DNA of 64,000 nucleotides from Halomonas sp. Lineage in GTDB: Bacteria; Pseudomonadota; Gammaproteobacteria; Pseudomonadales; Halomonadaceae. Below are positions 1-64,000 of the stretch, one piece after another. Numbering within the stretch: the first letter of the stretch is position 1; every line of letters starts with the position of its first letter. The position numbers and the translations under genes are program-made. The notes under the pieces were generated by a model, which was given only the letters and a program-made list of their open reading frames with translations, was not told the origin of the DNA and did no database searches. Where the stretch lies: the NCBI RefSeq assembly GCF_029263665.1, contig NZ_JAJUFQ010000003.1, positions 62,001 through 126,000 on the forward strand, given 5' to 3'.

Positions 1-135
1 GGTGCCTTGATGTTATATGCCAGTGGTGGCAAGAGCCTGCGCCATCTGCTGGCCAAGGGCGGTAACGTGCGCTTGCTTAATCGTGTCGCTGGCACGTTGA
101 TGTTAGGCGTGGGGTTATGGCTGGCGTTTGGCTGA
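1..135 (+). CDS. LysE/RhtB-family amino-acid exporter, C-terminal end (partial)
   Basis: An open frame runs in from the left edge and stops at a TGA at 133-135, giving 44 residues. The piece has a basic stretch, then RLLNRVAGTLMLGVGLWLAF, which forms a last membrane helix. The pattern of LNR-x-AG followed by a glycine-rich helix at the very C-terminus is typical of LysE/RhtB exporters, inner-membrane proteins that pump out amino acids or related metabolites. Substrate cannot be told from this fragment. It converges with the DedA-PAP2 gene on the other strand. Family assignment is from a short piece and is moderately sure. Confidence 0.6.
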   Translation, partial: GALMLYASGGKSLRHLLAKGGNVRLLNRVAGTLMLGVGLWLAFG

Positions 136-171
136 AGGAGAAGGCAAACAACGCGAATGCGATCTTCTCCT
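136..171. terminator. Weak stem-loop between convergent genes
   Basis: AGGAGAAG at 136-143 pairs with CTTCTCCT at 164-171, with a 20-nt loop, directly after the exporter stop and just beyond the end of the convergent DedA-PAP2 gene. There is no T-run on the plus strand, so a role as terminator is only likely from position. Confidence 0.3.
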
Positions 172-181
172 CGAATGGTCT

Positions 182-1591
182 TCAGACTGGGGGTAGCCAC
201 AACACTCTTGCACAGACCAGCAGCAGTGAAGCAAGCAGCAGGGCAGGCAGGGGGCAGGGCGAGAGAGGCTCGCGTTCCTGGCGTGACCACGCCAACTGAG
301 TCATGGCGCATACCACCAGGCCAAGCAAGCTGCCGCCGACCAGGTCACTCAACCAATGCACTCCCAGGGTAATGCGCGACAGAGCCATGGGTACCACGAT
401 CAGAATGGCTGCCCAATATGGCCAATAGCGCTGGTGTCGCGGCAGGGCTTGGGCGATGAAAGTGGCTGCCAGGCCAAAGACCACCACGCTGGTGGAGGTG
501 TGGGCACTGGGATAAGAGAAGGAATTGGCCAGATAGTCTGGCGTATCGGGTCTTGCTCTACCGATCAGTTCCTTGCCCAGTGTATTGAGGGCGGCAACGC
601 CCAGTAGGGCAGATAGAATGTGGCCCAGAGCTGCCCAATGGCGTTTCACAAGCAACCAGGCGAGCCAGGGCAATGTGATGACAATGATGCCGAGCATGTC
701 ACCGGCCTTGGCCATGACTTCCGAAAATGTCGGTAGTAATGGCAGATCAAGTCCGCTGACGATGGCATTCAGTCGCGCGTCCATGGGCATGGGACCATCA
801 GCATCCAGCACCATCAGGGTCCAGGCAGACAACCCGGCCAGGGAGCCGAGTAACAGCAGCCAACTGGCAAGGGGAGGCTCGTCCTCATGATGGGGGGCCA
901 GAATGCGCCATAGCTTGTTACCACCTGGCAGGCGGGCGGTTAGCCAGGCCAGGCCGCGATAGAGCAGCCCCTCCGGGCTGGCATGATGCCGCACCAGAGA
1001 AAACAGCAGGGCAAGCACCACGACGGTAATGCCCAGGCCAATGAGCCAGGGATCCAGGGCCGCAGGAAGTGCCTGCCACTGGTCCCAGGTATTGCCGAGA
1101 AAGTAACCTGGCAGCACGTAAGCCGGCGCCCATAGCATTGCCGACCCTACATTTGCCCAGGTGAAAGTGGCTGGTGGCATGTGCATGATGCCGGCTATCA
1201 ACGGCACGATGGGGCGCACGGGGCCGACGAAACGGCCCAGGAGTACCGAAAGCGGGCCATGATGATCGAAGAAGCGTTTGCCTCGTTCCAGCCATTCAGG
1301 ATGTTTCGACAAGGGCCACATGGAAGTGACCTGATCGCGGTAGCGATAACCGAGTGTATAGCTGGCGCCGTCGCCGATGATGGCGCCGAAGAAAGCACAG
1401 GTTATCACCCAGGCCAGTGAGATCTCATAGTGCCCGGCCAGGGACGCAGCTGCCGTGATCAGGACCACGCCAGGGACCAGCAGGCCAATCAGTGCCAGTG
1501 ACTCCACCAGAGAGATTGCGATGATCAATGCCAGAAGTACGCCTGGAGATGGCATCATCTGGTACAGCCAGTTCCCTAGATCCACTTGCAT
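182..1591 (-). CDS. DedA/VTT membrane protein fused to PAP2 phosphatase
   Basis: 469 residues with two domains. Residues about 1-200 are a DedA (VTT, SNARE-associated) domain, recognised by the LLVPGVVL stretch and by GRFVGPVRPIVPLIAGIM. Residues about 235-450 are a PAP2-type acid phosphatase with its three motifs: KELIGRARP near 340, PSAHTS near 360 (Ala replaces the usual Gly of PSGH) and SRITLGVHWLSD near 405-415. Such fusions sit in the inner membrane and are thought to dephosphorylate lipid carriers such as undecaprenyl pyrophosphate or phosphatidic acid, with the DedA part possibly acting as a lipid flippase; that role is inferred. The ATG start is preceded by no competing start. It lies downstream of the degenerate GGDEF pair on the same strand. 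Confidence 0.85.
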   Translation of the reverse strand: MQVDLGNWLYQMMPSPGVLLALIIAISLVESLALIGLLVPGVVLITAAASLAGHYEISLAWVITCAFFGAIIGDGASYTLGYRYRDQVTSMWPLSKHPEWLERGKRFFDHHGPLSVLLGRFVGPVRPIVPLIAGIMHMPPATFTWANVGSAMLWAPAYVLPGYFLGNTWDQWQALPAALDPWLIGLGITVVVLALLFSLVRHHASPEGLLYRGLAWLTARLPGGNKLWRILAPHHEDEPPLASWLLLLGSLAGLSAWTLMVLDADGPMPMDARLNAIVSGLDLPLLPTFSEVMAKAGDMLGIIVITLPWLAWLLVKRHWAALGHILSALLGVAALNTLGKELIGRARPDTPDYLANSFSYPSAHTSTSVVVFGLAATFIAQALPRHQRYWPYWAAILIVVPMALSRITLGVHWLSDLVGGSLLGLVVCAMTQLAWSRQEREPLSPCPLPALLLASLLLVCARVLWLPPV

Positions 1592-1625
1592 GATTCCTTG
1601 GTGGGCCCATGCCAGCCTCTCGATG

Positions 1626-2597
1626 TCAAGAAGATGGCGTGAGCGCTTGCGTTCCGCTGTGACAGGAGATGTTCAGGTCGAAGGTGCTCTTTTCCAGGCG
1701 CTGCTCGAAGTCAGGCCAAGTTTCGCTCGGGCGCAGGGTACACAGACATGAGCATAAGGTCACGGGGATAGTATCGGTAAGCCGGATGTTATCCAGCATC
1801 TGCTCCAGGCGTTTGAGTACCAGAAGCGCGCCACTTTCTGACGTGTTGGGCAGGACCAGCCAGAAATCGGCGTGATTCTGACGACCGAGAATATCATGGT
1901 CGCGGCAACGAGAACGCACGGCCCGGCATAGTAGGTCGAGTTGTGACAGCTGAGCCCTGGGGCCGAATTGCTCGCTGGTAATGTCCAGTTGAGGAAGGTG
2001 CAGAATCAATACGACGAGGCCTTGTTCCAGGTGCCGTGCTCTGTCGACCTCTCCCTCCAGGCGCTCGTGCAGCGTATGGCGATTGACTGCATCGCAGTCG
2101 GGGTCGTTTGGATCGGTTGCCCGGGCCAAAGCCCGCTGGCGTTGGAATTCCCAGCCACATAGCGCAACGATGGCCACCATGGTCAGGTAGGGCTGGGTGT
2201 GATTCCATGCGGCGAAACTGCCTTCCAGGCGGACGATCCATACTGGCATCAGCACCAGGTTCAGGGCCAGTGTCAGCAAGGGAGATAACGGCAGGAGCAT
2301 CAGGTTGAATACTATCAGGGCGCATAGCCACAAGGTGTGGAAGTCGTCCAGGCTCGGGAACTGCATGAAGGTGACCAGGTAGCCGCAGACCAACAGCAGA
2401 TAATCCATGGTGCGGGTAGGTCGGCGTAGCGTGCTGAGAGTGGAGATCAGCAGCAGGCAAGCCACTGCTGCTGGCAGGGCAATCAGCCGATAGTCGCCGA
2501 CGAGATAGTGCCAGAGTGATAACCCGGCCAACATCAATGTGGCAACGATACCGGCTGCAGCCCGTAACTCGGGAGCCCAGTGAGGATGGTCGGTCAT
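1626..2597 (-). CDS. Membrane protein with degenerate GGDEF domain
   Basis: 323 residues. About six hydrophobic segments fill residues 10-150. A cytoplasmic domain then follows whose start, DPNDPDCDAVNRHTLHERL, matches the DPLTGLxNR-xxLxxRL opening of diguanylate cyclases. The helix-strand order fits GGDEF to the C-terminus, but the signature is HADFW within GRQNHADFWLVLPN, so the catalytic GG and E are lost and cyclic-di-GMP synthesis is not expected. It may be a receptor or a protein-binding relic. It overlaps the next upstream gene by 4 bases (ATGA), so the two are probably cotranslated. Product identity is inferred from pattern only. Confidence 0.7.
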   Translation of the reverse strand: MTDHPHWAPELRAAAGIVATLMLAGLSLWHYLVGDYRLIALPAAVACLLLISTLSTLRRPTRTMDYLLLVCGYLVTFMQFPSLDDFHTLWLCALIVFNLMLLPLSPLLTLALNLVLMPVWIVRLEGSFAAWNHTQPYLTMVAIVALCGWEFQRQRALARATDPNDPDCDAVNRHTLHERLEGEVDRARHLEQGLVVLILHLPQLDITSEQFGPRAQLSQLDLLCRAVRSRCRDHDILGRQNHADFWLVLPNTSESGALLVLKRLEQMLDNIRLTDTIPVTLCSCLCTLRPSETWPDFEQRLEKSTFDLNISCHSGTQALTPSS

Positions 2598-3457
2598 GCG
2601 CCTCCCTCCACAACGTGTGTTGAGGGCGCTTGCTTGTCCAGTGCGGCCAGGGCCTGGGTCAGGGAGTTGAGGCCGGAGAGTTGGGCGACGCGCACGGTGA
2701 CAGGGTGGTCGAGCGCTTCGAGCATGTCATTACGGCGCTGCTGGGCGTGCTGCGATGTGGTGCTGGTCAGGATCATGCCAAGCGTCCGGCCGTTCAGATG
2801 GTAGACGTTTTCAAAGCGATGAATGAGCTTGCATAAGTGGTGAGCCAGGGGCCACAGGTGCAGGGGACTGGTCTGCACCAGGACCAGTTCGGTGTGTACG
2901 CCATCACGGGTGGCGCGACTGGTTTCCCTGGGCAGGTCACGCTCGAGTTGCGCCAGTGGCCAGAGCGGCAATCCGGGAGCCAACCGTGCGCGCTGCAAGA
3001 AGCTGCGTTGGCGTTGAGTGATAGGCAGGGAATGGGCCACGGCAAGCAGTATGAATATGCTCAATATGGCCCCGGCAAACAGCCAATGATGCAAGCTCAA
3101 TGTCCCCAGTAACCACCACCAGGAGAAACCTGCCAGGCAGATGTTCAGTACCAGCATCCATTGGTTCTGGGGGAGCAGCAGAAGGCATGGCCAGACCCAT
3201 AACCATTCACTGTTCTGTGCAGGACTCAGGGTCAGCAAGCTGGCCAGGAGAATGCTTGGCACCATTAACCATGGGCGGTAGGCATGACGCCTGTGGCTGA
3301 ATTCAAGCAACAGGGTGCTGACGACCAGCCAGACGGTTGCCAGACCCAACAGTCCGGCGTCTATGGGGTGTGCGACGGTGGCGGCCTGATAACCGAGCAA
3401 GCCAGCAACGATAAGAAGATTGAGCCTGAATAGGGCGACTTTGTACTTGTTGCGCAT
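2594..3457 (-). CDS. Membrane protein, partner of the degenerate GGDEF protein
   Basis: 287 residues with about six predicted membrane segments in residues 8-150 and a soluble C-terminal part. That part has an LVLVQTSPL strand, a helix rich in His and Arg, then VYHLNGRTLGMILTS, which sits where a GGDEF hairpin would be but retains almost none of the motif. The layout matches the gene that follows it, which suggests an old duplication with decay. The ATG at 3457 faces proA across a 94-bp gap, so the two units are divergently transcribed. I do not recognise a named family with certainty. Confidence 0.6.
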   Translation of the reverse strand: MRNKYKVALFRLNLLIVAGLLGYQAATVAHPIDAGLLGLATVWLVVSTLLLEFSHRRHAYRPWLMVPSILLASLLTLSPAQNSEWLWVWPCLLLLPQNQWMLVLNICLAGFSWWWLLGTLSLHHWLFAGAILSIFILLAVAHSLPITQRQRSFLQRARLAPGLPLWPLAQLERDLPRETSRATRDGVHTELVLVQTSPLHLWPLAHHLCKLIHRFENVYHLNGRTLGMILTSTTSQHAQQRRNDMLEALDHPVTVRVAQLSGLNSLTQALAALDKQAPSTHVVEGGA

Positions 3458-3551
3458 GCTGATTTAGTATGGTGCCTTCCATTGACAAGAGTTCGAGAAG
3501 CCGCTGACTGACAAGTCGCTAGCGCTTCCCTCCGAGGAGATCCTTTTCGGC

Positions 3552-4850
3552 ATGACCGCCCAAGCCAACGCCAATGATGCCATCACCCAGGTCGCCGATG
3601 TTGACGCCTACATGACACAACTGGGCCAGTCGGCTCGTGATGCGGCTACTCAGCTTCGTCGCGCCAGCACTGCTGTCAAGAACCAGGCTTTGCTGGCCGT
3701 CGCCGCACATCTGCTTGCAGCCCGAGAGGTGATCAAGGCTGCCAATGCCCAGGACCTTGAGCGTGGCCGAGACAAAGGCCTGGATGCTGCGCTTCTTGAT
3801 CGCCTGGCACTGAATGATGCGCGCATTGATGCCATGATTGAAGGCCTGCATCAAGTCGCGGCCTTGCCTGACCCTGTGGGCGAGATCGATGGCTTGCATA
3901 CACTCCCTAGTGGTATTGAGCTGGGCCAGATGCGTGTTCCTCTGGGTGTCATTGGCATCATCTACGAGTCGCGCCCCAACGTCACCCTGGATGCGGCCAG
4001 CCTGTGCCTGAAGTCGGGTAATGCCTGCATACTGCGTGGCGGTTCCGAGGCCAATGCTTCAAATATTGCATTGAGTGAGTGTATTACGAAAGGCCTGGCA
4101 GATGTTGGGTTGCCTGCCGCCGCTGTACAGATGGTGAAAACCACGGATCGCGCTGCGGTTGGTCGCTTGATCGCGATGCCTGAGTACGTGGACGTCATTA
4201 TTCCGCGTGGCGGGAAATCACTGATCGAGCGCATATCCGCCGATGCCCGGGTGCCGGTGATAAAGCACCTGGACGGAATCTGCCATGTCTATGTGGATGC
4301 CAGCGCTGACCTGGACAAGGCTGAAGCCATTGCAATCAATGCCAAGACGCATCGTTATGGCGTGTGTAACGCCATGGAAACCTTGCTGGTGGATGAGCCT
4401 ATTGCAGCGCAACTGTTGCCACGCCTGGCCGAGGTATATTTCGAGCACGGTGTCGAGTTGCGTGGCTGTGAACGAGCCCGTGCCATTGTGCCGCAAATGA
4501 ATGCAGCGAGTGATGAGGATTGGGCGACCGAGTATCTGGCACCCATACTGTCCATCCGCATCGTCGATGGCATCGAAGAGGCCATGGCGCATATTGAGCG
4601 CTACAGCTCGCGCCATACCGATGCCATTGTGACTGAGAGCTATACTTTGGCGCGGCGTTTCCTGGCGGAAGTGGATTCCAGTTCAGTGATGGTCAATGCA
4701 TCGACACGCTTTGCCGATGGCTTCGAATATGGCTTGGGCGCCGAGATCGGAATTTCCACTGATCGCCTGCATGTGCGTGGCCCCGTGGGTCTTGAGGGTC
4801 TCACAACGCGCAAGTACGTTGTGCTGGGCGATGGACAGATTCGCCAGTGA
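3552..4850 (+). CDS. proA: Glutamate-5-semialdehyde dehydrogenase (gamma-glutamyl phosphate reductase)
   Basis: 432 residues, close to the usual 417-420. It reduces gamma-glutamyl phosphate with NADPH to glutamate semialdehyde, the second step of proline synthesis, in the cytosol. Family landmarks seen: [38 protein letters not shown] over two adjoining stretches near residue 130-160, [12 protein letters not shown] near 215, and the catalytic Cys region [15 protein letters not shown] near 270. The C-terminal end has the [24 protein letters not shown] signature. GAGGAGA at 3534-3540 lies 11 bases before the ATG. The gene overlaps nadD by 4 bases (GTGA). Confidence 0.97.
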
Positions 4851-5542
4851 CACTGAAGTTTGAAGTTGGTGATGGGGAGGAACCGGCACGCATTGCGATG
4901 CTTGGCGGTACCTTCGATCCCGTTCATCTAGGCCACCTACGCACTGCTGTCGAGCTGCGCGAGGTGCTGGGGTTGCACGGTGTCCATATGATTCCTGCAG
5001 CCCAGCCCCCCCTGCGCGATCAGCCACAAGTGTCTCCTGAGCAGCGTCTGGCCTTGCTGCGCTTGGGTATTGGCGACACGCCGGGGATCGTGGCTGATCC
5101 TCTGGAACTCGAGCGGGCAGGGCCTTCCTATAGTGCTGATACCTTGGCGGTGCTGCGTGGCCGCTATGGGAACGGTGCGCGTCTGGTCATGGCGCTGGGC
5201 CATGATGCCTTTCTCAAGCTGGCTGGCTGGCACGAACCAGAGCGCCTGTTCGAGCTGGCCAATCTGGTAGTGGTCGATCGGCCGGATCATGACAGCCCTC
5301 TGCCGCCGGCCTTGCATACCTTGCTTGCGGGTCGTGAAGTGGAGAGTGTCGAGGCGCTGATGGCACGCCCTCATGGTCGACTGCTGCGCCTGTGTCTACC
5401 GTCTCGCATGGCGATTTCTGCGACTTTTGTGCGTGAGCGGCTGGCACGAGGAGGAAGTGTCAGATACCTGCTTGCAGAGGCAGTGGAGGCGGAAATCCAG
5501 GCCAAGGGACTTTATCTGCAATGTGATTGCCGAGAAGGATGA
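4847..5542 (+). CDS. nadD: Nicotinate-nucleotide adenylyltransferase
   Basis: 231 residues from a GTG start that overlaps the proA stop. It joins nicotinate mononucleotide and ATP into deamido-NAD in NAD synthesis. The nucleotidyltransferase motif [12 protein letters not shown] is near residue 19, and the second motif [13 protein letters not shown], equivalent to the ISxT-xxR of the family, is near the end. An internal ATG lies just before GGTF, but it would leave no room for the first strand, so the GTG or a start close to it is preferred. The protein is about 15 residues longer than E. coli NadD at the N-terminus. Next to proA and rsfS, as in Pseudomonas. Confidence 0.95.
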
Positions 5543-5613
5543 ATCAGGCGCTGCCAGTTGCGAGCCAAAGGTTTACAATATCGGTTTACGGTAATTCCCA
5601 TTGATGAGGGACT

Positions 5614-5991
5614 ATGCAGATCGACGCACTAAAAACACTGGTGATCGAGGCTCTTGAAGATGTCAAAGCCAATGACATCACTATGCTCGATGTTTCCCGT
5701 CTGACAAGTGTCACCGATTGGATGGTGGTGGCCAGTGGTACTTCCAGTCGCCATATCTCGGCACTGGCCAACAGCGTGATCACAGCAGCCAAGGAGAATG
5801 GTGTTCCTCCATTGGGGGTCGAGGGCGAAAACGGTGCCGACTGGGTACTGGTTGACCTTGGCGACCTGGTGGTGCACCTGATGTTGCCACAGACTCGCGA
5901 ACTCTATGACCTGGAGCGTCTGTGGGCAGATCTCCCTACGGACAGCACAGATGTTGGTACTGAGGAAGTCGGGGAAGAGGTCAAGGCATGA
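5614..5991 (+). CDS. rsfS: Ribosomal silencing factor RsfS
   Basis: 125 residues, an Iojap/RsfS-family protein that binds L14 of the large ribosomal subunit and blocks subunit joining when nutrients are scarce. Recognisable are [18 protein letters not shown] at the N-terminus, then [15 protein letters not shown] and the conserved block [17 protein letters not shown]. The acidic C-terminal tail is typical. GAGGGA lies six bases or so before the ATG. It overlaps rlmH by 4 bases (ATGA), the usual arrangement for this pair. Confidence 0.97.
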
Positions 5992-6455
5992 AGATCCGCC
6001 TGTTGGCGGTCGGTACTCGCATGCCAGCATGGGTGAGCGATGGTGTCGAGGAATATCGCAAGCGTTTGCCCAGGGACTTCTCCCTCGAAATTGAAGAAAT
6101 TGCCCCTGGTCATCGTGGCAAGAATGCCGATGTGGCGCGGGCAATAGCGCAGGAAGCCGAGCGTATAGAAGCACGCCTCAAGGGGGACGAGCACATCGTC
6201 GCTCTTGAAGTGCTGGGCAAGGCATGGACGACTGAGCGCCTGGCTCAGGAGGCCGATGCCTGGCGCATGGAGGGGCGCGATGTGGTGCTGCTGGTAGGTG
6301 GCCCGGATGGATTGTCGTCCGAGTTGTCGGCCAGGGCTCACCAGCGCTGGTCGCTATCTCCTCTGACTCTCCCGCATCCCGTGGTACGGATAGTGCTCGC
6401 AGAGCAGCTGTATCGAGCTTGGACATTGATGGTCGGACACCCCTACCACCGTTGA
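5988..6455 (+). CDS. rlmH: 23S rRNA (pseudouridine-1915 N3) methyltransferase RlmH
   Basis: 155 residues, the usual size of this small SPOUT methyltransferase, which methylates pseudouridine 1915 in helix 69 of 23S rRNA on assembled ribosomes. The knotted SAM-binding region is visible as [12 protein letters not shown] near residue 100, and the C-terminus ends in the family signature [23 protein letters not shown] split over the last 23 residues. Translationally coupled to rsfS and followed after 34 bases by the PBP2 gene. Confidence 0.97.
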
Positions 6456-6489
6456 TTCCCGAACGAGTTTGTCAAGGATTGCTTCTCGC

Positions 6490-8403
6490 ATGCGTGAGCG
6501 TCGTGAAACCCTGAAAAATCCCGAACACGCATCGCGTACCTTCCGTCTGCGTGCTGCTCTGGCAGCGATTGTCGTGGTTCTTCTCTCTGCTACGCTGGTG
6601 GGGCGCCTGGTATATCTCCAGGTCATCCAGCACCAGACTTATGTCACTCGCTCGGAAAACAACCGTGTACGGGTAGAGCCGCTCCCTCCGACCCGGGGGC
6701 TGATCTATGATCGCAATGGCAAGCTGCTTGCGGAAAACCGCCCAACGTTCAACCTGACGCTGGTGCGTGAGCGAGTCGATGACCTGGATGCCACCCTTGA
6801 ATTGCTTGTCGATCTTCTCGACCTGCCCGAGGTGGAAGTCGATGAGTTTCGTGAACGTTCACGCCAGCGTCAGCGCCCTTATCAACCGGCATTATTGATG
6901 ACCGACCTGACCGAGATTCAGGTCGCCAAGCTGGCGTTAAATCGCCATCGTCTGCCTGGCGTTGAAGTCCAGACCCAGTTGCTGCGCTATTACCCGGATG
7001 CTGAGATCATGTCGCACGCCTTGGGCTATGTGGGGCGAATCAATGCGGAAGAGTTAAAGCAGCTGGATCCTGGCAACTATGCCGGTACCCACTTTATTGG
7101 CAAGACCGGAGTGGAGTACTTCTATGAGGAGCAGTTGCATGGCCGGGCTGGCCTGCGCAAGGTTGAAACCAATGCGCGTGGTCGGGTGCTGCGTGAGCTG
7201 GGGCATACCGATCCAACGCCAGGGGCAGACCTGACTCTGACCATCGACAAGGATATGCAGCAACTGGCCTATCAGCTGCTTGATGGACGTCGCGGAGCTA
7301 TCGTTGCCATTGCTCCTCAGAGTGGCGAGATCATTGCCATGGCCTCGGTGCCTGGCTTCGATACCAATCAGTTCGTCACGGGAATCGACGTCAAGTCCTA
7401 TCGCGATCTACAGGAAGATATCGATCTTCCTCTGTTCAATCGGGCGACACGCGGTAGCTATCCGGCAGGTTCCACGATCAAACCCTTCATGTCCATCAGT
7501 GGGCTGAGGGAAGGGGTCATTACGCCGGATACGGTGATTTTCGACCCTGGTTACTATCAGCTGCCGAATGATGATCGCCGTTATCGCAACTGGCTGCGCT
7601 GGGGGCATGGTCGAGTCAATCTGGAACGAGCTCTGGCTGTGTCCAACAACACCTATTTCTATTCTTTGGCTCATGAAATGGGCATCGATCGTATCCATGA
7701 CGACCTGCTGGATTTTGGCTTTGGCACCAGGGTGGCTGCTGACGTGGCAGGGCAGGGAGATGGCCTGCTGCCGTCAAGGGATTGGAAACGGGCACGTTTC
7801 AATCAGGCCTGGTATCCAGGAGAGACCTTGTCGGTAGGTATCGGTCAGGGGTATTTGCAGATCACTCCGTTGCAACTGGCTGCCGCTACTGCAACGCTGG
7901 CTAATCGTGGTCATTGGGTACGTCCTCGTCTGGCCAAGGAGATAGGCGATAATCCCGTACCCGTGAACCTGCCCGACACACCACCGGATATCGAGATCGG
8001 CAATGATTCCTATTGGGATAGTGTCTTCAGTGGGATGCAGAAGGTGCTGTCAGGGGTAGAGGGAACGGCGCGCCGCACAGGCGCGGGCTTGCAATACCAT
8101 ATGGCCGGAAAGTCAGGTACCGCCCAGGTGTTCTCCCTGGGGCAGAACGAAAAATACAATGCTGCCGAATTGCGAGAGCGTTTGCGCGACCATGCGCTTT
8201 TCATGGCCTTTGCTCCGGTGGAAGACCCACAGATTGCCATTGCAGTAATCGTGGAAAATGCCGGGGGTGGCTCAACTCATGCGGCAGGGTTGGCTCGAGC
8301 CATGGCGGATGCCTGGATCATTGATCACAACTCTGGACGCCCTGTAGATGATGACAGCGCAGCAGCAGGCGATGACCTGGCTGCCCGCCGGGAGGACGAC
8401 TGA
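6490..8403 (+). CDS. mrdA: Penicillin-binding protein 2 (elongasome transpeptidase)
   Basis: 637 residues from an ATG with AAGGA at 6474-6478; an in-frame TTG at 6469 would add seven residues but lacks a ribosome site. One membrane helix follows the short cytoplasmic tail (about residues 18-40). The pedestal domain contains the PPTRGLIYDRNGKLLAEN signature. The transpeptidase domain has SxxK as STIK in GSYPAGSTIKPF, SxN as SNN, and KSG in GKSGTAQVF. PBP2 cross-links the lateral wall with RodA as glycan polymerase, and rodA follows two bases downstream. The C-terminal tail is acidic and probably disordered. Confidence 0.97.
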   Translation: MRERRETLKNPEHASRTFRLRAALAAIVVVLLSATLVGRLVYLQVIQHQTYVTRSENNRVRVEPLPPTRGLIYDRNGKLLAENRPTFNLTLVRERVDDLDATLELLVDLLDLPEVEVDEFRERSRQRQRPYQPALLMTDLTEIQVAKLALNRHRLPGVEVQTQLLRYYPDAEIMSHALGYVGRINAEELKQLDPGNYAGTHFIGKTGVEYFYEEQLHGRAGLRKVETNARGRVLRELGHTDPTPGADLTLTIDKDMQQLAYQLLDGRRGAIVAIAPQSGEIIAMASVPGFDTNQFVTGIDVKSYRDLQEDIDLPLFNRATRGSYPAGSTIKPFMSISGLREGVITPDTVIFDPGYYQLPNDDRRYRNWLRWGHGRVNLERALAVSNNTYFYSLAHEMGIDRIHDDLLDFGFGTRVAADVAGQGDGLLPSRDWKRARFNQAWYPGETLSVGIGQGYLQITPLQLAAATATLANRGHWVRPRLAKEIGDNPVPVNLPDTPPDIEIGNDSYWDSVFSGMQKVLSGVEGTARRTGAGLQYHMAGKSGTAQVFSLGQNEKYNAAELRERLRDHALFMAFAPVEDPQIAIAVIVENAGGGSTHAAGLARAMADAWIIDHNSGRPVDDDSAAAGDDLAARREDD

Positions 8404-8405
8404 AC

Positions 8406-9563
8406 ATGCCAATGGACTTCGTGCGCTCCCTGCGTGGATACCCGGTGCGTCCTCCGGTAGGCGGTATTTCCCGGCGCAAGACCATCTGGCAGCGCCTGCA
8501 CATTGACCCCTGGCTGGTCGGGCTGTTGCTGCTGTTGATGATGGGCGGACTAGTGGTGCTCTACAGTGCCAGTGGTGAGAACTTGCACATGGTCATTGCC
8601 CAGGCAATTCGCTTTGGTGTGGCACTGCTGGTGATGCTGGTACTGGCGCAGTTTACGCCGTCGGCATTGATGCGCTGGGCTTTCCCTGCCTACCTGGTAG
8701 GCATCCTGATGCTGCTGGCTGTCGAAATCCTTGGTGATATCGGCATGGGCGCCCAGCGTTGGCTAGTCATTCCCGGTGTGGTGCGCTTTCAGCCGTCCGA
8801 GTTGATGAAGCTTGCCATGCCGATGATGGTGGCGGCATGGATCAGTCGTCATGAATTACCGCCCAATTGGAAGGTGTTATTGGGCTGTGCCGCACTTATC
8901 ACTATCCCCGTTGGGCTCATTGCCCGGCAGCCAGACTTGGGAACCTCCCTGCTGGTGGCGGCTGCGGCAGTCTTCGTGATTCTCCTGGCAGGCCTGTCCT
9001 GGAAGTTCATCGGGGTAATGGTGGCTGGTGCTGGAGCGGCACTCCCCGTGTTGTGGATGAACATGCATGACTATCAGAAGCAGCGGGTATTGACCTTCCT
9101 TGACCCGGAAAGCGACCCCCTGGGAGCCGGATGGAACATCATTCAATCCACCACAGCGATCGGCAGTGGCGGCATATGGGGGAAAGGCTGGTTGCATGGC
9201 ACCCAGTCGCAACTGGAGTTCCTGCCTGAGCGTCATACAGATTTCATTGTCGCTGTTCTAGGCGAAGAATTTGGCCTGATTGGCATGCTCGTGGTGTTGA
9301 CACTGTATCTGCTGATCATTGCGCGAGGCATGTGGCTTGCCGGAGCGGCGCAGGACACTTTCGGGCGCTTGCTGGGTGGAGCAATCATCCTGACCTTTTT
9401 CATTTATGTCTTCGTCAATATTGGCATGGTGAGCGGTATCCTGCCTGTCGTGGGGGTTCCGCTGCCTCTGGTGAGTTACGGAGGGACGTCCAGCGTGACC
9501 TTGATGGCTGGTTTCGGTATCCTCATGGCGGTTCACGCACACCGCCGTTTGTTGCCGCGCTAA
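8406..9563 (+). CDS. mrdB: Rod-shape-determining peptidoglycan glycosyltransferase RodA
   Basis: 385 residues with about ten membrane helices, a SEDS-family glycosyltransferase that polymerises lipid II during lateral wall growth together with PBP2. Family marks: AQRWLVIPGVVRFQPSELMK near residue 115-135, RQPDLGTSLLV near 180, a periplasmic loop with the WNIIQSTTAIGSGGIWGKGW stretch and LPERHTDFI, and the C-terminal GVPLPLVSYGGTSSVT. The ATG lies two bases after the mrdA stop, which implies coupled translation. Confidence 0.98.
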   Translation: MPMDFVRSLRGYPVRPPVGGISRRKTIWQRLHIDPWLVGLLLLLMMGGLVVLYSASGENLHMVIAQAIRFGVALLVMLVLAQFTPSALMRWAFPAYLVGILMLLAVEILGDIGMGAQRWLVIPGVVRFQPSELMKLAMPMMVAAWISRHELPPNWKVLLGCAALITIPVGLIARQPDLGTSLLVAAAAVFVILLAGLSWKFIGVMVAGAGAALPVLWMNMHDYQKQRVLTFLDPESDPLGAGWNIIQSTTAIGSGGIWGKGWLHGTQSQLEFLPERHTDFIVAVLGEEFGLIGMLVVLTLYLLIIARGMWLAGAAQDTFGRLLGGAIILTFFIYVFVNIGMVSGILPVVGVPLPLVSYGGTSSVTLMAGFGILMAVHAHRRLLPR

Positions 9564-9619
9564 CCCTTGTTCAAGCAAGCAGGCAGGCGTCAACGGGTGC
9601 TGATTCAGGGAGAGGACGA

Positions 9620-10711
9620 ATGAAAGTGCCCCCGTTCCAGGGAAAAGGTGGCGTTCGTGTAGCGCTGTGTACATTGATGGTAGGGTTGCCGTGGATGGTG
9701 CCGTTGGCGGCCCAGGCCCAGGATTTCGATCCCGCCGCGATGCCTAAGGTTCAGGCCATGGTAGAGCGTCTGGCAGGACAGGGTATTGATCGAGGTTGGT
9801 TAAACCACGCCATGGGCGAGGCCCATTATCAGGCTTCAGTGATCGAAGCCATGAGCGGTGCGGCCGAATACAATCTGACGTGGCATAAATACCGTGACAT
9901 CTTTCTGGGCGAAGAACGTATCCAGGAAGGTGCGGCCTTCATTGCTGAGCATCGCGATGCCTTTGAGCGTGCTCAGGCGCGTTATGGCGTTCCGCCAGAA
10001 ATCATTGCCGGCATTCTCGGTGTCGAGACCCGCTACGGTCAGATTACGGGCAAGCATCGGGTGCTCGATTCACTATCGACTTTGGCCTTCCATCACCCGA
10101 GTCGAGGCAAGTTCTTCCTGGGTGAACTGGAGGCTTTTCTGACCATTGCCTATCAGCAGCATGTAGACCCCGGCGAGCTCAAGGGTTCCTATGCCGGTGC
10201 GATGGGCTACCCGCAGTTCATTCCTACCAGTTACCAGGCCTATGCCGTGGACTTCGACGGTGATGGGCAGCGCAACCTGTGGACGGATCCGGTCGATGCC
10301 ATTGGCAGCGTGGCCAACTATTTTGCGGAACATCGCTGGCAGCCAGGCGGCACGATCTACTGGGAAGCTGAAGGGCCGGCGACACCACCAGCATCGGTGG
10401 ACTTCAATCAGGCCAAGGCGCCGTACATGAGTGTTGCTGAGCTGGCTGCAAAGGGTATTCACCCCCAGGAAGCGATAGCCGCGGATCGGCGTGTCATTCC
10501 ATTGGCTCTGGAAATGGCCGATGGCAGTACCAAGTATCGCCTGGGCGGTGATAATTTTTATGTCATAACCCGTTATAACCACAGTCATTTTTATGCCATG
10601 GCCGTTACTGAACTGTCCGAAGCCATTGCTCTTGCGTTTGAACAGCAGGAGGGTGGCGAGATGGGAAAGGGCGGATGGCTGGATGCCACAGTGAAGGAGA
10701 CGGCACCATGA
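9620..10711 (+). CDS. mltB: Lytic murein transglycosylase B
   Basis: 363 residues. The N-terminus MKVPPFQGKGGVRVALCTLM and the hydrophobic segment after it, ending AAQAQD, form a Sec signal peptide without a lipobox, so the enzyme is probably soluble in the periplasm, unlike lipidated E. coli MltB. Conserved points include GVETRYGQITG with the catalytic Glu, the SLSTLAFHHPSRGKFF stretch, GSYAGAMGYPQFIPTSY, and DFDGDGQRNLW near the end. It cleaves glycan strands with formation of 1,6-anhydro-MurNAc. AGAGGACGA precedes the ATG. It overlaps rlpA by 4 bases. Confidence 0.95.
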   Translation: MKVPPFQGKGGVRVALCTLMVGLPWMVPLAAQAQDFDPAAMPKVQAMVERLAGQGIDRGWLNHAMGEAHYQASVIEAMSGAAEYNLTWHKYRDIFLGEERIQEGAAFIAEHRDAFERAQARYGVPPEIIAGILGVETRYGQITGKHRVLDSLSTLAFHHPSRGKFFLGELEAFLTIAYQQHVDPGELKGSYAGAMGYPQFIPTSYQAYAVDFDGDGQRNLWTDPVDAIGSVANYFAEHRWQPGGTIYWEAEGPATPPASVDFNQAKAPYMSVAELAAKGIHPQEAIAADRRVIPLALEMADGSTKYRLGGDNFYVITRYNHSHFYAMAVTELSEAIALAFEQQEGGEMGKGGWLDATVKETAP

Positions 10712-11694
10712 ATCGACGTAGTTTTGCCCTGCCGACCCTATCATTGTTGCTGGCCCTTGGCGGGTGTGCGAGTGATGGGGATAGTGGTGCGGCATCCGGC
10801 CCGGCCCAACCCAAGGCTTCCGCCAGCGCCCCCGCTCCGGGGACTGCGGGTGGACGCTATGCCATGAGTGGTGATGCTTATCCCGAATCACCTCCGGATG
10901 TCAGTCAGGTGCCGGATGCGACACCCAGGGTAGAAGCTCGGTCGTCTGCGGGTAATCGGTCTACCTACGAAGTATGGGGAAAGACCTACCATGTACTCGA
11001 TGATGCGACGGGTTACAGCCATGAAGGAACGGCATCCTGGTATGGGAATAAATTTCATGGTTACGCCACGTCCAATGGCGAAATCTACGACATGTACAAG
11101 ATGTCGGCCGCCCACAAGACACTGCCGTTGCCAACTTATGCCCAGGTGACCAACCTGGATAACGGGCGTTCGGTCATTGTACGGGTCAACGACCGCGGCC
11201 CTTTCCATGATGACCGGGAAATAGATCTTTCGTACGCTGCTGCATCACGTCTGGACATCCTTGATCATGGTACTGGCCGGGTGCGGGTGACGGCCATTGA
11301 CCCTCAGCAATGGCTGGCTCAGCACTCCGGCGGCTCGGGAACGCAGGTCGCCAGGGCTGCGCCGGCCGCAGCGCCGGTAACGAAAAACTCCGCCGTGGGC
11401 ACTTCGACGGCGGCGCCGCGTGACTCTCCTGCTTCCGCACCCAGTGCGCCTGCAGCTTCTACGGGCGGCGAGGACCTTTTCGTGCAGGTCGCCGCCCTGG
11501 GTTCCCAGGATGGCGCACGAACCTTGCAGAAGGATCTTCAACGCCGTCTTGAGCGCAATGTTCGTGTTGCCAGCGAAGCAGGGATGTACAAGGTACAGGT
11601 AGGACCGCTGCCCGATCGAAACCAGATAGAGCCCTTGCGCCAGGCACTGGCCCAAGCAGGTTACCCCCAGACCTTTGTCGTCGGAGACCGTTGA
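10708..11694 (+). CDS. rlpA: Septal-ring lytic transglycosylase RlpA, lipoprotein with SPOR domain
   Basis: 328 residues. The lipobox LALGGC puts the lipidated Cys near residue 19. A double-psi beta-barrel follows around residues 100-195, with GTASWYGNKFHGYATSNGE and VIVRVNDRGPF, including the residues needed for cleavage of glycan strands lacking stem peptides. A Pro/Ala/Ser-rich linker leads to a SPOR domain at about 255-328 that binds denuded septal peptidoglycan. The ATG overlaps the mltB stop. The order mltB-rlpA-dacA is that of Pseudomonas. Confidence 0.96.
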   Translation: MNRRSFALPTLSLLLALGGCASDGDSGAASGPAQPKASASAPAPGTAGGRYAMSGDAYPESPPDVSQVPDATPRVEARSSAGNRSTYEVWGKTYHVLDDATGYSHEGTASWYGNKFHGYATSNGEIYDMYKMSAAHKTLPLPTYAQVTNLDNGRSVIVRVNDRGPFHDDREIDLSYAAASRLDILDHGTGRVRVTAIDPQQWLAQHSGGSGTQVARAAPAAAPVTKNSAVGTSTAAPRDSPASAPSAPAASTGGEDLFVQVAALGSQDGARTLQKDLQRRLERNVRVASEAGMYKVQVGPLPDRNQIEPLRQALAQAGYPQTFVVGDR

Positions 11695-11767
11695 GGCTCC
11701 ATGACGCGAAGACGAGACCCGGCGATGTCATGTCGCCGTATTTTCTGTCAGTGAGAGACACCCAAAG

Positions 11768-13000
11768 ATGATTGCCAAGCTGTTTTCTCGCCGCCGAGTA
11801 TTGCCGGCAGCTCTGCTGTGCTGTTCTCTGGTTGCGCCCTGGGCCATGGCGCAACAGACCAATCCGCAGCCGGATGCGCCCAAGCCTGATGTGCCAGAGC
11901 CCCAGGTCATGATTCCGTCGCCACCACAGTTGGCGGCGAAGTCCTGGATCCTGGTTGATGCCGATAGTGGACGTGTCATTGCAGAGCACAACTCTGACGA
12001 GCGTCTGTCTCCGGCCAGTTTGACCAAGCTGATGACGGCCTATCTGGTCGAGCGTGAGCTTGAGCGTGGCAACATCAAACCCGATGATCTGGTACCGATC
12101 AGCGAAAAGGCCTGGCGGACCGGTGGCTCGAAGATGTTCGTGGAAGTCGGTACCCAGGTGCCGGTGAATGAGTTGTTGCATGGCATCATCATCGTTTCCG
12201 GCAATGATGCCAGCGTGGCGATGTCCGAGTACCTGGCCGGTGGTGAAACCCAGTTCGCGGACTTGATGAATCAGCATGCTGCGCAGTTGGGCATGGAGAA
12301 TACGCACTTCTCCAATGCGACCGGTTTGCCGCATGACAACCACTATTCTTCTGCGCGTGACTTGATGCGCCTGGCTCGTCATATCATTCGGGACTATCCC
12401 GACCATTATGCGATGTATAGCCAGAAGACTTTCAAGTACAACGGCATCGAGCAGAACAACCGCAATCGCCTGCTGTGGCGGGATCCGAGCGTCGATGGTC
12501 TCAAGACAGGCTGGACCGATGATGCAGGATACTGCCTGGTATCTTCTGCCAAGCGCGATGACATGCGCTTGATTTCAGTGGTAATGGGGACCAGTTCTGA
12601 AGAAGCCCGTGCCCAGGAAACTCAGAAGCTGCTGAGCTATGGCTTCCGTTACTTCGAGACATTGAAGCTTTATGACCAGGGCGCTGTGCTCGATACCCCG
12701 CGTATCTGGGGTGGGGCCGTTGATCAGTTGCGTGTTGGTGTCGACCAAGCAGTCACCATGACCGTGCCGCGCTCCCGCAAGGATGAGTTGACTGCCAAAC
12801 TGAACATTGATGCTGACCTGGAAGCTCCCATCGCTGCAGGACAGAAAGTTGGCACCATGGAAGTGCGCCTGGGTGATGAAGTCGTTGGAGAGCGCCCATT
12901 GGTCGCCCTGGAAGCCGTGGAAGAAGGTGGCTTCTTCAAGCGTATGTTCGATAAGGTTCATCGTTTCTTTTCTGAGCTTGTCGGCGGCTGGTTCGACTGA
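11768..13000 (+). CDS. dacA: D-alanyl-D-alanine carboxypeptidase (PBP5/6 family)
   Basis: 410 residues. A signal peptide ends near AMAQQ at residue 28 or so. The low-molecular-mass penicillin-binding domain has SLTK as SxxK in SPASLTKLMTAY, SGN in VSGNDASVAM, and KTG in LKTGWTDDAGYCLV. A beta-rich PBP5 C-terminal domain follows, and the end FFKRMFDKVHRFFSELVGGWF is an amphipathic membrane anchor of 20-odd residues. The enzyme removes the terminal D-Ala from pentapeptides in the periplasm. Proline-rich linker between signal and enzyme. A strong stem-loop follows the gene. Confidence 0.97.
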   Translation: MIAKLFSRRRVLPAALLCCSLVAPWAMAQQTNPQPDAPKPDVPEPQVMIPSPPQLAAKSWILVDADSGRVIAEHNSDERLSPASLTKLMTAYLVERELERGNIKPDDLVPISEKAWRTGGSKMFVEVGTQVPVNELLHGIIIVSGNDASVAMSEYLAGGETQFADLMNQHAAQLGMENTHFSNATGLPHDNHYSSARDLMRLARHIIRDYPDHYAMYSQKTFKYNGIEQNNRNRLLWRDPSVDGLKTGWTDDAGYCLVSSAKRDDMRLISVVMGTSSEEARAQETQKLLSYGFRYFETLKLYDQGAVLDTPRIWGGAVDQLRVGVDQAVTMTVPRSRKDELTAKLNIDADLEAPIAAGQKVGTMEVRLGDEVVGERPLVALEAVEEGGFFKRMFDKVHRFFSELVGGWFD

Positions 13001-13041
13001 ACCGATCGCTATGCAGGGCTATAAGGCCCACATTGACAAGC

Positions 13042-13067
13042 ATGGGGCAGCCTCGGGGCTGCCCCAT
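13042..13067 (+). terminator. Stem-loop after dacA
   Basis: ATGGGGCAGCC at 13042-13052 pairs with GGCTGCCCCAT at 13057-13067 around a four-base loop. The T content after it is moderate. It lies 42 bases after the dacA stop and probably ends the mrdA-to-dacA transcript. Confidence 0.7.
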
Positions 13068-13068
13068 T

Positions 13069-13104
13069 GTATTGGGTTTCTTTATCGTATTGGGTTTCTT
13101 TGTC
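13069..13104. repeat. Tandem 18-bp repeat upstream of ybeD
   Basis: GTATTGGGTTTCTTTATC at 13069-13086 is followed at once by GTATTGGGTTTCTTTGTC at 13087-13104, one mismatch. It sits between the dacA stem-loop and the ybeD start, in the probable promoter zone. No function can be assigned. Confidence 0.6.
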
Positions 13105-13177
13105 GCGAACTTCCGGGTTTCCCTTGGTTGGTGCCGTGCGGTTGAGTAAAATACTCGGATATCCTTTCACGGGGACC

Positions 13178-13489
13178 ATGATGAACGACAGTTCCTTTCG
13201 CGATCTTCGCTCTGAGGCGGGACCGAATCCAACCGACGTCACGATCACCTTTCCCTGCGACTATCCCATCAAGGTGGTGGGTGATGCAGCCGAAGACTTT
13301 GCCGCTACCGTGGGTTTGATCGTCAAGCGACACGATCCTGGTTTCGATATCAGCAAGCTTGAAGTGGTCAACAGTCGCAATGGTCGCTTTCAGTCCGTGC
13401 GCCTGACCTTGTGGGCCACAGGTGAAGAACAGATAACTGCACTGTTCAATGATCTCAAGGCGACAGGCCGCGTCCATATGGTGGTGTAA
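13178..13489 (+). CDS. ybeD: YbeD-family protein (DUF493)
   Basis: 103 residues from ATGATG at 13178-13183. The family signature is seen as [18 protein letters not shown] and as [21 protein letters not shown] in the middle. YbeD is a small cytosolic ferredoxin-like protein of unsettled function, almost always placed between dacA and lipB, as here. Its TAA shares the final A with the ATG of lipB, so the two are coupled. The start is chosen because translation further upstream would run through the tandem repeat and the dacA stem-loop region. Confidence 0.93.
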
Positions 13490-14169
13490 TGGCAGCGATC
13501 GAGGTTTTCCACCTGGGGCGTCAGCCATATGAGCCTGTGTGGCAGGCCATGCGGCATCTCACCGATACGCGGAATGCAGAAACCGCGGACCAGATATGGG
13601 TGGTTGAGCATGATCCGGTGTTTACCCAGGGGCAGGCGGGCAAGCCAGAGCATGTACTGATGCCCGGCGACATTCCGGTGATCCCCACTGATCGCGGAGG
13701 TCAGGTGACTTACCATGGCCCGGGGCAACTGGTGCTGTATCCGTTGCTTGATGTACGTCGCTCGCCCATGGGAGTGCGTGACTTGGTCACCGCTCTGGAG
13801 AATAGCGTCATCGATGCACTGGCTGAGCATTCCATCGAGGCCTATGCACGTCGTGATGCCCCGGGTGTTTATGTCAATGGGGCAAAGATTGCATCCTTGG
13901 GGTTGCGCATTCGTCGTGGCGCCAGTTTTCATGGCGTGGCAGTGAATATCAGTCTCGACCTGGAGCCTTTCTCGCGGATCAATCCGTGTGGCTATGCTGG
14001 TCTGGCCATGACGCGTCTGACTGACCTGGTAGAAGGCCCGGTAGATCTATGGAGCGAGAGCGAACGCTTGCTGCGGACGTTGGCCCTGCGTCTTGGTGAG
14101 CGTCAACTGGTACCGCGCAAGGGCCTGCCCACGATGATGGCCGCCCCCGAAACACTCATCAGCGAATGA
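13489..14169 (+). CDS. lipB: Octanoyl-[acyl-carrier-protein]:protein N-octanoyltransferase
   Basis: 226 residues. LipB moves octanoate from acyl carrier protein onto lipoyl domains, ahead of sulfur insertion by LipA. Seen are [20 protein letters not shown] near residue 65, the catalytic Lys in [14 protein letters not shown] near 130, [12 protein letters not shown], and the catalytic Cys in [12 protein letters not shown] near 165. The start overlaps the ybeD stop by one base, and lipA follows after 39 bases. Confidence 0.97.
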
Positions 14170-14208
14170 TCGGCGCCATTGTGAGCCGATCCATCACAGG
14201 ACAGTGAC

Positions 14209-15210
14209 ATGACAGACAGTTCTGCCATTGCCGCGGCTGCCGCTGCCGCAAAGGCCAAGAAGAATGCCCGTGTCGAGCGGGGAGTGAAACTGCGCGGTGC
14301 TGACAAGGTTGCGCGTATCCCGGTCAAGGTGATTCCTACCGAGGAGATCCCGCGCAAGCCGGATTGGTTGCGTGTACGCATGCCGGTGTCCAAGGAAGTC
14401 ACGCGGATCAAGGAGACCTTGCGCCGTCATGGTTTGCATACCGTGTGCGAGGAAGCTTCCTGTCCGAACCTGGGCGAGTGCTTCCATGGTGGAACCGCTA
14501 CCTTCATGATCATGGGGGATATCTGCACGCGTCGCTGTCCCTTCTGCGACGTGGCGCATGGTCGCCCTAATGCACTGAATGAGCGCGAACCTCGCGAACT
14601 GGCTGAAGCCATTGCTGAGATGCGTCTCAATTATGTCGTGGTGACGTCTGTGGATCGCGATGATCTGCGTGATGGTGGTGCTCAGCACTTTGCTGACTGT
14701 ATCCGGGAGATTCGCAACGATAGTCCCAATATCGAGATCGAGGTATTGGTGCCGGACTTTCGTGGGCGCATGGATGTTGCTCTGGACATTCTTGAAACCA
14801 CGCCGCCTGACGTCTTCAACCATAATCTGGAGACAGTGCCGAGCCTGTATCGCAAGGTTCGTCCTGGTGCGGACTATCAGTGGTCGCTCGATTTGCTCAA
14901 GGGCTACAAGGAGCGCCGTCCTGAAGTGATGACAAAGTCGGGCTTGATGCTGGGTGTCGGTGAGCAGGATGATCAGGTCATCGAAGTGATGCGTGACCTG
15001 CGTGCCCATAATGTGGACATGCTGACGCTTGGGCAGTACATGCAGCCTTCCCGAAACCACTTGCCGGTGGATCGCTGGGTGACTCCTGCCACATTTGACT
15101 GGTTTGCAGAGCAGGGCAAGGCCATGGGGTTCACTCATGTGGCTTCTGGCCCCCTGGTACGCTCTTCCTACCATGCCGATCAGCAGGCTCACGGCATCGA
15201 AGTCAAGTAG
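14209..15210 (+). CDS. lipA: Lipoyl synthase
   Basis: 333 residues, a radical-SAM enzyme that inserts two sulfurs into protein-bound octanoyl groups. The auxiliary cluster motif is [12 protein letters not shown] at about residues 81-92 and the radical-SAM motif is CTRRCPFC at about 106-113; the final conserved RSSYHAD lies near the end. The first 30 residues are Ala/Lys-rich and look unstructured. An ATG at 14209 follows GGACAGTGAC. A strong terminator follows. Confidence 0.98.
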
Positions 15211-15214
15211 ACAT

Positions 15215-15248
15215 GACATCGCCCGGCTTTCGCCGGGCGATGTCTTTC
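15215..15248 (+). terminator. lipA: Rho-independent terminator after lipA
   Basis: A perfect 13-bp stem, GACATCGCCCGGC (15215-15227) with GCCGGGCGATGTC (15232-15244), four-base loop TTTC, then TTTCT. It starts five bases after the lipA stop. Confidence 0.9.
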
Positions 15249-15302
15249 TAGGTATGGACTCTACTTGGGTGGGGCTTGGACAGCCGCTTCTCGGAAGCGC
15301 TG

Positions 15303-15324
15303 ATCATGCAAAAACATGCATGAT
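15303..15324. promoter_or_regulatory. Inverted repeat in the DUF3141 leader
   Basis: ATCATGC at 15303-15309 and GCATGAT at 15318-15324 flank an 8-nt A-rich spacer. It lies in the 350-bp gap between the lipA terminator and the DUF3141 start. Its position fits an operator or a small RNA hairpin; which one cannot be told. Confidence 0.35.
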
Positions 15325-15363
15325 GACGCACCAGGGTTTTGCAGATTGGGTCTGGTTAGGTAT

Positions 15364-15382
15364 ATTGCAGTGCAACAATGCG
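15364..15382. promoter_or_regulatory. TGCA-rich site, possible PhaR-type operator
   Basis: ATTGCAGTGCAACAATGCG contains an inverted pair, TTGCA and TGCAA, in TTGCAGTGCAA. TGCA-rich sites of this kind are known in front of phasin and PHA-granule genes where PhaR repressors bind. The gene downstream encodes a PHA-synthase-like protein, which makes the reading attractive, but binding is inferred from resemblance alone. Confidence 0.35.
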
Positions 15383-15393
15383 ATTTTTACAGC

Positions 15394-15450
15394 AAGCACT
15401 GTGACCGCAAGCACTGCAATGAAGAGCACTGCGTGCGATGAAAAGCACTG
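15394..15450. repeat. Four short AGCACTG repeats
   Basis: AGCACTG recurs at 15395, 15410, 15425 and 15444, three of them 15 bases apart and the last after 19. They lie about 110-170 bases upstream of the DUF3141 start, next to the TGCA-rich site. The regular spacing suggests a repeated protein-binding element or a slippage expansion. Confidence 0.6.
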
Positions 15451-15562
15451 ATGACCTTCTGTACAAGTTCTCTGCTGGTGGGAAAGGTTCCTGGCAGACA
15501 GTCTCAGTGAAGGCTGGCGTCCTCTTCGGTGCCAGCGCACCGGGTACCTCTTGGGAGCTCCT

Positions 15563-18214
15563 ATGACTGCACAGATGTCGAAAGTTACTCAGCCGCTGTA
15601 TCCTCTATTCGATCCTTTTGGTTTTGGGCGGGCTGCCGTCGATTACTGGCGCGACAGTGTCGAGCGCAGCATCCTGTATTGGGATGTGATGCGCCAGCGT
15701 GGCAATGAATATCTTGAGCACATCGAGAAGACTCGTCCCAGTGTGCTTGGCTTCGATGCTGACATCATCATGTACGGCCAGGATCTGCCTCGTCCCGTCA
15801 ACTACGAACTATTGCGCATCCATCCTCCGGAGGGGGTGGAAATCGATGAGCAGGCGCGACCTTTCGTTGTTGTCGATCCCCGGGCAGGCCATGGTCCCGG
15901 TATAGGTGGCTTCAAGCCAGACAGTGAGATTGGCGTTGCTCTGCGTGCTGGCCACCCCTGTTATTTCGTCGCTTTCATGCCATACCCGGTACCTGGGCAG
16001 ACAGTGGAAGATGTCGTCGAAGCTGAGGTCGCATTCCTTCAGCATGTCAATGAGCTGCATCCCGATACGGAAAAGCCTGTCGTCGTCGGTAATTGTCAGG
16101 CTGGCTGGCAGATCATGATGGCGGCTGCCCTCGAACCACAGTTGTTCGGTCCCATATTGATTGCTGGTGCGCCGCTTTCCTATTGGGCGGGCGAGCGAGG
16201 GAATGCACCGATGCGTTATACCGGAGGGCTGACAGGCGGAAGCTGGATAACCCACCTGCTGTCCGATATGGGGGATGGCCTGTTTGATGGTGCTTGGCTG
16301 GTGCAGAACTTTGAGCGCCTCAATCCGGCCAACACCTGGTGGGACAAGCAGTATCGCCTTTATGCCAATGTCGATACCGAAGCCGAGCGCTATCTTAACT
16401 TCGAGCGCTGGTGGGGCGGGCACGTGGTGCTGGGTGGCCAGGAAATTCAGTACATCGTGGATAACCTGTTTGTCGGTAATCGATTGTCCACGGCCAAGCT
16501 GGTCACCTCCGATGGGCGCCGTATCGACCTGCGCAATCTGCGCTCTCCCGTCGTGCTGTTCTGTTCGAAGGGGGACGATATCACTCCTCCGCCACAGGCC
16601 CTGGGGTGGGTGCGCGACCTTTACGCTGGTGTTGACGACATCATTGCCAACGACCAGACCATCGTCTATTGCGTGCATGACAAGACTGGTCATCTCGGCA
16701 TCTTTGTCTCGGGCAGTGTCTCGCGGAAGGAGCATACCGAGTTCACTGCCAACATGGATTACATCGATGTCTTGCCGCCCGGTCTCTATGAGACTTCGGT
16801 GTCCAAGGCGGCGGACAGGCCGGATGCAGAACTGATCGAACGCGATTACCTGCTCGAGTTCTCCACCCGTGACTTCGACGATCTTGATGAGGTCGTGCAG
16901 CACAATCCCGAAGATGAACGACGCTTTGCCACAGTGGCTCGTGTCTCCGAGATAAATCTGGGGCTGTATCAACAGTTTCTGCAGCCTTGGATCAAGGCCT
17001 TGTCCACCCCGGAGAGTGCCCGTTGGATGCGCAAGATGCATCCTAACCGTCTGGGCTACCGCATGCTGTCCGACCGTAGTCCTTGGATGGCGCCGTTACC
17101 CGTACTGGCCGAGATGGTGCGCAAGGATCGTCAGCAGCTTGATGAGAACAATATCTTTCGGGCCTTCGAGGATATCTTTTCCCAGCAGGTTTCGCGTTCC
17201 TTGGATGCTTGGCGTGCGTTTCGGGATAGCGCTATCGAGAAAGTCTTTCTCGATGTCTATGGCCAGCCTATGTTGCAGTCTCTGGTCGGTCTGCATGGTG
17301 CCAGCAAGGAGGTTCTGCCTCGTCCGGGTCAGGAGCCCGAGCATCTGCGCTTCATTGCACTGCGCCAGGCAGATATTGCAGCACGCGTTGCCAAGGGCGG
17401 CAGTCATGAGGCGGTGATGCGCTCGGTGATTTATGTGCTGGGTGGCGCTCCAGCAACGGATGGTCGGAACTTCCGTCGCCTGCGTGCTTCGCGTTCCGAG
17501 TTGGAGCCGCGTCTGGATATGGCGCTGTTCAAGGAACTGGTGCGTGAACAGTTCTTCATCCTCAAGCATGACAAGGAGGCTGCCTTGGCCGCCATCCCTG
17601 CCTTGCTCAGGAAGGAAAGCGCAGAAGTCATTGATGCTCATGTCGAGCATATCGAACATGTACTGGCAGCAAGTGGCGAGTTGAGTACCCATGCCGCAGC
17701 GCGCCTGGACAAGGTCAAGGCGTTGTTTGCCGTGGCGCGCACGGCAGCAACGGCTGATGGCGGTGGTGGGTCCACAGCGACAATGCCGGCCGTTGCAGCC
17801 AGGGCCCCGACTAAGACAACAATGAAGTCCAAGCCAGCGAGTCATGAGCCGAAGGCAAGGTCGACACGTGCTCGTGCCGCCAGCAGTACCGGTAAGACAA
17901 GTGCTAATGTCGGCACTAAGACAGCAAGTAGCAAGACAAGTGCGAAGACTGACATCAAGTCAGCAGATGCTGTTGCTGGCAGCGCTGAGACAACAGATAC
18001 CAAGGCCGCAGGCAGGAGTTCCGGAGCACGCAGCCCTCGCACAAAGAGCACTGCGCCCAAAAGCGCACAGTCAAAGAGTGCTCAGGCAAGTGCCGAGGCA
18101 ACCAATGCCGGTAAGTCTTCCGCGAAGGATGCCGCTACTGAGGACGCTGTGCCGGCCGCGACACGTAGCACTTCTCGTCGGCGTGGTACGACTCGAGGTA
18201 CGAGCAAGAGCTGA
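15563..18214 (+). CDS. DUF3141 alpha/beta-hydrolase, PHA-synthase-like, with basic tail
   Basis: 883 residues from an ATG with GGAG five bases before it; a TTG 12 bases upstream is less likely. Residues about 1-600 resemble DUF3141 proteins, distant relatives of polyhydroxyalkanoate synthases and depolymerases. The nucleophile elbow is GNCQAG with Cys178, where ordinary hydrolases have Ser; Asp338/339 (in SKGDDITPP) and His377 (in DKTGHLGIF) could complete a triad. Residues about 730-883 are a low-complexity Lys/Ala/Ser/Thr tail like histone H1 or the PHA-granule protein PhaM, and would bind DNA or polyphosphate. A role in PHA metabolism or granule-nucleoid contact is inference. It stands alone between two terminators. 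Confidence 0.75.
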   Translation: MTAQMSKVTQPLYPLFDPFGFGRAAVDYWRDSVERSILYWDVMRQRGNEYLEHIEKTRPSVLGFDADIIMYGQDLPRPVNYELLRIHPPEGVEIDEQARPFVVVDPRAGHGPGIGGFKPDSEIGVALRAGHPCYFVAFMPYPVPGQTVEDVVEAEVAFLQHVNELHPDTEKPVVVGNCQAGWQIMMAAALEPQLFGPILIAGAPLSYWAGERGNAPMRYTGGLTGGSWITHLLSDMGDGLFDGAWLVQNFERLNPANTWWDKQYRLYANVDTEAERYLNFERWWGGHVVLGGQEIQYIVDNLFVGNRLSTAKLVTSDGRRIDLRNLRSPVVLFCSKGDDITPPPQALGWVRDLYAGVDDIIANDQTIVYCVHDKTGHLGIFVSGSVSRKEHTEFTANMDYIDVLPPGLYETSVSKAADRPDAELIERDYLLEFSTRDFDDLDEVVQHNPEDERRFATVARVSEINLGLYQQFLQPWIKALSTPESARWMRKMHPNRLGYRMLSDRSPWMAPLPVLAEMVRKDRQQLDENNIFRAFEDIFSQQVSRSLDAWRAFRDSAIEKVFLDVYGQPMLQSLVGLHGASKEVLPRPGQEPEHLRFIALRQADIAARVAKGGSHEAVMRSVIYVLGGAPATDGRNFRRLRASRSELEPRLDMALFKELVREQFFILKHDKEAALAAIPALLRKESAEVIDAHVEHIEHVLAASGELSTHAAARLDKVKALFAVARTAATADGGGGSTATMPAVAARAPTKTTMKSKPASHEPKARSTRARAASSTGKTSANVGTKTASSKTSAKTDIKSADAVAGSAETTDTKAAGRSSGARSPRTKSTAPKSAQSKSAQASAEATNAGKSSAKDAATEDAVPAATRSTSRRRGTTRGTSKS

Positions 18215-18250
18215 TTCAGGGGATTCTGGTTGTCAGAAAGGAAGTGGTCC

Positions 18251-18283
18251 GATGCCCTCCAGGGTTTCTGGGGGGCATCTTTC
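18251..18283 (+). terminator. Terminator after the DUF3141 gene
   Basis: GATGCCCTCCAG (18251-18262) pairs with CTGGGGGGCATC (18268-18279) with one G-T pair, five-base loop, then TTTCG. It lies 37 bases after the stop codon. Confidence 0.8.
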
Positions 18284-18616
18284 GTCAGAGAAATGCCTGA
18301 AAAAGAGTGCTTTCCATCTGCTGTGCAGTGCAGCGGGGTTGTCGTCAGGCGTACCTTGCGTCTAGTCTCTTGGCGAAGCTTCTGGTTTCCTTGTCTGGAA
18401 TTGCGAGCAGACAGACATGCCGTGTAGATGATGAAATTGGCAGGTAAATGCCATGTCGTGTGGGCTTCGACTGGCGTGTTGTGCAACGCTGGGGTAGGGT
18501 AAGCGCATTTTTCCGTCATCCTGATCATGGGGAGCGCAGGGGATTGCCCTCTGGATGGCGTGTCTTTCAGATTGGCGTGCGCACCAACCGCAACGCCACG
18601 ACTATTGTGGAGTGCT
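18284..18616. other. topA: Leader region of topA, no gene seen
   Basis: About 330 bases between the terminator and topA. No convincing open frame, tRNA or clear sigma-70 pair was found. It must hold the topA promoter, but I cannot place it with confidence. Confidence 0.4.
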
Positions 18617-21262
18617 ATGGGCAAGTCTCTGGTCATCGTCGAGTCTCCCGCCAAAGCGAAGACGATCAATAAGTATCTCGGCAGCGATTTCATCGTGAAG
18701 TCGAGCGTGGGTCATATTCGTGACCTGCCGACCAGTGGCTCTGGCAAGACGGCCTCCGATCCCAAGGAGAGGGCGCGCCAGGCTGCTGCAACACGCAAGA
18801 TGTCTGCTGAAGAGAAGGTGGAATACAAGAAGCGAAAGGCTCACGATCAACTGATCCGGCGCATGGGAATAGATCCTGCCAATGGCTGGCAGGCCAACTA
18901 TGAAGTGTTGCCTGGCAAGGAAAAGGTCGTTGCCGAGCTCAAGAAACTGGCTGCAAAGGCTGATACGGTATACCTCGCGACCGACTTGGATCGCGAGGGA
19001 GAAGCCATTGCCTGGCATTTGCGCGAAACCATTGGTGGAACGGAGGACCGCTACCGTCGGGTAGTGTTCAACGAGATCACCAAGAATGCCATTCAGGAAG
19101 CCTTCAAGGACCCAGGTTCGCTCAATATGCCACGGGTCGAAGCGCAGCAGGCTCGGCGCTTCCTCGATCGTGTCGTTGGTTTCATGCTTTCTCCGCTGCT
19201 GTGGGCCAAGGTTGCTCGTGGCCTGTCCGCAGGCCGGGTGCAGTCAGTGGCCATGCGTCTGATCGTTGAACGTGAACGTGAAATCCGTGCCTTCGTGCCG
19301 GAAGAATTCTGGGATGTTCATGCAGATCTGATGCCCGAGGGCGTAGCCGGTCAGGTAGAGCCGGTGCGCTTTGAGCTGGCACGTCAGAATGGTGAAACCT
19401 TCCGCCCGACCAGTGAAGAAGAAACGCTCACGCGCATTGAGGCTCTCAAGAGTGCGAGTCTGAAGATCACTGCGAGGGAAGATAAGCCGACCCGTTCCAA
19501 GGCTACGGCTCCCTTTATTACCTCGACGCTGCAGCAGGCTGCCAGCGGACGCCTGGGCTTCTCCGTGAAGAAGACCATGATGCTGGCTCAGCGCCTCTAT
19601 GAAGCGGGCTATATCACCTACATGCGTACCGATTCCACCAACCTCTCTGCGGAGGCGGTGGATTCGGTTCGTGATTACATTGGCAATGAGTTCGGTGCTC
19701 GTTATCTGCCTGATGCTCCCAACCGTTATTCGAGCAAGGAAGGTGCTCAGGAAGCCCACGAGGCCATCCGTCCTTCCGATGTCCAGCGTCGTGGTACGGA
19801 CCTGGCAGGGATGGAGCGGGATGCTGAGCGTCTCTACGAGTTGATCTGGCGTCAGTTCGTTGCCTGCCAGATGACGCCGGCAGAATACCTTTCTACCACA
19901 CTGACCGTGTCCGTGGATGGCTATGAGCTCAGGGCCAAGGGGCGGGTACTCAAGTTTGATGGTTATACCCGCGTCATGGCACCGCTTGGCCGCAAAGAGG
20001 AGGATCAGGCATTGCCAGATCTGGCCGAAGGCACTGTCATGTCCTTGCAGGCGCTGGACCCCAGGCAGCATTTTACCAAGCCTCCGGCCCGCTATACCGA
20101 AGCCAGCCTGGTCAAGGAGCTCGAAAAGCGTGGCATCGGTCGTCCTTCCACTTACGCCGCCATCATTTCCACCATTCAGGATCGTGGCTACGTCAAGCTG
20201 GAGAATCGTCGCTTCTATGCAGAGAAGCTTGGCGACATTGTCACTGAGCGTCTGAAGGAATCCTTCCCCGACCTGATGGACTATTCCTTCACTGCGCGCA
20301 TGGAAGACAACCTGGATGAAGTGGCTGAAGGAGAACGTAACTGGCGAGCTTTGCTGGATGCCTTCTACAAGGAATTCAGCGCCGAGCTGAGTGAAGCAGA
20401 AAGCGAAGAGGGCATGCGTCCCAATCAGCCAGTGCCAACGGATATCGACTGTCCTGCCTGTGGGCGCAAGATGCAGATTCGAACAGCTTCAACAGGTGTG
20501 TTTCTTGGCTGTAGTGGTTATAACCTACCGCCCAAGGAACGCTGCAAGACCACCATCGACCTGTTGCCGGGTGATGAAGCGGTGGCCGCAGATGCTGGTG
20601 AAGACGCCGAAACGGATGCTCTGCGTGCCAAGCAACGCTGCCCGATCTGCTCCACTGCCATGGACAGCTACCTGATCGATGAGCATCGCAAGCTCCACAT
20701 CTGTGGCAATAGCCCTGACTGTGCCGGTTATGCCGTGGAAGAAGGCAAGTTCCGCATCAAGGGATATGATGGTCCCGTCATCGAATGCGACAAGTGTGGT
20801 TCCGAGATGCAGCTCAAATCCGGGCGTTTTGGAAAATATTTCGGCTGCACCAACGACAGTTGCAAGAATACGCGCAAGTTGCTGCGCAATGGTGAAGTGG
20901 CCCCGCCCAAGATGGATCCGATCTCGATGCCGGAACTGGCCTGCCAGAAGGTCGAGGACTATTACGTTCTGCGTGATGGTGCTAGTGGCCTGTTTCTGGC
21001 TGCCAGCAAGTTTCCCAAGAATCGCGAGACACGTCCGCCGTTGGTCAGAGAACTCAAGGCACATGCAGATGAGCTGCCCGAAAAGTATCACTACTTGCTC
21101 TCTGCCCCCGAGCAGGATCCCGATGGCCGCCCAAGTCAGATTCGGTTTTCGCGCAAGCTCAAGGAACAGTTCGTGATGACGGATGATGACAATGGCAAGG
21201 CGACGGGATGGAAAGCATCCTGGGATGGCAAGGCCTGGCAAGTGGAGGACAAGCGTAAGTGA
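18617..21262 (+). CDS. topA: DNA topoisomerase I
   Basis: 881 residues, type IA topoisomerase that relaxes negative supercoils. The start is fixed by [20 protein letters not shown], the canonical N-terminus, with GTGGAG at 18607-18612. The TOPRIM acidic motif is in [17 protein letters not shown] near residue 110-125, and the active-site Tyr is in [12 protein letters not shown] near 335. Three zinc-ribbon units follow in the C-terminal part: CPACGRKMQ with a distant Cys pair, CPICSTAMD with CGNSPDC, and CDKCGSEMQ with CTNDSC. Longer than some homologues only through these repeats. It overlaps the next gene by 4 bases (GTGA). Confidence 0.98.
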
Positions 21263-21732
21263 CGCCGCGAGCAAGAACCAATCAACTGCTTTATCAGGCT
21301 GAACTATTGCTCGCCATGGCTTCAGGAAATGGTGGAGAGGTTGTTGATGAGCATAGTGATGCTCGTCGCCGCGCCCGTGAGGAAGGGGCGCTGGCCTTGA
21401 TGGAACTGGCATTGAATGCCTTGCTGCGCGATGTCACTTTCCATGCTCACCTGACGCAGCATCACTGGCGTGAGCTGTTATTGGATGAGTCTGCTCCAGG
21501 AGTGGCGGAAGTGGTGCGTCTGCGCAGCCTGGCGGAGGACCCTGACAGCTGGCTTTCCTGGTTATTAGTTCGGATTGAAGCCTTGCATGGTGATGAAGGT
21601 GCCAGTAAAGCGAGTTCTGCAAGTGCTCGTTTGATAGCCGGAGGGGGAACCTTGACTGAGTCACTGGCCGGCTGTCTTGCCTCGATGAAGGCAGAAGTCG
21701 CTGCGCTGCGGGAAACGAGTGAGGAATGGTAA
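21259..21732 (+). CDS. DUF6586-family protein
   Basis: 157 residues from a GTG that overlaps the topA stop. The N-terminus [15 protein letters not shown] and the helical, Ala/Leu-rich body match the small protein found directly after topA in Pseudomonas (DUF6586). No signal peptide, membrane helix or catalytic motif can be seen. Overlap with topA implies coupled translation, but no function is known to me. Family call is from memory of context and general pattern. Confidence 0.7.
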
Positions 21733-21882
21733 GTTTTCCTTGTTCCTTTTTTGCGACACATGGTATGCCTTTTTCTTGCCATGCTCAGATTGGGAGCTGG
21801 CATCATTTTCAATCCGGGCATACCTTACTGGATGGCACTTACGGTCTGTCACCAACGATTTCAACTATCGACAGTGAGTCTG

Positions 21883-22530
21883 ATGCGCATGGATAAATTT
21901 TCTCGTCGCCATATTATCCGAATGATACTTGGGGCAGGTTTGCTACTGCCATCCCTCGGTTGGGCGTATACCGGCACCAATACAAATACCAGTAGCGATG
22001 TCCAGTTGAGCGAGCTTCTTCGTCAGGCGGATACGCCCGCTTCAGCCAATGAGGTCTGGGTGCTGATCGAGGATCAACAGTCGCTCTTGACCGTTTATCG
22101 TGGCAATGCCGAACTGGCGCGTTTTTACGATGTTCGTATTGGTCGGGGTGGGAGCAAGCTGCAGCGCGTGATGGGGGACAGGGCGACCCCGCAAGGGGAA
22201 TTCCATGTCAATCGCTTCAATTTCAATAGCAAGTTCGACATCTTCATCGGGTTGGATTATCCAACGCCGCGGCATGCCAGGATGGCCCTGGAGAGTGGGC
22301 TTTATACCCAACAGGATTACGATTCCTATTTCGACTACTACCGCCTGCATAGTAGTCCGCCTCAGGAAACGGTGCTTGGAGGTTACATCGGAATACATGG
22401 TATTGGAGAAGGCGACGAGAACATCCATCGCAATTTTAACTGGACCAATGGATGTGTCGCCGTGTCCAATCAGGAAATTCAAGAGCTCGCATCATTAATT
22501 GATGTTGGCACCCGCGTCGTCATCCGCTAA
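21883..22530 (+). CDS. L,D-transpeptidase (YkuD domain)
   Basis: 215 residues from ATG 21883 (or ATG 21889). MDKFSRRHIIRMILGAGLLL followed by PSLGWAY forms a signal peptide with a twin-Arg-like SRRHII start. The catalytic domain covers about residues 60-215, with VLIEDQQSLLTVYRG at its start, GDRATPQGEF in the middle, IGIHGIG as the conserved His region and WTNGCVAVSN carrying the catalytic Cys (equivalent to SHGC). Such enzymes make 3-3 cross-links, attach lipoproteins to peptidoglycan, or, in the YafK type, cleave that bond. It lies 200 bases upstream of the Lpp-type gene, and a second L,D-transpeptidase lies beyond. Confidence 0.88.
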   Translation: MRMDKFSRRHIIRMILGAGLLLPSLGWAYTGTNTNTSSDVQLSELLRQADTPASANEVWVLIEDQQSLLTVYRGNAELARFYDVRIGRGGSKLQRVMGDRATPQGEFHVNRFNFNSKFDIFIGLDYPTPRHARMALESGLYTQQDYDSYFDYYRLHSSPPQETVLGGYIGIHGIGEGDENIHRNFNWTNGCVAVSNQEIQELASLIDVGTRVVIR

Positions 22531-22729
22531 TCTTTATTGGGTGCAAAGGGCATTCAAGGCTCTGGACAAGCGCCGTTGTGTGTTATAAAACAGCGTTTGA
22601 CTCAGTGTGCTATCGCAGCACCAGTCGCTGCAAGAAAGTCCTGCCTTTGCAGGAAGCCAGATGTGAATCTATCCTCCGATATGTTTGCATCATTAAACGT
22701 AGTACCAAGGAAGACTCAAGGAGAACACC

Positions 22730-22993
22730 ATGACTCTCAAGACTACTCTGAAGCTGACCGCTGCTGCTGCCTCTCTGGCTGTTCTGGCTGGCTGCGCCTC
22801 CTCCAGCGCTCTGGAAGAAGTTCGCACCACAGCTGAATCCGCTCAGGCTGACGCTGCTGAAGCTCGTAGCATCGCTACTCAGGCTCAGAACACTGCGAAC
22901 CAGGCTCAGCGTGACGCTCAGGCAGCTCTGCAGCTGTCTCAGCAGAACCGCGAAGAGATGAACCGCATGTTCCAGACCTCCATGCGCAAGTAA
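22730..22993 (+). CDS. lpp: Murein lipoprotein, Lpp/OprI family
   Basis: 87 residues. AAGGAG lies about seven bases before the ATG. The signal peptide ends in the lipobox LAGC, with the lipidated Cys near residue 22. The mature part is an Ala/Gln-rich coiled coil (QADAAEARSIATQAQNTANQ and onward) as in Lpp and OprI, which form trimers spanning outer membrane and cell wall. The C-terminus is MFQTSMRK, ending in Arg-Lys like E. coli Lpp, whose final Lys is joined to diaminopimelate. Codon use is very biased (Ala as GCT, Gln as CAG), expected of a highly expressed gene. A strong terminator follows. Confidence 0.93.
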   Translation: MTLKTTLKLTAAAASLAVLAGCASSSALEEVRTTAESAQADAAEARSIATQAQNTANQAQRDAQAALQLSQQNREEMNRMFQTSMRK

Positions 22994-23045
22994 TCATGGT
23001 TGGTTGATCGTTGTTGTTGTCCCTCGGGACGATAACGCGATTCAG

Positions 23046-23081
23046 ATTGAGGCCCCGCCTTTTTGGCGGGGCCTCAATCGT
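23046..23081 (+). terminator. lpp: Rho-independent terminator after lpp
   Basis: A perfect 14-bp stem, ATTGAGGCCCCGCC (23046-23059) with GGCGGGGCCTCAAT (23065-23078), loop TTTTT. It begins 53 bases after the lpp stop. Confidence 0.9.
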
Positions 23082-23296
23082 TTGTGGGAAAGGGATAATG
23101 CTGAGGTGGAAAGTTGTATCCTCCTGGTTTGATGTCCTGATGCAGTAAAGTGGTTTGAAAGAATTGGTCAGGTGGGCTGTAGGGCCTTATAGAGAGTTTT
23201 TCTCTGGCCTCTATAGGGAGAGGTGCAGGGAAGTATTACTTCGCCTTACAACGCCTCTATGGGCGTTCTGGCTGAATCAAATATTGCGTTCAACAT
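23082..23296. other. Intergenic region, small hairpin only
   Basis: About 215 bases between two terminators. TATAGAG (23188-23194) can pair with CTCTATA (23209-23215). No open frame or RNA gene was recognised. Because it is insulated on both sides, a small RNA cannot be excluded, but nothing positive supports one. Confidence 0.35.
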
Positions 23297-23329
23297 AAAA
23301 AAAGCGCTCCTGAAGGGAGCGCCTTTTTT
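23297..23329 (-). terminator. Bidirectional terminator downstream of the LysM L,D-transpeptidase
   Basis: GCGCTCC (23304-23310) pairs with GGAGCGC (23316-23322), preceded by an A-run and followed by a T-run of six, so it works in either direction. It lies 15 bases past the end of the minus-strand gene. Confidence 0.9.
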
Positions 23330-23344
23330 CCATCAGGCTGTAAA

Positions 23345-24388
23345 TTAGCCCTTGGCTTTTTCCTCGGCCTTGACATCGGCGCGGACCAGTTCGACATGGT
23401 CATACAGTGAGCCAGGCAATGGCTGGGGTTCTGTAACGCCAGGAACCAGAGCAACAGGCAAACCGCTGGAGTCTTCCACGGCCTGCGTCAGGATGTCGTA
23501 ATCGACCTGGAAGTCAGTATCCTTGGCTGCTGCATCCGCTTGATCGATAGCGGCAGTCACGCGCTTGAGATCAGTAGTTTGCTTCTCATCTTCATCCAGC
23601 ACAGGATAGGCTTGGGTGTAGAGAACGCCATCGAGCCAACCCATCTTGACTGGTTCGTTGACGATGTTTACCTGGGTGCCAATCGATACCTGGTCGAACA
23701 GGTGTTCGACATCTTCTGGCAACATGCGTACACAGCCATGAGTGACGCGCATGCCGACACCTTCCGGCTTGTTGGTGCCGTGAATCAGATAACCAGGAAT
23801 ACCCAGGCGCATCTTGCGCGTACCCAGGGGGTTGTCTGGGCCAGGCTTTACTACGGCCGGCAGAATGTCGCCTTTTTCGGCGTGCTCACGACGAATGGAT
23901 GCCGGCGGGACCCAGGAAGGGTTGCGCTCTCTGGTAGTGATGCTGGTGACACCTAGCGGCGTTTTCCAGTCCATGCGGCCCACCGCGATGGGATAGGTCT
24001 GGACGATGCCGGGATCATTGGGCGGATAGTAGTACAAACGCATCTCCGCCACGTTGATCACGATGCCCTTGCGCGGTGCATCGGGCAAGATGAACTCTCC
24101 AGGAATCACGACTTCGGTGCCTTCGCCTGGGTACCAGATGCTCACATCCGGATTGGCGCGGACCATGGCGTTATAGCCGAGACCGTGCTCATGACCGATG
24201 GAAATCAGCGTGTCTTCTTCCTTGGCTTTCACGGTATAGACACTACCGACCACATCGCCGTTCTCGGGTAGGTGATAGTAGCCGCGGCGCAGATCTTCTG
24301 CGGCCGCAAATGGAGTGGCCAGGGCTGCGGTCATGCCCAGAATCATGGCCATCATGGCCAACGGCCGTCGGAAAGAGTTGAGTTTCAT
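23345..24388 (-). CDS. L,D-transpeptidase of the ErfK/YbiS type with LysM domain
   Basis: 347 residues from the ATG at 24388; an in-frame TTG at 24421 with AGGGA close to it is an alternative. MKLNSFRRPLAMMAMILGMT and the next residues to AAAED are a signal peptide. A LysM-like peptidoglycan-binding domain (VYTVKAKEEDTLISIG to GTEVVIPG) covers about residues 40-95, then the YkuD domain starts at KGIVINVAEMRLYYYP. IHGTN holds the conserved His and RVTHGCVRMLPED the catalytic Cys. This architecture is that of the E. coli enzymes that attach Lpp to peptidoglycan, and the Lpp-type gene is the convergent neighbour. The C-terminal 80 residues are an added acidic helical tail. Confidence 0.93.
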   Translation of the reverse strand: MKLNSFRRPLAMMAMILGMTAALATPFAAAEDLRRGYYHLPENGDVVGSVYTVKAKEEDTLISIGHEHGLGYNAMVRANPDVSIWYPGEGTEVVIPGEFILPDAPRKGIVINVAEMRLYYYPPNDPGIVQTYPIAVGRMDWKTPLGVTSITTRERNPSWVPPASIRREHAEKGDILPAVVKPGPDNPLGTRKMRLGIPGYLIHGTNKPEGVGMRVTHGCVRMLPEDVEHLFDQVSIGTQVNIVNEPVKMGWLDGVLYTQAYPVLDEDEKQTTDLKRVTAAIDQADAAAKDTDFQVDYDILTQAVEDSSGLPVALVPGVTEPQPLPGSLYDHVELVRADVKAEEKAKG

Positions 24389-24572
24389 TGCTATCAGTCT
24401 CGACATTGGGGAAAACAGCAAGCTCCCTGCTTCGATGGTGCGAAAAGCGGGATGGCATAAGCATAGTTTGACGTCTCTTTCGCGGCGGCGCTAGTCCCTG
24501 GCCGGGGACATCGGCGCCGTCCGCTTCCCAAGCCAGGTAAAATGCCTCGAATCGCACATGCCGACCTTGCTG

Positions 24573-27500
24573 TCAGGCGGCCTCAGCCTTTCGATTCAGA
24601 GCATCGAGCAATTGCTCGATAGCCTGGAAGCGAGCCTCTTCATTGCTCATGGGAGTGGTGAAACGAAGTATATCCGCACCATCCAGGCGATAGATCTGGG
24701 GGGACTTCTGAATCAGTTCCACCAGGGTCAGAGGGTCCACATTTGTCCTGTGGCCAAACAGGATGCGGCCACGCTCCTCTCCTGCTTCCAGGCGGCTGAT
24801 GCCCAGGCGCTCAGCACGATGACGCAGGCGTGTCTGGCGCAACAATGTCTTGACCGGGCCTGGCAGGAGGCCAAACCGATCGATCATTTCCACCCGCAGT
24901 TCCTTTAATTCAGCATCATTGGTCGTGTTGGCAATACGCTTGTACATGACTAGCCGCTGCTGCACATCATGGAGGTAATCGTCAGGAATCAATGCGGGCA
25001 GGTTGAGGTTGATTTCCACCCCATTGTCCAGAGGGTCCTCGATATTGGGCGTTCGACCTTCACGGATTGCCTGCACTGCACGGTCGAGCATCTGCATGTA
25101 AAGGCTGTAGCCAATGGCTTCCATCTGGCCGCTTTGCTCGTCGCCCAACAGTTCGCCAGCCCCCCTGATTTCCATATCGTGACTGGCCAGTGTGAAGCCT
25201 GCGCCGAGATCTTCTGCCTGGCTAATCGCTTCAAGGCGCTTGACGGCATCCCGGGTCATGGCACGGGGAGGGGGTGCCAGCAAATAGGCATAGGCCTGGT
25301 GATGACTGCGGCCAACTCGTCCACGCAGCTGATGGAGCTGGGCCAGGCCGAATTTGTCAGCACGCTCAATGATGATGGTGTTGGCGTTAGGCACGTCGAT
25401 GCCGGTTTCAATGATGGTGGAACACACCAGCACGTTAAAGCGCTTGTGGTAGAAGTCCGACATCACTCTTTCCAGGGAGCGTTCGGGTAATTGGCCATGG
25501 GCGACACCGACCCTGGCCTCGGGAACCAGCTCGCGCAGCTTTTCAGCTGCCGCCTCTATGGTCTTGACCTCGTTATGCAGGAAGTAGACCTGGCCGCCCC
25601 GCAGGATCTCGCGCAGGATGGCTTCCTTGATGGTGGGTTCTTCGCGTTGCTGAATGAAGGTTTTTACTGACAGGCGGCGTGCAGGGGGCGTGGCGATGAT
25701 CGACAGATCGCGTATGCCACTCATGGCCATGTTCAATGTTCTGGGAATAGGGGTAGCGGTGAGCGTCAATACATCGACTTCGGAGCGCAGGCCCTTGAGG
25801 TGCTCTTTCTGGGAGACGCCGAATCGATGTTCCTCATCAATGATGACCAGTCCCAGGCGAGGGAAGCGTAGCTGTTTCGACAGCACCTTGTGGGTGCCGA
25901 TAATGATGTCTGTCTTGCCGTCCTGGATACGAGCAAGTGTGTCGCTCTGGCCGCTACCTCCGGTGAAGCGTGATAGCAATTCAATGTCCACTGCAGTGTC
26001 GGCGAAGCGGTCACGGAAGTTCTCGTAATGCTGACGAGCCAGTAGTGTGGTGGGCACCAATACCACCACCTGGCGCCCGGACTGTACTGCCAGGAATGCC
26101 GCGCGCATGGCAACCTCGGTCTTGCCAAAGCCTACGTCCCCACACACGACACGATCCATGGGTTTGGGTGTGATCATGTCCGAGATCACCGCCTGGATGG
26201 CCTGGCGCTGATCTGGCGTTTCCTCGAAGGGGAAGTTGGCGACGAAGCGGGCATATTCATCATCCGGGGGATGATTGGCAAAGCCTTCTCTGGCTTCGCG
26301 GCGAGCATAGATATCCAGCAGCTCTGCAGCGGTGTCGCGGATCTTCTCGGCAGCCTTGCGCTTAGCCTTGTCCCATTGTTCGGAACCGAGACGGTGCAAG
26401 GGGGCGAGCTCTTCGTCAACGCCAGAATAACGAGAAATCAGATGCAGACTATCCACGGGGACATAAAGCTTGCTGCCTTCGGCATATTCAAGGCAGACGA
26501 ATTCGGCTGCCTGGCCGCTGGTTTCCAGGATTTCCAGTCCACGATAACGGCCGATTCCGTGGAGCTGGTGAACGACGGGAGCACCTTCCCGTAGTTCGGA
26601 CAGGTGGCGTACGGCCAGTTCGTTGTCATCTGTAGCCTTGCCCTGGCGGCGCGTCTGCCGTACGACGTCACCGATCAGCTCGGTTTCAGTGATCACGGCC
26701 AGGTCAGGTGTGGTCAGGGTCAGGCCCGACGCCAGGTCGCCTTCACCGATGGCCAGGCGTTGGTCACTCTCCAGGAAGGCAGAGAAGCTTGCTACCTGTG
26801 GTAGATGAGGCGCCACTGGGGCCAGAGTTTCTTCGAGTGCTTCGCGGCGACCACGCGACTCGGCAACGAAAAGAACACGGCGTTCGGGATGATTGGCCAG
26901 GTACTGCTGCAGGGCCGCCAGCGGTGATTTCGTCCGGGCGTTGATGGCTACCTCGGCCGGCGCTTCCGTCAGAGAGGCTGCTGCATGCGGGTGTGCGGTA
27001 TCACGTGTCAACTCGATGCGTGGGTGTTGCTTGATCAGGCCAAACAGTTCGGCTTCGGGAATGAAGGCCCGGTGAGGGGGCAGCAGTGGTCGAGTGGGAT
27101 CGACGCCAAGATTTTCGTAGCGACTGGTGATGGCTGCCCAGTGATGCTCGGCAGCTTCCCGGGCAAGGGGCATGAGCGCGATGCGTGTGCCTTCGGCCAG
27201 ATGGTCGAGGAGGGAAGCGGTTTCCTCGAAGAACAGTGGCAGGTATTGCTCCAGGCCTGCAGCGGGGATGCCCTTCAACGCATCCACATACAGAGGGCAC
27301 TGGCGCGGATCCACATCGAAGAGTGTCTCGAAACCTTCGCGGAAGCAGGCGATGGCAGAGCGTGACAGCGAATATTCGTGGGCTGGCAGCAGTTCGATAC
27401 TTTCCACCTTGTCGGCGCTACGTTGGGTATCAGGATCGAAACTGCGCAAACTGTCGATTTCGTCGTCAAACAGATCAATGCGCAGTGGCGCATCATTACC

Positions 27501-28064
27501 CATGGGGAAAAGGTCGATCAGTGCGCCCCGCAGGGCATACTCTCCAGGCTCGTAAACCGTTTCTACTGCACGATATCCCGCTCGGGACAGTTTGTCCCGG
27601 AAGGCTTCCCGGTCCAACGTGGCGCCCACTTCCAAGGTCAGCACGCGTCCCGCGATGTAGTCCACGGGAGAGAGACGCTGCATCAGGGTATTGATCGGTA
27701 CCAACACGATACCATGCACGCCATCCTGCAGAGTGCGTAGCGTACGCAGGCGTGCCGATACAATATCCTGATGGGGCGAGAAACTATCGTATGGCAGCGT
27801 TTCCCAATCGGGGAAAGGCAGGACAGGTACTGTAGAGAAGAAGGCAAGCTCATTTTCCAGCCGCAGGGCCTCGGCAGTATCGGCGGTGACGACCAGCAGC
27901 GGGGCATCATTGGCCAGGCGCGACAGGGCCAGAGCTGTGGCAGATCCCTGGGGCTCCTGCCAGTAGAGGGTGTCGCGAATGCCCTTGGGGTGCGGAGGTT
28001 CGAGCGGCGAAAAAGTCGGCATGTTGACGTCGTATCGCTGTCTGGGTGAAGAGGGTTGCATCAT
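24573..28064 (-). CDS. mfd: Transcription-repair coupling factor
   Basis: 1163 residues, matching the usual 1150. Mfd removes RNA polymerase stalled at DNA damage and brings in UvrA. The UvrB-like N-terminal part is at about 20-350. The RNA-polymerase-interacting (CarD-like) domain is at about 480-560, with GAPVVHQLHGIGRYRGLE. The RecG-like translocase follows: Walker A in CGDVGFGKTEVAMRAAF near residue 640, DEEHRFG as the DExx box, and TATPIPRTLNMA. The C-terminal D7 domain closes the protein. The start is MMQPSSP at 28064; a later Met at 28022 lacks a ribosome site. Divergent from gap over a 139-bp gap. Confidence 0.98.
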   Translation of the reverse strand: MMQPSSPRQRYDVNMPTFSPLEPPHPKGIRDTLYWQEPQGSATALALSRLANDAPLLVVTADTAEALRLENELAFFSTVPVLPFPDWETLPYDSFSPHQDIVSARLRTLRTLQDGVHGIVLVPINTLMQRLSPVDYIAGRVLTLEVGATLDREAFRDKLSRAGYRAVETVYEPGEYALRGALIDLFPMGNDAPLRIDLFDDEIDSLRSFDPDTQRSADKVESIELLPAHEYSLSRSAIACFREGFETLFDVDPRQCPLYVDALKGIPAAGLEQYLPLFFEETASLLDHLAEGTRIALMPLAREAAEHHWAAITSRYENLGVDPTRPLLPPHRAFIPEAELFGLIKQHPRIELTRDTAHPHAAASLTEAPAEVAINARTKSPLAALQQYLANHPERRVLFVAESRGRREALEETLAPVAPHLPQVASFSAFLESDQRLAIGEGDLASGLTLTTPDLAVITETELIGDVVRQTRRQGKATDDNELAVRHLSELREGAPVVHQLHGIGRYRGLEILETSGQAAEFVCLEYAEGSKLYVPVDSLHLISRYSGVDEELAPLHRLGSEQWDKAKRKAAEKIRDTAAELLDIYARREAREGFANHPPDDEYARFVANFPFEETPDQRQAIQAVISDMITPKPMDRVVCGDVGFGKTEVAMRAAFLAVQSGRQVVVLVPTTLLARQHYENFRDRFADTAVDIELLSRFTGGSGQSDTLARIQDGKTDIIIGTHKVLSKQLRFPRLGLVIIDEEHRFGVSQKEHLKGLRSEVDVLTLTATPIPRTLNMAMSGIRDLSIIATPPARRLSVKTFIQQREEPTIKEAILREILRGGQVYFLHNEVKTIEAAAEKLRELVPEARVGVAHGQLPERSLERVMSDFYHKRFNVLVCSTIIETGIDVPNANTIIIERADKFGLAQLHQLRGRVGRSHHQAYAYLLAPPPRAMTRDAVKRLEAISQAEDLGAGFTLASHDMEIRGAGELLGDEQSGQMEAIGYSLYMQMLDRAVQAIREGRTPNIEDPLDNGVEINLNLPALIPDDYLHDVQQRLVMYKRIANTTNDAELKELRVEMIDRFGLLPGPVKTLLRQTRLRHRAERLGISRLEAGEERGRILFGHRTNVDPLTLVELIQKSPQIYRLDGADILRFTTPMSNEEARFQAIEQLLDALNRKAEAA

Positions 28065-28203
28065 ACCAGCCCTATTTGCGTCCTGTAGTCAAACTGTGAT
28101 TTCTGTAATATCCCTACATCTTGTGCGACCATCCAGCGATTGCGAGTGTGAGGTATGGGCCAGATAATACAGGCGTTTTCCATTCCCCACATTGAGGTAT
28201 CCC

Positions 28204-29661
28204 GTGAGCCAGCAATCCGACGCAGTCTTCCAGGAATGGCACGATAACCAGGCTATCGTGGAGCAGATGATTCCACTGATCGGCAGCCTATATCGCCATA
28301 ACAATGTGGTTACCACCATGTTTGGTCGCTCGCTGTTCAATCGCAGCGTCATCCGCATCCTGAAGGACCACCGTTTTGTTCGGAAGGTCGAGGGCACTGA
28401 GCTGTCCGTGACGGATACCTTCCCCCTGGTGCAGGCCATGACTGAGCTGAATCTGGGGCCGGCCCATGTCGACGTGGGTAAGCTGGGCGTGGCATTCAAG
28501 AAGCAAGGGGGCGGCGATGCCGTTGCCTTCATGCGCGAGCAACTTGCCGAGATCGTCGACGGCCATGATCCTCAGGCCACTGGCGAACCCAAGGATGTCG
28601 TTCTGTATGGCTTCGGTCGCATCGGTCGAATTCTGGCCCGTGTGCTGATTGAGAAAGCCGGGGGCGGTAACCTGCTGCGTCTGCGAGCCATCGTGGTGCG
28701 TGGCCGTGGTGATATCGCCAAGGATCTCGAAAAGCGTGCCAGTCTGCTGCGTCGTGACAGTGTTCATGGCCCTTTCGATGGCACCATCAGCGTGGATGTC
28801 GAGTCTCGCAGCCTGATCGCCAACGGCAATGTCATTCAGGTTATCTATGCCGATTCGCCTAGTGAGATCGATTATACCGCCTATGGCATCAATAACGCTG
28901 TGGTGGTGGATAACACGGGTATCTGGCGCGACGAGAAAGGGCTCAGCCAGCACCTCGAGTGCAAAGGGGTATCCAAGGCGCTGCTGACTGCGCCAGGTAA
29001 GGGTGACGTCAAGAATATCGTCTTTGGTATCAACCATGGTGATATCAACAGCGATGATCGCATCATCTCTGCGGCTTCCTGTACCACCAATGCCATCGTG
29101 CCTGTGCTCAAGGTGCTCAACGACGAATACGGTATTACGCATGGTCATGTCGAGACCGTGCACTCCTATACCAACGACCAGAACCTGATCGACAACTACC
29201 ACAAGGGTGACCGGCGCGGCCGGAGTGCCCCGCTGAACATGGTGTTGACGGAGACCGGTGCTGCCAAGGCCGTTGCCAAGGCGCTGCCTGAGCTGGGTGG
29301 CAAGCTGACCGGTAATGCCATTCGGGTGCCGACCCCGAATGTGTCCATGGCGATTCTCAACCTGTCGCTCGACAAGGAAGTGGATACAGAAAGCCTGAAT
29401 GGCTATCTGCGCCGCATGTCCATCGATTCTGACTACCAGAAGCAGATCGACTACGTGGACTCTCCGGAAGTGGTATCCAGTGATTTTGTCGGCAATCGCC
29501 ATGCGGGTATCGTCGATGCTCAAGCCACCATTGCCCAGGGCAAGCATGTCGTACTGTATGTCTGGTATGACAACGAGTTTGGTTATAGCTGCCAGGTCAT
29601 CCGTATCTTGCAGCACATTTCCAACGTATCTTTCTTGAAGTTGCCGCATAGCGCCAACTAA
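28204..29661 (+). CDS. gap: Glyceraldehyde-3-phosphate dehydrogenase, long form
   Basis: 485 residues from GTG 28204, with GAGG five bases upstream; a TTG at 28192 would lack a site. The usual enzyme has about 335 residues; here about 130 extra helical residues precede the NAD-binding GFGRIGR at 136-142. The catalytic Cys293 lies in SAASCTTNAIVPVLK and the substrate-binding region is HSYTNDQNLIDNYHKGDRRG, a variant of the usual TxDQ block. It converts glyceraldehyde 3-phosphate to 1,3-bisphosphoglycerate, or runs the reverse for gluconeogenesis. Long forms beside mfd occur in Pseudomonas. The extension has no named function that I know. Confidence 0.93.
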   Translation: MSQQSDAVFQEWHDNQAIVEQMIPLIGSLYRHNNVVTTMFGRSLFNRSVIRILKDHRFVRKVEGTELSVTDTFPLVQAMTELNLGPAHVDVGKLGVAFKKQGGGDAVAFMREQLAEIVDGHDPQATGEPKDVVLYGFGRIGRILARVLIEKAGGGNLLRLRAIVVRGRGDIAKDLEKRASLLRRDSVHGPFDGTISVDVESRSLIANGNVIQVIYADSPSEIDYTAYGINNAVVVDNTGIWRDEKGLSQHLECKGVSKALLTAPGKGDVKNIVFGINHGDINSDDRIISAASCTTNAIVPVLKVLNDEYGITHGHVETVHSYTNDQNLIDNYHKGDRRGRSAPLNMVLTETGAAKAVAKALPELGGKLTGNAIRVPTPNVSMAILNLSLDKEVDTESLNGYLRRMSIDSDYQKQIDYVDSPEVVSSDFVGNRHAGIVDAQATIAQGKHVVLYVWYDNEFGYSCQVIRILQHISNVSFLKLPHSAN

Positions 29662-29729
29662 TCAAGGACATTAGGCGCTTTCCTGCTTCATTTGGAAGTA
29701 AAGGGAGCGTCTATCGGGAAATGCTGATA

Positions 29730-29763
29730 CCCCTTGTAGCCATTGATCTACAAGGGGTTTTTT
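29730..29763 (+). terminator. gap: Rho-independent terminator after gap
   Basis: CCCCTTGTAG (29730-29739) pairs with CTACAAGGGG (29748-29757), followed by six T. It ends the gap transcript 69 bases after the stop. Confidence 0.92.
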
Positions 29764-29819
29764 GTGCCTTTTTGAACCTGTTCTGTCGTCAGTGGATGGA
29801 TCTGCTACGTTCGATCCTG

Positions 29820-29848
29820 TAGTCATTCCATCGCCTTGTCTTTATAAT
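29820..29848 (+). promoter_or_regulatory. Candidate sigma-70 promoter of the nqr operon
   Basis: TAGTCA at 29820-29825 (four of six to TTGACA), 17-base spacer, then a perfect TATAAT at 29843-29848. It lies about 130 bases before nqrA and after the gap terminator, so it is well placed to drive the operon. Confidence 0.45.
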
Positions 29849-29917
29849 GCTGGGGATTTTTCGGGGGGGTTCGTGCTCTCCTGTGCGTAACTGGTAATGC
29901 GACAAACTACAATAAAA

Positions 29918-29934
29918 GAATAATTCTCATTTCC
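29918..29934. promoter_or_regulatory. Possible Fur-box-like site upstream of nqrA
   Basis: GAATAATTCTCATTTCC holds the ATAATTCTCATT core seen in many Fur-bound sites. The NQR complex contains iron-sulfur and iron centres, so iron control is reasonable. The match to the 19-bp consensus is partial. Confidence 0.3.
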
Positions 29935-29984
29935 AGGCGTTCCCCCGTCCAAATTATCTACCGATCCATCAACTGGGCGAGACT

Positions 29985-31337
29985 ATGATCGAAGTCAAAA
30001 AAGGCCTGGATCTCCCCATCACGGGAGCACCAGAGCAGCGCATTGACGATGCGCGGCCGGTGCGCCACGTGGCACTCCTGGGAACCGATTACATCGGCAT
30101 GAAGCCGACTATGGCGGTCAAGGAAGGGGACAAGGTCAAACTGGGCCAGCTACTGTTCACTGACAAGAAGATCGAAGGTGTTCGCTTCACGTCGCCTGCG
30201 GCGGGTGAAGTCGTCGCGGTCAATCGCGGCGAGAAGCGAAGGCTTTTGTCTGTTGTCATCAAGGTCGACGAGAACGAGGAAGCCGAATCGTTCACTGCTC
30301 ATGGTCGTGATGGTCTGGACAAGCTGGATCGCCAGGTCGTGGTCGATCAACTGGTCGAGTCTGGTCTGTGGACAGCACTGCGCGTGCGTCCTTTCTCCCG
30401 CACTCCTGAACTCGACGCAGTACCGTATGACATCTTTGTTACCGCAATCGACACGCATCCGCTGTCTGCTGATCCGGGTGTGATCATCAATGAGCAGCAG
30501 GAAGCCTTCGAGGATGGTCTCAAGGTGTTGACTCGCCTGACCGAAGGTAAAGTGTTCCTGTGTACAGCTCCTGATGCCAAGATGCCCGGTACTGGCATCA
30601 GTGGTGTTCAGCACGAGACCTTTGGTGGCCGCCATCCCGCAGGTCTGGTGGGGACACATATTCACTTCCTGTCGCCGGTATCCATCCAGCGTCGTGTGTG
30701 GCATATCGGTTATCAGGACGTCATCGCGTTCGGCAAGCTGTTTGCAGAAGGTAAACTGGATGTCAGCCGTGTCGTTGCCATCGGTGGCCCGCGTGCCGAG
30801 AAGCCGCGCCTGCTGCGTACCCGTCTGGGAGCCAGTACGGATGAGCTGCTGGCCGGTGAGATCGTGTCTCCTGACGATACCCGTGTGATCAACGGCAGTG
30901 TCTTCTCCGGTTTCACCGCCGAAGGCAACCTGCGCTATCTGGGCCGTTTCTGCCAGCAGCTGAGCCTGCTGGAAGAGGGGCACAAGCGTGACTTCATGGG
31001 CTGGTTGTCTCCGGGATCAAAGCGTCACTCTGTACTGGGTATCTATCTGTCCAGCCTCAAGGGGCTTGGTAGTGACTATGCTCCGACGACATCCACCAAT
31101 GGTTCTGAGCGGGCCATGGTGCCGGTGGGTTCCTACGAGAAGGTGATGCCGCTGGATATCCTGCCCACGCAGCTTCTGCGCTCTCTGATCGTTGGCGACA
31201 TCGAGACTGCCATGCAGCTCGGCTGTCTCGAACTGGATGAAGAAGACCTGGCGTTGTGCACCTATGTGTGCCCTGGCAAGTACGAGTACGGTCCCATCCT
31301 CCGCGACAACCTCACCATGATCGAGAAAGAGGTATGA
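29985..31337 (+). CDS. nqrA: Na+-translocating NADH:quinone reductase subunit A
   Basis: 450 residues, close to the 446 of Vibrio. NqrA is the peripheral subunit that helps bind quinone. The start [18 protein letters not shown] is the canonical N-terminus. Recognisable are [20 protein letters not shown] with its barrel-sandwich fold, [10 protein letters not shown], and the C-terminal [16 protein letters not shown]. It is the first gene of nqrABCDEF; the stop overlaps the first ATG before nqrB. Confidence 0.97.
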
Positions 31338-31339
31338 TG

Positions 31340-32563
31340 ATGGGCATTCGACAGACACTCGACAATCTCGAACCGCATTTCCATAAAGGCGGAAAATACG
31401 AGAAGTTCTATCCGCTGTATGAAGCGGTGGATACTATCTTCTATTCTCCGGCAAGCGTGGCCAAGACGGCTTCTCATGTGCGTGATGGTGTTGATCTCAA
31501 GCGCATCATGATCACCGTATGGTTGTGCACTTTCCCGGCCATGTTCTTCGGTATGTGGAACACTGGCTGGCAGGCCAATGAAGCCATCGCTGCTGGTTAT
31601 GAGTCCATGGCCGGATGGCGTGAGATGGTCCTGCTGACTCTGGCGGGTGGGCACGATGCTGGCAGCCTGTGGTCCAACTTCGTGCTTGGCGCGACATACT
31701 TCCTGCCGATTTACCTGGTGACCTTCGTGGTCGGTGGTTTTTGGGAAGTCCTGTTCGCCATCAAGCGTGGCCATGAGGTCAACGAAGGCTTCTTTGTCAC
31801 TTCCGTGCTGTTTGCCTTGATTCTGCCGGCGACCATTCCGCTGTGGCAGGTCGCACTGGGCATTACCTTCGGTGTAGTGATCGGCAAGGAAATCTTCGGC
31901 GGTACCGGCAAGAACTTCCTTAACCCGGCACTGACGGGGCGAGCCTTCCTCTACTTCGCATATCCGGCTCAGATCTCCGGTGATGCGGTTTGGGTTCCTG
32001 CTGATGGATTCACCGGCGCGACTCCTTTGTCCGCTGTCTACCAGAGTGGTATGGCTGCACTGCAAGATCAGTACAGCTGGTGGGATGCCTTCCTCGGATT
32101 CATTCCGGGTTCCGTGGGCGAGACCTCGACTCTGGCGATCCTGATCGGCGGTGTCGTGCTCCTGGCGATGGGCATTGCCAGCTGGCGCATCGTGCTGGGT
32201 GTGTTCCTCGGCATGGTGGCGATGAGCTCCATCCTCAACCTGGTCGGCTCCGATTCCAACCTGATGTTTGCCATGCCCTGGTACTGGCATCTGGTGGTGG
32301 GTGGCTTCGCCTTCGGCATGATCTTCATGGCCACTGACCCGGTATCGGCTTCCATGACCAATCCGGGCCGCTATATCTTTGGCGCGCTGATCGGTGTGAT
32401 GACGGTGCTGATCCGTGTGGTCAACCCGGCTTTCCCTGAGGGCATCATGCTGGCGATTCTGTTCGCCAACCTGTTTGCGCCGCTCATCGATCACTTCTTT
32501 GTAGAGGCCAACATCAAGCGTCGTGCCAAGCGTACTGCTGTCCTGGCCGAGGAGACTGAGTGA
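31340..32563 (+). CDS. nqrB: Na+-translocating NADH:quinone reductase subunit B
   Basis: 407 residues with about ten membrane helices. Three ATG codons lie in a row at 31334, 31337 and 31340; AAAGAGG at 31326-31332 is best spaced for 31340. NqrB carries a covalent FMN on Thr and a riboflavin. The attachment motif is seen as [10 protein letters not shown], with Thr228 as the likely acceptor. Also clear are [20 protein letters not shown] and the C-terminal [16 protein letters not shown]. It overlaps nqrC by one base. Confidence 0.97.
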
Positions 32564-33390
32564 TGGCTAAAGACAATAACTCTATTGGGAAAGTCCTGAC
32601 GGTTGCTTTCTCGCTCTGTCTTGTCTGCTCGATCATCGTGTCGACGGCAGCCGTGGCATTGCGTTCCAAGCAGGCTGAAAATCAGGAACTCGACCGCAAG
32701 ACTAACATTCTGGCCGTTGCTGACCTGCTTGAGCCGGGCATGAATGTGGGGGAAGAGTTTGCCAAGGCGGTAACACCCAAGGCGGTGGAGCTGGCTTCCG
32801 GTGAATATACCGATGCCGTGGATGCGACCAGCTATGATGGCTTGACTGCTGCCAAGGACCCGGAGCAATCTCGCAAGCTGACGGCTGACGAAGATATTGC
32901 CGGTATCGGTCGTGAAGAGAAGTTCTCTACTGTCTACCTTGTGGGGGACACCGAGAACCCAGAGAAGATTATCTTGCCGATTCGTGGTCAAGGCCTGTGG
33001 GGACTGATGCAGGGCTACCTGTCCGTGAAAGGCGATGGTAACACCATCACGGGTATCACTTTCTTCTCCCATTCCGAAACTCCAGGCCTGGGTGGTGAGG
33101 TGGATAACCCCCGCTGGAAAGCCAAGTGGGATGGCAAGGAAATCTACGCTGCCGATGATGGCGATACGCCAGCCATCGAACTGGTCAAGGGTGGGGCGAG
33201 CAACCCTAACCAAGTCGATGCACTATCTGGTGCCTCTCTTACCAGTCGTGGCGTAACTCACTTGGTGCAGTTCTGGATGGGTGCAGAAGGCTTTGGCCCA
33301 TATCTGGAGCGCTTCCGTTCTGGCGACGCCGGTGCTGCTGATGAATCCCAGGCCGCTGCCGTCACCACCGACGAGACCGAAGGAGCTTGA
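32563..33390 (+). CDS. nqrC: Na+-translocating NADH:quinone reductase subunit C
   Basis: 275 residues. One membrane helix (about residues 11-32) and a large periplasmic domain that holds a covalently bound FMN. The flavin motif D-x-x-S/T-G-A-S/T reads DALSGAS, so the acceptor is Ser225, where the well-known Vibrio protein has Thr at the same number. Other marks: [17 protein letters not shown] and [20 protein letters not shown] over two stretches. The ATG shares its A with the nqrB stop. Confidence 0.96.
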
Positions 33391-33392
33391 TG

Positions 33393-34061
<669 letters not shown>

Positions 34062-34062
34062 C

Positions 34063-34680
34063 ATGGAACATTACCTGAGCCTGTTCGTTGCTTCCGTGTT
34101 CGTCGAGAACATGGCCTTGGCCTTCTTCCTCGGCATGTGTACCTTCATGGCGGTATCCAAGAAGGTATCCTCGGCCATCGGCCTGGGTATTGCCGTGGTG
34201 GTGGTTCTCACCGTCACTGTGCCGGTGAACAATCTGATCCTGAAGTATCTGCTGGCAGAAGGCGCCCTGTCCTGGACAGGTATTCCCGGTGCAGAGAACA
34301 TTGATCTGACGTTCCTGGGGCTGTTGTCCTATATCGGCGTTATTGCAGCGCTGGTGCAGATTCTCGAGATGTTCCTCGATAAGTTTGTACCGTCTCTGTA
34401 CAACGCTCTTGGTGTGTTCCTGCCGCTGATCACCGTGAACTGTGCCATCCTGGGTGGCACTCTGTTCATGGTCGAGCGTGACTACAACTTCGGTGAGTCC
34501 GTGGTCTATGGCTTTGGTGCTGGTTTCGGCTGGGCACTGGCCATCACGGCTCTGGCAGGTATTCGCGAGAAGTTGAAGTACAGCGATGTGCCAGCGTCCC
34601 TGCAGGGACTGGGCATCACCTTCATTACTGTGGGTCTGATGTCCCTGGGCTTCATGTCCTTCTCTGGCATCCAGCTCTGA
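34063..34680 (+). CDS. nqrE: Na+-translocating NADH:quinone reductase subunit E
   Basis: 205 residues, about six membrane helices, starting one base after the nqrD stop. Canonical stretches are [20 protein letters not shown] and [17 protein letters not shown]; the Cys in TVNCAILGG is the partner of the NqrD Cys in the intramembrane iron site. It helps form the sodium and electron path. A 10-bp hairpin follows before nqrF. Confidence 0.97.
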
Positions 34681-34684
34681 GCGC

Positions 34685-34708
34685 GATCCGGCGGTTCACC
34701 GCCGGATC
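34685..34708 (+). promoter_or_regulatory. Perfect hairpin between nqrE and nqrF
   Basis: GATCCGGCGG (34685-34694) and CCGCCGGATC (34699-34708) form a 10-bp stem with loop TTCA and no T-run. It is the only gap of note inside the operon. It may stabilise the upstream mRNA or partly attenuate nqrF. Confidence 0.6.
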
Positions 34709-34743
34709 CAGGAAACGCTAGCAAATAGCAATAGGAAACCGAC

Positions 34744-35976
34744 ATGGTTGATACAACAGTCATCGTGCTCGGCGTGGTCATGTTCACCGTCATCGTCATC
34801 AGTCTGACGGCGGTGATCCTGGCAGCCCGAAGCAAGCTGGTCAGCACCGGCGATGTATCCATTGAGATCAATGGGGACCCTGCCAACACCATTACCACTC
34901 AGGCAGGCGGCAAGCTGCTCAACACCCTGGCGGCCAACGGCATCTTCCTGTCTTCCGCCTGCGGTGGTGGTGGCTCTTGCGCTCAGTGCCGTTGCCGTGT
35001 GGAAGAGGGTGGTGGTTCCATCCTGCCGACCGAAGAATCTCATTTCACCCTGCGTGAAAAGAAAAGCGGCTGGCGCCTGTCATGCCAGGTGCCTGTCAAG
35101 CAGGACATGAAGATTCAGGTGCCGGAAGAGGTGTTCGGTGTCAAGAAGTGGGAATGTGAGGTCATCAAGAACCCCAACGTTGCCACCTTCATCAAGGAAC
35201 TCAACCTCAAGTTGCCTGAGGGCGAGGAAGTAGCGTTCCGCGCAGGCGGTTACGTTCAGCTGATAGCGCCGCCTTATGACATCAAGTTCTCCGACTTTGA
35301 TGTCGAGGACGAGTACCGCGGAGACTGGGACAAGTTCGGTCTGTTCAATATTTCTCACAAGAACACCGAAGAAGTCATCCGTGCATACTCCATGGCCAAC
35401 TATCCGGAAGAGAAGGGTATTCTCAAGTTCAATATCCGGATTGCCACGCCTCCGCCCAATTCCAGCCATCCGCCTGGCTTGATGTCTACTTATGTCTTCA
35501 GCTTGAAGCCGGGTGACAAGGTCACTGTGATGGGGCCCTTTGGTGAGTTCTTTGCCAAGAAGACCGATGCAGAGATGGTCTTCATTGGCGGTGGCGCTGG
35601 CATGGCGCCGATGCGTAGCCATATCTTCGACCAGCTCAAGCGTCTGAACAGTACACGCAAGATGTCTTTCTGGTACGGTGCTCGTTCCTGGCGTGAAACG
35701 TTCTACAACGAGGAATATGACCAGTTGGCCAAGGATCATTCGAACTTCGAATGGCACCTGGCACTGTCTGACCCTCTGCCCGAGGACAACTGGGAAGGCC
35801 CGACAGGCTTCATTCACAATGTGCTCTACGAGAACTATCTCAAGGACCATCCGGCTCCTGAGGATTGCGAGTTCTACATGTGCGGACCGCCCATGATGAA
35901 CGCTTCCGTGATCAAGATGCTGCTGGACCTTGGCGTTGAGCCCGAGAATATCCTGCTCGACGACTTTGGTGGCTGA
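34744..35976 (+). CDS. nqrF: Na+-translocating NADH:quinone reductase subunit F
   Basis: 410 residues. NqrF takes electrons from NADH. One N-terminal membrane helix (about 5-26) is followed by a 2Fe-2S ferredoxin domain with [12 protein letters not shown] and the last ligand Cys in [10 protein letters not shown], then a ferredoxin-reductase domain with RAYSMANYP for FAD and [17 protein letters not shown] for NADH. The C-terminus [12 protein letters not shown] is canonical. A terminator follows, so no apbE is cotranscribed. Confidence 0.98.
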
Positions 35977-35994
35977 TTCGTCAGTATCATCAAC

Positions 35995-36025
35995 AAAACC
36001 GGCCCTTCTGGGCCGGTTTTGTTTT
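35995..36025 (+). terminator. nqrF: Rho-independent terminator after nqrF
   Basis: AAAACCGGCCC (35995-36005) pairs with GGGCCGGTTTT (36010-36020) around TTCT, then GTTTT. It separates nqrABCDEF from nqrM. Confidence 0.92.
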
Positions 36026-36265
36026 ATGCGTGATAACGTTTTGTAGGCGATAAAAGCGCAGCATCAGGGACTGAAATCTGGCATAATGAGGCCCAGAAGC
36101 GATGGAACCAGTCGCCGTCATGAGCAGTCCGATATCTGGGGCAATGTCCATCTGAGGTAAGGTTCCCTCAGCTCCGGCAACCAACCCCATGGGTAGCAGT
36201 TGATGTTGATTCCTGTTGCCTGGGTGCATTGTGTGTTGCCTGTGATTTATAGCAAGGAGTCTGTC
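36026..36265 (+). other. Leader of nqrM, 240 bases, where apbE is often found
   Basis: No open frame fits here. The stretch holds CTGAGG (36151-36156) with CCTCAG some eight bases on, a small hairpin, and a weak CATAAT near 36082. It probably contains the nqrM promoter and a structured leader. No known riboswitch class could be matched. Confidence 0.35.
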
Positions 36266-36523
36266 ATGACCATTTTTTTCGTTGTTCTTGCTGCCATGTT
36301 GCTGATTACTGCTGCCATGGCCATTGGTGTCATCATGGGGCGCAAGCCCATTGCTGGTTCCTGTGGCGGCCTCAATGCTCTGGGGCTCAAGGATGGGTGC
36401 GAGATCTGCGGTGGCAAGGATGAAGTTTGCGAGGAAGAGTCTCGCAAGCGTGCCGTCAGCACGCGTCGACGTGCCGATGAGAATCGTGGTCTTGATCTGG
36501 GCTACGACGCCACTCGTCGTTGA
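36266..36523 (+). CDS. nqrM: Na+-NQR maturation protein NqrM
   Basis: 85 residues from ATG 36266, with AAGGAG six bases before. One membrane helix (about residues 2-25) is followed by a Cys-rich part: GSCGGLNALGLKDGCEICGG and then DEVCEEESR. Four Cys in this spacing mark NqrM (formerly DUF539), needed to build the intramembrane iron centre between NqrD and NqrE. In Vibrio and Pseudomonas it follows apbE; here apbE is missing and nqrM has its own leader. A GC-rich hairpin follows. Confidence 0.95.
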   Translation: MTIFFVVLAAMLLITAAMAIGVIMGRKPIAGSCGGLNALGLKDGCEICGGKDEVCEEESRKRAVSTRRRADENRGLDLGYDATRR

Positions 36524-36558
36524 TCGCGCGGCAGTTGATTGAATCGAATGAATGATGG

Positions 36559-36578
36559 CGGCGCCCCGAGGGGCGCCG
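36559..36578 (+). terminator. GC-rich hairpin between nqrM and sthA
   Basis: CGGCGCCCC (36559-36567) and GGGGCGCCG (36570-36578) are separated by GA. No T-run follows. The same GGCGCCCC core recurs in the palindrome after sthA. Confidence 0.5.
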
Positions 36579-36623
36579 TGCTCGGTTCTGGGGATCGGGA
36601 AAGACAGGAATAAGGGAGAAACG

Positions 36624-38027
36624 ATGGTAGTCCACAGCTCGGTGCACAAGTACGATGTCGTGGTTATTGGTACTGGTCCTGCCGGTGAAAGTGCGGCGAT
36701 CAACGCTGCCAAGAATGGCAAACGCGTGGCCATCATCGAAAAGCAGGCCCGTGTTGGCGGCAATTGCACGCACTGGGGCACGATACCTTCCAAGGCATTG
36801 CGCCACCAGGTCCGCCAGATCATGTCATTCAATACGAACACCATGTTCCGTGATATCGGTGAGCCACGCTGGTTCTCCTTTCCCAAGGTGCGTGAGCGCT
36901 CCCGGCCGACGATCGATCGGCAGGTGGCGATGCGTACCAACTTTTATGCGCGCAATCGCATCGATCTTTACCATGGAGTGGCGCATTTCAAGGATGAGAA
37001 CACGCTGGTAGTGAGAGGGAGTAGCGAGAAAAACGAGGAACTGGTTGCGGAGGAGATCATCATTGCCACGGGGTCTCGTCCGTACCGGCCTGCCGATATC
37101 GATTTTCATCATCCGCGGATCTATTGTTCCGACAGTATTCTGGGCATGGGGCACACTCCACGGACACTGATCATCTTCGGGGCAGGTGTGATCGGCTGCG
37201 AGTATGCCTCGATCTTCTCCGGACTGGGCCTAAAGGTCGACCTGATCAACAACCGAGGTAGCCTGCTGTCCTTCCTTGATGACGAAATCAGTGACGCCTT
37301 GTCCTATCATCTGCGCAAGCACGGTGTGTTGATTCGTCATAATGAAGATTATGAGCGAGTCGAAGGCGACGATGAGGGGGTCACGGTCTATCTCAAGTCG
37401 GGCAAGCGCCTACGAGCCGATGCCTTTCTGTGGGCCAATGGACGTACCGGTAATACTGATGAACTGGGGCTCGAAAATATTGGCTTGACCGCCAACGGGC
37501 GCGGGCAGTTGCAAGTCGATGAGCACTATCGCACGGCCATTTCGCATATCTATGCGGCCGGCGATGTCATTGGCTGGCCTAGTCTTGCCAGCGCGGCTTA
37601 TGACCAAGGGCTGAATGCCTGCAATACGCTATTGGACAAGAAGTTCCGTTACATCACAGAGGTGCCGACCGGAATCTACACCATTCCGGAGATCAGCTCC
37701 TTCGGCCGTACCGAACGTGAGCTGACAGAAGCCAAGGTGCCCTATGAAGTCGGTCACGCGTTCTTCAAAGACACCGCTCGCGCACAGATCACTGGCGATA
37801 CGGTGGGGATGCTCAAGATCCTGTTCGATCAGAGCACACTGGAGATATATGGCATTCATTGCTTTGGTGATCAGGCTTCAGAAATCGTGCATATCGGCCA
37901 GGCCATCATGCAACAGGAAGGAGCGGCGAATACGCTGGAGTACTTCGTCAATACAACGTTCAATTATCCGACCATGGCGGAGGCCTATCGGGTTGCCGCG
38001 CAGAATGGCCTGAACCGAGTGTTCTGA
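36624..38027 (+). CDS. sthA: Soluble pyridine nucleotide transhydrogenase
   Basis: 467 residues, equal in size to E. coli SthA (466). A flavoprotein that moves hydride between NADPH and NAD, mostly oxidising excess [25 protein letters not shown] is the FAD-binding start. The active-site region [16 protein letters not shown] has Thr in place of the second redox Cys of lipoamide dehydrogenases, which is the hallmark of Sth[14 protein letters not shown] binds the second nucleotide. AAGGGAG precedes the ATG at 36624. Confidence 0.98.
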
Positions 38028-38068
38028 GACCGTTCCTGTTACATGAATTGTCTGTCGAATAGACATGT

Positions 38069-38108
38069 AGACGCAAGACGGCGCCCCATGGGGCGCCGTC
38101 TTGCGTCT
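38069..38108. terminator. Perfect 40-bp palindrome between convergent sthA and DUF488
   Basis: The segment reads identically on both strands from 38069 to 38108, centred on CCCCATGGGG, with outer arms AGACGCAAGACGG and their complement. As RNA it gives a stem of about 18 bp with a tiny loop. It lies 41 bases after sthA and 45 before the end of the minus-strand gene, so it can serve both as terminator. Confidence 0.75.
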
Positions 38109-38153
38109 TGACCACCGTTCTGGGGTATCACTCCGAAACAGGGCTCTGGTCTG

Positions 38154-38657
38154 TCAGGATGATGAAGTGTCATCCAAGTGATTTCCACCGGTGGAAGGTT
38201 GATCAGGATGTTGGTTGTCGTCGAAGTGTTCTCCGCCGAAGTGCTTCTCGTTACCGTAGCAGGGTGGTGAAGACGGCAGGGCATCAGCCTGGTCTTCCTT
38301 GTGCAGGGCTTCGAGGATGGCGTCACGTAAAAGGGGCAGGTAAGACTCTTCTACGTCGCGAGTCGCCGTCAACAGGGTCAGGCGTCCGCGTCGGGCCAGG
38401 CGCATCAGTGGCACCAGGTTCTCAGGATTGTCGCGTAGCTCTCCGCGATAGCGAATTTCAAATACTGTTCGGTTGATCGCTTCTTCGTGATAACGGCGGC
38501 GCAAGGCGTTGCTGGGTGATGCGTCACGATACCAGTCGGTCAGCGCTAGAGCCTCGCGTGCTCGACCGCGCGGCCAGAGACGGTCGACCAGGATGCGAGC
38601 ACCGTCGGACTCGTCGATGGGCTGATAGATGCGCTTGACGACGATGTCATAGCTCAT
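38154..38657 (-). CDS. DUF488 family protein
   Basis: 167 residues from ATG 38657, with GGAG some nine bases before. The opening RIYQPIDESDGARILVDRLWPRG is the DUF488 signature, followed by LTDWYRDASPSNALRRRYH and LTLLTATRDVEES. These small cytosolic proteins are related to nuclease or DNA-modifying folds by prediction, but no reaction is proven to my knowledge. The last 35 residues are Asp/His/Ser-rich and look disordered, an addition to the usual 115-120 residue core. It follows the C39 peptidase gene by 13 bases and is probably in its operon. Confidence 0.88.
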   Translation of the reverse strand: MSYDIVVKRIYQPIDESDGARILVDRLWPRGRAREALALTDWYRDASPSNALRRRYHEEAINRTVFEIRYRGELRDNPENLVPLMRLARRGRLTLLTATRDVEESYLPLLRDAILEALHKEDQADALPSSPPCYGNEKHFGGEHFDDNQHPDQPSTGGNHLDDTSSS

Positions 38658-38670
38658 GAGGGGCTTCTCC

Positions 38671-39687
38671 TTAAGTCCCGGTGTCTTGTTGTGATGTGCT
38701 GCGATCATCCGGCTCGCCAGCATCGAGCTCAGTCAGCGCACGCTGAGCACTTTCCTGCCATGGTCCACTGATGGTTGCGGCCTGGGTCAGTGCGTTGCGT
38801 GCGGCGCTCTGCTGGTCCAGGTCGGCCTGGGTCAGGCCGAGGTTGAGCCAGGCGGGGGCCAGCATTGGGTCAAGCAAGGTTGCCTGCTGCCAGGCATCGA
38901 TAGCGTGCTCGGTGTCATCCGTTGCACGATAGGCGTTGCCCAGTGCGAAAGCGCCCATGGCATTGTTCGGGAAGCGTTCCGTGAAGGCCCGCCAGGCTGG
39001 AAGTGCGCTGGCAGCTCCTTGGGAGCTTTCAAAGTCGGAAATGGCCTGCAGGGCATTCTGGGGTTCGATATCGACCGGAAGCTCGCCGGGAGGAAGGGCA
39101 ACGAAGGCCCAGCGCTTGCTGCGTGCCCAGGTGGCATCGAAGCGGCTGAACGCTATGTGATCCTGGCGAGTAACACCTGTGCGCATCGACAGTGCCTCAT
39201 TGCTCAGGTCGTAGCCATTGACGACGGCAAAGTGCCACAAAGGGAAAGCAGGTAGCGACAGGTTTTGCAGTACGGCGACAGGGTGTCCTGCATCGACTTC
39301 GCCCAGTACGGCATCAAGCCGAGCCGGTAGCACAAAGGGAATGCGTCCGTGGCGTCGAGTCGCAGCCAGCATTTCAGGCTGCAGGCTGCCCTTGCGGCCA
39401 GGGACGTAGACTTCAGGAATCAGGGTGTCGACACTGACATCTACATTGCTGTCGTTAAGCAACATGGCGAGAGTTGCTGGACCGCATTGATAGTCCCGCT
39501 GTGGGTGGAAGGGGACATCTTCGAGCAATACCTTGGGCTGAATTCTGGTGCTGAGCCCGGGATCAAGCTTTGGACTGCTGGCACAACCCGTCAGCAGGAG
39601 CAAGACTGCCAATGCCATAGCGCCCGCGAGGCGGGCGCTATGGGAAGAGTGTGATAAACGCGGCATGCGGTGCTCGCTGGATATCAT
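38671..39687 (-). CDS. PA2778-family cysteine peptidase lipoprotein with TPR
   Basis: 338 residues. A signal peptide ends at the lipobox LLTGC near residue 35. A C39-type papain-fold domain covers about 50-190, with the catalytic Cys in QRDYQCGPATLAMLL and the His in LWHFAVVNGYD. Two or three TPR-like helix pairs follow (AMGAFALGNAYRATDDTEHA; PAWLNLGLTQADLDQQSAAR). The protein is expected on the periplasmic side of the outer or inner membrane. It overlaps the PA2779-like gene (TGATG), the pairing seen in Pseudomonas. Substrate unknown; a double-glycine bond is a possibility from the C39 relation. Confidence 0.88.
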   Translation of the reverse strand: MISSEHRMPRLSHSSHSARLAGAMALAVLLLLTGCASSPKLDPGLSTRIQPKVLLEDVPFHPQRDYQCGPATLAMLLNDSNVDVSVDTLIPEVYVPGRKGSLQPEMLAATRRHGRIPFVLPARLDAVLGEVDAGHPVAVLQNLSLPAFPLWHFAVVNGYDLSNEALSMRTGVTRQDHIAFSRFDATWARSKRWAFVALPPGELPVDIEPQNALQAISDFESSQGAASALPAWRAFTERFPNNAMGAFALGNAYRATDDTEHAIDAWQQATLLDPMLAPAWLNLGLTQADLDQQSAARNALTQAATISGPWQESAQRALTELDAGEPDDRSTSQQDTGT

Positions 39688-40079
39688 CAACGGACGAAGG
39701 GGAAGACGTCAGTCAGGCCAAGAATATCCGTCACCAGCAGAATGACGAAGACGGCGAACAGTACGCCGACAACACTGGCACCTGCTGGCATGTTGTCAAG
39801 CTGGTCTGCCATCTGCTGAGCTTCACTGTCGGATAGTGCTGCCACACGCTTTTCCACTTCAGATGGATCGACGCCCTGGGCGACGAGCTGGCGTTGGATG
39901 TCTTCGCGGGCAAGGACCTGGGTGATACGGTCACGCGCATCATTTTGGCTCTGTGCAGACAATACATCGGCGGTGGATGCCAGCGGTGTAGAGGATGCGG
40001 AGGCCATCACCGGCATGGCACCGAAGGCCAGGGTAACAATCAGCATGGAGCAAAGGAGTCGGCGCAGTCGGAAAATCAT
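39687..40079 (-). CDS. PA2779-family protein
   Basis: 130 residues. MIFRLRRLLCSMLIVTLAFG to VMASASS is a signal peptide. The middle is a charged helical segment (ARDRITQVLAREDIQRQL, QGVDPSEVEKRVAALSDSEA) and the end ASVVGVLFAVFVILLVTDIL is a membrane helix with a short tail. It is coupled to the cysteine peptidase gene, so it may be its substrate, anchor or regulator; that is inference. No catalytic residue is visible. Confidence 0.85.
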   Translation of the reverse strand: MIFRLRRLLCSMLIVTLAFGAMPVMASASSTPLASTADVLSAQSQNDARDRITQVLAREDIQRQLVAQGVDPSEVEKRVAALSDSEAQQMADQLDNMPAGASVVGVLFAVFVILLVTDILGLTDVFPFVR

Positions 40080-40455
40080 TTGCAGCTTCCTTGATTATAT
40101 GGGCGACGGGCCCTGGAGTTATCGGTTAAACATTGTTACTGCCTGCAGGGGCAGCAGTAGGACGAGATGCACTTGCCAGCGCCAAGCATCCGGCTAAACG
40201 GCGCGGTTGCGACTTCATAGAGTATAACCAACATGAGGGAGGCATTTCACTAACCGCAGGCGTGTGGAAGGCGCCTCTCATGCTGGCTATCTGCTCTTGC
40301 TTCAGGATGGAAGAAGGCATGAAGGCATGAGGCGTTGCGCAAATTGCAACATTGCCAATGTATCTTCATGAGATCTTCCTTTACGCAAAGGCACGCTTGT
40401 GCACATAAATTTTCAGAAATCACTGATAAAAAAGAAGAAAAGGGCCGTGTGTGAG

Positions 40456-40489
40456 ATATCTCTTACAAACAAATAATATATCGCTTACA
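40456..40489. promoter_or_regulatory. Direct repeat, possible operator in the AT-rich part
   Basis: ATATCTCTTACA at 40456-40467 and ATATCGCTTACA at 40478-40489 differ by one base and are 22 bp apart, two helical turns. The first overlaps the palindrome GAGATATCTC (40453-40462). This spacing suits a regulator binding as two dimers on one face. Confidence 0.4.
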
Positions 40490-40608
40490 CATGTCCACTT
40501 GTAGGTAAGCTGTCGGAGTACTTGGGCATCTGGTATTGTGCACCGCAAGGGGATGGTTTGGCAGTTCTGCATATCCTGGCACTGTTGCGCGAAGGTATTG
40601 CACATGTC

Positions 40609-40622
40609 GTCATGTACATGAC
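40609..40622. promoter_or_regulatory. 14-bp perfect palindrome
   Basis: GTCATGTACATGAC is fully symmetric, with outer TGCAC (40599-40603) and GTGCA (40625-40629) arms. It lies about 190 bases before the NlpE-like gene. It is a good candidate for a dimeric repressor or activator site; the protein is unknown. Confidence 0.4.
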
Positions 40623-40810
40623 AAGTGCACTGTGTAACAAGTTGCGCCGTGATAGATGCATTAAGCTGACCGAACGGGAAGGAAGAGAAGAAGCGCATTG
40701 AAGCACTTCTTTAAATAATTAATGGACCATGATGGAGTGTTACTGTCTTGGTTGTGGATGGTGTCTATGGGGTTTGTTCATAGATAGTGTCTGTGACTGG
40801 CAGATCTCTT

Positions 40811-41332
40811 ATGTCTAACATTAATCAAATGCTACGCAGGGTAGCGACGCGTTCATCGCTTGTTTCCGTCTGTGCTGCTCACAGTAGAAACACGGCTGCT
40901 TCATGGGGGCTGCTGGGGGTTGCCCTTGCTGCGCTGGGGGGCTGTGCTTCGACGGATGAACTAGGGGTAGGCCAGCACTCGGAGCCTGTGACTCGCTATA
41001 TAGGTACGCTGCCTTGCGATGACTGCCGCGAGATTCGTGCCGATCTGACATTGCATCGCGATCCTGATGATGGACATCCGATGAACTATGTTCTGCAGCA
41101 GACTCACGTTGATGCGATTGGTGGAGATTTCACCTCAACGCTCTGGGGGAACTGGGAACAAGCAGTATCGGGTGAGCAACGCTTTTATCGTTTCGACGGC
41201 AAATTGCAGCCGTTCATCTTGCGCCTGGATGATGATGGTCAGCGGTTGAGCTGGGTCGATACCGTTCAAGATTCCAGTGGCGGTTCCGATATCAAGACCT
41301 ATGAACTCAAACGTGCTGAACCCTTGTACTAG
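40811..41332 (+). CDS. NlpE-like lipoprotein at the head of the T6SS cluster
   Basis: 173 residues from ATG 40811. A long basic N-terminal stretch of about 30 residues precedes the hydrophobic segment WGLLGVALAALGGC, with Cys45 as the lipidation site. The mature part matches the N-terminal NlpE domain: YIGTLPCDDCREIRADLTL with the CxxC, then a beta-rich body and FILRLDDDGQRLSWVDT. NlpE senses surface contact and lipoprotein stress through Cpx in E. coli. It lies 60 bases before the next T6SS gene on the same strand. A link to T6SS control is inference. Confidence 0.7.
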   Translation: MSNINQMLRRVATRSSLVSVCAAHSRNTAASWGLLGVALAALGGCASTDELGVGQHSEPVTRYIGTLPCDDCREIRADLTLHRDPDDGHPMNYVLQQTHVDAIGGDFTSTLWGNWEQAVSGEQRFYRFDGKLQPFILRLDDDGQRLSWVDTVQDSSGGSDIKTYELKRAEPLY

Positions 41333-41392
41333 TTTCATCAACTAGTCTTATCAATAGATAAATAAACAAGGGAAGCAGGAGGGAATCTGGAA

Positions 41393-42142
41393 ATGGAACG
41401 AACGTTTGACATAGAGTCGTTCATCAAGGCTCGCAAACAGACGCGAGTTGTCGGTGATCTCCTGCATGAACAGGCAACGGATTACCTTGATACGCTAGGA
41501 CTGTTGATTCGCCCCCAGACGATCTTTGGTGAATATCTCCAAGGTGCGCCACGAGGCAGTGGTAGAGAAGCCCAGCATGCTTTCAAGGAATTCAAGTCCC
41601 TGTTTGAAAGCACGGCCGGGGCAGCGCCATTTCGACTGATCCAGGAACTGGACGTTCCCCTGGAAATCCTCAGCTCTACCCCCCAACTGTACCCCTACGA
41701 ATACGACGTGTCCCTGGCGGGACGTGACAAGCCCCTGCGCGTCACCAGTCCGGTGCGCTGGATCGTCGGTTTCAAGGGCTTCGAGCTACAGCAGTTTCGC
41801 CAGATTATCAAAGACCCAAATCGCAGCACCGCCGAACTGTTCCGTTTTGTCGTGCATTACCTGATGCTCTTTTATTGCATCAATCGTGCGCCAGGCTTGG
41901 GGCGCCTGCTGCTGGGGCTGCGTTTTCCAGTCAGTTTCGAGAAGCTGACGGATTTTGGTGACATGCCATTCTGTGTCATAGGTTCTCCAGTGACATCACA
42001 TCTTCCAGATGAAAGCCTGATCCTGAGAAGCACGGAGATCGCTGGTAACAACACTTTCGAAGAGCTGATTGACGAGGCGGACGTCGCCGAAATGGAAGAT
42101 GCCGTCAAGGAACGCCTGATGAAGGCCATCGCCGCGATTTGA
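41393..42142 (+). CDS. Unrecognised protein, first gene of the T6SS operon
   Basis: 249 residues, soluble, no signal peptide. GGAAGCAGGAGGGAA lies upstream of the ATG. I do not recognise the family. Visible are a helical N-terminus (IESFIKARKQTRVVGDLL), a stretch QELDVPLEILSSTPQLYPYE, a basic middle (VTSPVRWIVGFKGFELQQF) and an acidic C-terminal helix (FEELIDEADVAEMEDAVK). It is none of the core Tss proteins, all of which except the tip proteins are accounted for. Position 55 bases before tssB suggests an accessory sheath or regulatory factor specific to this T6SS type. Function unknown. Confidence 0.6.
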   Translation: MERTFDIESFIKARKQTRVVGDLLHEQATDYLDTLGLLIRPQTIFGEYLQGAPRGSGREAQHAFKEFKSLFESTAGAAPFRLIQELDVPLEILSSTPQLYPYEYDVSLAGRDKPLRVTSPVRWIVGFKGFELQQFRQIIKDPNRSTAELFRFVVHYLMLFYCINRAPGLGRLLLGLRFPVSFEKLTDFGDMPFCVIGSPVTSHLPDESLILRSTEIAGNNTFEELIDEADVAEMEDAVKERLMKAIAAI

Positions 42143-42196
42143 GGTCGTCGGCACTGAAGCGAACGAATCATATCAACGCATGAGGATATCGACGCC

Positions 42197-42727
42197 ATGG
42201 CGGAAAGGGATAGCACACAACACAAACTGGGACGAATTCGCGCACCGCGTGTTCACATTACCTACGACGTGGAGATTGGCGATAGCCAGGAGCAGAAGGA
42301 ACTTCCCTTCGTGGCCGGCGTGGTAGGGGATTACACCGGTAATCCGCTGAGCCCGCCTCCCAAGCTCAAGGATCGCAAGTTTGTTGCCATCGACCGTGAC
42401 AATTTCAACAGCGTGTTGAAGGGGTTCAAGCCTCGTTTGGCTTATCGGGTCGACAATACGCTGTCGAAAGATGGTTCTCAATTGCCGGTAGAGCTGAACT
42501 TCAATGCACTGGAAGACTTTGAACCACAGAACGTGGTCAAACAGGTCGAACCGCTGCGCAAGCTACTGGAAGTGCGTAACAAGCTGGCCGACCTGCGCAA
42601 CAAGATGGGCGGCAACGACAAGCTGGAAGAACTGCTGATGGACGTGCTGCAGAACAGCGAGAAACTCAAGGCCCTGGGCGAAGAGTTTGGTCGCGAGCAA
42701 GCGGTACGCTCAGACGACGACAAGTAA
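42197..42727 (+). CDS. tssB: T6SS contractile sheath small subunit TssB
   Basis: 176 residues. TssB (VipA) forms the sheath together with TssC around the Hcp tube. The N-terminus QHKLGRIRAPRVHITYDVEI and the block KELPFVAGVVGDYTGNP are family signatures, and RVDNTLSKDGSQLPVELNF with LEDFEPQNVVKQVEPLRKLL follow. The C-terminal helix is the part ClpV contacts after contraction in other systems. tssC starts 16 bases later. Confidence 0.97.
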   Translation: MAERDSTQHKLGRIRAPRVHITYDVEIGDSQEQKELPFVAGVVGDYTGNPLSPPPKLKDRKFVAIDRDNFNSVLKGFKPRLAYRVDNTLSKDGSQLPVELNFNALEDFEPQNVVKQVEPLRKLLEVRNKLADLRNKMGGNDKLEELLMDVLQNSEKLKALGEEFGREQAVRSDDDK

Positions 42728-42742
42728 CGGCGGAGTCACGAC

Positions 42743-44248
42743 ATGTCAGAGAAGAATACCGAAACCCAGGCAGCGGCGGCTCAGGACGTTCAGGAAACGG
42801 TTTATGCGCCACAGTCGTCGCTGCTTGACAGTATCATTTCCGAAAGCCGTGTAGCTCGCTCGGAGACTGAGCGTAATCGCGCTCGTGACCTGATCGAAGA
42901 GCTGGTTGCCCAGGTGCTGGAAGGAGAAGTCCTTCCCAGCAAGGATCTGATTGCCGTCCTTGATGCCCGCATCGCGGAAATCGACGCCATGCTCTCGGAG
43001 CAGATGAACGAGATCATGCATGCCAACGAGTTCCAGCAGCTCGAATCATCCTGGCGTGGCCTCAAGTATCTGGTTGACCAGAGTGAAACGGGCACCAACA
43101 TGAAGATTCAGGTGCTCAACGCGACCAAGAAAGATCTGGTTCGCGACATGAAGTCGGCTCCCGAATTTGATCAAAGTGCACTGTTCAAGAAAGTGTACGA
43201 AGAAGAGTACGGCACTTTCGGTGGCGCTCCTTTCGGTATGCTGATCGGTGATTATGAGTTTTCTCGCAGCCCTGAAGATATCTATCTGCTCGAGCAGATA
43301 TCTCACGTGGCGGCGGCGGCTCATGCCCCGTTCATCTCGGCGTCTTCCCCCGAACTGTTCGGCTGGGATTCCTTCACCGAAATGAGCGGGCCACGAGATC
43401 TCTCCAAGATCTTCGACACGGTCGAATACGCCAAGTGGAAATCCTTCCGTAACTCGGAAGATGCTCGCTACGTCGGTTTGACCCTGCCCCATGTACTCGG
43501 ACGTCTGCCGTACGGCCCAGATACTGATCCGGTCGAGGAATTCAACTTCGTCGAAAATGTCGATGGCCGTGAGCACAACAAGTATCTGTGGATGAATGCC
43601 GCATATGCCCTGGGTGCCCGGGTGACGGATGCCTTCTCCAACTATGGCTGGTGCGTGGCCATTCGCGGTGTCGAGGGTGGTGGGCTGGTCGAGGACCTGC
43701 CGACTCACACCTTCCAGACCGATGATGGGGAAGTGGCCCTCAAGTGCCCGACAGAGATCGCCATCACTGACCGTCGTGAAAAGGAACTGGCCGATCTTGG
43801 CTTCATTCCGCTGGTGCATTGCAAGGGTACCGACTATGCCGCCTTCTTCGGCGTGCAGTCCGCCCAGAAGCAGAAGCAGTACAACACGGATGTGGCCAAC
43901 GCCAACGCGCGTCTGTCGGCACAGCTGCAGTACATCTTTGCCACTTCACGTATTGCCCATTACATGAAGGCCATCATGCGTGACAAGGTGGGCAGCTTTG
44001 CTTCGCGCACCAGCGTTGAGCGCTATCTCAATGACTGGCTGTCCCAGTATGTGCTGCTCGATGACAACGCTAGCCAGGAGGCCAAGGCCCAGTTCCCGCT
44101 GCGTGAAGCACGCGTGGAAGTGGCTGAAGTGCCGGGCAAGCCGGGCGTGTACAAAGCAGTGACTTTCCTGCGTCCTCACTATCAGCTTGATGAATTGACC
44201 GCGTCTCTGCGCCTGGTAGCTGAGCTTCCCCAGTCAACTCGCAATTGA
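42743..44248 (+). CDS. tssC: T6SS contractile sheath large subunit TssC
   Basis: 501 residues, the usual size. Landmarks are the N-terminal helix with ARDLIEELVAQVLEGEV, WRGLKYLVDQSETGTNMKIQ, the strand EYGTFGGAPFGMLIGDYEF, and EVPGKPGVYKAVTFLRPHYQLDELT at the end over two stretches. It packs with TssB into the sheath whose contraction drives the tube. A 133-base gap with a tandem repeat separates it from tssE. Confidence 0.98.
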   Translation: MSEKNTETQAAAAQDVQETVYAPQSSLLDSIISESRVARSETERNRARDLIEELVAQVLEGEVLPSKDLIAVLDARIAEIDAMLSEQMNEIMHANEFQQLESSWRGLKYLVDQSETGTNMKIQVLNATKKDLVRDMKSAPEFDQSALFKKVYEEEYGTFGGAPFGMLIGDYEFSRSPEDIYLLEQISHVAAAAHAPFISASSPELFGWDSFTEMSGPRDLSKIFDTVEYAKWKSFRNSEDARYVGLTLPHVLGRLPYGPDTDPVEEFNFVENVDGREHNKYLWMNAAYALGARVTDAFSNYGWCVAIRGVEGGGLVEDLPTHTFQTDDGEVALKCPTEIAITDRREKELADLGFIPLVHCKGTDYAAFFGVQSAQKQKQYNTDVANANARLSAQLQYIFATSRIAHYMKAIMRDKVGSFASRTSVERYLNDWLSQYVLLDDNASQEAKAQFPLREARVEVAEVPGKPGVYKAVTFLRPHYQLDELTASLRLVAELPQSTRN

Positions 44249-44253
44249 TCGCG

Positions 44254-44290
44254 GCTGACGTCGTTGGCGCTGACGTCGTTGGCGCTGACA
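44254..44290. repeat. 15-bp tandem repeat between tssC and tssE
   Basis: GCTGACGTCGTTGGC occurs at 44254-44268 and 44269-44283, with a third partial copy from 44284. It starts five bases after the tssC stop and contains the palindrome GACGTC in each unit. Confidence 0.7.
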
Positions 44291-44380
44291 TCAGTTGAGC
44301 ACAGAAGCTGCTGAGTGTGGCTGAAGGATTGCGCCGATCAAGGGAACGCCCGAGATCGGCCATGGCTGATGAGGTGAACC

Positions 44381-44869
44381 GTGCAAGTCAAAGGCACAAG
44401 GATGTTCGTGCCCACGCTCTGGGATCGTCTGCTTGATGACGAACCACATCGCAGTGTGGAAGCCGTGGAAAGGCAGTGGTGCTCACTCGAGGAGTACAAG
44501 GCCTCGATCGTGAGCGACCTGGAATCCCTGGTCAACACTCGTCGAGAGCTCCTGGCATCACAATTGTCGGGATATCCACTGCTGCATGGTTCATTGCTGG
44601 AGTTCGGTTTACCTGACTTTCTCGGCAGGGGGCTGCACAGCAGTGAAGACCGCCAACTGATTCAGCGCCAACTCGAACACGCCATCGAAAGTAACGATTG
44701 TCGTTTTCGCAACGTGCGTGTCCGGCTTCTCGACCAGGACAACCAGGACCGTCTGTTGCGTTTTCGTGTGGATGCCTTGCTGGTACTGGTGGATGCCTCT
44801 CAGCAAGTCGCTTTTGATGCGGTGCTTCAAGCCGAAACCCAGAGTTATAAAGTACAGAATCTGACCTGA
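44381..44869 (+). CDS. tssE: T6SS baseplate subunit TssE (gp25-like)
   Basis: 162 residues from GTG 44381, with GAGGTG four bases before; ATG 44402 is the alternative. TssE is the gp25-like wedge protein that starts sheath assembly. Visible are FVPTLWDRLLDD, LLHGSLLEFGLPDFLGRGL and the gp25-type C-terminal strands FRNVRVRLLDQ and LLRFRVDALLVL. The TGA shares its last A with the ATG of tssF (TGATG), implying coupled translation. Confidence 0.95.
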   Translation: MQVKGTRMFVPTLWDRLLDDEPHRSVEAVERQWCSLEEYKASIVSDLESLVNTRRELLASQLSGYPLLHGSLLEFGLPDFLGRGLHSSEDRQLIQRQLEHAIESNDCRFRNVRVRLLDQDNQDRLLRFRVDALLVLVDASQQVAFDAVLQAETQSYKVQNLT

Positions 44870-46704
44870 TGCTAGACGAACTGCTGCCGTATTATGAAAA
44901 GGAACTTTCGCACCTGCGCTTTCTGGGCCAGGAGTTCGCGCGTGAGTATCCGAAAGTGGCTGCTCGTCTCCAGCTCGAGGAGGATGGATGCGCGGATCCG
45001 CACACCGAGCGTCTGATCGAGGCGTTTGCCTTCCTGTCAGCCCGTGTCCACAAGAAGCTCGATGACGACTTGCCGGAAATCGTCGAGTCCTTTCTTGATG
45101 TGCTGTACCCCCATTACCTGCGGCCCATGCCATCGCTGTCGATTGCCCAGTTTGACCTTGGCGATCGGTCGACCCTGGATTCACGCTATCGGGTGCAACG
45201 ACATACTGAGCTGTTTTCCCGTGCGATTGGGGGCACTGCCTGCCGCTTCCGTACCTGCTACGACGTGAGTGTCTGGCCGATCAAGGTGGAGCAGGCACGC
45301 TTCAACCTGCTGGAGCGTTCGGCCTTCAATGGACGCGACCGGGACAGCGTTGCGCGTCTGGATCTTGATCTGACAAGTCTGTCAGGCCAGAGCGTCGGAC
45401 CCTTGGGTATTGATAGCCTGCGCTTCTTCCTCGATGGGGAAGGGGCCTTGATGCATCCATTGCATGAATTGCTCTTCAATAACCTGTCACGGCTTAGCGT
45501 CAGCTTCCATGAAGGTAGCCAGCGCCGTGAAGTCAATCTGCCACTCGATGCTATCCAGGCAGTAGGGTTTGGAGTGGATGAAGGGCTTATCGAGTATTCC
45601 GAGCGCTCTTTCCTCGGTTATCGACTGTTGCATGAGTACTTCATCTTCCCGGAGAAATTCATGTTCTTCGATATTCGGGGGTTGGAACGGGTACTGACGA
45701 GAATCAAGGGCTCGGGCTTCCAACTGCATTTTCATTTTGCGGACTATACCCAGAGTGAACGTCTGGCACGCCTGGCTCAGAACCTCGGACGCAATCATTT
45801 TCGTCTTGGCTGTACCCCAGTGATCAACTTGTTCCAGCAGCTGGCGGAGCCGATCAAGCTGACCCACACCCAGCATGAATATCCAGTGGTGGCCGATGTT
45901 CGTCATCCCTATGGGGTGGAAATCCTGTCCATCGACAGCGTCAAGAGAGTCAAGAAAACCGCAGAGCGCGATGTGGTGTCAGTGTGTCACCCATTCTTCG
46001 AACCACGTCGCCGGGATACCCAGCGTGATGCAAGTTACTGGGTCGCCAGGCGAGTGCCTTCCGAACGCCGCCAGGATAATGGTACCGAGTTGCAACTGCG
46101 CCTGGTGGATCGAGAGCTGACTCGGGTCGATACCGCCAACGATGTGCTCAGTCTCAAGCTGACATGCAGCAACCGGGATCTGCCCCAGCAGTTGGGCTTC
46201 GGGCAGCCGCAAGGTGATTTCACGCTACCTCAGGAACAAGTCGTCAAGACCATTCGTTGCCTGCGCAAGCCGACCACCGCGGTGCGTCCGCCGCTGGGCA
46301 AAGGGCTGATATGGCGCTTGATTTCTCATCTGTCGCTCAATCACCTGTCACTGGTATCCCGTGGCCGTGAAGCCTTGCTGGAAATACTCGCGTTGTACAA
46401 CTATCGCGATACGGAAGCGGCCCGTCGCCAGGTCAATGGCATCGTGTCGATTGACAGCCAGCCGGCCATGACTCGAATCGGGCATCCTCGCCCGGCGTTC
46501 GTGCGTGGCCTGGGCATTACTCTGGAACTTGATGAGCAGCAGTTCATCGGTAGCGGTATCTATCTGTTTGGCATGGTGCTGGACCATTTCTTCGGTCAGT
46601 ACTGCTCTATCAACAGCTTTACTCAACTCACCTTGCGTAGCCGCCAGCGTGAGAAGGATGTGGTGACATGGCCGCCCAGAACCGGCTCTCAGCCCCTGGT
46701 CTGA
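44869..46704 (+). CDS. tssF: T6SS baseplate subunit TssF
   Basis: 611 residues, the usual size. The N-terminus LLPYYEKELSHLRFLGQEFA and HTERLIEAFAFLSARVHKKL are the family signature, followed by SFLDVLYPHYLRPMPS. TssF forms the wedge with TssG, TssE and TssK. C-terminal part has IVSIDSQPAMTRIG and ERLxx-like strands. The last 37 bases overlap the start of tssG. Confidence 0.97.
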   Translation: MLDELLPYYEKELSHLRFLGQEFAREYPKVAARLQLEEDGCADPHTERLIEAFAFLSARVHKKLDDDLPEIVESFLDVLYPHYLRPMPSLSIAQFDLGDRSTLDSRYRVQRHTELFSRAIGGTACRFRTCYDVSVWPIKVEQARFNLLERSAFNGRDRDSVARLDLDLTSLSGQSVGPLGIDSLRFFLDGEGALMHPLHELLFNNLSRLSVSFHEGSQRREVNLPLDAIQAVGFGVDEGLIEYSERSFLGYRLLHEYFIFPEKFMFFDIRGLERVLTRIKGSGFQLHFHFADYTQSERLARLAQNLGRNHFRLGCTPVINLFQQLAEPIKLTHTQHEYPVVADVRHPYGVEILSIDSVKRVKKTAERDVVSVCHPFFEPRRRDTQRDASYWVARRVPSERRQDNGTELQLRLVDRELTRVDTANDVLSLKLTCSNRDLPQQLGFGQPQGDFTLPQEQVVKTIRCLRKPTTAVRPPLGKGLIWRLISHLSLNHLSLVSRGREALLEILALYNYRDTEAARRQVNGIVSIDSQPAMTRIGHPRPAFVRGLGITLELDEQQFIGSGIYLFGMVLDHFFGQYCSINSFTQLTLRSRQREKDVVTWPPRTGSQPLV

Positions 46705-47747
46705 TTGATCGAGCTCGGGCTGAGCCATACCGGTTCGGCTTCTTCCAGCTCGTGCGCTTGCTCAGGCTGCATTACAGCCATCAGGGGCGGCTTGACCCTG
46801 AGTCACGCCCCCATGAGGATCCGCTGCGCTTTCGTACCAAGCTGTCGCTGGAGTTTCCGGCCAGTGAAATCAGTGATCTGACCTTTGAAAGCACCAAGCG
46901 TCTGTCACCTCTGGAACAGCCTTTGACCGAGGTCCAGGTCACCTTCATGGGCCTGGTCGGGCCTTCGGGGGTTCTACCGCGGCCTTATACCGAGACGCTG
47001 ATCGATCGTCACATACAGCTGCGTGACGATGCCGCTCATGCGTTTCTCGACCTGTTCTCGCATCGCATGACAGCGCTGTTCTATCAGGCTTGGCAAAAGT
47101 ACCGCTTCTTCATCGAATACGAGCGTAAGGGTGAAGCTGACTTCGAACGTCAATTGCATGCACTGCTGGGCCTGACGGAGCGCTCCACGGCATTGCTGAC
47201 TGATCGCCACGCCAAGGATGAGGCCGAGGCAAACCTGCCCAGGGAGTTGTTTGGTTACTTTGCCGGTCTGCTCGGGCAACGTCCACGCAACACCCACAAC
47301 CTGCAGGTGATGCTGGGCTTCTATTTTGGCGTGTCCTGCCAGGTACGTCCTTTCTCGGGGCGTTGGCTGGATATTCCCGAGCGTGAGCGTACATGCCTGG
47401 GCTCGCGCAACGCCCAGTTGGGGCAGTCAGCCGTGGCAGGCAATCGAGTGTGGGACTACCAGTCCTGTGTGCGGATAGCGCTGGGGCCACTTTCTCGGAT
47501 GGATTTTCAGCGCTTTCAGCCTGGTTCTCCTGATTACGCCCAACTGGTGGAACTGATCCGCTTCTATCTCGGTGCAGAGCTGGATTTTGAAGTGGAACTT
47601 GAGCTCGAAGCTCGTGAAGTGCCTGCGGCCCGCCTGGGCGGGAGCGATGGCGTGACGCTTGGTCGCATGGGTTGGCTGGGCAGTCAGGCGCGTACATGCA
47701 ACGGTCATGCACTTTTCCAAATCCCCTTTAATGGAGCCACAACGTGA
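46668..47747 (+). CDS. tssG: T6SS baseplate subunit TssG
   Basis: 359 residues. Start MAAQNRLSAPGLIDRARAEP lies inside the end of tssF, an overlap of 37 bases. RFGFFQLVRLLRLHY near residue 22 and the block VTFMGLVGPSGVLPRPYTE near 85 are the signature. YFAGLLGQRPRNTHNLQVML and the end LGRMGWLG also fit. It is the inner wedge protein of the baseplate. The stop overlaps the GTG of tssH. Confidence 0.97.
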   Translation: MAAQNRLSAPGLIDRARAEPYRFGFFQLVRLLRLHYSHQGRLDPESRPHEDPLRFRTKLSLEFPASEISDLTFESTKRLSPLEQPLTEVQVTFMGLVGPSGVLPRPYTETLIDRHIQLRDDAAHAFLDLFSHRMTALFYQAWQKYRFFIEYERKGEADFERQLHALLGLTERSTALLTDRHAKDEAEANLPRELFGYFAGLLGQRPRNTHNLQVMLGFYFGVSCQVRPFSGRWLDIPERERTCLGSRNAQLGQSAVAGNRVWDYQSCVRIALGPLSRMDFQRFQPGSPDYAQLVELIRFYLGAELDFEVELELEAREVPAARLGGSDGVTLGRMGWLGSQARTCNGHALFQIPFNGATT

Positions 47748-50371
47748 GCCTCAAGACACTGTTTGCCAAGCTCAATGATGTCAGCCGCGGTGCCATGGAA
47801 GAGGCCGCTGGCCTGTGTCTGGCTAAACGTCAGTACGAAGTGGATGTCGAGCACCTGCTGCTCAAGCTGCTGGATGCTGATGACAACGATGTGCTGCGCA
47901 TTGCTCGCCACTATGAACTGGCCCTGGATCGGCTCGCCGATCAGCTTGACCAGGCACTGGAAACCTTCAAGACAGGCTGTACCCGTACTCCGGCGCTGTC
48001 ACCGCATATCACTCGCCTGATAGAGCGGGCCTGGGTGATTGCCTCCATCGAGCAGGAAGTCTCGCGCATTCGCAGCGGGCACCTGATGCTGGCCTTGCTG
48101 AGTGATCAGGAACTGCGTCGGGTTGTGGTGGAAAGTGCACCGGAGCTGGAGCATCTGGATGCCGACGACCTGCGCCTGAACTTCAATGATCTGCTGTCAG
48201 CCAGCCCCGAGCAACAGGATGCCGTCCAGACCGAATCCTCCGCAACGGGGAAGGAGGGGGCAGCGCGCCGCGGTGGCAAGACGCCTGCTCTGGATCAGTA
48301 CACCATCGACCTGACAGCCAATGCCCGGGAAAAACGCCTCGACCCCGTACTTGGCCGGGATGGCGAAGTTCGTCAGATGATCGACATTCTTACCCGTCGC
48401 CGCCAGAACAATCCGATTCTCACAGGGGAGGCCGGGGTCGGCAAGACCGCAGTGGTCGAGGCCCTGGCGCTGAAGATCGTTGCCGGAAATGTGCCCGATG
48501 CGTTGGCCAACGTCGAGCTGCGCACTCTGGACCTGGGCCTGCTGCAGGCTGGTGCCGGGGTGAAAGGGGAGTTCGAACAGCGCCTCAAGAATGTCATTGA
48601 AGAGGTCAAGCGCAGCCTGCATCCGATCATTCTTTTCATTGATGAAGCGCATACGCTGATCGGCAGTGGCGGACAGGCCGGCCAGAACGACGCCGCCAAC
48701 CTGCTCAAACCAGCACTGGCTCGGGGCGAGCTGCGCACCATCGCCGCCACGACCTGGGCGGAATACAAGAAATACTTCGAAAAAGACGCCGCGCTGGCGC
48801 GGCGCTTCCAGGTCATCAAGGTCGATGAGCCTACGGAAGAGGTTGCCATTGACATGCTGCGAGGCCTGGCGGGCCGCATGCGTGATCACCATGGTGTGGA
48901 AATTCTCGATGACGCCGTGATCCAGGCAGTACGCCTGTCCCATCGTTACATCACGGGTCGCCAGTTACCGGACAAGGCGGTCAGTGTGCTGGATACCGCC
49001 TGTGCCCGCGTGGCTTTGGGGCAGGCAGTAGCCCCGGCGGAGTTGGAAGATGCACGCCAGCGCCTGAGTGACCTCGACGCCGAGCAGGCGGCGCTGCTGC
49101 ATGAGCAGGAACGCGGCGAAGATGGCCATGGCCCTCGTCTTGAGGATCTGGCAACCCGGCGTGCGGAGCTTGTCGATACGATTGCTGACCTGGAACTGCG
49201 CTGGCAGCAGCAGCGCGATGGTGTCGCGGCGATTCGTGATGCAGAGAAAGCCTTGAGCGAGGCAGAAGACGAGGTGGCCCGTGAAGCCGCCCGCGAGAAC
49301 CTGCTGAAGGCGCGCCATGCGCTCGAAGATATCGTCGGTGACCGCCCCATGGTGCACCCCTGTGTCGATGGCAATGCCATTGGCGCAGTCGTGGCTGCCT
49401 GGACAGGGATTCCGTTGGGCAAGATGCAACGTGACGAAATCGACACCGTGCGCCGTCTGCCGGAGCTGCTGGGAGAGCGTGTCATCGGCCAGGACCATGC
49501 CCTGGTCGAGATTGGCAAGCGCATCAGCCTTTCCAGGGCCAAGCTCGAGGACCCCAACAAGCCCATCGGTGTCTTCCTGCTGCTCGGCCCCAGTGGTGTC
49601 GGCAAGACCGAGAGCGCCTTGGCGCTGGCCGATACTCTGTACGGTGGTGAACGTAATTTGATCACCATCAACATGTCCGAATACCAGGAAGCGCATACCG
49701 TTTCCTCTCTCAAGGGCTCTCCGCCCGGTTATGTCGGTTACGGCGAAGGCGGTGTGCTGACCGAGGCTGTCAGGCGCAAACCCTACAGCGTAGTACTGCT
49801 GGATGAGGTCGAGAAGGCTCATCCGGATGTACTTGAGCTGTTCTTCCAGGTGTTTGACAAGGGCGTCATGGAAGATGGTGAAGGGCGCGAAATCGATTTT
49901 CGCAACTGCGTCATCCTGCTGACTTCCAATGTTGGTACAGACTGGATCATGGAGCGTTGCCTGGGGGCCGAGTCTCTACCAGAGGCAGAGTCACTGGTAG
50001 AGGAAATGCGTGATTCACTCAATGCCATCTTCAAGCCGGCATTTCTCGGACGTCTCAAGATCGTGCCCTATTACCCTGTGCAGGGTGATGTACTCACGCG
50101 AATCGTCAATCTCAAGCTGTCCCGCCTGCAACAGCGTTTCTCGCATAACCATGGGGCGCAACTCAGCTTCGAAGAGTGTGTGGCGGGGCATATTGCCGAA
50201 CGTTGCACCCAGACCGATAGCGGCGCCCGCAGCATCGACCACCTGCTGACCGGCTCCCTGATGCCGCAACTGGCTGAACGGGTTCTGGAGCGCATGGCGG
50301 AAGATACGCCTATCGACAGCATCGTAGTGGGTGTCGACGAGCATAGCGATTTCACCTATCGCCTGATGTAG
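47744..50371 (+). CDS. tssH: T6SS sheath-recycling AAA+ ATPase ClpV
   Basis: 875 residues from a GTG that overlaps the tssG stop. The Clp-N domain covers about 1-150. The first AAA+ module has Walker A GEAGVGKT at 228-235 and FIDEAHTLIG; a coiled middle domain (about 420-530, RLSDLDAEQAALLHEQE) follows; the second module has Walker A GPSGVGKT at 615-622 and VVLLDEVEKAHPDV. It takes apart contracted TssBC sheath for reuse. The acidic insert SPEQQDAVQTESSATGKEG joins the N domain to the first ring. Confidence 0.98.
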   Translation: MSLKTLFAKLNDVSRGAMEEAAGLCLAKRQYEVDVEHLLLKLLDADDNDVLRIARHYELALDRLADQLDQALETFKTGCTRTPALSPHITRLIERAWVIASIEQEVSRIRSGHLMLALLSDQELRRVVVESAPELEHLDADDLRLNFNDLLSASPEQQDAVQTESSATGKEGAARRGGKTPALDQYTIDLTANAREKRLDPVLGRDGEVRQMIDILTRRRQNNPILTGEAGVGKTAVVEALALKIVAGNVPDALANVELRTLDLGLLQAGAGVKGEFEQRLKNVIEEVKRSLHPIILFIDEAHTLIGSGGQAGQNDAANLLKPALARGELRTIAATTWAEYKKYFEKDAALARRFQVIKVDEPTEEVAIDMLRGLAGRMRDHHGVEILDDAVIQAVRLSHRYITGRQLPDKAVSVLDTACARVALGQAVAPAELEDARQRLSDLDAEQAALLHEQERGEDGHGPRLEDLATRRAELVDTIADLELRWQQQRDGVAAIRDAEKALSEAEDEVAREAARENLLKARHALEDIVGDRPMVHPCVDGNAIGAVVAAWTGIPLGKMQRDEIDTVRRLPELLGERVIGQDHALVEIGKRISLSRAKLEDPNKPIGVFLLLGPSGVGKTESALALADTLYGGERNLITINMSEYQEAHTVSSLKGSPPGYVGYGEGGVLTEAVRRKPYSVVLLDEVEKAHPDVLELFFQVFDKGVMEDGEGREIDFRNCVILLTSNVGTDWIMERCLGAESLPEAESLVEEMRDSLNAIFKPAFLGRLKIVPYYPVQGDVLTRIVNLKLSRLQQRFSHNHGAQLSFEECVAGHIAERCTQTDSGARSIDHLLTGSLMPQLAERVLERMAEDTPIDSIVVGVDEHSDFTYRLM

Positions 50372-50382
50372 GAAAAAGAAAA

Positions 50383-50982
50383 ATGACATCACGCAGGGAA
50401 TCTTCAGCATTCATTCGCCATAGGGCCTGGCCACTGATCGTTGGGGGATTGGTGGTCACGGGCCTGCTCAGTGGTTGCGGTGTGGGGGGGCGTATTGGCA
50501 ACCAGATGGACGGCACGGTCGGGGATGTGCTGTTCGGCAAGAATGAGCGTGTCATCGTCGCGCTGGATGCCGACGAAGAGCTTAATCCGGATGCCGAGGG
50601 CAATCCGCTTTCCGTCGTCGTGCGTATCTACCAGCTTGACTCGCTGACGGCCTTCAATGCGGCGTCGGCAGACGAACTCTGGCGTAGCGGCAAGGACAGC
50701 CTGGGGGAGTCACTGCTGGCCGAGCGTGAAACCGTCATGTTGCCAGGGAAACAGGTCACGGATAGTGCTCCCATGAATCCCGACACCAAGTATGTCGGCG
50801 TGGCAGCTTTTTTCCGCCAGGTACCGGATCAACGCTGGCGCCTGGTATTCGACGCTGCCGAGATGCGCAAGGACGGCATTCTGACATCGCCAGATGGTGT
50901 GGCCTTGCATCTGGCAAATGATTACATCGAACCTGCGGACGATGACAGCCTGGAGTTGCTCGTCGCGGATAACGACAGCTGA
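50383..50982 (+). CDS. tssJ: T6SS outer-membrane lipoprotein TssJ
   Basis: 199 residues. The signal peptide ends in the lipobox LLSGC, Cys32. The mature domain is the TssJ beta sandwich: RVIVALDADEELNPDAEGNP, SVVVRIYQLDSLTAFNAAS, and VGVAAFFRQVPDQRWRLVFD. TssJ sits under the outer membrane and binds the C-terminal domain of TssM. The body is a little longer than the E. coli protein and has an acidic C-terminal tail. tssH ends 11 bases before. Confidence 0.95.
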   Translation: MTSRRESSAFIRHRAWPLIVGGLVVTGLLSGCGVGGRIGNQMDGTVGDVLFGKNERVIVALDADEELNPDAEGNPLSVVVRIYQLDSLTAFNAASADELWRSGKDSLGESLLAERETVMLPGKQVTDSAPMNPDTKYVGVAAFFRQVPDQRWRLVFDAAEMRKDGILTSPDGVALHLANDYIEPADDDSLELLVADNDS

Positions 50983-51028
50983 TGATGCTCTCGTCACACG
51001 CTGTGAGCGACCAGGAAGGAAGGGATCA

Positions 51029-52372
51029 GTGAGCAAGCATAACCGTGTAATGTGGTCGGAAGGCATGTTCCTCCAGCCGCAACACTTTCAGTATCAGGAT
51101 GAGTATCACCAGCACCAGCTTGGAGAAGTCAGTGCGCGGGGCGGCGCCTTCAATTGGGGGGTGCAGGAGCTGGCCGTGGATGAAGACGCTCTGGCTCAGG
51201 GGCGTTTGCAGCTGACTCGGCTCAAGTTGGTATTCCCCGATGGCACCCTGGTCGATGCTCCACAGCATGACCCATTGCCCCCTGCGCGGGACCTTGGAGA
51301 GCTGAATGGAACGGCGGAGTGCAAGATCTACGCAGCCCTGCGTCTGGTCGAGCCGCACTCGCCCAATGTGGTGGATGAGCAACACCGGCGTGGCAATAAC
51401 CGTCGTTATCGACAGCGTTTCGAGCATGTGCCGGACCTGCTTGAGGGGGAAGTGGAAAACGAGCTTTCCCTGCTGGAGCTGAATGTCTTGTTGTTGCTGG
51501 AAGGGGACGACCTGGATGGCACCAGTCATTGCCCGTTGGTGGTGCTCAAGCGCAACGCTGCAGGTGGTTTTTCCGTAGAACGGGACTATGTGCCACCGTG
51601 CCTGCACCTGAGCAGTAATGATACTCTGCTGTCCCTGGCTCAGCGTCTGATCGGTGTGCTGCAGGCCAAGAACGAGGCACTTTCGAGCCGTCGGCGAGAA
51701 CGTGCGGACCAGGTCGCCGAGTTCGGTTCCAGTGACGTCACACTGTTCTGGCTGTTGTACACGGTGAATCGGGCATACCCCGATCTGGCGCACCTGCTCC
51801 AGCATCCGCGACTGCACCCTGAGCAGTTGTTCCGCTTCCTCAATGATCTGGTTGCCAGCCTGATGACTTTCTCCATGAGTCATCGACTCAGCGATCTGCC
51901 CATGTATCGTCATGAAGATCCGGCCGCTTCCCTCTTCCAACTGGACAGCATGGCTCGGGAACTGCTCGATACCGTCGTTCCCAATCAGTACATCCCCATC
52001 GCCCTGGAACAGACCAAGCCTTCCTATTATGTCGGCCGCTTGAACGATCCACGTCTGGTCGATGCGGATTTCTATGTCTGTGTACATGCGGACATGCCGG
52101 GTGCCAAGCTGATCGAGCTGGTGCCCCGGGCCTTCAAGGTTGGCTCTCCGGAGGACATCGAAGTCGTGGTCAACAGTGCCATGCCGGGCGGCACCCTGGT
52201 GCATGCCAGCCGTCTGCCGGTGGCCATTCCCGTGCGTCTGGACAACCACTATTTCGCGCTCGAACCGCGTGGGCGGATGTACGAGCGAATGATGGCAGCG
52301 CAGGCCATCTCCTTCTACGTCCCAGGCGGTTTTACCAATCTCAAGATTGAACTCATGGCGGTGCTGAAATGA
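51029..52372 (+). CDS. tssK: T6SS baseplate subunit TssK
   Basis: 447 residues from GTG 51029, with GGAAGGAAGGGA just before. The start is fixed by VMWSEGMFLQPQHFQYQDEY, the conserved N-terminus. TssK links the baseplate to the membrane complex. Further signature: LTRLKLVFPDGTLVDAPQHD, LFWLLYTVNRAYPDLAHLL and DNHYFALEPRGRMYE near the end. It ends in ATGA shared with tssL. Confidence 0.97.
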   Translation: MSKHNRVMWSEGMFLQPQHFQYQDEYHQHQLGEVSARGGAFNWGVQELAVDEDALAQGRLQLTRLKLVFPDGTLVDAPQHDPLPPARDLGELNGTAECKIYAALRLVEPHSPNVVDEQHRRGNNRRYRQRFEHVPDLLEGEVENELSLLELNVLLLLEGDDLDGTSHCPLVVLKRNAAGGFSVERDYVPPCLHLSSNDTLLSLAQRLIGVLQAKNEALSSRRRERADQVAEFGSSDVTLFWLLYTVNRAYPDLAHLLQHPRLHPEQLFRFLNDLVASLMTFSMSHRLSDLPMYRHEDPAASLFQLDSMARELLDTVVPNQYIPIALEQTKPSYYVGRLNDPRLVDADFYVCVHADMPGAKLIELVPRAFKVGSPEDIEVVVNSAMPGGTLVHASRLPVAIPVRLDNHYFALEPRGRMYERMMAAQAISFYVPGGFTNLKIELMAVLK

Positions 52373-53100
52373 ACCAGTACGTGGCGAACCAAGACCATAC
52401 CCAGGAGCAGGATGCGACGGATAGTACCCAGGCAACGCTGCGTACCCTGACTCAGGACTTCTTTTCCATGGTGCTCATGGTCCGGCGTGGCAGTGAAGCA
52501 CAAGGCGTCGACGAGTTCCTCGAGCGGGTCGAGAACTACTTCCAGGATCTGGAAAAAAGAGCATTGGCGGCTGGTTATACCCTGGAGCAGTTCCGTGATG
52601 CCCAGTATGCGCTGTGTGCCTTCCTCGACGAGAGCGTGCTTGGAGCAGGGGAAAGCAATATTCGCCATCACATCGAACTGCACCCATTCCAGTACAAGTA
52701 CTTTGGCGTGCACCTGGCAGGAGAAGGCTTCTTCGAGCGCCTTGAAGCCCTGCGCAGCGACGTCAAGGGCAATCTTGATGTGCTGGAGATCTACCATCTG
52801 TGCCTGGCGCTGGGATTCGAGGGCAAGTTCCGTCTCGAGCACCGCGATCAGTTGCGTTATATCGCCAATACCCTGGGACAGGACATTGCACGCTATCGCA
52901 AGGTGCCCCAGGAACTGGCTCCTGATTGGAAACTGCCTGACCAGGTAGGGCAGTTGCTGCGCTACGAAGTGCCGGTATGGGTTTATCTCGTGCTGATTGC
53001 CCTGCTGTGTGGCGTGGTTTACCTGATTCTCGGCGGCATTCTCGACGCTCGTGTCGATGCGCTGGTCGAGTCCCTGAAATCTCTGTTCGATGGCTCCTAG
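52369..53100 (+). CDS. tssL: T6SS inner-membrane protein TssL (DotU), without OmpA domain
   Basis: 243 residues. The cytoplasmic hook domain covers about 1-190, with QYALCAFLDESVLGAGESNI, HHIELHPFQYKYFGVHLAGE and LEIYHLCLALGFEGKFRLE. One C-terminal membrane helix (about 202-224, WVYLVLIALLCGVVYLILGG) is followed by only 15-odd residues. There is no peptidoglycan-binding extension, so this is the short TssL type that needs a separate wall anchor. Overlaps tssK by 4 bases. Confidence 0.97.
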   Translation: MNQYVANQDHTQEQDATDSTQATLRTLTQDFFSMVLMVRRGSEAQGVDEFLERVENYFQDLEKRALAAGYTLEQFRDAQYALCAFLDESVLGAGESNIRHHIELHPFQYKYFGVHLAGEGFFERLEALRSDVKGNLDVLEIYHLCLALGFEGKFRLEHRDQLRYIANTLGQDIARYRKVPQELAPDWKLPDQVGQLLRYEVPVWVYLVLIALLCGVVYLILGGILDARVDALVESLKSLFDGS

Positions 53101-53109
53101 GGGCGTGTC

Positions 53110-56100
53110 ATGAGGCGATTACTAGGAGTTCTGAAGAGTTTCTGGCTGGTATCGATCGTGCTGTGGTTGATCGGTGTCGGATTGTGCGTGTGGTGGATTC
53201 CACGACTCGGTGGCGGTCCCCAGCGTCTGGCCATTGCCGTGGCCCTGCTCAGTGCCGTCTGGCTGCTGGCCGTGGTGCTGCGCAAGTATCGCAAAGTGCG
53301 TGCCGACAGGGGCATCGAAGAGCTGGTCACGCTCGAAGTCAACCGGGAAGCCGCCAGTGCGGCCTCGCAGTCGGGAGACTACGAGGTCCTGCGTGAACGC
53401 CTCAAGGCTGCGCTGGGCATGCTCAAGGCGCGTGGTGGCAGTAAAAGCAGCTTGAGCGAACTGCCCTGGTTCCTTGTGGTCGGCCACTCAGCCTCGGGCA
53501 AGACATCATTGCTGAGTCGCTCCGGCCTCAATACCAGTGTGGCAGGGATTGGAGCGGAAACCGGCACTCAGTATTGCGATTGGTATTTCGGCAATGACGC
53601 GGTATTGATCGATACCGCCGGGCGTTATATTGCCGAGGAACAGCCTGCCCAAGAGTTTGCCGAGTTCCTCAAGCTGCTGGCCAAGCGGCGCAAGCGTAAC
53701 CCGATCAATGGCCTGGTGGTGGTCGTCGATCTGCCGGCGCTGCTGCGTGGTTCTCGGGAGGATAGCTACGCCCTGGCCCAGCAATTGATTGAGCGCATCG
53801 ACGAATACCACGCTGCGATGGATGCGGCCCCGCCGGTCTATCTATGCTTCAGCAAGACCGACCTGGTGCCGGGGTTCGTCGAGGCGTTCTCCCGCCTCGA
53901 CAGTGAGGCACGCCAGCGTCCATGGGGGATGTCTTTCTCTCTGGCGGAAATTCGCGGCAAGGGTCTGCGCCAGGCCTTCTCCGAGCGTTTCGAGTCTCTG
54001 GTAGCTTCCTTGCGTGCCCATGTGGATCGTCGGGTCATCGAGAGTGGACAGGATGCCAACAGCGAACTGTTGCGTTTCCCGGACTACGTGAATGAGCTCA
54101 GAAATCCTCTGATGGATTTCCTCGAACCGTTCGACCTGCGTCATAACCCGGACAGTGCACCGCTGGCTCGTGGCCTGTACTTCACCAGTGCGTTGCAGCG
54201 TGGTGATGTCATCGCACCGGTCTTCAATCAAGCGGCCAGCAAGATGTTTGCCTTGAACAGAACCGCGGAGACGACATCACAAGCGAGAGGTGAACGCAGT
54301 TACTTCATCCAGGGGTTGTTCCGCGATGTGGTGATCGCGGACCGCAACCTGGTGGAGCACCACTCACGCAATGGCCGTCGACGTTCCTTCCATCTGTGGC
54401 TGGTGGGAGCAGGGATGCTGGCAGGGCTGGGTGTCATCGGCCTGATGGCCCATGCCTTCTGGAATAACCGCACGGGGCTGATGAATTTCGAGGAACAGCT
54501 GGCAAGTGTGGAGCAGGCCGACGATGCCACCAAGCTCGAGACGTTGCAGGGAGAGCTGGCGCGCTTGCACCAGCAGCAGCGCGAGGGCGTGGCACTATGG
54601 GAGGATGCCGGGCTCGATAGTGGTGACAAGCTCCGTCCAGACCTGGAAGACACCTATTTCTCGGCTCTGAAAGATCAGGTTCTGGCGCCCATCGCGGCCA
54701 ATCTGGGGCAGCAACTGGCCGAGGTCGGGGCGCTGGCGGATTCCCTGGGGCTCGATGTTGAACTGCCGACTGCGGCTGCGGATAACCTGGATCAGCAGGA
54801 TTATCTTGCCAATGCGGCAGGTCAGGGAAGCGAGATGCTGGACCGCACAGGCGAACGCCTGCAGGACCGCCTGACCCAGCGCCCGACCTTGGGTAGCGTG
54901 CCGCGTTCTCCTGGTGAGCTGGCCAGCCGCCTGCGTGGTGAAGCCGACTATCGCCTGCGTGGCAGTGTCAATGATGCCTATTGGAGCGCCCGCTCAGATG
55001 GACGTGAAGCGCTGCGCGAAGGCGCGCGCAATGCCTGGGAGAATGCCCAGAACGGTGGGCTTGAAGAACAGTTGGCAGAAAGCGAAGCCCTGTCGGGTAT
55101 TGGTCCGTCATTCTCGGCGGCTGCACTCAGCCAGCTTGAGCCCAGTCAGGTTTCCGATCTAATCGATGCCTACGACGCATTGAAGCTTTATCTGGTGCTC
55201 ACGGATCCCGAGGCTCATCCTGAAGTCGACTTCGTCAAGGAAGCGTTACCGCGAGCCTGGCAACGCCTGGCCGAGCACGACAGCCAGGTGCCCCAGGGAG
55301 GCCAGCTGATCAGTGACAACGTGGCGCTTTATGCGGCATACCTGGAAGAGGGCAAGGCACCGGCCCTGGACAGAGACGAACGCCTGGTGGCCCAGGCACG
55401 TGCCAATCTCAAGGCCTTCCTGGTGCAGGCATCGCCAGCGGACCGAGAGTATCTGCGCCTGCGTCTGGCAGCAGAGAAACAGTTCCCTGCATTGACTCTA
55501 TCCGACATCCTGCCCAAGGCCGACCTACCGTTGATGTATTCCGGAGAAGCGGTACCCGCCTTCTTCACCCAACGGGTGTGGCAGGAGTTCGTCCAGCCTG
55601 AACTGGCGAAGACCTTGGCCTCGGATCTGAGTGTGGAGCGTGACTGGGTGCTGGAAGGGGACTCCGAACTGGATGCCGTGCAAAGCAAGGCCCAGTTTGC
55701 CCGAGCAGTGCTGGCACGCTACAAGCGCGACTACATCTATGCCTGGGAACGCTTCCTGGCCGGTGCTGGGGTACGTCGTTTCGAAGGGCTGGAAGCATCG
55801 CGCAAGAATCTCACTCAATTGAGCGACTACCAGCGTTCTCCGCTCAAGATCCTGCTGCAGGTCGTGGATGCCAACACGCGTTGGGACAACCCTGATGTCG
55901 AGCAACGTCAGGCGAGCGGAGACAGTGAGGAAAAGGTGCCGCAGGACAGCACTTCTCCAGGCTTCTGGAAGCGCACCGTGAACTGGGTGAGCGGGTCAGA
56001 CCAGATGGCTGAACAGGCACTGACACAAAGCAGCGACATGCCCTCGATCCATGATGGCATCCTGGCACGCCATTTCGAACCTGTCGGACAACTGTTCCGT

Positions 56101-57057
56101 ACCGATGCCGGTGCCGAGGACGATGCGACGCACATGGACCGCTATCTGTTGCTGCTGCGTCAGTTCAAGGTGCGCCTGGATAGCCTGGAACGCGGCGATG
56201 TCGGCAAGCGCACCAAGCAGTTGGTGAGTGATGTGATTGGTGGTCGTCCCAACGAGATCACCGAACTGCACAACTATGTGGCAGCCAATATCGACACTTC
56301 ACGTGACGAACTGGTGCAGTCCGTGCAGCGTCTGTTCCGCGACCCGGTGGACTTTGCCGTGGCCAGCCTCGATGGTCCGATATCCGGCCAGCTTGCCGGC
56401 GCCTGGGGCGAACAGATCTCGAGGCCCTGGAACAAGATGGTGAGTGGGCGTTATCCCGTCAGCAACTCCAGCAATGAGGCTTCGGTTCGCGACCTGCGTC
56501 ACTTCGTCGACCCGAACTCCGGCCTGCTGGCCAGCTTCGATGAGAACGAGGTAGGCAACCTGGCAGAAGCCAACCGCAATGGCGAGCCTCTGGTCGATCC
56601 GTTGATCACTGCCACCATTGCCCAGGGTACTGGCGTGGGAGAAGTGCTCGATAGCCTGGCGGATGTGGAGAATGGATTCGAGATCATGATCCAACCATCC
56701 CCAAATCTCACTGCCATCACCCTGTCGCTGGACGGGCAACAACTGGAATACCGCAATGGACCCCAGTCCTGGCAGCGCTTCACCTGGCCGGGCGATGGAC
56801 GCCAGGCGGGGGCACGGATGGATGTGATGACCTTCGGGGGAACTCGGGTCAAGGTATTCGATTTCCCTTCCCGCTGGGGGCTGCTGCGCATGGTGGATTC
56901 CGCCGATGTGACCAACCTCGATGACGTGCGTCAGCGTCTGACCTGGTACACCAGTGTGGGACCAGTGAGCATCACGGTGCGCAACTTCGGTGGTGTCAAA
57001 CTGACTGATCTCGACAAGGTCCGGCGCCTGCGCATTCCTGCGCTAGGAGCTCGATAG
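53110..57057 (+). CDS. tssM: T6SS membrane-core protein TssM (IcmF), full length
   Basis: 1315 residues. Two N-terminal helices (about 10-30 and 40-57), a cytoplasmic NTPase domain with intact Walker A GHSASGKTS at 125-133 and DTAGRY at 168-173, then a third helix near 420-445 (FHLWLVGAGMLAGLGVIGLM) and a long periplasmic part. The end has the family beta domain that binds TssJ: QRFTWPGDGRQAGARMDVMT and VFDFPSRWGLLRMVDSADV. TssM spans the periplasm and joins TssL and TssJ. The N-terminal GTPase-like part is unusual in that loops after the Walker motif differ from the common SGLxFP, which the second TssM keeps. Confidence 0.97.
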   Translation: MRRLLGVLKSFWLVSIVLWLIGVGLCVWWIPRLGGGPQRLAIAVALLSAVWLLAVVLRKYRKVRADRGIEELVTLEVNREAASAASQSGDYEVLRERLKAALGMLKARGGSKSSLSELPWFLVVGHSASGKTSLLSRSGLNTSVAGIGAETGTQYCDWYFGNDAVLIDTAGRYIAEEQPAQEFAEFLKLLAKRRKRNPINGLVVVVDLPALLRGSREDSYALAQQLIERIDEYHAAMDAAPPVYLCFSKTDLVPGFVEAFSRLDSEARQRPWGMSFSLAEIRGKGLRQAFSERFESLVASLRAHVDRRVIESGQDANSELLRFPDYVNELRNPLMDFLEPFDLRHNPDSAPLARGLYFTSALQRGDVIAPVFNQAASKMFALNRTAETTSQARGERSYFIQGLFRDVVIADRNLVEHHSRNGRRRSFHLWLVGAGMLAGLGVIGLMAHAFWNNRTGLMNFEEQLASVEQADDATKLETLQGELARLHQQQREGVALWEDAGLDSGDKLRPDLEDTYFSALKDQVLAPIAANLGQQLAEVGALADSLGLDVELPTAAADNLDQQDYLANAAGQGSEMLDRTGERLQDRLTQRPTLGSVPRSPGELASRLRGEADYRLRGSVNDAYWSARSDGREALREGARNAWENAQNGGLEEQLAESEALSGIGPSFSAAALSQLEPSQVSDLIDAYDALKLYLVLTDPEAHPEVDFVKEALPRAWQRLAEHDSQVPQGGQLISDNVALYAAYLEEGKAPALDRDERLVAQARANLKAFLVQASPADREYLRLRLAAEKQFPALTLSDILPKADLPLMYSGEAVPAFFTQRVWQEFVQPELAKTLASDLSVERDWVLEGDSELDAVQSKAQFARAVLARYKRDYIYAWERFLAGAGVRRFEGLEASRKNLTQLSDYQRSPLKILLQVVDANTRWDNPDVEQRQASGDSEEKVPQDSTSPGFWKRTVNWVSGSDQMAEQALTQSSDMPSIHDGILARHFEPVGQLFRTDAGAEDDATHMDRYLLLLRQFKVRLDSLERGDVGKRTKQLVSDVIGGRPNEITELHNYVAANIDTSRDELVQSVQRLFRDPVDFAVASLDGPISGQLAGAWGEQISRPWNKMVSGRYPVSNSSNEASVRDLRHFVDPNSGLLASFDENEVGNLAEANRNGEPLVDPLITATIAQGTGVGEVLDSLADVENGFEIMIQPSPNLTAITLSLDGQQLEYRNGPQSWQRFTWPGDGRQAGARMDVMTFGGTRVKVFDFPSRWGLLRMVDSADVTNLDDVRQRLTWYTSVGPVSITVRNFGGVKLTDLDKVRRLRIPALGAR

Positions 57058-57124
57058 AGCAGATGGACTCGATAGGGATGGAAGAGCTGGACATGGCAAT
57101 GGCAGAGCGCAAGGAGGCTGCTTG

Positions 57125-58063
57125 ATGATCGGATATTTCGGCAAAGTGCCGGGAAGTGCCGACTTCGTAGCACATAACGCTGCCTACAAGGATGTGCGTG
57201 AGCTGGATAGCTGGCTGCAGGATGCACTTGCCTGGATGGCCGAGTGCGATGCTGGCTGGCATGAGCGCTTCGATGCTCTGCCGATGTGTTTCTTCCACTT
57301 CCGTGCAAGCAATGGCCACTGGCTTCTAGGCGGAATGCAGAGTTCGCGAGATGCCAGTGGGCGACGCTATCCCTTGCTGGTCTTCCAGCGCCTGGGCGTC
57401 GCGCCCGGCGTGGAAGGCAGCGTGGGAGTGCACACCCTCAGCGAGACCTTCTGTGGTCAGTTACGAGGGCTTTTGCAACGCCTGATTCACGGTGATGCCG
57501 GGGTGCAGGAACTGCACCGCTCCATGGAAGAGCTGCGCGAGCTGGGCGAGGGTGATCTGAAGTTGCAGCAACGCTTGTTGCAGCGCTTTCTCGAGGACGT
57601 GCGTTACAGCGATCTGTCGCGAGCACTGAATCCCGGTTTCCCGGAATTCGTTGCCAGTGCCTTTGCCCTGCGCATGCAAGGTCTGCGGCAACGCCTGCTG
57701 GTGGGTGAGGCATTGCAAGCGGTCATGCCATTGCCCGCCGAACGTGCGCTCAAGCGCCCAGCTGCAGATCTGTGGCTGCACTGGCTGGATAGAAATGGCC
57801 CCAGGGCCAAAGCCAGTCTGCTGGTGGATGACTTCATGCGTCCTCAGCTATGGCGCTTTGCTCGTATTGAGAGAGAAGCCTTCCGCCTGTTGGCGGGAGT
57901 GGCGCCGCAGGAGGCGCGCTTTGATGTCCTGGAGTCCTTCGAGCATTTCGATCCGCAATGGGCGTCTGTGGAACCGCCTTCAGCGGAGCTGGACATGGGT
58001 ACTTATATAACGCGGTTTCCCGGTGAGGAGAACGCTATGCGAATGGATGGACCCGCGTTGTGA
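57125..58063 (+). CDS. tagF: T6SS-associated protein TagF (ImpM)
   Basis: 312 residues from ATG 57125, nine bases after AAGGAG. The signature IGYFGKVPGSADFVAHN opens the protein, followed by WHERFDALPMCFFHFRASNG and GRRYPLLVFQRL. TagF holds the T6SS off after translation in Pseudomonas and is opposed by the PpkA kinase; in Agrobacterium it works with Fha. No ppkA, pppA or fha gene is in this window. The stop overlaps the ATG of the TssM-OmpA gene by one base. Confidence 0.92.
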   Translation: MIGYFGKVPGSADFVAHNAAYKDVRELDSWLQDALAWMAECDAGWHERFDALPMCFFHFRASNGHWLLGGMQSSRDASGRRYPLLVFQRLGVAPGVEGSVGVHTLSETFCGQLRGLLQRLIHGDAGVQELHRSMEELRELGEGDLKLQQRLLQRFLEDVRYSDLSRALNPGFPEFVASAFALRMQGLRQRLLVGEALQAVMPLPAERALKRPAADLWLHWLDRNGPRAKASLLVDDFMRPQLWRFARIEREAFRLLAGVAPQEARFDVLESFEHFDPQWASVEPPSAELDMGTYITRFPGEENAMRMDGPAL

Positions 58064-60528
58064 TGAACCGATTGAAATATTACTTCGTGAAATATCGTCC
58101 CTATGTACTGGGCGTGGCCTTCTTCCTGCTGATCTTCGTGATCTGGGGGTTGGGGGCGCTGATGGGCTTCTCCTCGCTGGATAGCCTGCTGGTGGGTATT
58201 GTGGTCTTCCTGGTGGTGTCGGCCTTGTATCTGCTGCTGCTCTATCGTGGCGTAGGCGAGAAGAAGGACGATGTAGAGTCGCTGCTGATCCAGAATGCCG
58301 ACGATGCGGTGCTGGGAGCCGCTCCGGAGGACCGCGAAGAGGTCAGTCTGTTGCGTGAGCGTCTGCTCAATGCCCTGGAGAGAATGAAGAAGGGGCAGGG
58401 TGGCAAAGGGCGCAAGCGTGACCTGCTGTATCGCCTGCCCTGGTACCTGGTCATTGGTCAGCCCGCGGTAGGCAAGAGCACGCTGGTCTATCGCTCTGGC
58501 CTGGATTTTCCGTTCGCCGACCGTGAAAGTGCCCGGGTCGCCGGTGTTGGTGGCACCCGTCATTGTGACTGGTTCTTCAGCAGCGAAGCTGTATTGCTGG
58601 ATACCGCTGGTCGCTATATCAGCGATGAGGAAGAAGCCGGCAAGTGGCGGGCATTCCTTGACCTGCTCAAGCGCCACCGCCCACGCCGCCCACTCAATGG
58701 CTTGATCGTGGCCGTGAGCGCCGATGAGTTGATCGACAGCTCCGCCAGTCAGCGTGATGTACTGGCTCGCCGCCTGCGCGAACGTATTCAGGAGACTCAC
58801 GAGCTGCTGGGTACGGTACTGCCTATCTATCTGGTCTTCACCAAGAGTGACCTGATTCCTGGCTTCCGCCAGTTCCATGAGCAACTGGACCCGGCCCAGC
58901 GCGAAGAAGTGCTGGGAATGTCTTTCCCTCATCAGGACTTTGCCAATGCCGACTGGCGCCAGCGTTTCTCCACGGCGCTAAAGCGCATGGTGGTGCGTTG
59001 CCAGGCCATTGGCACGCAACGCTTGATCGAAGGGGATATCCAGCATACCCGTGCTGAACCTGCTGCTCTGGAATTCCCGCTGGAGCTGCGTGCTCTGTCA
59101 CCATTGCTATCGGACTTCGTCGGCGCATTGCTGCAGTCGAATCCCTATCAGTCATCACCGCTGCTGCGTGGTTTCTATTTCACCAGTGCGCTGTCCGATG
59201 GTCAGCCGGCCCTGGGGGAACATGCACAGAACGTCGAGCGTCGCTTTGCACTTTCCGGAGCCCGTCCTGCCAGCGCCAATCGGGATGGCAAGAGCCTGTT
59301 CGTGAAAGGGCTGTTCTCCCAGGTCATCCTGCCCGACCAGCACCTGGTCGGGCTGTATGCTGGCCCCAATGGCGCGCGTCGACGTCAATTGCGCTGGTGC
59401 TGGGCGGCGGGTGCGGCGGCATTGGCGCTCTGTATCGCCTGGGGCGTGTCCTTCTACCACAACGCCGACGAACTCAGTGCCATTGACGCGAAGCTGGCGC
59501 AGGCCAAGGCATCGGATGCCGACCATACAGCGTATACCCAGTGGGAGACACTGGACGCCCTGCGTGGTGTGGCCCAGACCTATAGCCAGCGTCATGAACA
59601 GGGGGTTCCCTGGTCCATGGGCTTTGGCCTCTATCAGGGTGATGACGTGGAGCCGGCCATCCGTGACACCTATTTCACGCGCCTGAAAAGCGACATGCTC
59701 GACCCGGTGGCGGATAACCTCAATCAGTCCCTGTTCGTGCTGCCGACCATTCCGGTGTATCGCTCAGGGGAAGGTCAGCGCATGACCGCCATCGATATCG
59801 AAAGTGTCGAACCCAATGCTTTGCCACCGGACAACTCGCCCCAGGCGCTGGCCGAGTTCGGTAATGCCACGCTGGGTACCTATCTGGAGCTGTCACGCAC
59901 GCCGCGCGACAAGATCGATGCTGATCTGCTGAGAGCGCACCTGCCGGATTACTGGTATCCGTCCATCACACAAGCCCGTGATGGCCAGCGCGACCCGCGT
60001 GATCTCGGTTATGCCAGTCGCCAGATCGACTTCTATGCCGAGCAGGTGCATGCCGATGATGTGCCCCGGATCGACGACAACGCCTTCCTCATCTCGTCGA
60101 GCCGCAATTACATCGACGGACTGCTGGACCGTTCTCTACGTACCGTGGAAACCATCACTCTGGAATCCGACACCTTGTTCGCATTCGGCCGTGCGGACTT
60201 TGCCGGCCTGCAGGGTGAAGGGCAGCGTCAGCTCAATCGCATCGCAGAGCGGCTCAGCAATACCCCCAATGTGGGGCGCATCACCATTACCGGCCATGCC
60301 GACCAGATTGGTTCGGCATCGGCCAACAAGCGTCTCTCGCTGGAGAGGGCGCAAACAATACGGACGTATTTGGTCGGCAAGGGCCTCGCGCCTGAGCTGG
60401 TCGAAGCCGTCGGGGCTGGCAATGAACGCCCCCTGGTGCAGTGCGACGGCAGCATGAGTCGTACCGAAAGGATTCGCTGTCTGGCACCGAACCGCAGGGT
60501 GGAGATCGAGGTTCGTGCACTCAACTGA
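58063..60528 (+). CDS. Shortened second TssM fused to a C-terminal OmpA domain
   Basis: 821 residues. Two N-terminal helices (about 14-34 and 41-61) precede an NTPase domain with Walker A GQPAVGKS at 132-139, DTAGRY at 180-185 and TKSDL at 260-264. A third helix lies at 445-465. Only about 100 periplasmic residues still resemble TssM (IRDTYFTRLKSDMLDPVADN, matching LEDTYFSALKDQVLAPIAAN in the full-length TssM of this cluster). The large remainder, with the TssJ-binding domain, is absent. Residues about 697-819 are an OmpA domain: ITGHADQIG, NKRLSLERAQTIRTYLV and NRRVEIEV, with the Asp and Arg that bind diaminopimelate. It is expected to anchor the T6SS membrane complex to the cell wall. Confidence 0.88.
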   Translation: MNRLKYYFVKYRPYVLGVAFFLLIFVIWGLGALMGFSSLDSLLVGIVVFLVVSALYLLLLYRGVGEKKDDVESLLIQNADDAVLGAAPEDREEVSLLRERLLNALERMKKGQGGKGRKRDLLYRLPWYLVIGQPAVGKSTLVYRSGLDFPFADRESARVAGVGGTRHCDWFFSSEAVLLDTAGRYISDEEEAGKWRAFLDLLKRHRPRRPLNGLIVAVSADELIDSSASQRDVLARRLRERIQETHELLGTVLPIYLVFTKSDLIPGFRQFHEQLDPAQREEVLGMSFPHQDFANADWRQRFSTALKRMVVRCQAIGTQRLIEGDIQHTRAEPAALEFPLELRALSPLLSDFVGALLQSNPYQSSPLLRGFYFTSALSDGQPALGEHAQNVERRFALSGARPASANRDGKSLFVKGLFSQVILPDQHLVGLYAGPNGARRRQLRWCWAAGAAALALCIAWGVSFYHNADELSAIDAKLAQAKASDADHTAYTQWETLDALRGVAQTYSQRHEQGVPWSMGFGLYQGDDVEPAIRDTYFTRLKSDMLDPVADNLNQSLFVLPTIPVYRSGEGQRMTAIDIESVEPNALPPDNSPQALAEFGNATLGTYLELSRTPRDKIDADLLRAHLPDYWYPSITQARDGQRDPRDLGYASRQIDFYAEQVHADDVPRIDDNAFLISSSRNYIDGLLDRSLRTVETITLESDTLFAFGRADFAGLQGEGQRQLNRIAERLSNTPNVGRITITGHADQIGSASANKRLSLERAQTIRTYLVGKGLAPELVEAVGAGNERPLVQCDGSMSRTERIRCLAPNRRVEIEVRALN

Positions 60529-60733
60529 GGGCAGGAACTGGCGTCATTGTCGCCAAAAGGAGGAAGTTCACCACTTCCAGGAAGTGGTCGACGACCGCAG
60601 GCCATACCTTCCGGGGCCATGGATGCCCCTGGCGGTAGCGTGCCTGGAAAAGGGCCCGACGAGTCACGGGAGTGCGATTTCGATACTCGCCGGGCCAAGC
60701 TCATCAACATCGCAAACTAGGGAATGACACATT
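60529..60733 (+). promoter_or_regulatory. hcp: Leader of hcp
   Basis: 205 bases without a convincing gene. AAAAGGAGG near 60555-60563 is a full ribosome-binding sequence but has no start codon at the right distance; CCACTTCC/GGAAGTGG (60572-60588) forms an 8-bp hairpin right after it. AGGGA precedes the true hcp ATG. It probably holds the separate hcp promoter. Confidence 0.45.
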
Positions 60734-61279
60734 ATGGCATTTGATGCATATCTGAAAATTGACGGTATCCCGGGCGAAAGTCTGGATGCCAACCACAAGG
60801 ACTGGATCGAGCTGCTGAGCTTCGAGTTTGGCGCCAGCCAGGCCACTTCCGCGACTGCCAGCTCTGCTGGTGGTGCTTCTGCCGAGCGTGTCAATGTCAG
60901 TGACTTCGCGATTTCGAAGTTCATCGACAAGGCATCTCCGAAGCTGTTCGAGGCTTGCTGCCGCGGCCAGCACATCAAGGAGATCACGCTGCATGTCAAC
61001 CGTGCTGGCGGTGATCAGGTGCGCTATCTCGAAGTGAAACTGGAAGAAGTCATCGTGTCCTCCACTGAAATGGAAGGCATGAGCAGCTTCTCCCAGAATG
61101 CTGCTGGTGGTGCTACCGATTCTGTGCATGATTCGCGTCATGATCTGCCTTCCGAGGCAATCAAGTTCAACTTCGCGCGTATCAAGGTCACCTACACCCA
61201 GCAGAAGCGTCAGGACGGCCAAGGTGGTGGCAACATCACTGGTGGCTGGGACCGTACTCGCAACCGCGTGTACTCCTGA
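60734..61279 (+). CDS. hcp: T6SS tube protein Hcp
   Basis: 181 residues. Hcp forms hexameric rings stacked into the secreted tube. The N-terminus MAFDAYLKIDGIPGESLD, HKDWIELLSFEFG, ISKFIDKASPKLFEACCRGQ and the FNFARIKVTYT strand are the family pattern, with a 20-residue GQGGGNITGGWDRTRN tail. Codon use is more biased than in the neighbours (Gly GGT, Ser TCC), fitting high expression. It has its own leader and a stem-loop behind it. Confidence 0.97.
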   Translation: MAFDAYLKIDGIPGESLDANHKDWIELLSFEFGASQATSATASSAGGASAERVNVSDFAISKFIDKASPKLFEACCRGQHIKEITLHVNRAGGDQVRYLEVKLEEVIVSSTEMEGMSSFSQNAAGGATDSVHDSRHDLPSEAIKFNFARIKVTYTQQKRQDGQGGGNITGGWDRTRNRVYS

Positions 61280-61290
61280 TCGTCATGCCC

Positions 61291-61318
61291 AAGGCCATGG
61301 GGGAAACCCCATGGCCTT
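61291..61318 (+). terminator. Stem-loop after hcp
   Basis: AAGGCCATGGGG (61291-61302) pairs perfectly with CCCCATGGCCTT (61307-61318) around GAAA. The T-run is poor, so it may protect the hcp mRNA end and only partly stop transcription, which would give more hcp than tssA. Confidence 0.7.
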
Positions 61319-61451
61319 CTTGCTCATGCGATTTACAGGCATGGCGAATACCTGCAACAGGCTGGGGGGTTATGCCCTGGATACCCGGGCTGTCGCAGGT
61401 GTTTTTCAGCGCTAAACGGCAATGGCCGAGAGTCAGTGAAGAGGAATGAAC

Positions 61452-62555
61452 ATGGCCGATGAATGGGATCGCGAAGCACTGCTGGCACCGATCGGTGACA
61501 ATGGTGCCGGGGAAGATCTGAGCTTTTCGCTGCTGATGGATCAGATCAAGGAGGCGCGGCGTGCCGATCCAACTTACCTCAGTCAAGGTGAGTGGCAGGC
61601 CGATCTCAAGAAGTCCGACTGGAACGAGGTCATCGCGCTGTCTACCGATGGACTTGCCTACCAGAGCAAGGACCTGGTGCTGGCCGGATGGTTGTGCGAA
61701 GGGCTTTCCCACCGTCATCACTTCGTTGGCATGGCCTACGGCCTGGGCGTCGTCACGGCGCTGTGCGAGCGCTACTGGGACTCGCTCTTTCCGACCCTGG
61801 AAGATGGCGAAGAAGAGCGAGTGGGGCGGCTGATGTGGCTGGATAACACACTGGCCGGCATGGTAGGTGATATCCCGTTGCTCGAAGGTCAGGGCTATGG
61901 CCTGAATCGCTATGAAGAGTCCCGGCAGGTCGAGAACCTGGCACGCAATGATGTCGATGCCATGGATACGGCCTTGTCGGAAGGCAAGATCAATGCCGAG
62001 ATCTTTCAGCGCAGCGTGGTGCTGACCGAGACCGATTTCTTCAAGCAACGCCATGACGAGATCCAGCGCTGTCAGCAGGCACTGGAGGCACTCGATCAGG
62101 CCCTGACCGAACATCTTGGCGACCAGACTCCGGCCTTTACCCAGTTGACGACAGTCCTTGGTGACTGTACTCGGCTGATCGAACGTGTGCTGGGTGAACG
62201 TGGCGTCAGCCTGGGGGGCGAGTCAGGAGAAAGCAATGAGAGCGCGGCATCTGGTGCCGAAGTCACGGTAGAGTACCAGCGGACGGCTCCCGCGACACCG
62301 GCCAAGGTAGCGTCAGCCGGCGCAGCCCTGCGTACTGTACCGCAAAGTCGCGAAGAAGCCTTCGAGATGCTCAATGGTGTCGCCCAATTCTTCAAGGGCA
62401 GCGAACCTCACAGCCCTGTGCCATATCTGGTCGAGCGAGCCGTTCGCTGGGGTCGCATGCCGCTGGAAGAATGGCTGCGTGACGTGATTCGTGAAGATCA
62501 CATCATTGACAGTATCCGTGACACCCTGGGCACGCAGCGGCGGGATGAGGACTAA
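61452..62555 (+). CDS. tssA: T6SS assembly protein TssA
   Basis: 367 residues from ATG 61452, seven bases after GAGG; ATG 61446 is too close. The ImpA N-terminal domain is clear: LLAPIGDNGAGEDLSFS, IKEARRADPTYLSQGEWQ, and VVTALCERYWDSLFPTLEDG. A variable linker rich in Ser and Glu lies at about 255-295. The C-terminal EPHSPVPYLVERAVRWGRMP is the short TssA type that guides baseplate docking and tube start. Confidence 0.95.
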   Translation: MADEWDREALLAPIGDNGAGEDLSFSLLMDQIKEARRADPTYLSQGEWQADLKKSDWNEVIALSTDGLAYQSKDLVLAGWLCEGLSHRHHFVGMAYGLGVVTALCERYWDSLFPTLEDGEEERVGRLMWLDNTLAGMVGDIPLLEGQGYGLNRYEESRQVENLARNDVDAMDTALSEGKINAEIFQRSVVLTETDFFKQRHDEIQRCQQALEALDQALTEHLGDQTPAFTQLTTVLGDCTRLIERVLGERGVSLGGESGESNESAASGAEVTVEYQRTAPATPAKVASAGAALRTVPQSREEAFEMLNGVAQFFKGSEPHSPVPYLVERAVRWGRMPLEEWLRDVIREDHIIDSIRDTLGTQRRDED

Positions 62556-62558
62556 GAC

Positions 62559-63728
62559 ATGTCCGGGGCATCGATCTACGATCTGCTGCACGAGTATGAA
62601 GCGCCTGTTGTCGAGGAAGAGGAAGCTGCACCGCAGAACCTCACTTACCAGGCTGACCGACTGTACCTGATCAGTGGCATCGCCCTGACGGCCGCCGGCT
62701 CGGTTGCCATGGGAAAGATGCCGGAACAGGCAGTATCGGAGCTGTCACAGGATCTGAAGGACACGAGAGGCCAGCGCCTGCCAGTCTATGGCGTGAAGCA
62801 GGCCATGTCGGTGGAAAGCCTTGCAACCCTGGGCGCGGAAGGCAAGGCACAGCGTCTGCATGAGCTGGTTCAGACGCTGATGCATGATGTCATGCTGCTG
62901 CTGAGCGATCTACCCAAAGGTAATGGCTGTGACATTGTGCTGAGCGCTCCGCTGCACTCGACAGAAGCGCAACGCCTGATCCTTGAGCACATGCGCAGCG
63001 CCATGATCAAAGGTGGGTTCGAGGCCTGCCTGGGCGATATCCGTCATGTCGCCAGTGGTTGGGATCCGCATGCTGTCCTGGACACGGGAGAAGAAGGCGG
63101 CCAGCCCTATGTGCTGTGGCTTAGTGTCGATTCGCTACTCAATCGGGCGGATGTTGCCGCACTGCACCAGCGCGGCATCCTGAGGTTGCCGGAACAACCG
63201 GCAGGGGTCTGTCCGGGAGAAGCCGCTGTGGCACTGCTGATCCGGCGAATGCCCGAGGAAGAAGACGCTGACCTGGAAGGCTGGCAGCTTGATCGGGCTC
63301 AGGTCATGGAACGTCAACCACGCCCTAAGGGCCGTAACAGCAAAGCCACTGGTAGTAGTGATCTCGACAAGCTGCTCGAATTGATCTGGCCCGAAGACAA
63401 GGTGCCTGAAGGGCCTTCTTGGGTCGTGGTGGATGCACTGAGAACGGCAGACAGCAGTCAGGAAGTATCGAATAGCTTGAGCGAGCGTTGGCCTGGGCTG
63501 CACATCGTCACCGGTGGTATCAGCGTGGCCAATTGGTGTGGCTGGCCGGGAGAAGCTCTGACCGCACTTCAACTGATATTGGCAATGGCCGATCTGCCTG
63601 CCGAAGACAGTGCGCTGGTGCTCAATGTGTGCGAAGACAAGCTCGCCCGCGCCCTGGTGCTGCAAACCTGTGCGCAGACCCCGGAGCCTGAACAAGAGGC
63701 CGCAGGCACTGCTGACAAGGAGAACTGA
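62559..63728 (+). CDS. Thiolase-fold (ketosynthase-like) protein between tssA and vgrG
   Basis: 389 residues. It is not a standard Tss protein. Parts follow the beta-ketoacyl-synthase pattern: LYLISGIALTAAGSVAMG near the start, LSVDSLLNRADVAALHQRGIL at about 188-208 in place of the usual GVDSLLD block, CPGEAAVALLIRR near 219 in place of PGEGAAALLL, and GWPGEALTALQLILAMADLP near 328-347. The catalytic Cys and His residues of true ketosynthases are not seen. Such proteins occur next to VgrG and DUF2169 adaptors in other T6SS clusters, so an effector-loading role is likely but inferred. It starts three bases after tssA and ends five before vgrG. Confidence 0.6.
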   Translation: MSGASIYDLLHEYEAPVVEEEEAAPQNLTYQADRLYLISGIALTAAGSVAMGKMPEQAVSELSQDLKDTRGQRLPVYGVKQAMSVESLATLGAEGKAQRLHELVQTLMHDVMLLLSDLPKGNGCDIVLSAPLHSTEAQRLILEHMRSAMIKGGFEACLGDIRHVASGWDPHAVLDTGEEGGQPYVLWLSVDSLLNRADVAALHQRGILRLPEQPAGVCPGEAAVALLIRRMPEEEDADLEGWQLDRAQVMERQPRPKGRNSKATGSSDLDKLLELIWPEDKVPEGPSWVVVDALRTADSSQEVSNSLSERWPGLHIVTGGISVANWCGWPGEALTALQLILAMADLPAEDSALVLNVCEDKLARALVLQTCAQTPEPEQEAAGTADKEN

Positions 63729-63733
63729 ACAAC

Positions 63734-64000
63734 ATGGCAGAACGCAAGAACGTATCCTCGTCTGGCTTGCTGGACAGCATGCTGGCGTCGTTTGACGTAT
63801 CGCTGTCGCAAGAGCAACGCCTGCTGCAGCTGTCCTTGGCCGGTACCGATCTGATTCCTCACCGGCTGGTGGGTGAAGAGCGTCTGTCGCAGCCTTTCTC
63901 GTATGTCCTGGATTGTGTCTCTCAGCGCGGCGATATCGAGCTCAAGAGTCTGATCGCGCAGCCCGCAGAGCTGAGCGTGCGTCAGGCCGATGGCCATTAT
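63734..64000 (+). CDS. vgrG: T6SS spike protein VgrG, N-terminal part (partial)
   Basis: 89 residues to the window edge. FDVSLSQEQRLLQLSLAGTD, RLVGEERLSQPFSYVLDCVS and IELKSLIAQPAELSVR match the start of the VgrG gp27-like domain. About 20 residues precede the core. VgrG forms the trimeric spike on the Hcp tube. Domains further on, effector fusions and adaptor genes lie outside this window. Confidence 0.92.
   Translation, partial: MAERKNVSSSGLLDSMLASFDVSLSQEQRLLQLSLAGTDLIPHRLVGEERLSQPFSYVLDCVSQRGDIELKSLIAQPAELSVRQADGHY

What the first reader, a model, noticed from the sequence alone, without database searches (positions are those of the whole stretch)
58063..60528. A second, shortened TssM with an OmpA anchor inside one T6SS cluster
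The protein keeps two N-terminal helices, an NTPase domain with intact Walker A, the third helix and a short TssM-like periplasmic piece, then ends in an OmpA domain. The full-length TssM (53110-57057) is also present and is clearly related, since both have a DTYFxxLK block after helix three. This is not a gene remnant: the frame is open, Walker residues and OmpA ligand residues are kept, and it overlaps tagF. It predicts a mixed complex in which some TssM subunits reach TssJ and others hold peptidoglycan.
Basis: partly seen in the sequence, partly recalled or inferred. Interest (0 to 1): 0.85.

Follow-up and report, generated by a model that had tools for sequence, protein, structure and literature searches.

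The report
TagP, a wall-anchoring short TssM
This Halomonas-type gene encodes TagP, a protein already named from sequence in Pseudomonas putida: a shortened relative of the secretion-machine protein TssM whose outer part is replaced by an OmpA-type domain, and it likely works beside full-length TssM to tie the machine to the cell wall.

Summary
In detail: 58063-60528 is an open 821-aa frame with TssM-like membrane stretches, G-domain motifs and TssM homology to about residue 691, then an OmpA domain. The kind is known: P. putida K1-T6SS has the same architecture, named TagP1; passages I saw call it in-silico or without data. New here: (1) of 275 Halomonadaceae genomes, TagP and its partner TssM occur in the same 30; (2) none of 94 TagP loci shows an OmpA-bearing TssL; (3) TagP and partner TssM are sister clades, 99/98; (4) TagP's G domain is closer to 33 other TssMs (47.8%) than the partner's (39.0%), 18 of 18 hand-picked pairs, with no such gap in the rest of the cytoplasmic part; (5) 89 of 91 TagP-linked TssMs carry 40 or more extra membrane-proximal residues, against 1 of 25 measurable others, that one from a broken TagP locus. 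Best reading: an obligate second TssM-type subunit that anchors the complex to peptidoglycan.

The parts
58063..60528 (+). tagP: TssM-related, OmpA-ended protein, 821 aa
   Evidence: the three Pfam domains are found in 26 of 26 members of alignment A1
58084..58260 (+). TagP residues 8-66: hydrophobic stretch, read as two transmembrane helices
   Evidence: hydropathy
58423..58857 (+). TagP residues 121-265: G domain (GxxxxGKS 132-139, DTAG 180-183, TKSD 260-263), closer to other TssMs than the partner TssM's G domain is
59398..59454 (+). TagP residues 446-464: third predicted helix
   Evidence: hydropathy
59473..60144 (+). TagP residues 471-694: periplasmic TssM-like region
   Evidence: profile matches the TssMs of L219, L220 and L221 in one piece
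60145..60525 (+). TagP residues 695-821: OmpA-type domain; D747, R762 and Cys 794/806 invariant in 92 frames
57122..58063 (+). tagF
   Evidence: PF09867, TIGR03373
53110..57057 (+). partner full-length tssM, with helical and C-terminal (IcmF_C) domains
   Evidence: PF14331, PF06761, PF21070, PF06744; aligns to EAEC TssM 6hs7
54739..55173 (+). partner TssM residues 544-688, the stretch that holds the insertion seen in TagP-linked TssMs
52369..53100 (+). short tssL (DotU), no OmpA domain
50383..50982 (+). tssJ lipoprotein
   Evidence: PF12790, TIGR03352
50894..52372 (+). tssK frame (longest start; the family match begins at residue 64, so the true start is probably downstream)
   Evidence: PF05936 64-490
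60734..61279 (+). hcp (tssD)
   Evidence: PF05638
61446..62555 (+). tssA
   Evidence: TIGR03363

Best explanation
The protein is a TagP: a TssM relative that stops after the membrane-proximal part of the periplasm and ends in an OmpA domain, which likely joins full-length TssM and short TssL in the secretion machine's membrane complex and is predicted to hold that complex to peptidoglycan. Shown: domain order, conserved motifs, near-constant gene order, pairing with one TssM lineage in the family surveyed, and a tree in which TagP and that TssM are sisters. Inferred: (a) origin by copying this lineage's tssM and gaining an OmpA domain of a different lineage from those of TssL and TagN; (b) co-assembly through the helices and cytoplasmic part shared with TssM; (c) wall binding through D747/R762; (d) division of labour, in which TagP keeps the less altered nucleotide-binding domain while TssM reaches TssJ with its C-terminal domain.
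For: Same architecture named TagP1 in P. putida K1-T6SS. TagP and partner TssM in the same 30 of 275 family genomes. Of 94 TagP loci, 89 keep the order TssJ-K-L-M-TagF-TagP-Hcp-TssA among the eight labels looked for (one with a second hcp); full TssM in 91, TssL in 93, OmpA-bearing TssL in 0. Sister clades 99/98; next sisters are three clusters with a separate OmpA protein in the slot after tagF. Over 23 hand-picked loci TagP diverges less than TssM (mean p-distance 0.41 vs 0.48) and its distances track TssM's best (r 0.945), by a small margin (six other genes 0.77-0.93). G-domain retention, 18 of 18 pairs. TssM insertion in 89 of 91. In Citrobacter rodentium a truncated TssM and full-length TssM are both needed, at 3-4 short to 1 full (PMC4256274).
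Against: No interaction, localisation or phenotype data for TagP were found. EAEC TagL joins through TssL, so TagP could too. Deleting A. baumannii tagN, which sits in the same slot, did not impair secretion and an A. baylyi tagN mutant secreted more Hcp, so wall anchors may be dispensable. The idea of one anchor per cluster is weakened by controls: of 52 loci without an intact TagP, only 19 have an OmpA-bearing TssL, 26 have a TssL without an OmpA match and 7 show no TssL. The partner TssM keeps the GK, DTAG and KxD cores, so it may bind nucleotide as well.
Confidence: 0.72

Rival explanations
1. TagP is a separate peptidoglycan anchor that docks on TssL, as TagL does, and never takes a TssM position in the complex.
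For: TagL in EAEC is an inner-membrane PG-binding protein that binds TssL. TagP lacks the TssM part that reaches TssJ.
Against: TagP keeps TssM's membrane stretches, G domain, remaining cytoplasmic part and inner periplasm, is sister to the partner TssM, and tracks it best of the seven cluster genes compared, though by a small margin.
Confidence: 0.2
2. TagP is mainly a regulator: its nucleotide state tunes firing, and wall binding only positions it.
For: The G domain is the most conserved part (43% of positions at 98% or more, against 38% for OmpA and 17% for the rest of the cytoplasmic part). A tagN mutant in A. baylyi secretes more Hcp.
Against: It lies with the structural genes tssJ-K-L-M and hcp in 89 of 94 loci with tagF and in 2 more without it; the OmpA positions checked are as invariant as the GKS motif.
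Confidence: 0.12
3. TagP forms its own homomeric complex, an alternative to TssM used in other conditions.
For: It has its own membrane stretches and G domain.
Against: It lacks the C-terminal IcmF_C domain, so it could not by itself span to TssJ (inference); the shared gene order suggests co-expression.
Confidence: 0.04
4. A decayed tssM duplicate joined by chance to an ompA fragment.
For: None beyond its shortness.
Against: 76 distinct TagP sequences in 94 loci, purifying selection, invariant motifs.
Confidence: 0.01

Closest known systems
TagP1 of Pseudomonas putida K1-T6SS (PMC5363822 passages; review PMC10433429 passages)
   Same: TssM derivative with PF00691 in place of the periplasmic C-terminal part; beside tagF in the structural operon; TssM-TagF-TagP order also found in two P. 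putida loci, L118 and L122
   Different: Different genus; 57-58% identical (best segment) to those two P. putida loci. KT2440's own protein was not fetched.
TssM / IcmF
   Same: Membrane stretches, G domain, cytoplasmic part and inner periplasm; NCBIfam TIGR03348 names TagP 'TssM' at 459.5 bits over a cut-off of 388
   Different: No IcmF_C or helical C-terminal domain; OmpA domain instead
TagN (Acinetobacter, Burkholderia T6SS-1)
   Same: Operon slot after tagF; OmpA family
   Different: 254-255 aa in Acinetobacter, with a reported export signal and OmpA domain; 262-282 aa in the three TagN-like proteins read here, whose OmpA domains lack the Cys pair and form another lineage
TagL and long ('specialised') TssL
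   Same: Peptidoglycan-binding OmpA-family domain on an inner-membrane T6SS subunit
   Different: Carried by TssL or a TssL-binding protein, not by a TssM; TssL-type OmpA domains form a separate clade
Short TssM1[1-807] of Citrobacter rodentium (PMC4256274 abstract and sections 9 and 12)
   Same: A TssM lacking the TssJ-binding end that is needed together with full-length TssM
   Different: Made, with the full-length form, from one gene by transcriptional slippage; no OmpA domain mentioned in the parts I read

Membership tests
TagP (sense of Bernal 2017) | TssM-derived N-terminal part | tested here: met
TagP (sense of Bernal 2017) | OmpA (PF00691) domain instead of the TssM C-terminal part | tested here: met
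   PF00691 706-799 and no PF06744/PF21070
TagP (sense of Bernal 2017) | Encoded in a T6SS structural cluster with tagF and a full-length tssM | tested here: met
TagP (sense of Bernal 2017) | T6SS subgroup 4B1 (TssB tree) | tested here: inconclusive
   Groups with Pseudomonas clusters in the TssM/TagP trees; the P. putida loci L118 and L122 share the gene order but were not rows of those trees; no TssB tree was made and KT2440 was not fetched
TagP (sense of Bernal 2017) | Binds peptidoglycan | not testable with these tools
   Recalled wall-site residues conserved; binding needs an assay
TssM | C-terminal TssJ-binding (IcmF_C) domain | tested here: not met
   Absent in TagP, present in the partner TssM
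TagN | Small exported OmpA-only protein | tested here: not met
   TagP has membrane stretches and a TssM part; OmpA lineages differ
Specialised TssL | DotU domain fused to OmpA | tested here: not met
   No DotU match in TagP

The most novel reading that the evidence does not exclude
In this T6SS lineage the membrane complex is built from two TssM-type subunits with divided labour: TagP carries the canonical nucleotide switch and the wall grip, while full-length TssM, with a drifted G domain and a new membrane-proximal periplasmic insertion, is the arm to TssJ. It would be the two-gene version of what Citrobacter achieves by slippage from one tssM.
Probability: 0.4. Interest if true: 0.7.

Novelty: new member of a known kind. 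Interest (0 to 1): 0.42.

Why it matters
TagP is named in the literature but I found no experiment on it. The pairing, sister relation, uneven G-domain change and matching TssM insertion turn 'an accessory wall binder' into a testable claim that one T6SS lineage has an obligate two-TssM membrane complex. It also bears on annotation: TIGR03348 passes its cut-off on this TagP and NCBI names many of the TagP-type hits 'TssM', so clusters can appear to have two TssMs while the wall anchor is hidden.

Tried and rejected
Origin by fusion of TssM to the TagN already in that slot: not supported, since TagP's OmpA domain lies apart from TagN's (TagN clade 100/99, no Cys pair). Origin of the OmpA domain from long TssL: not supported (TssL clade 100/98; 94.5 bits to porin OmpA against 48.6 to the TssL form). 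TagP is TagN under another name: rejected. TagP-like fusions outside the group: the L137 match over residues 1-815 proved to be a TssM and a long TssL, and L128-L138 hold no TagP. The midpoint-rooted FastTree left the origin of TagP open; I rely on the rooted tree, where the tool warns of long branches (L174, L175, and L174 joining the outgroup). Loss of conserved columns (TssM-only 13, TagP-only 3; Fisher p 0.007) used a region chosen after seeing the data; the identity contrast (1 of 320 circular shifts as large) is better, but its 18 pairs are related. The PDB search with the TagP profile listed the best 60 of 72 sequences, matched in or near the OmpA region, none to a TssM. Choices that bear on counts: rows were hand-picked for (18 of 94 TagP loci, 33 of 52 others; 15 of 94 TagP; one short OmpA row dropped; 23 loci); one search used 45 TagP after thinning; one search dropped 2 of 94 frames by length. 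Frames are the longest open ones, so some lengths (L072, L181) are overlong.
Full report
Observation. The frame 58063-60528 (+) is open and codes for 821 aa. Pfam finds IcmF-related_N, part of IcmF-related, and OmpA, each above cut-off. Residues 132-139, 180-183 and 260-263 are GxxxxGKS, DTAG and TKSD. In 92 aligned TagP frames (of 94; two fell outside an 800-900 aa filter) the motif positions checked and D747, R762, C794, C806 are invariant, but for K261 at 99%. Hydropathy gives a hydrophobic stretch 8-66, read as two helices, and one at 446-464. The gene overlaps tagF by 1 or 4 bases depending on the start. Selection is purifying (dN 0.14-0.15, dS 0.89-1.17 to three congeners). The closest database protein, 98% identical over the region searched, is from Halomonas binhaiensis; the window's genome itself is unnamed.

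How much of TssM is kept. BLASTP aligns TagP 15-557 to TssM 4-536. A profile of TagP's periplasmic region extends the homology: it matches the TssMs L219, L220 and L221 in one piece (hmm 6-216, 4-212 and 3-216 of 221), and the partner TssM in two pieces, 460-543 and 689-773. So TagP follows TssM to about TagP 691, and the OmpA domain starts at about 695. The cut corresponds to about residue 773 of the partner TssM and, through the alignment with 6hs7, to about residue 575 of the 1129-residue E. coli TssM. What lies outward of that, including the C-terminal domain that binds TssJ, is missing.

It is already named. Bernal and co-workers describe in the P. [quoted passage not shown] groups 2 and 4B; [quoted passage not shown] Aschtgen 2010 itself is not held. 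Eight searches of the open-licence PMC library, whose listings I read, and passages from the papers I opened showed me no experiment on this TagP; most subscription papers are not covered. 'TagP' is also used for a PAAR-domain protein of A. baumannii (PMC11348943, listing).

Distribution. The 120 listed of 200 hits to TagP 440-821 all carry PF14331, PF06761 and PF00691 (candidates were capped). TagP's C-terminal half (E up to 1e-30) occurs in 30 of 275 family genomes, 2 of 369 class-wide including the window's own and 5 of 390 order-wide, own included, four of them in the same family. The partner TssM (E up to 1e-100) occurs in 30 of 275 family genomes, and the two lists of handles are the same. 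In one of them, G210, tssM is broken. No such pairing survey was made for Pseudomonas.

Gene order. I examined 94 loci with a TagP frame: the window, 63 named (L125 left out because its TagP frame is broken) and 30 from the genome search; species overlap between the sets and there are 76 distinct TagP sequences. Looking only for eight labels, 88 show exactly TssJ-TssK-TssL-TssM-TagF-TagP-Hcp-TssA and one adds a second hcp. Full TssM is present in 91, TssL in 93, TagF in 91. Exceptions: L110 has only the distal part; L096 and L156 (one species, judging by the same chromosome length) have a broken tssM; L114 and L126 lack tagF. No TagP locus has an OmpA match in TssL. Of 52 loci without an intact TagP, 19 have an OmpA-bearing TssL, 26 a TssL without an OmpA match and 7 no TssL in the stretch. 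The 26 include 12 of 13 Halomonas clusters of another type. These 52 were picked as TssM relatives and are not a random sample, and my OmpA profile was built from TagP-type domains and may miss others. So TagP never meets an OmpA-bearing TssL here, but the absence of TagP does not bring one.

Origin. In a rooted IQ-TREE of 18 TagP, 18 partner TssM and 33 other TssM N-terminal parts (hand-picked rows), TagP (100/99) and partner TssM (100/100) are sister clades (99/98), and the next sisters (100/98) are L219-L221. Those three clusters carry tssM-tagF and then a 262-282 aa OmpA protein of the TagN kind in the slot that TagP fills. TagP's OmpA domain is not TagN's: the OmpA tree sets TagN and TssL-type domains apart, and TagP joins (96/98) one Pseudomonas domain, L066, that has the same C...C pair but sits on a long branch; two other pair-bearing domains, L026 and L242, lie in the same half of the tree, which is weakly supported (63/64). 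The exact donor is open. This lineage seems to fill the slot with a TssM copy that has its own OmpA domain instead of a separate TagN.

Division of labour. TagP's stem in that tree is 0.61 changes per site and the partner TssM's 1.45. The difference is local: in TagP residues 121-265, TagPs are 47.8% identical to the 33 other TssMs and partner TssMs 39.0%, and in 18 of 18 pairs TagP is closer; in 266-445 the figures are 24.7% and 25.3%. One of 320 circular shifts of the column scores gave as large a contrast. Both keep the core motifs (GK of Walker A, DTAG, KxD), so TssM may still bind nucleotide. Against the reading, TagP has itself lost conserved columns outside the G domain (104, 272, 378 by the strict rule; 14 of 92 columns fall under 50% in TagP and 22 in TssM). 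That the Walker A motif matters for a TssM is reported for A. tumefaciens (title seen in a reference list).

A matching change in TssM. In 89 of 91 TagP-linked TssMs the region between the two profile matches holds at least 40 extra residues (median 116 over the 91); L088 has 34 and L126 none. Of 52 other TssMs, 27 could not be measured (16 without a match, 11 matched on one side only); of the 25 that could, one reaches 40: L125, which comes from the broken TagP locus. The three sister TssMs L219-L221 have no insertion. TagP-linked TssMs have a median length of 1322 aa against 1193. The insertion lies in the membrane-proximal periplasm, where TagP also has its TssM-like region, so it is a candidate contact site; that is inference.

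Mechanism. Background from the passages read: TssL and TssM sit in the inner membrane, TssM's end binds TssJ, and TagL or a long TssL ties the complex to the wall. In C. rodentium a TssM lacking its end and full-length TssM are both required, at 3-4 short to 1 full (PMC4256274, abstract and sections 9 and 12), so a need for long and short TssM has a precedent, though that paper leaves the role of each form open. TagP fits as a gene-encoded short TssM with a wall grip. Co-assembly, stoichiometry, wall binding and nucleotide use are untested.

Verdict. A real, conserved gene, found in many Pseudomonas and some Halomonadaceae genomes, already named, functionally open. The window adds a Halomonas-type member; the comparative results add a testable two-TssM hypothesis.

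Noticed in passing
window 54739-55173; 89 of 91 TagP-linked TssMs: Partner TssMs carry a membrane-proximal periplasmic insertion (median 116 aa); among 25 measurable other TssMs only L125, from a broken TagP locus, reaches 40.
   Followed up: partly
window 58063-60528: NCBIfam TIGR03348 (equivalog, TssM) passes its cut-off on TagP (459.5 vs 388 bits), and NCBI names many TagP-type proteins TssM.
   Followed up: yes
L096/L156 (Salinicola tamaricis by record title of L096): tssM is split into several frames while tagP is intact; sequencing error not excluded.
   Followed up: no
L125 (Pseudomonas sp. TH10): tagP and tssM frames are both broken; described only.
   Followed up: no
L110 (Pseudomonas cerasi, complete chromosome): TagP, Hcp and TssA are present but no tssJ/K/L/M/tagF match in the stretch upstream; TagP matched from residue 52 only.
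   Followed up: no
L114, L126: TagP clusters without a recognised tagF; L126 also lacks the TssM insertion.
   Followed up: no
L091, L106 (records titled Marinobacter): TagP clusters that fall beside Chromohalobacter and Salinicola rows in the tree; transfer or mislabelled record.
   Followed up: no
window 41393-42142 and 62559-63728: Genes before tssB and after tssA with no Pfam match; the second has a weak ketoacyl-synthase-like match far under its cut-off.
   Followed up: partly
L066:20154-20948: An extra OmpA lipoprotein-like gene downstream of the cluster whose OmpA domain scores closer to the TagP profile (147 bits) than the TagN-like ones do (56-62 bits).
   Followed up: partly
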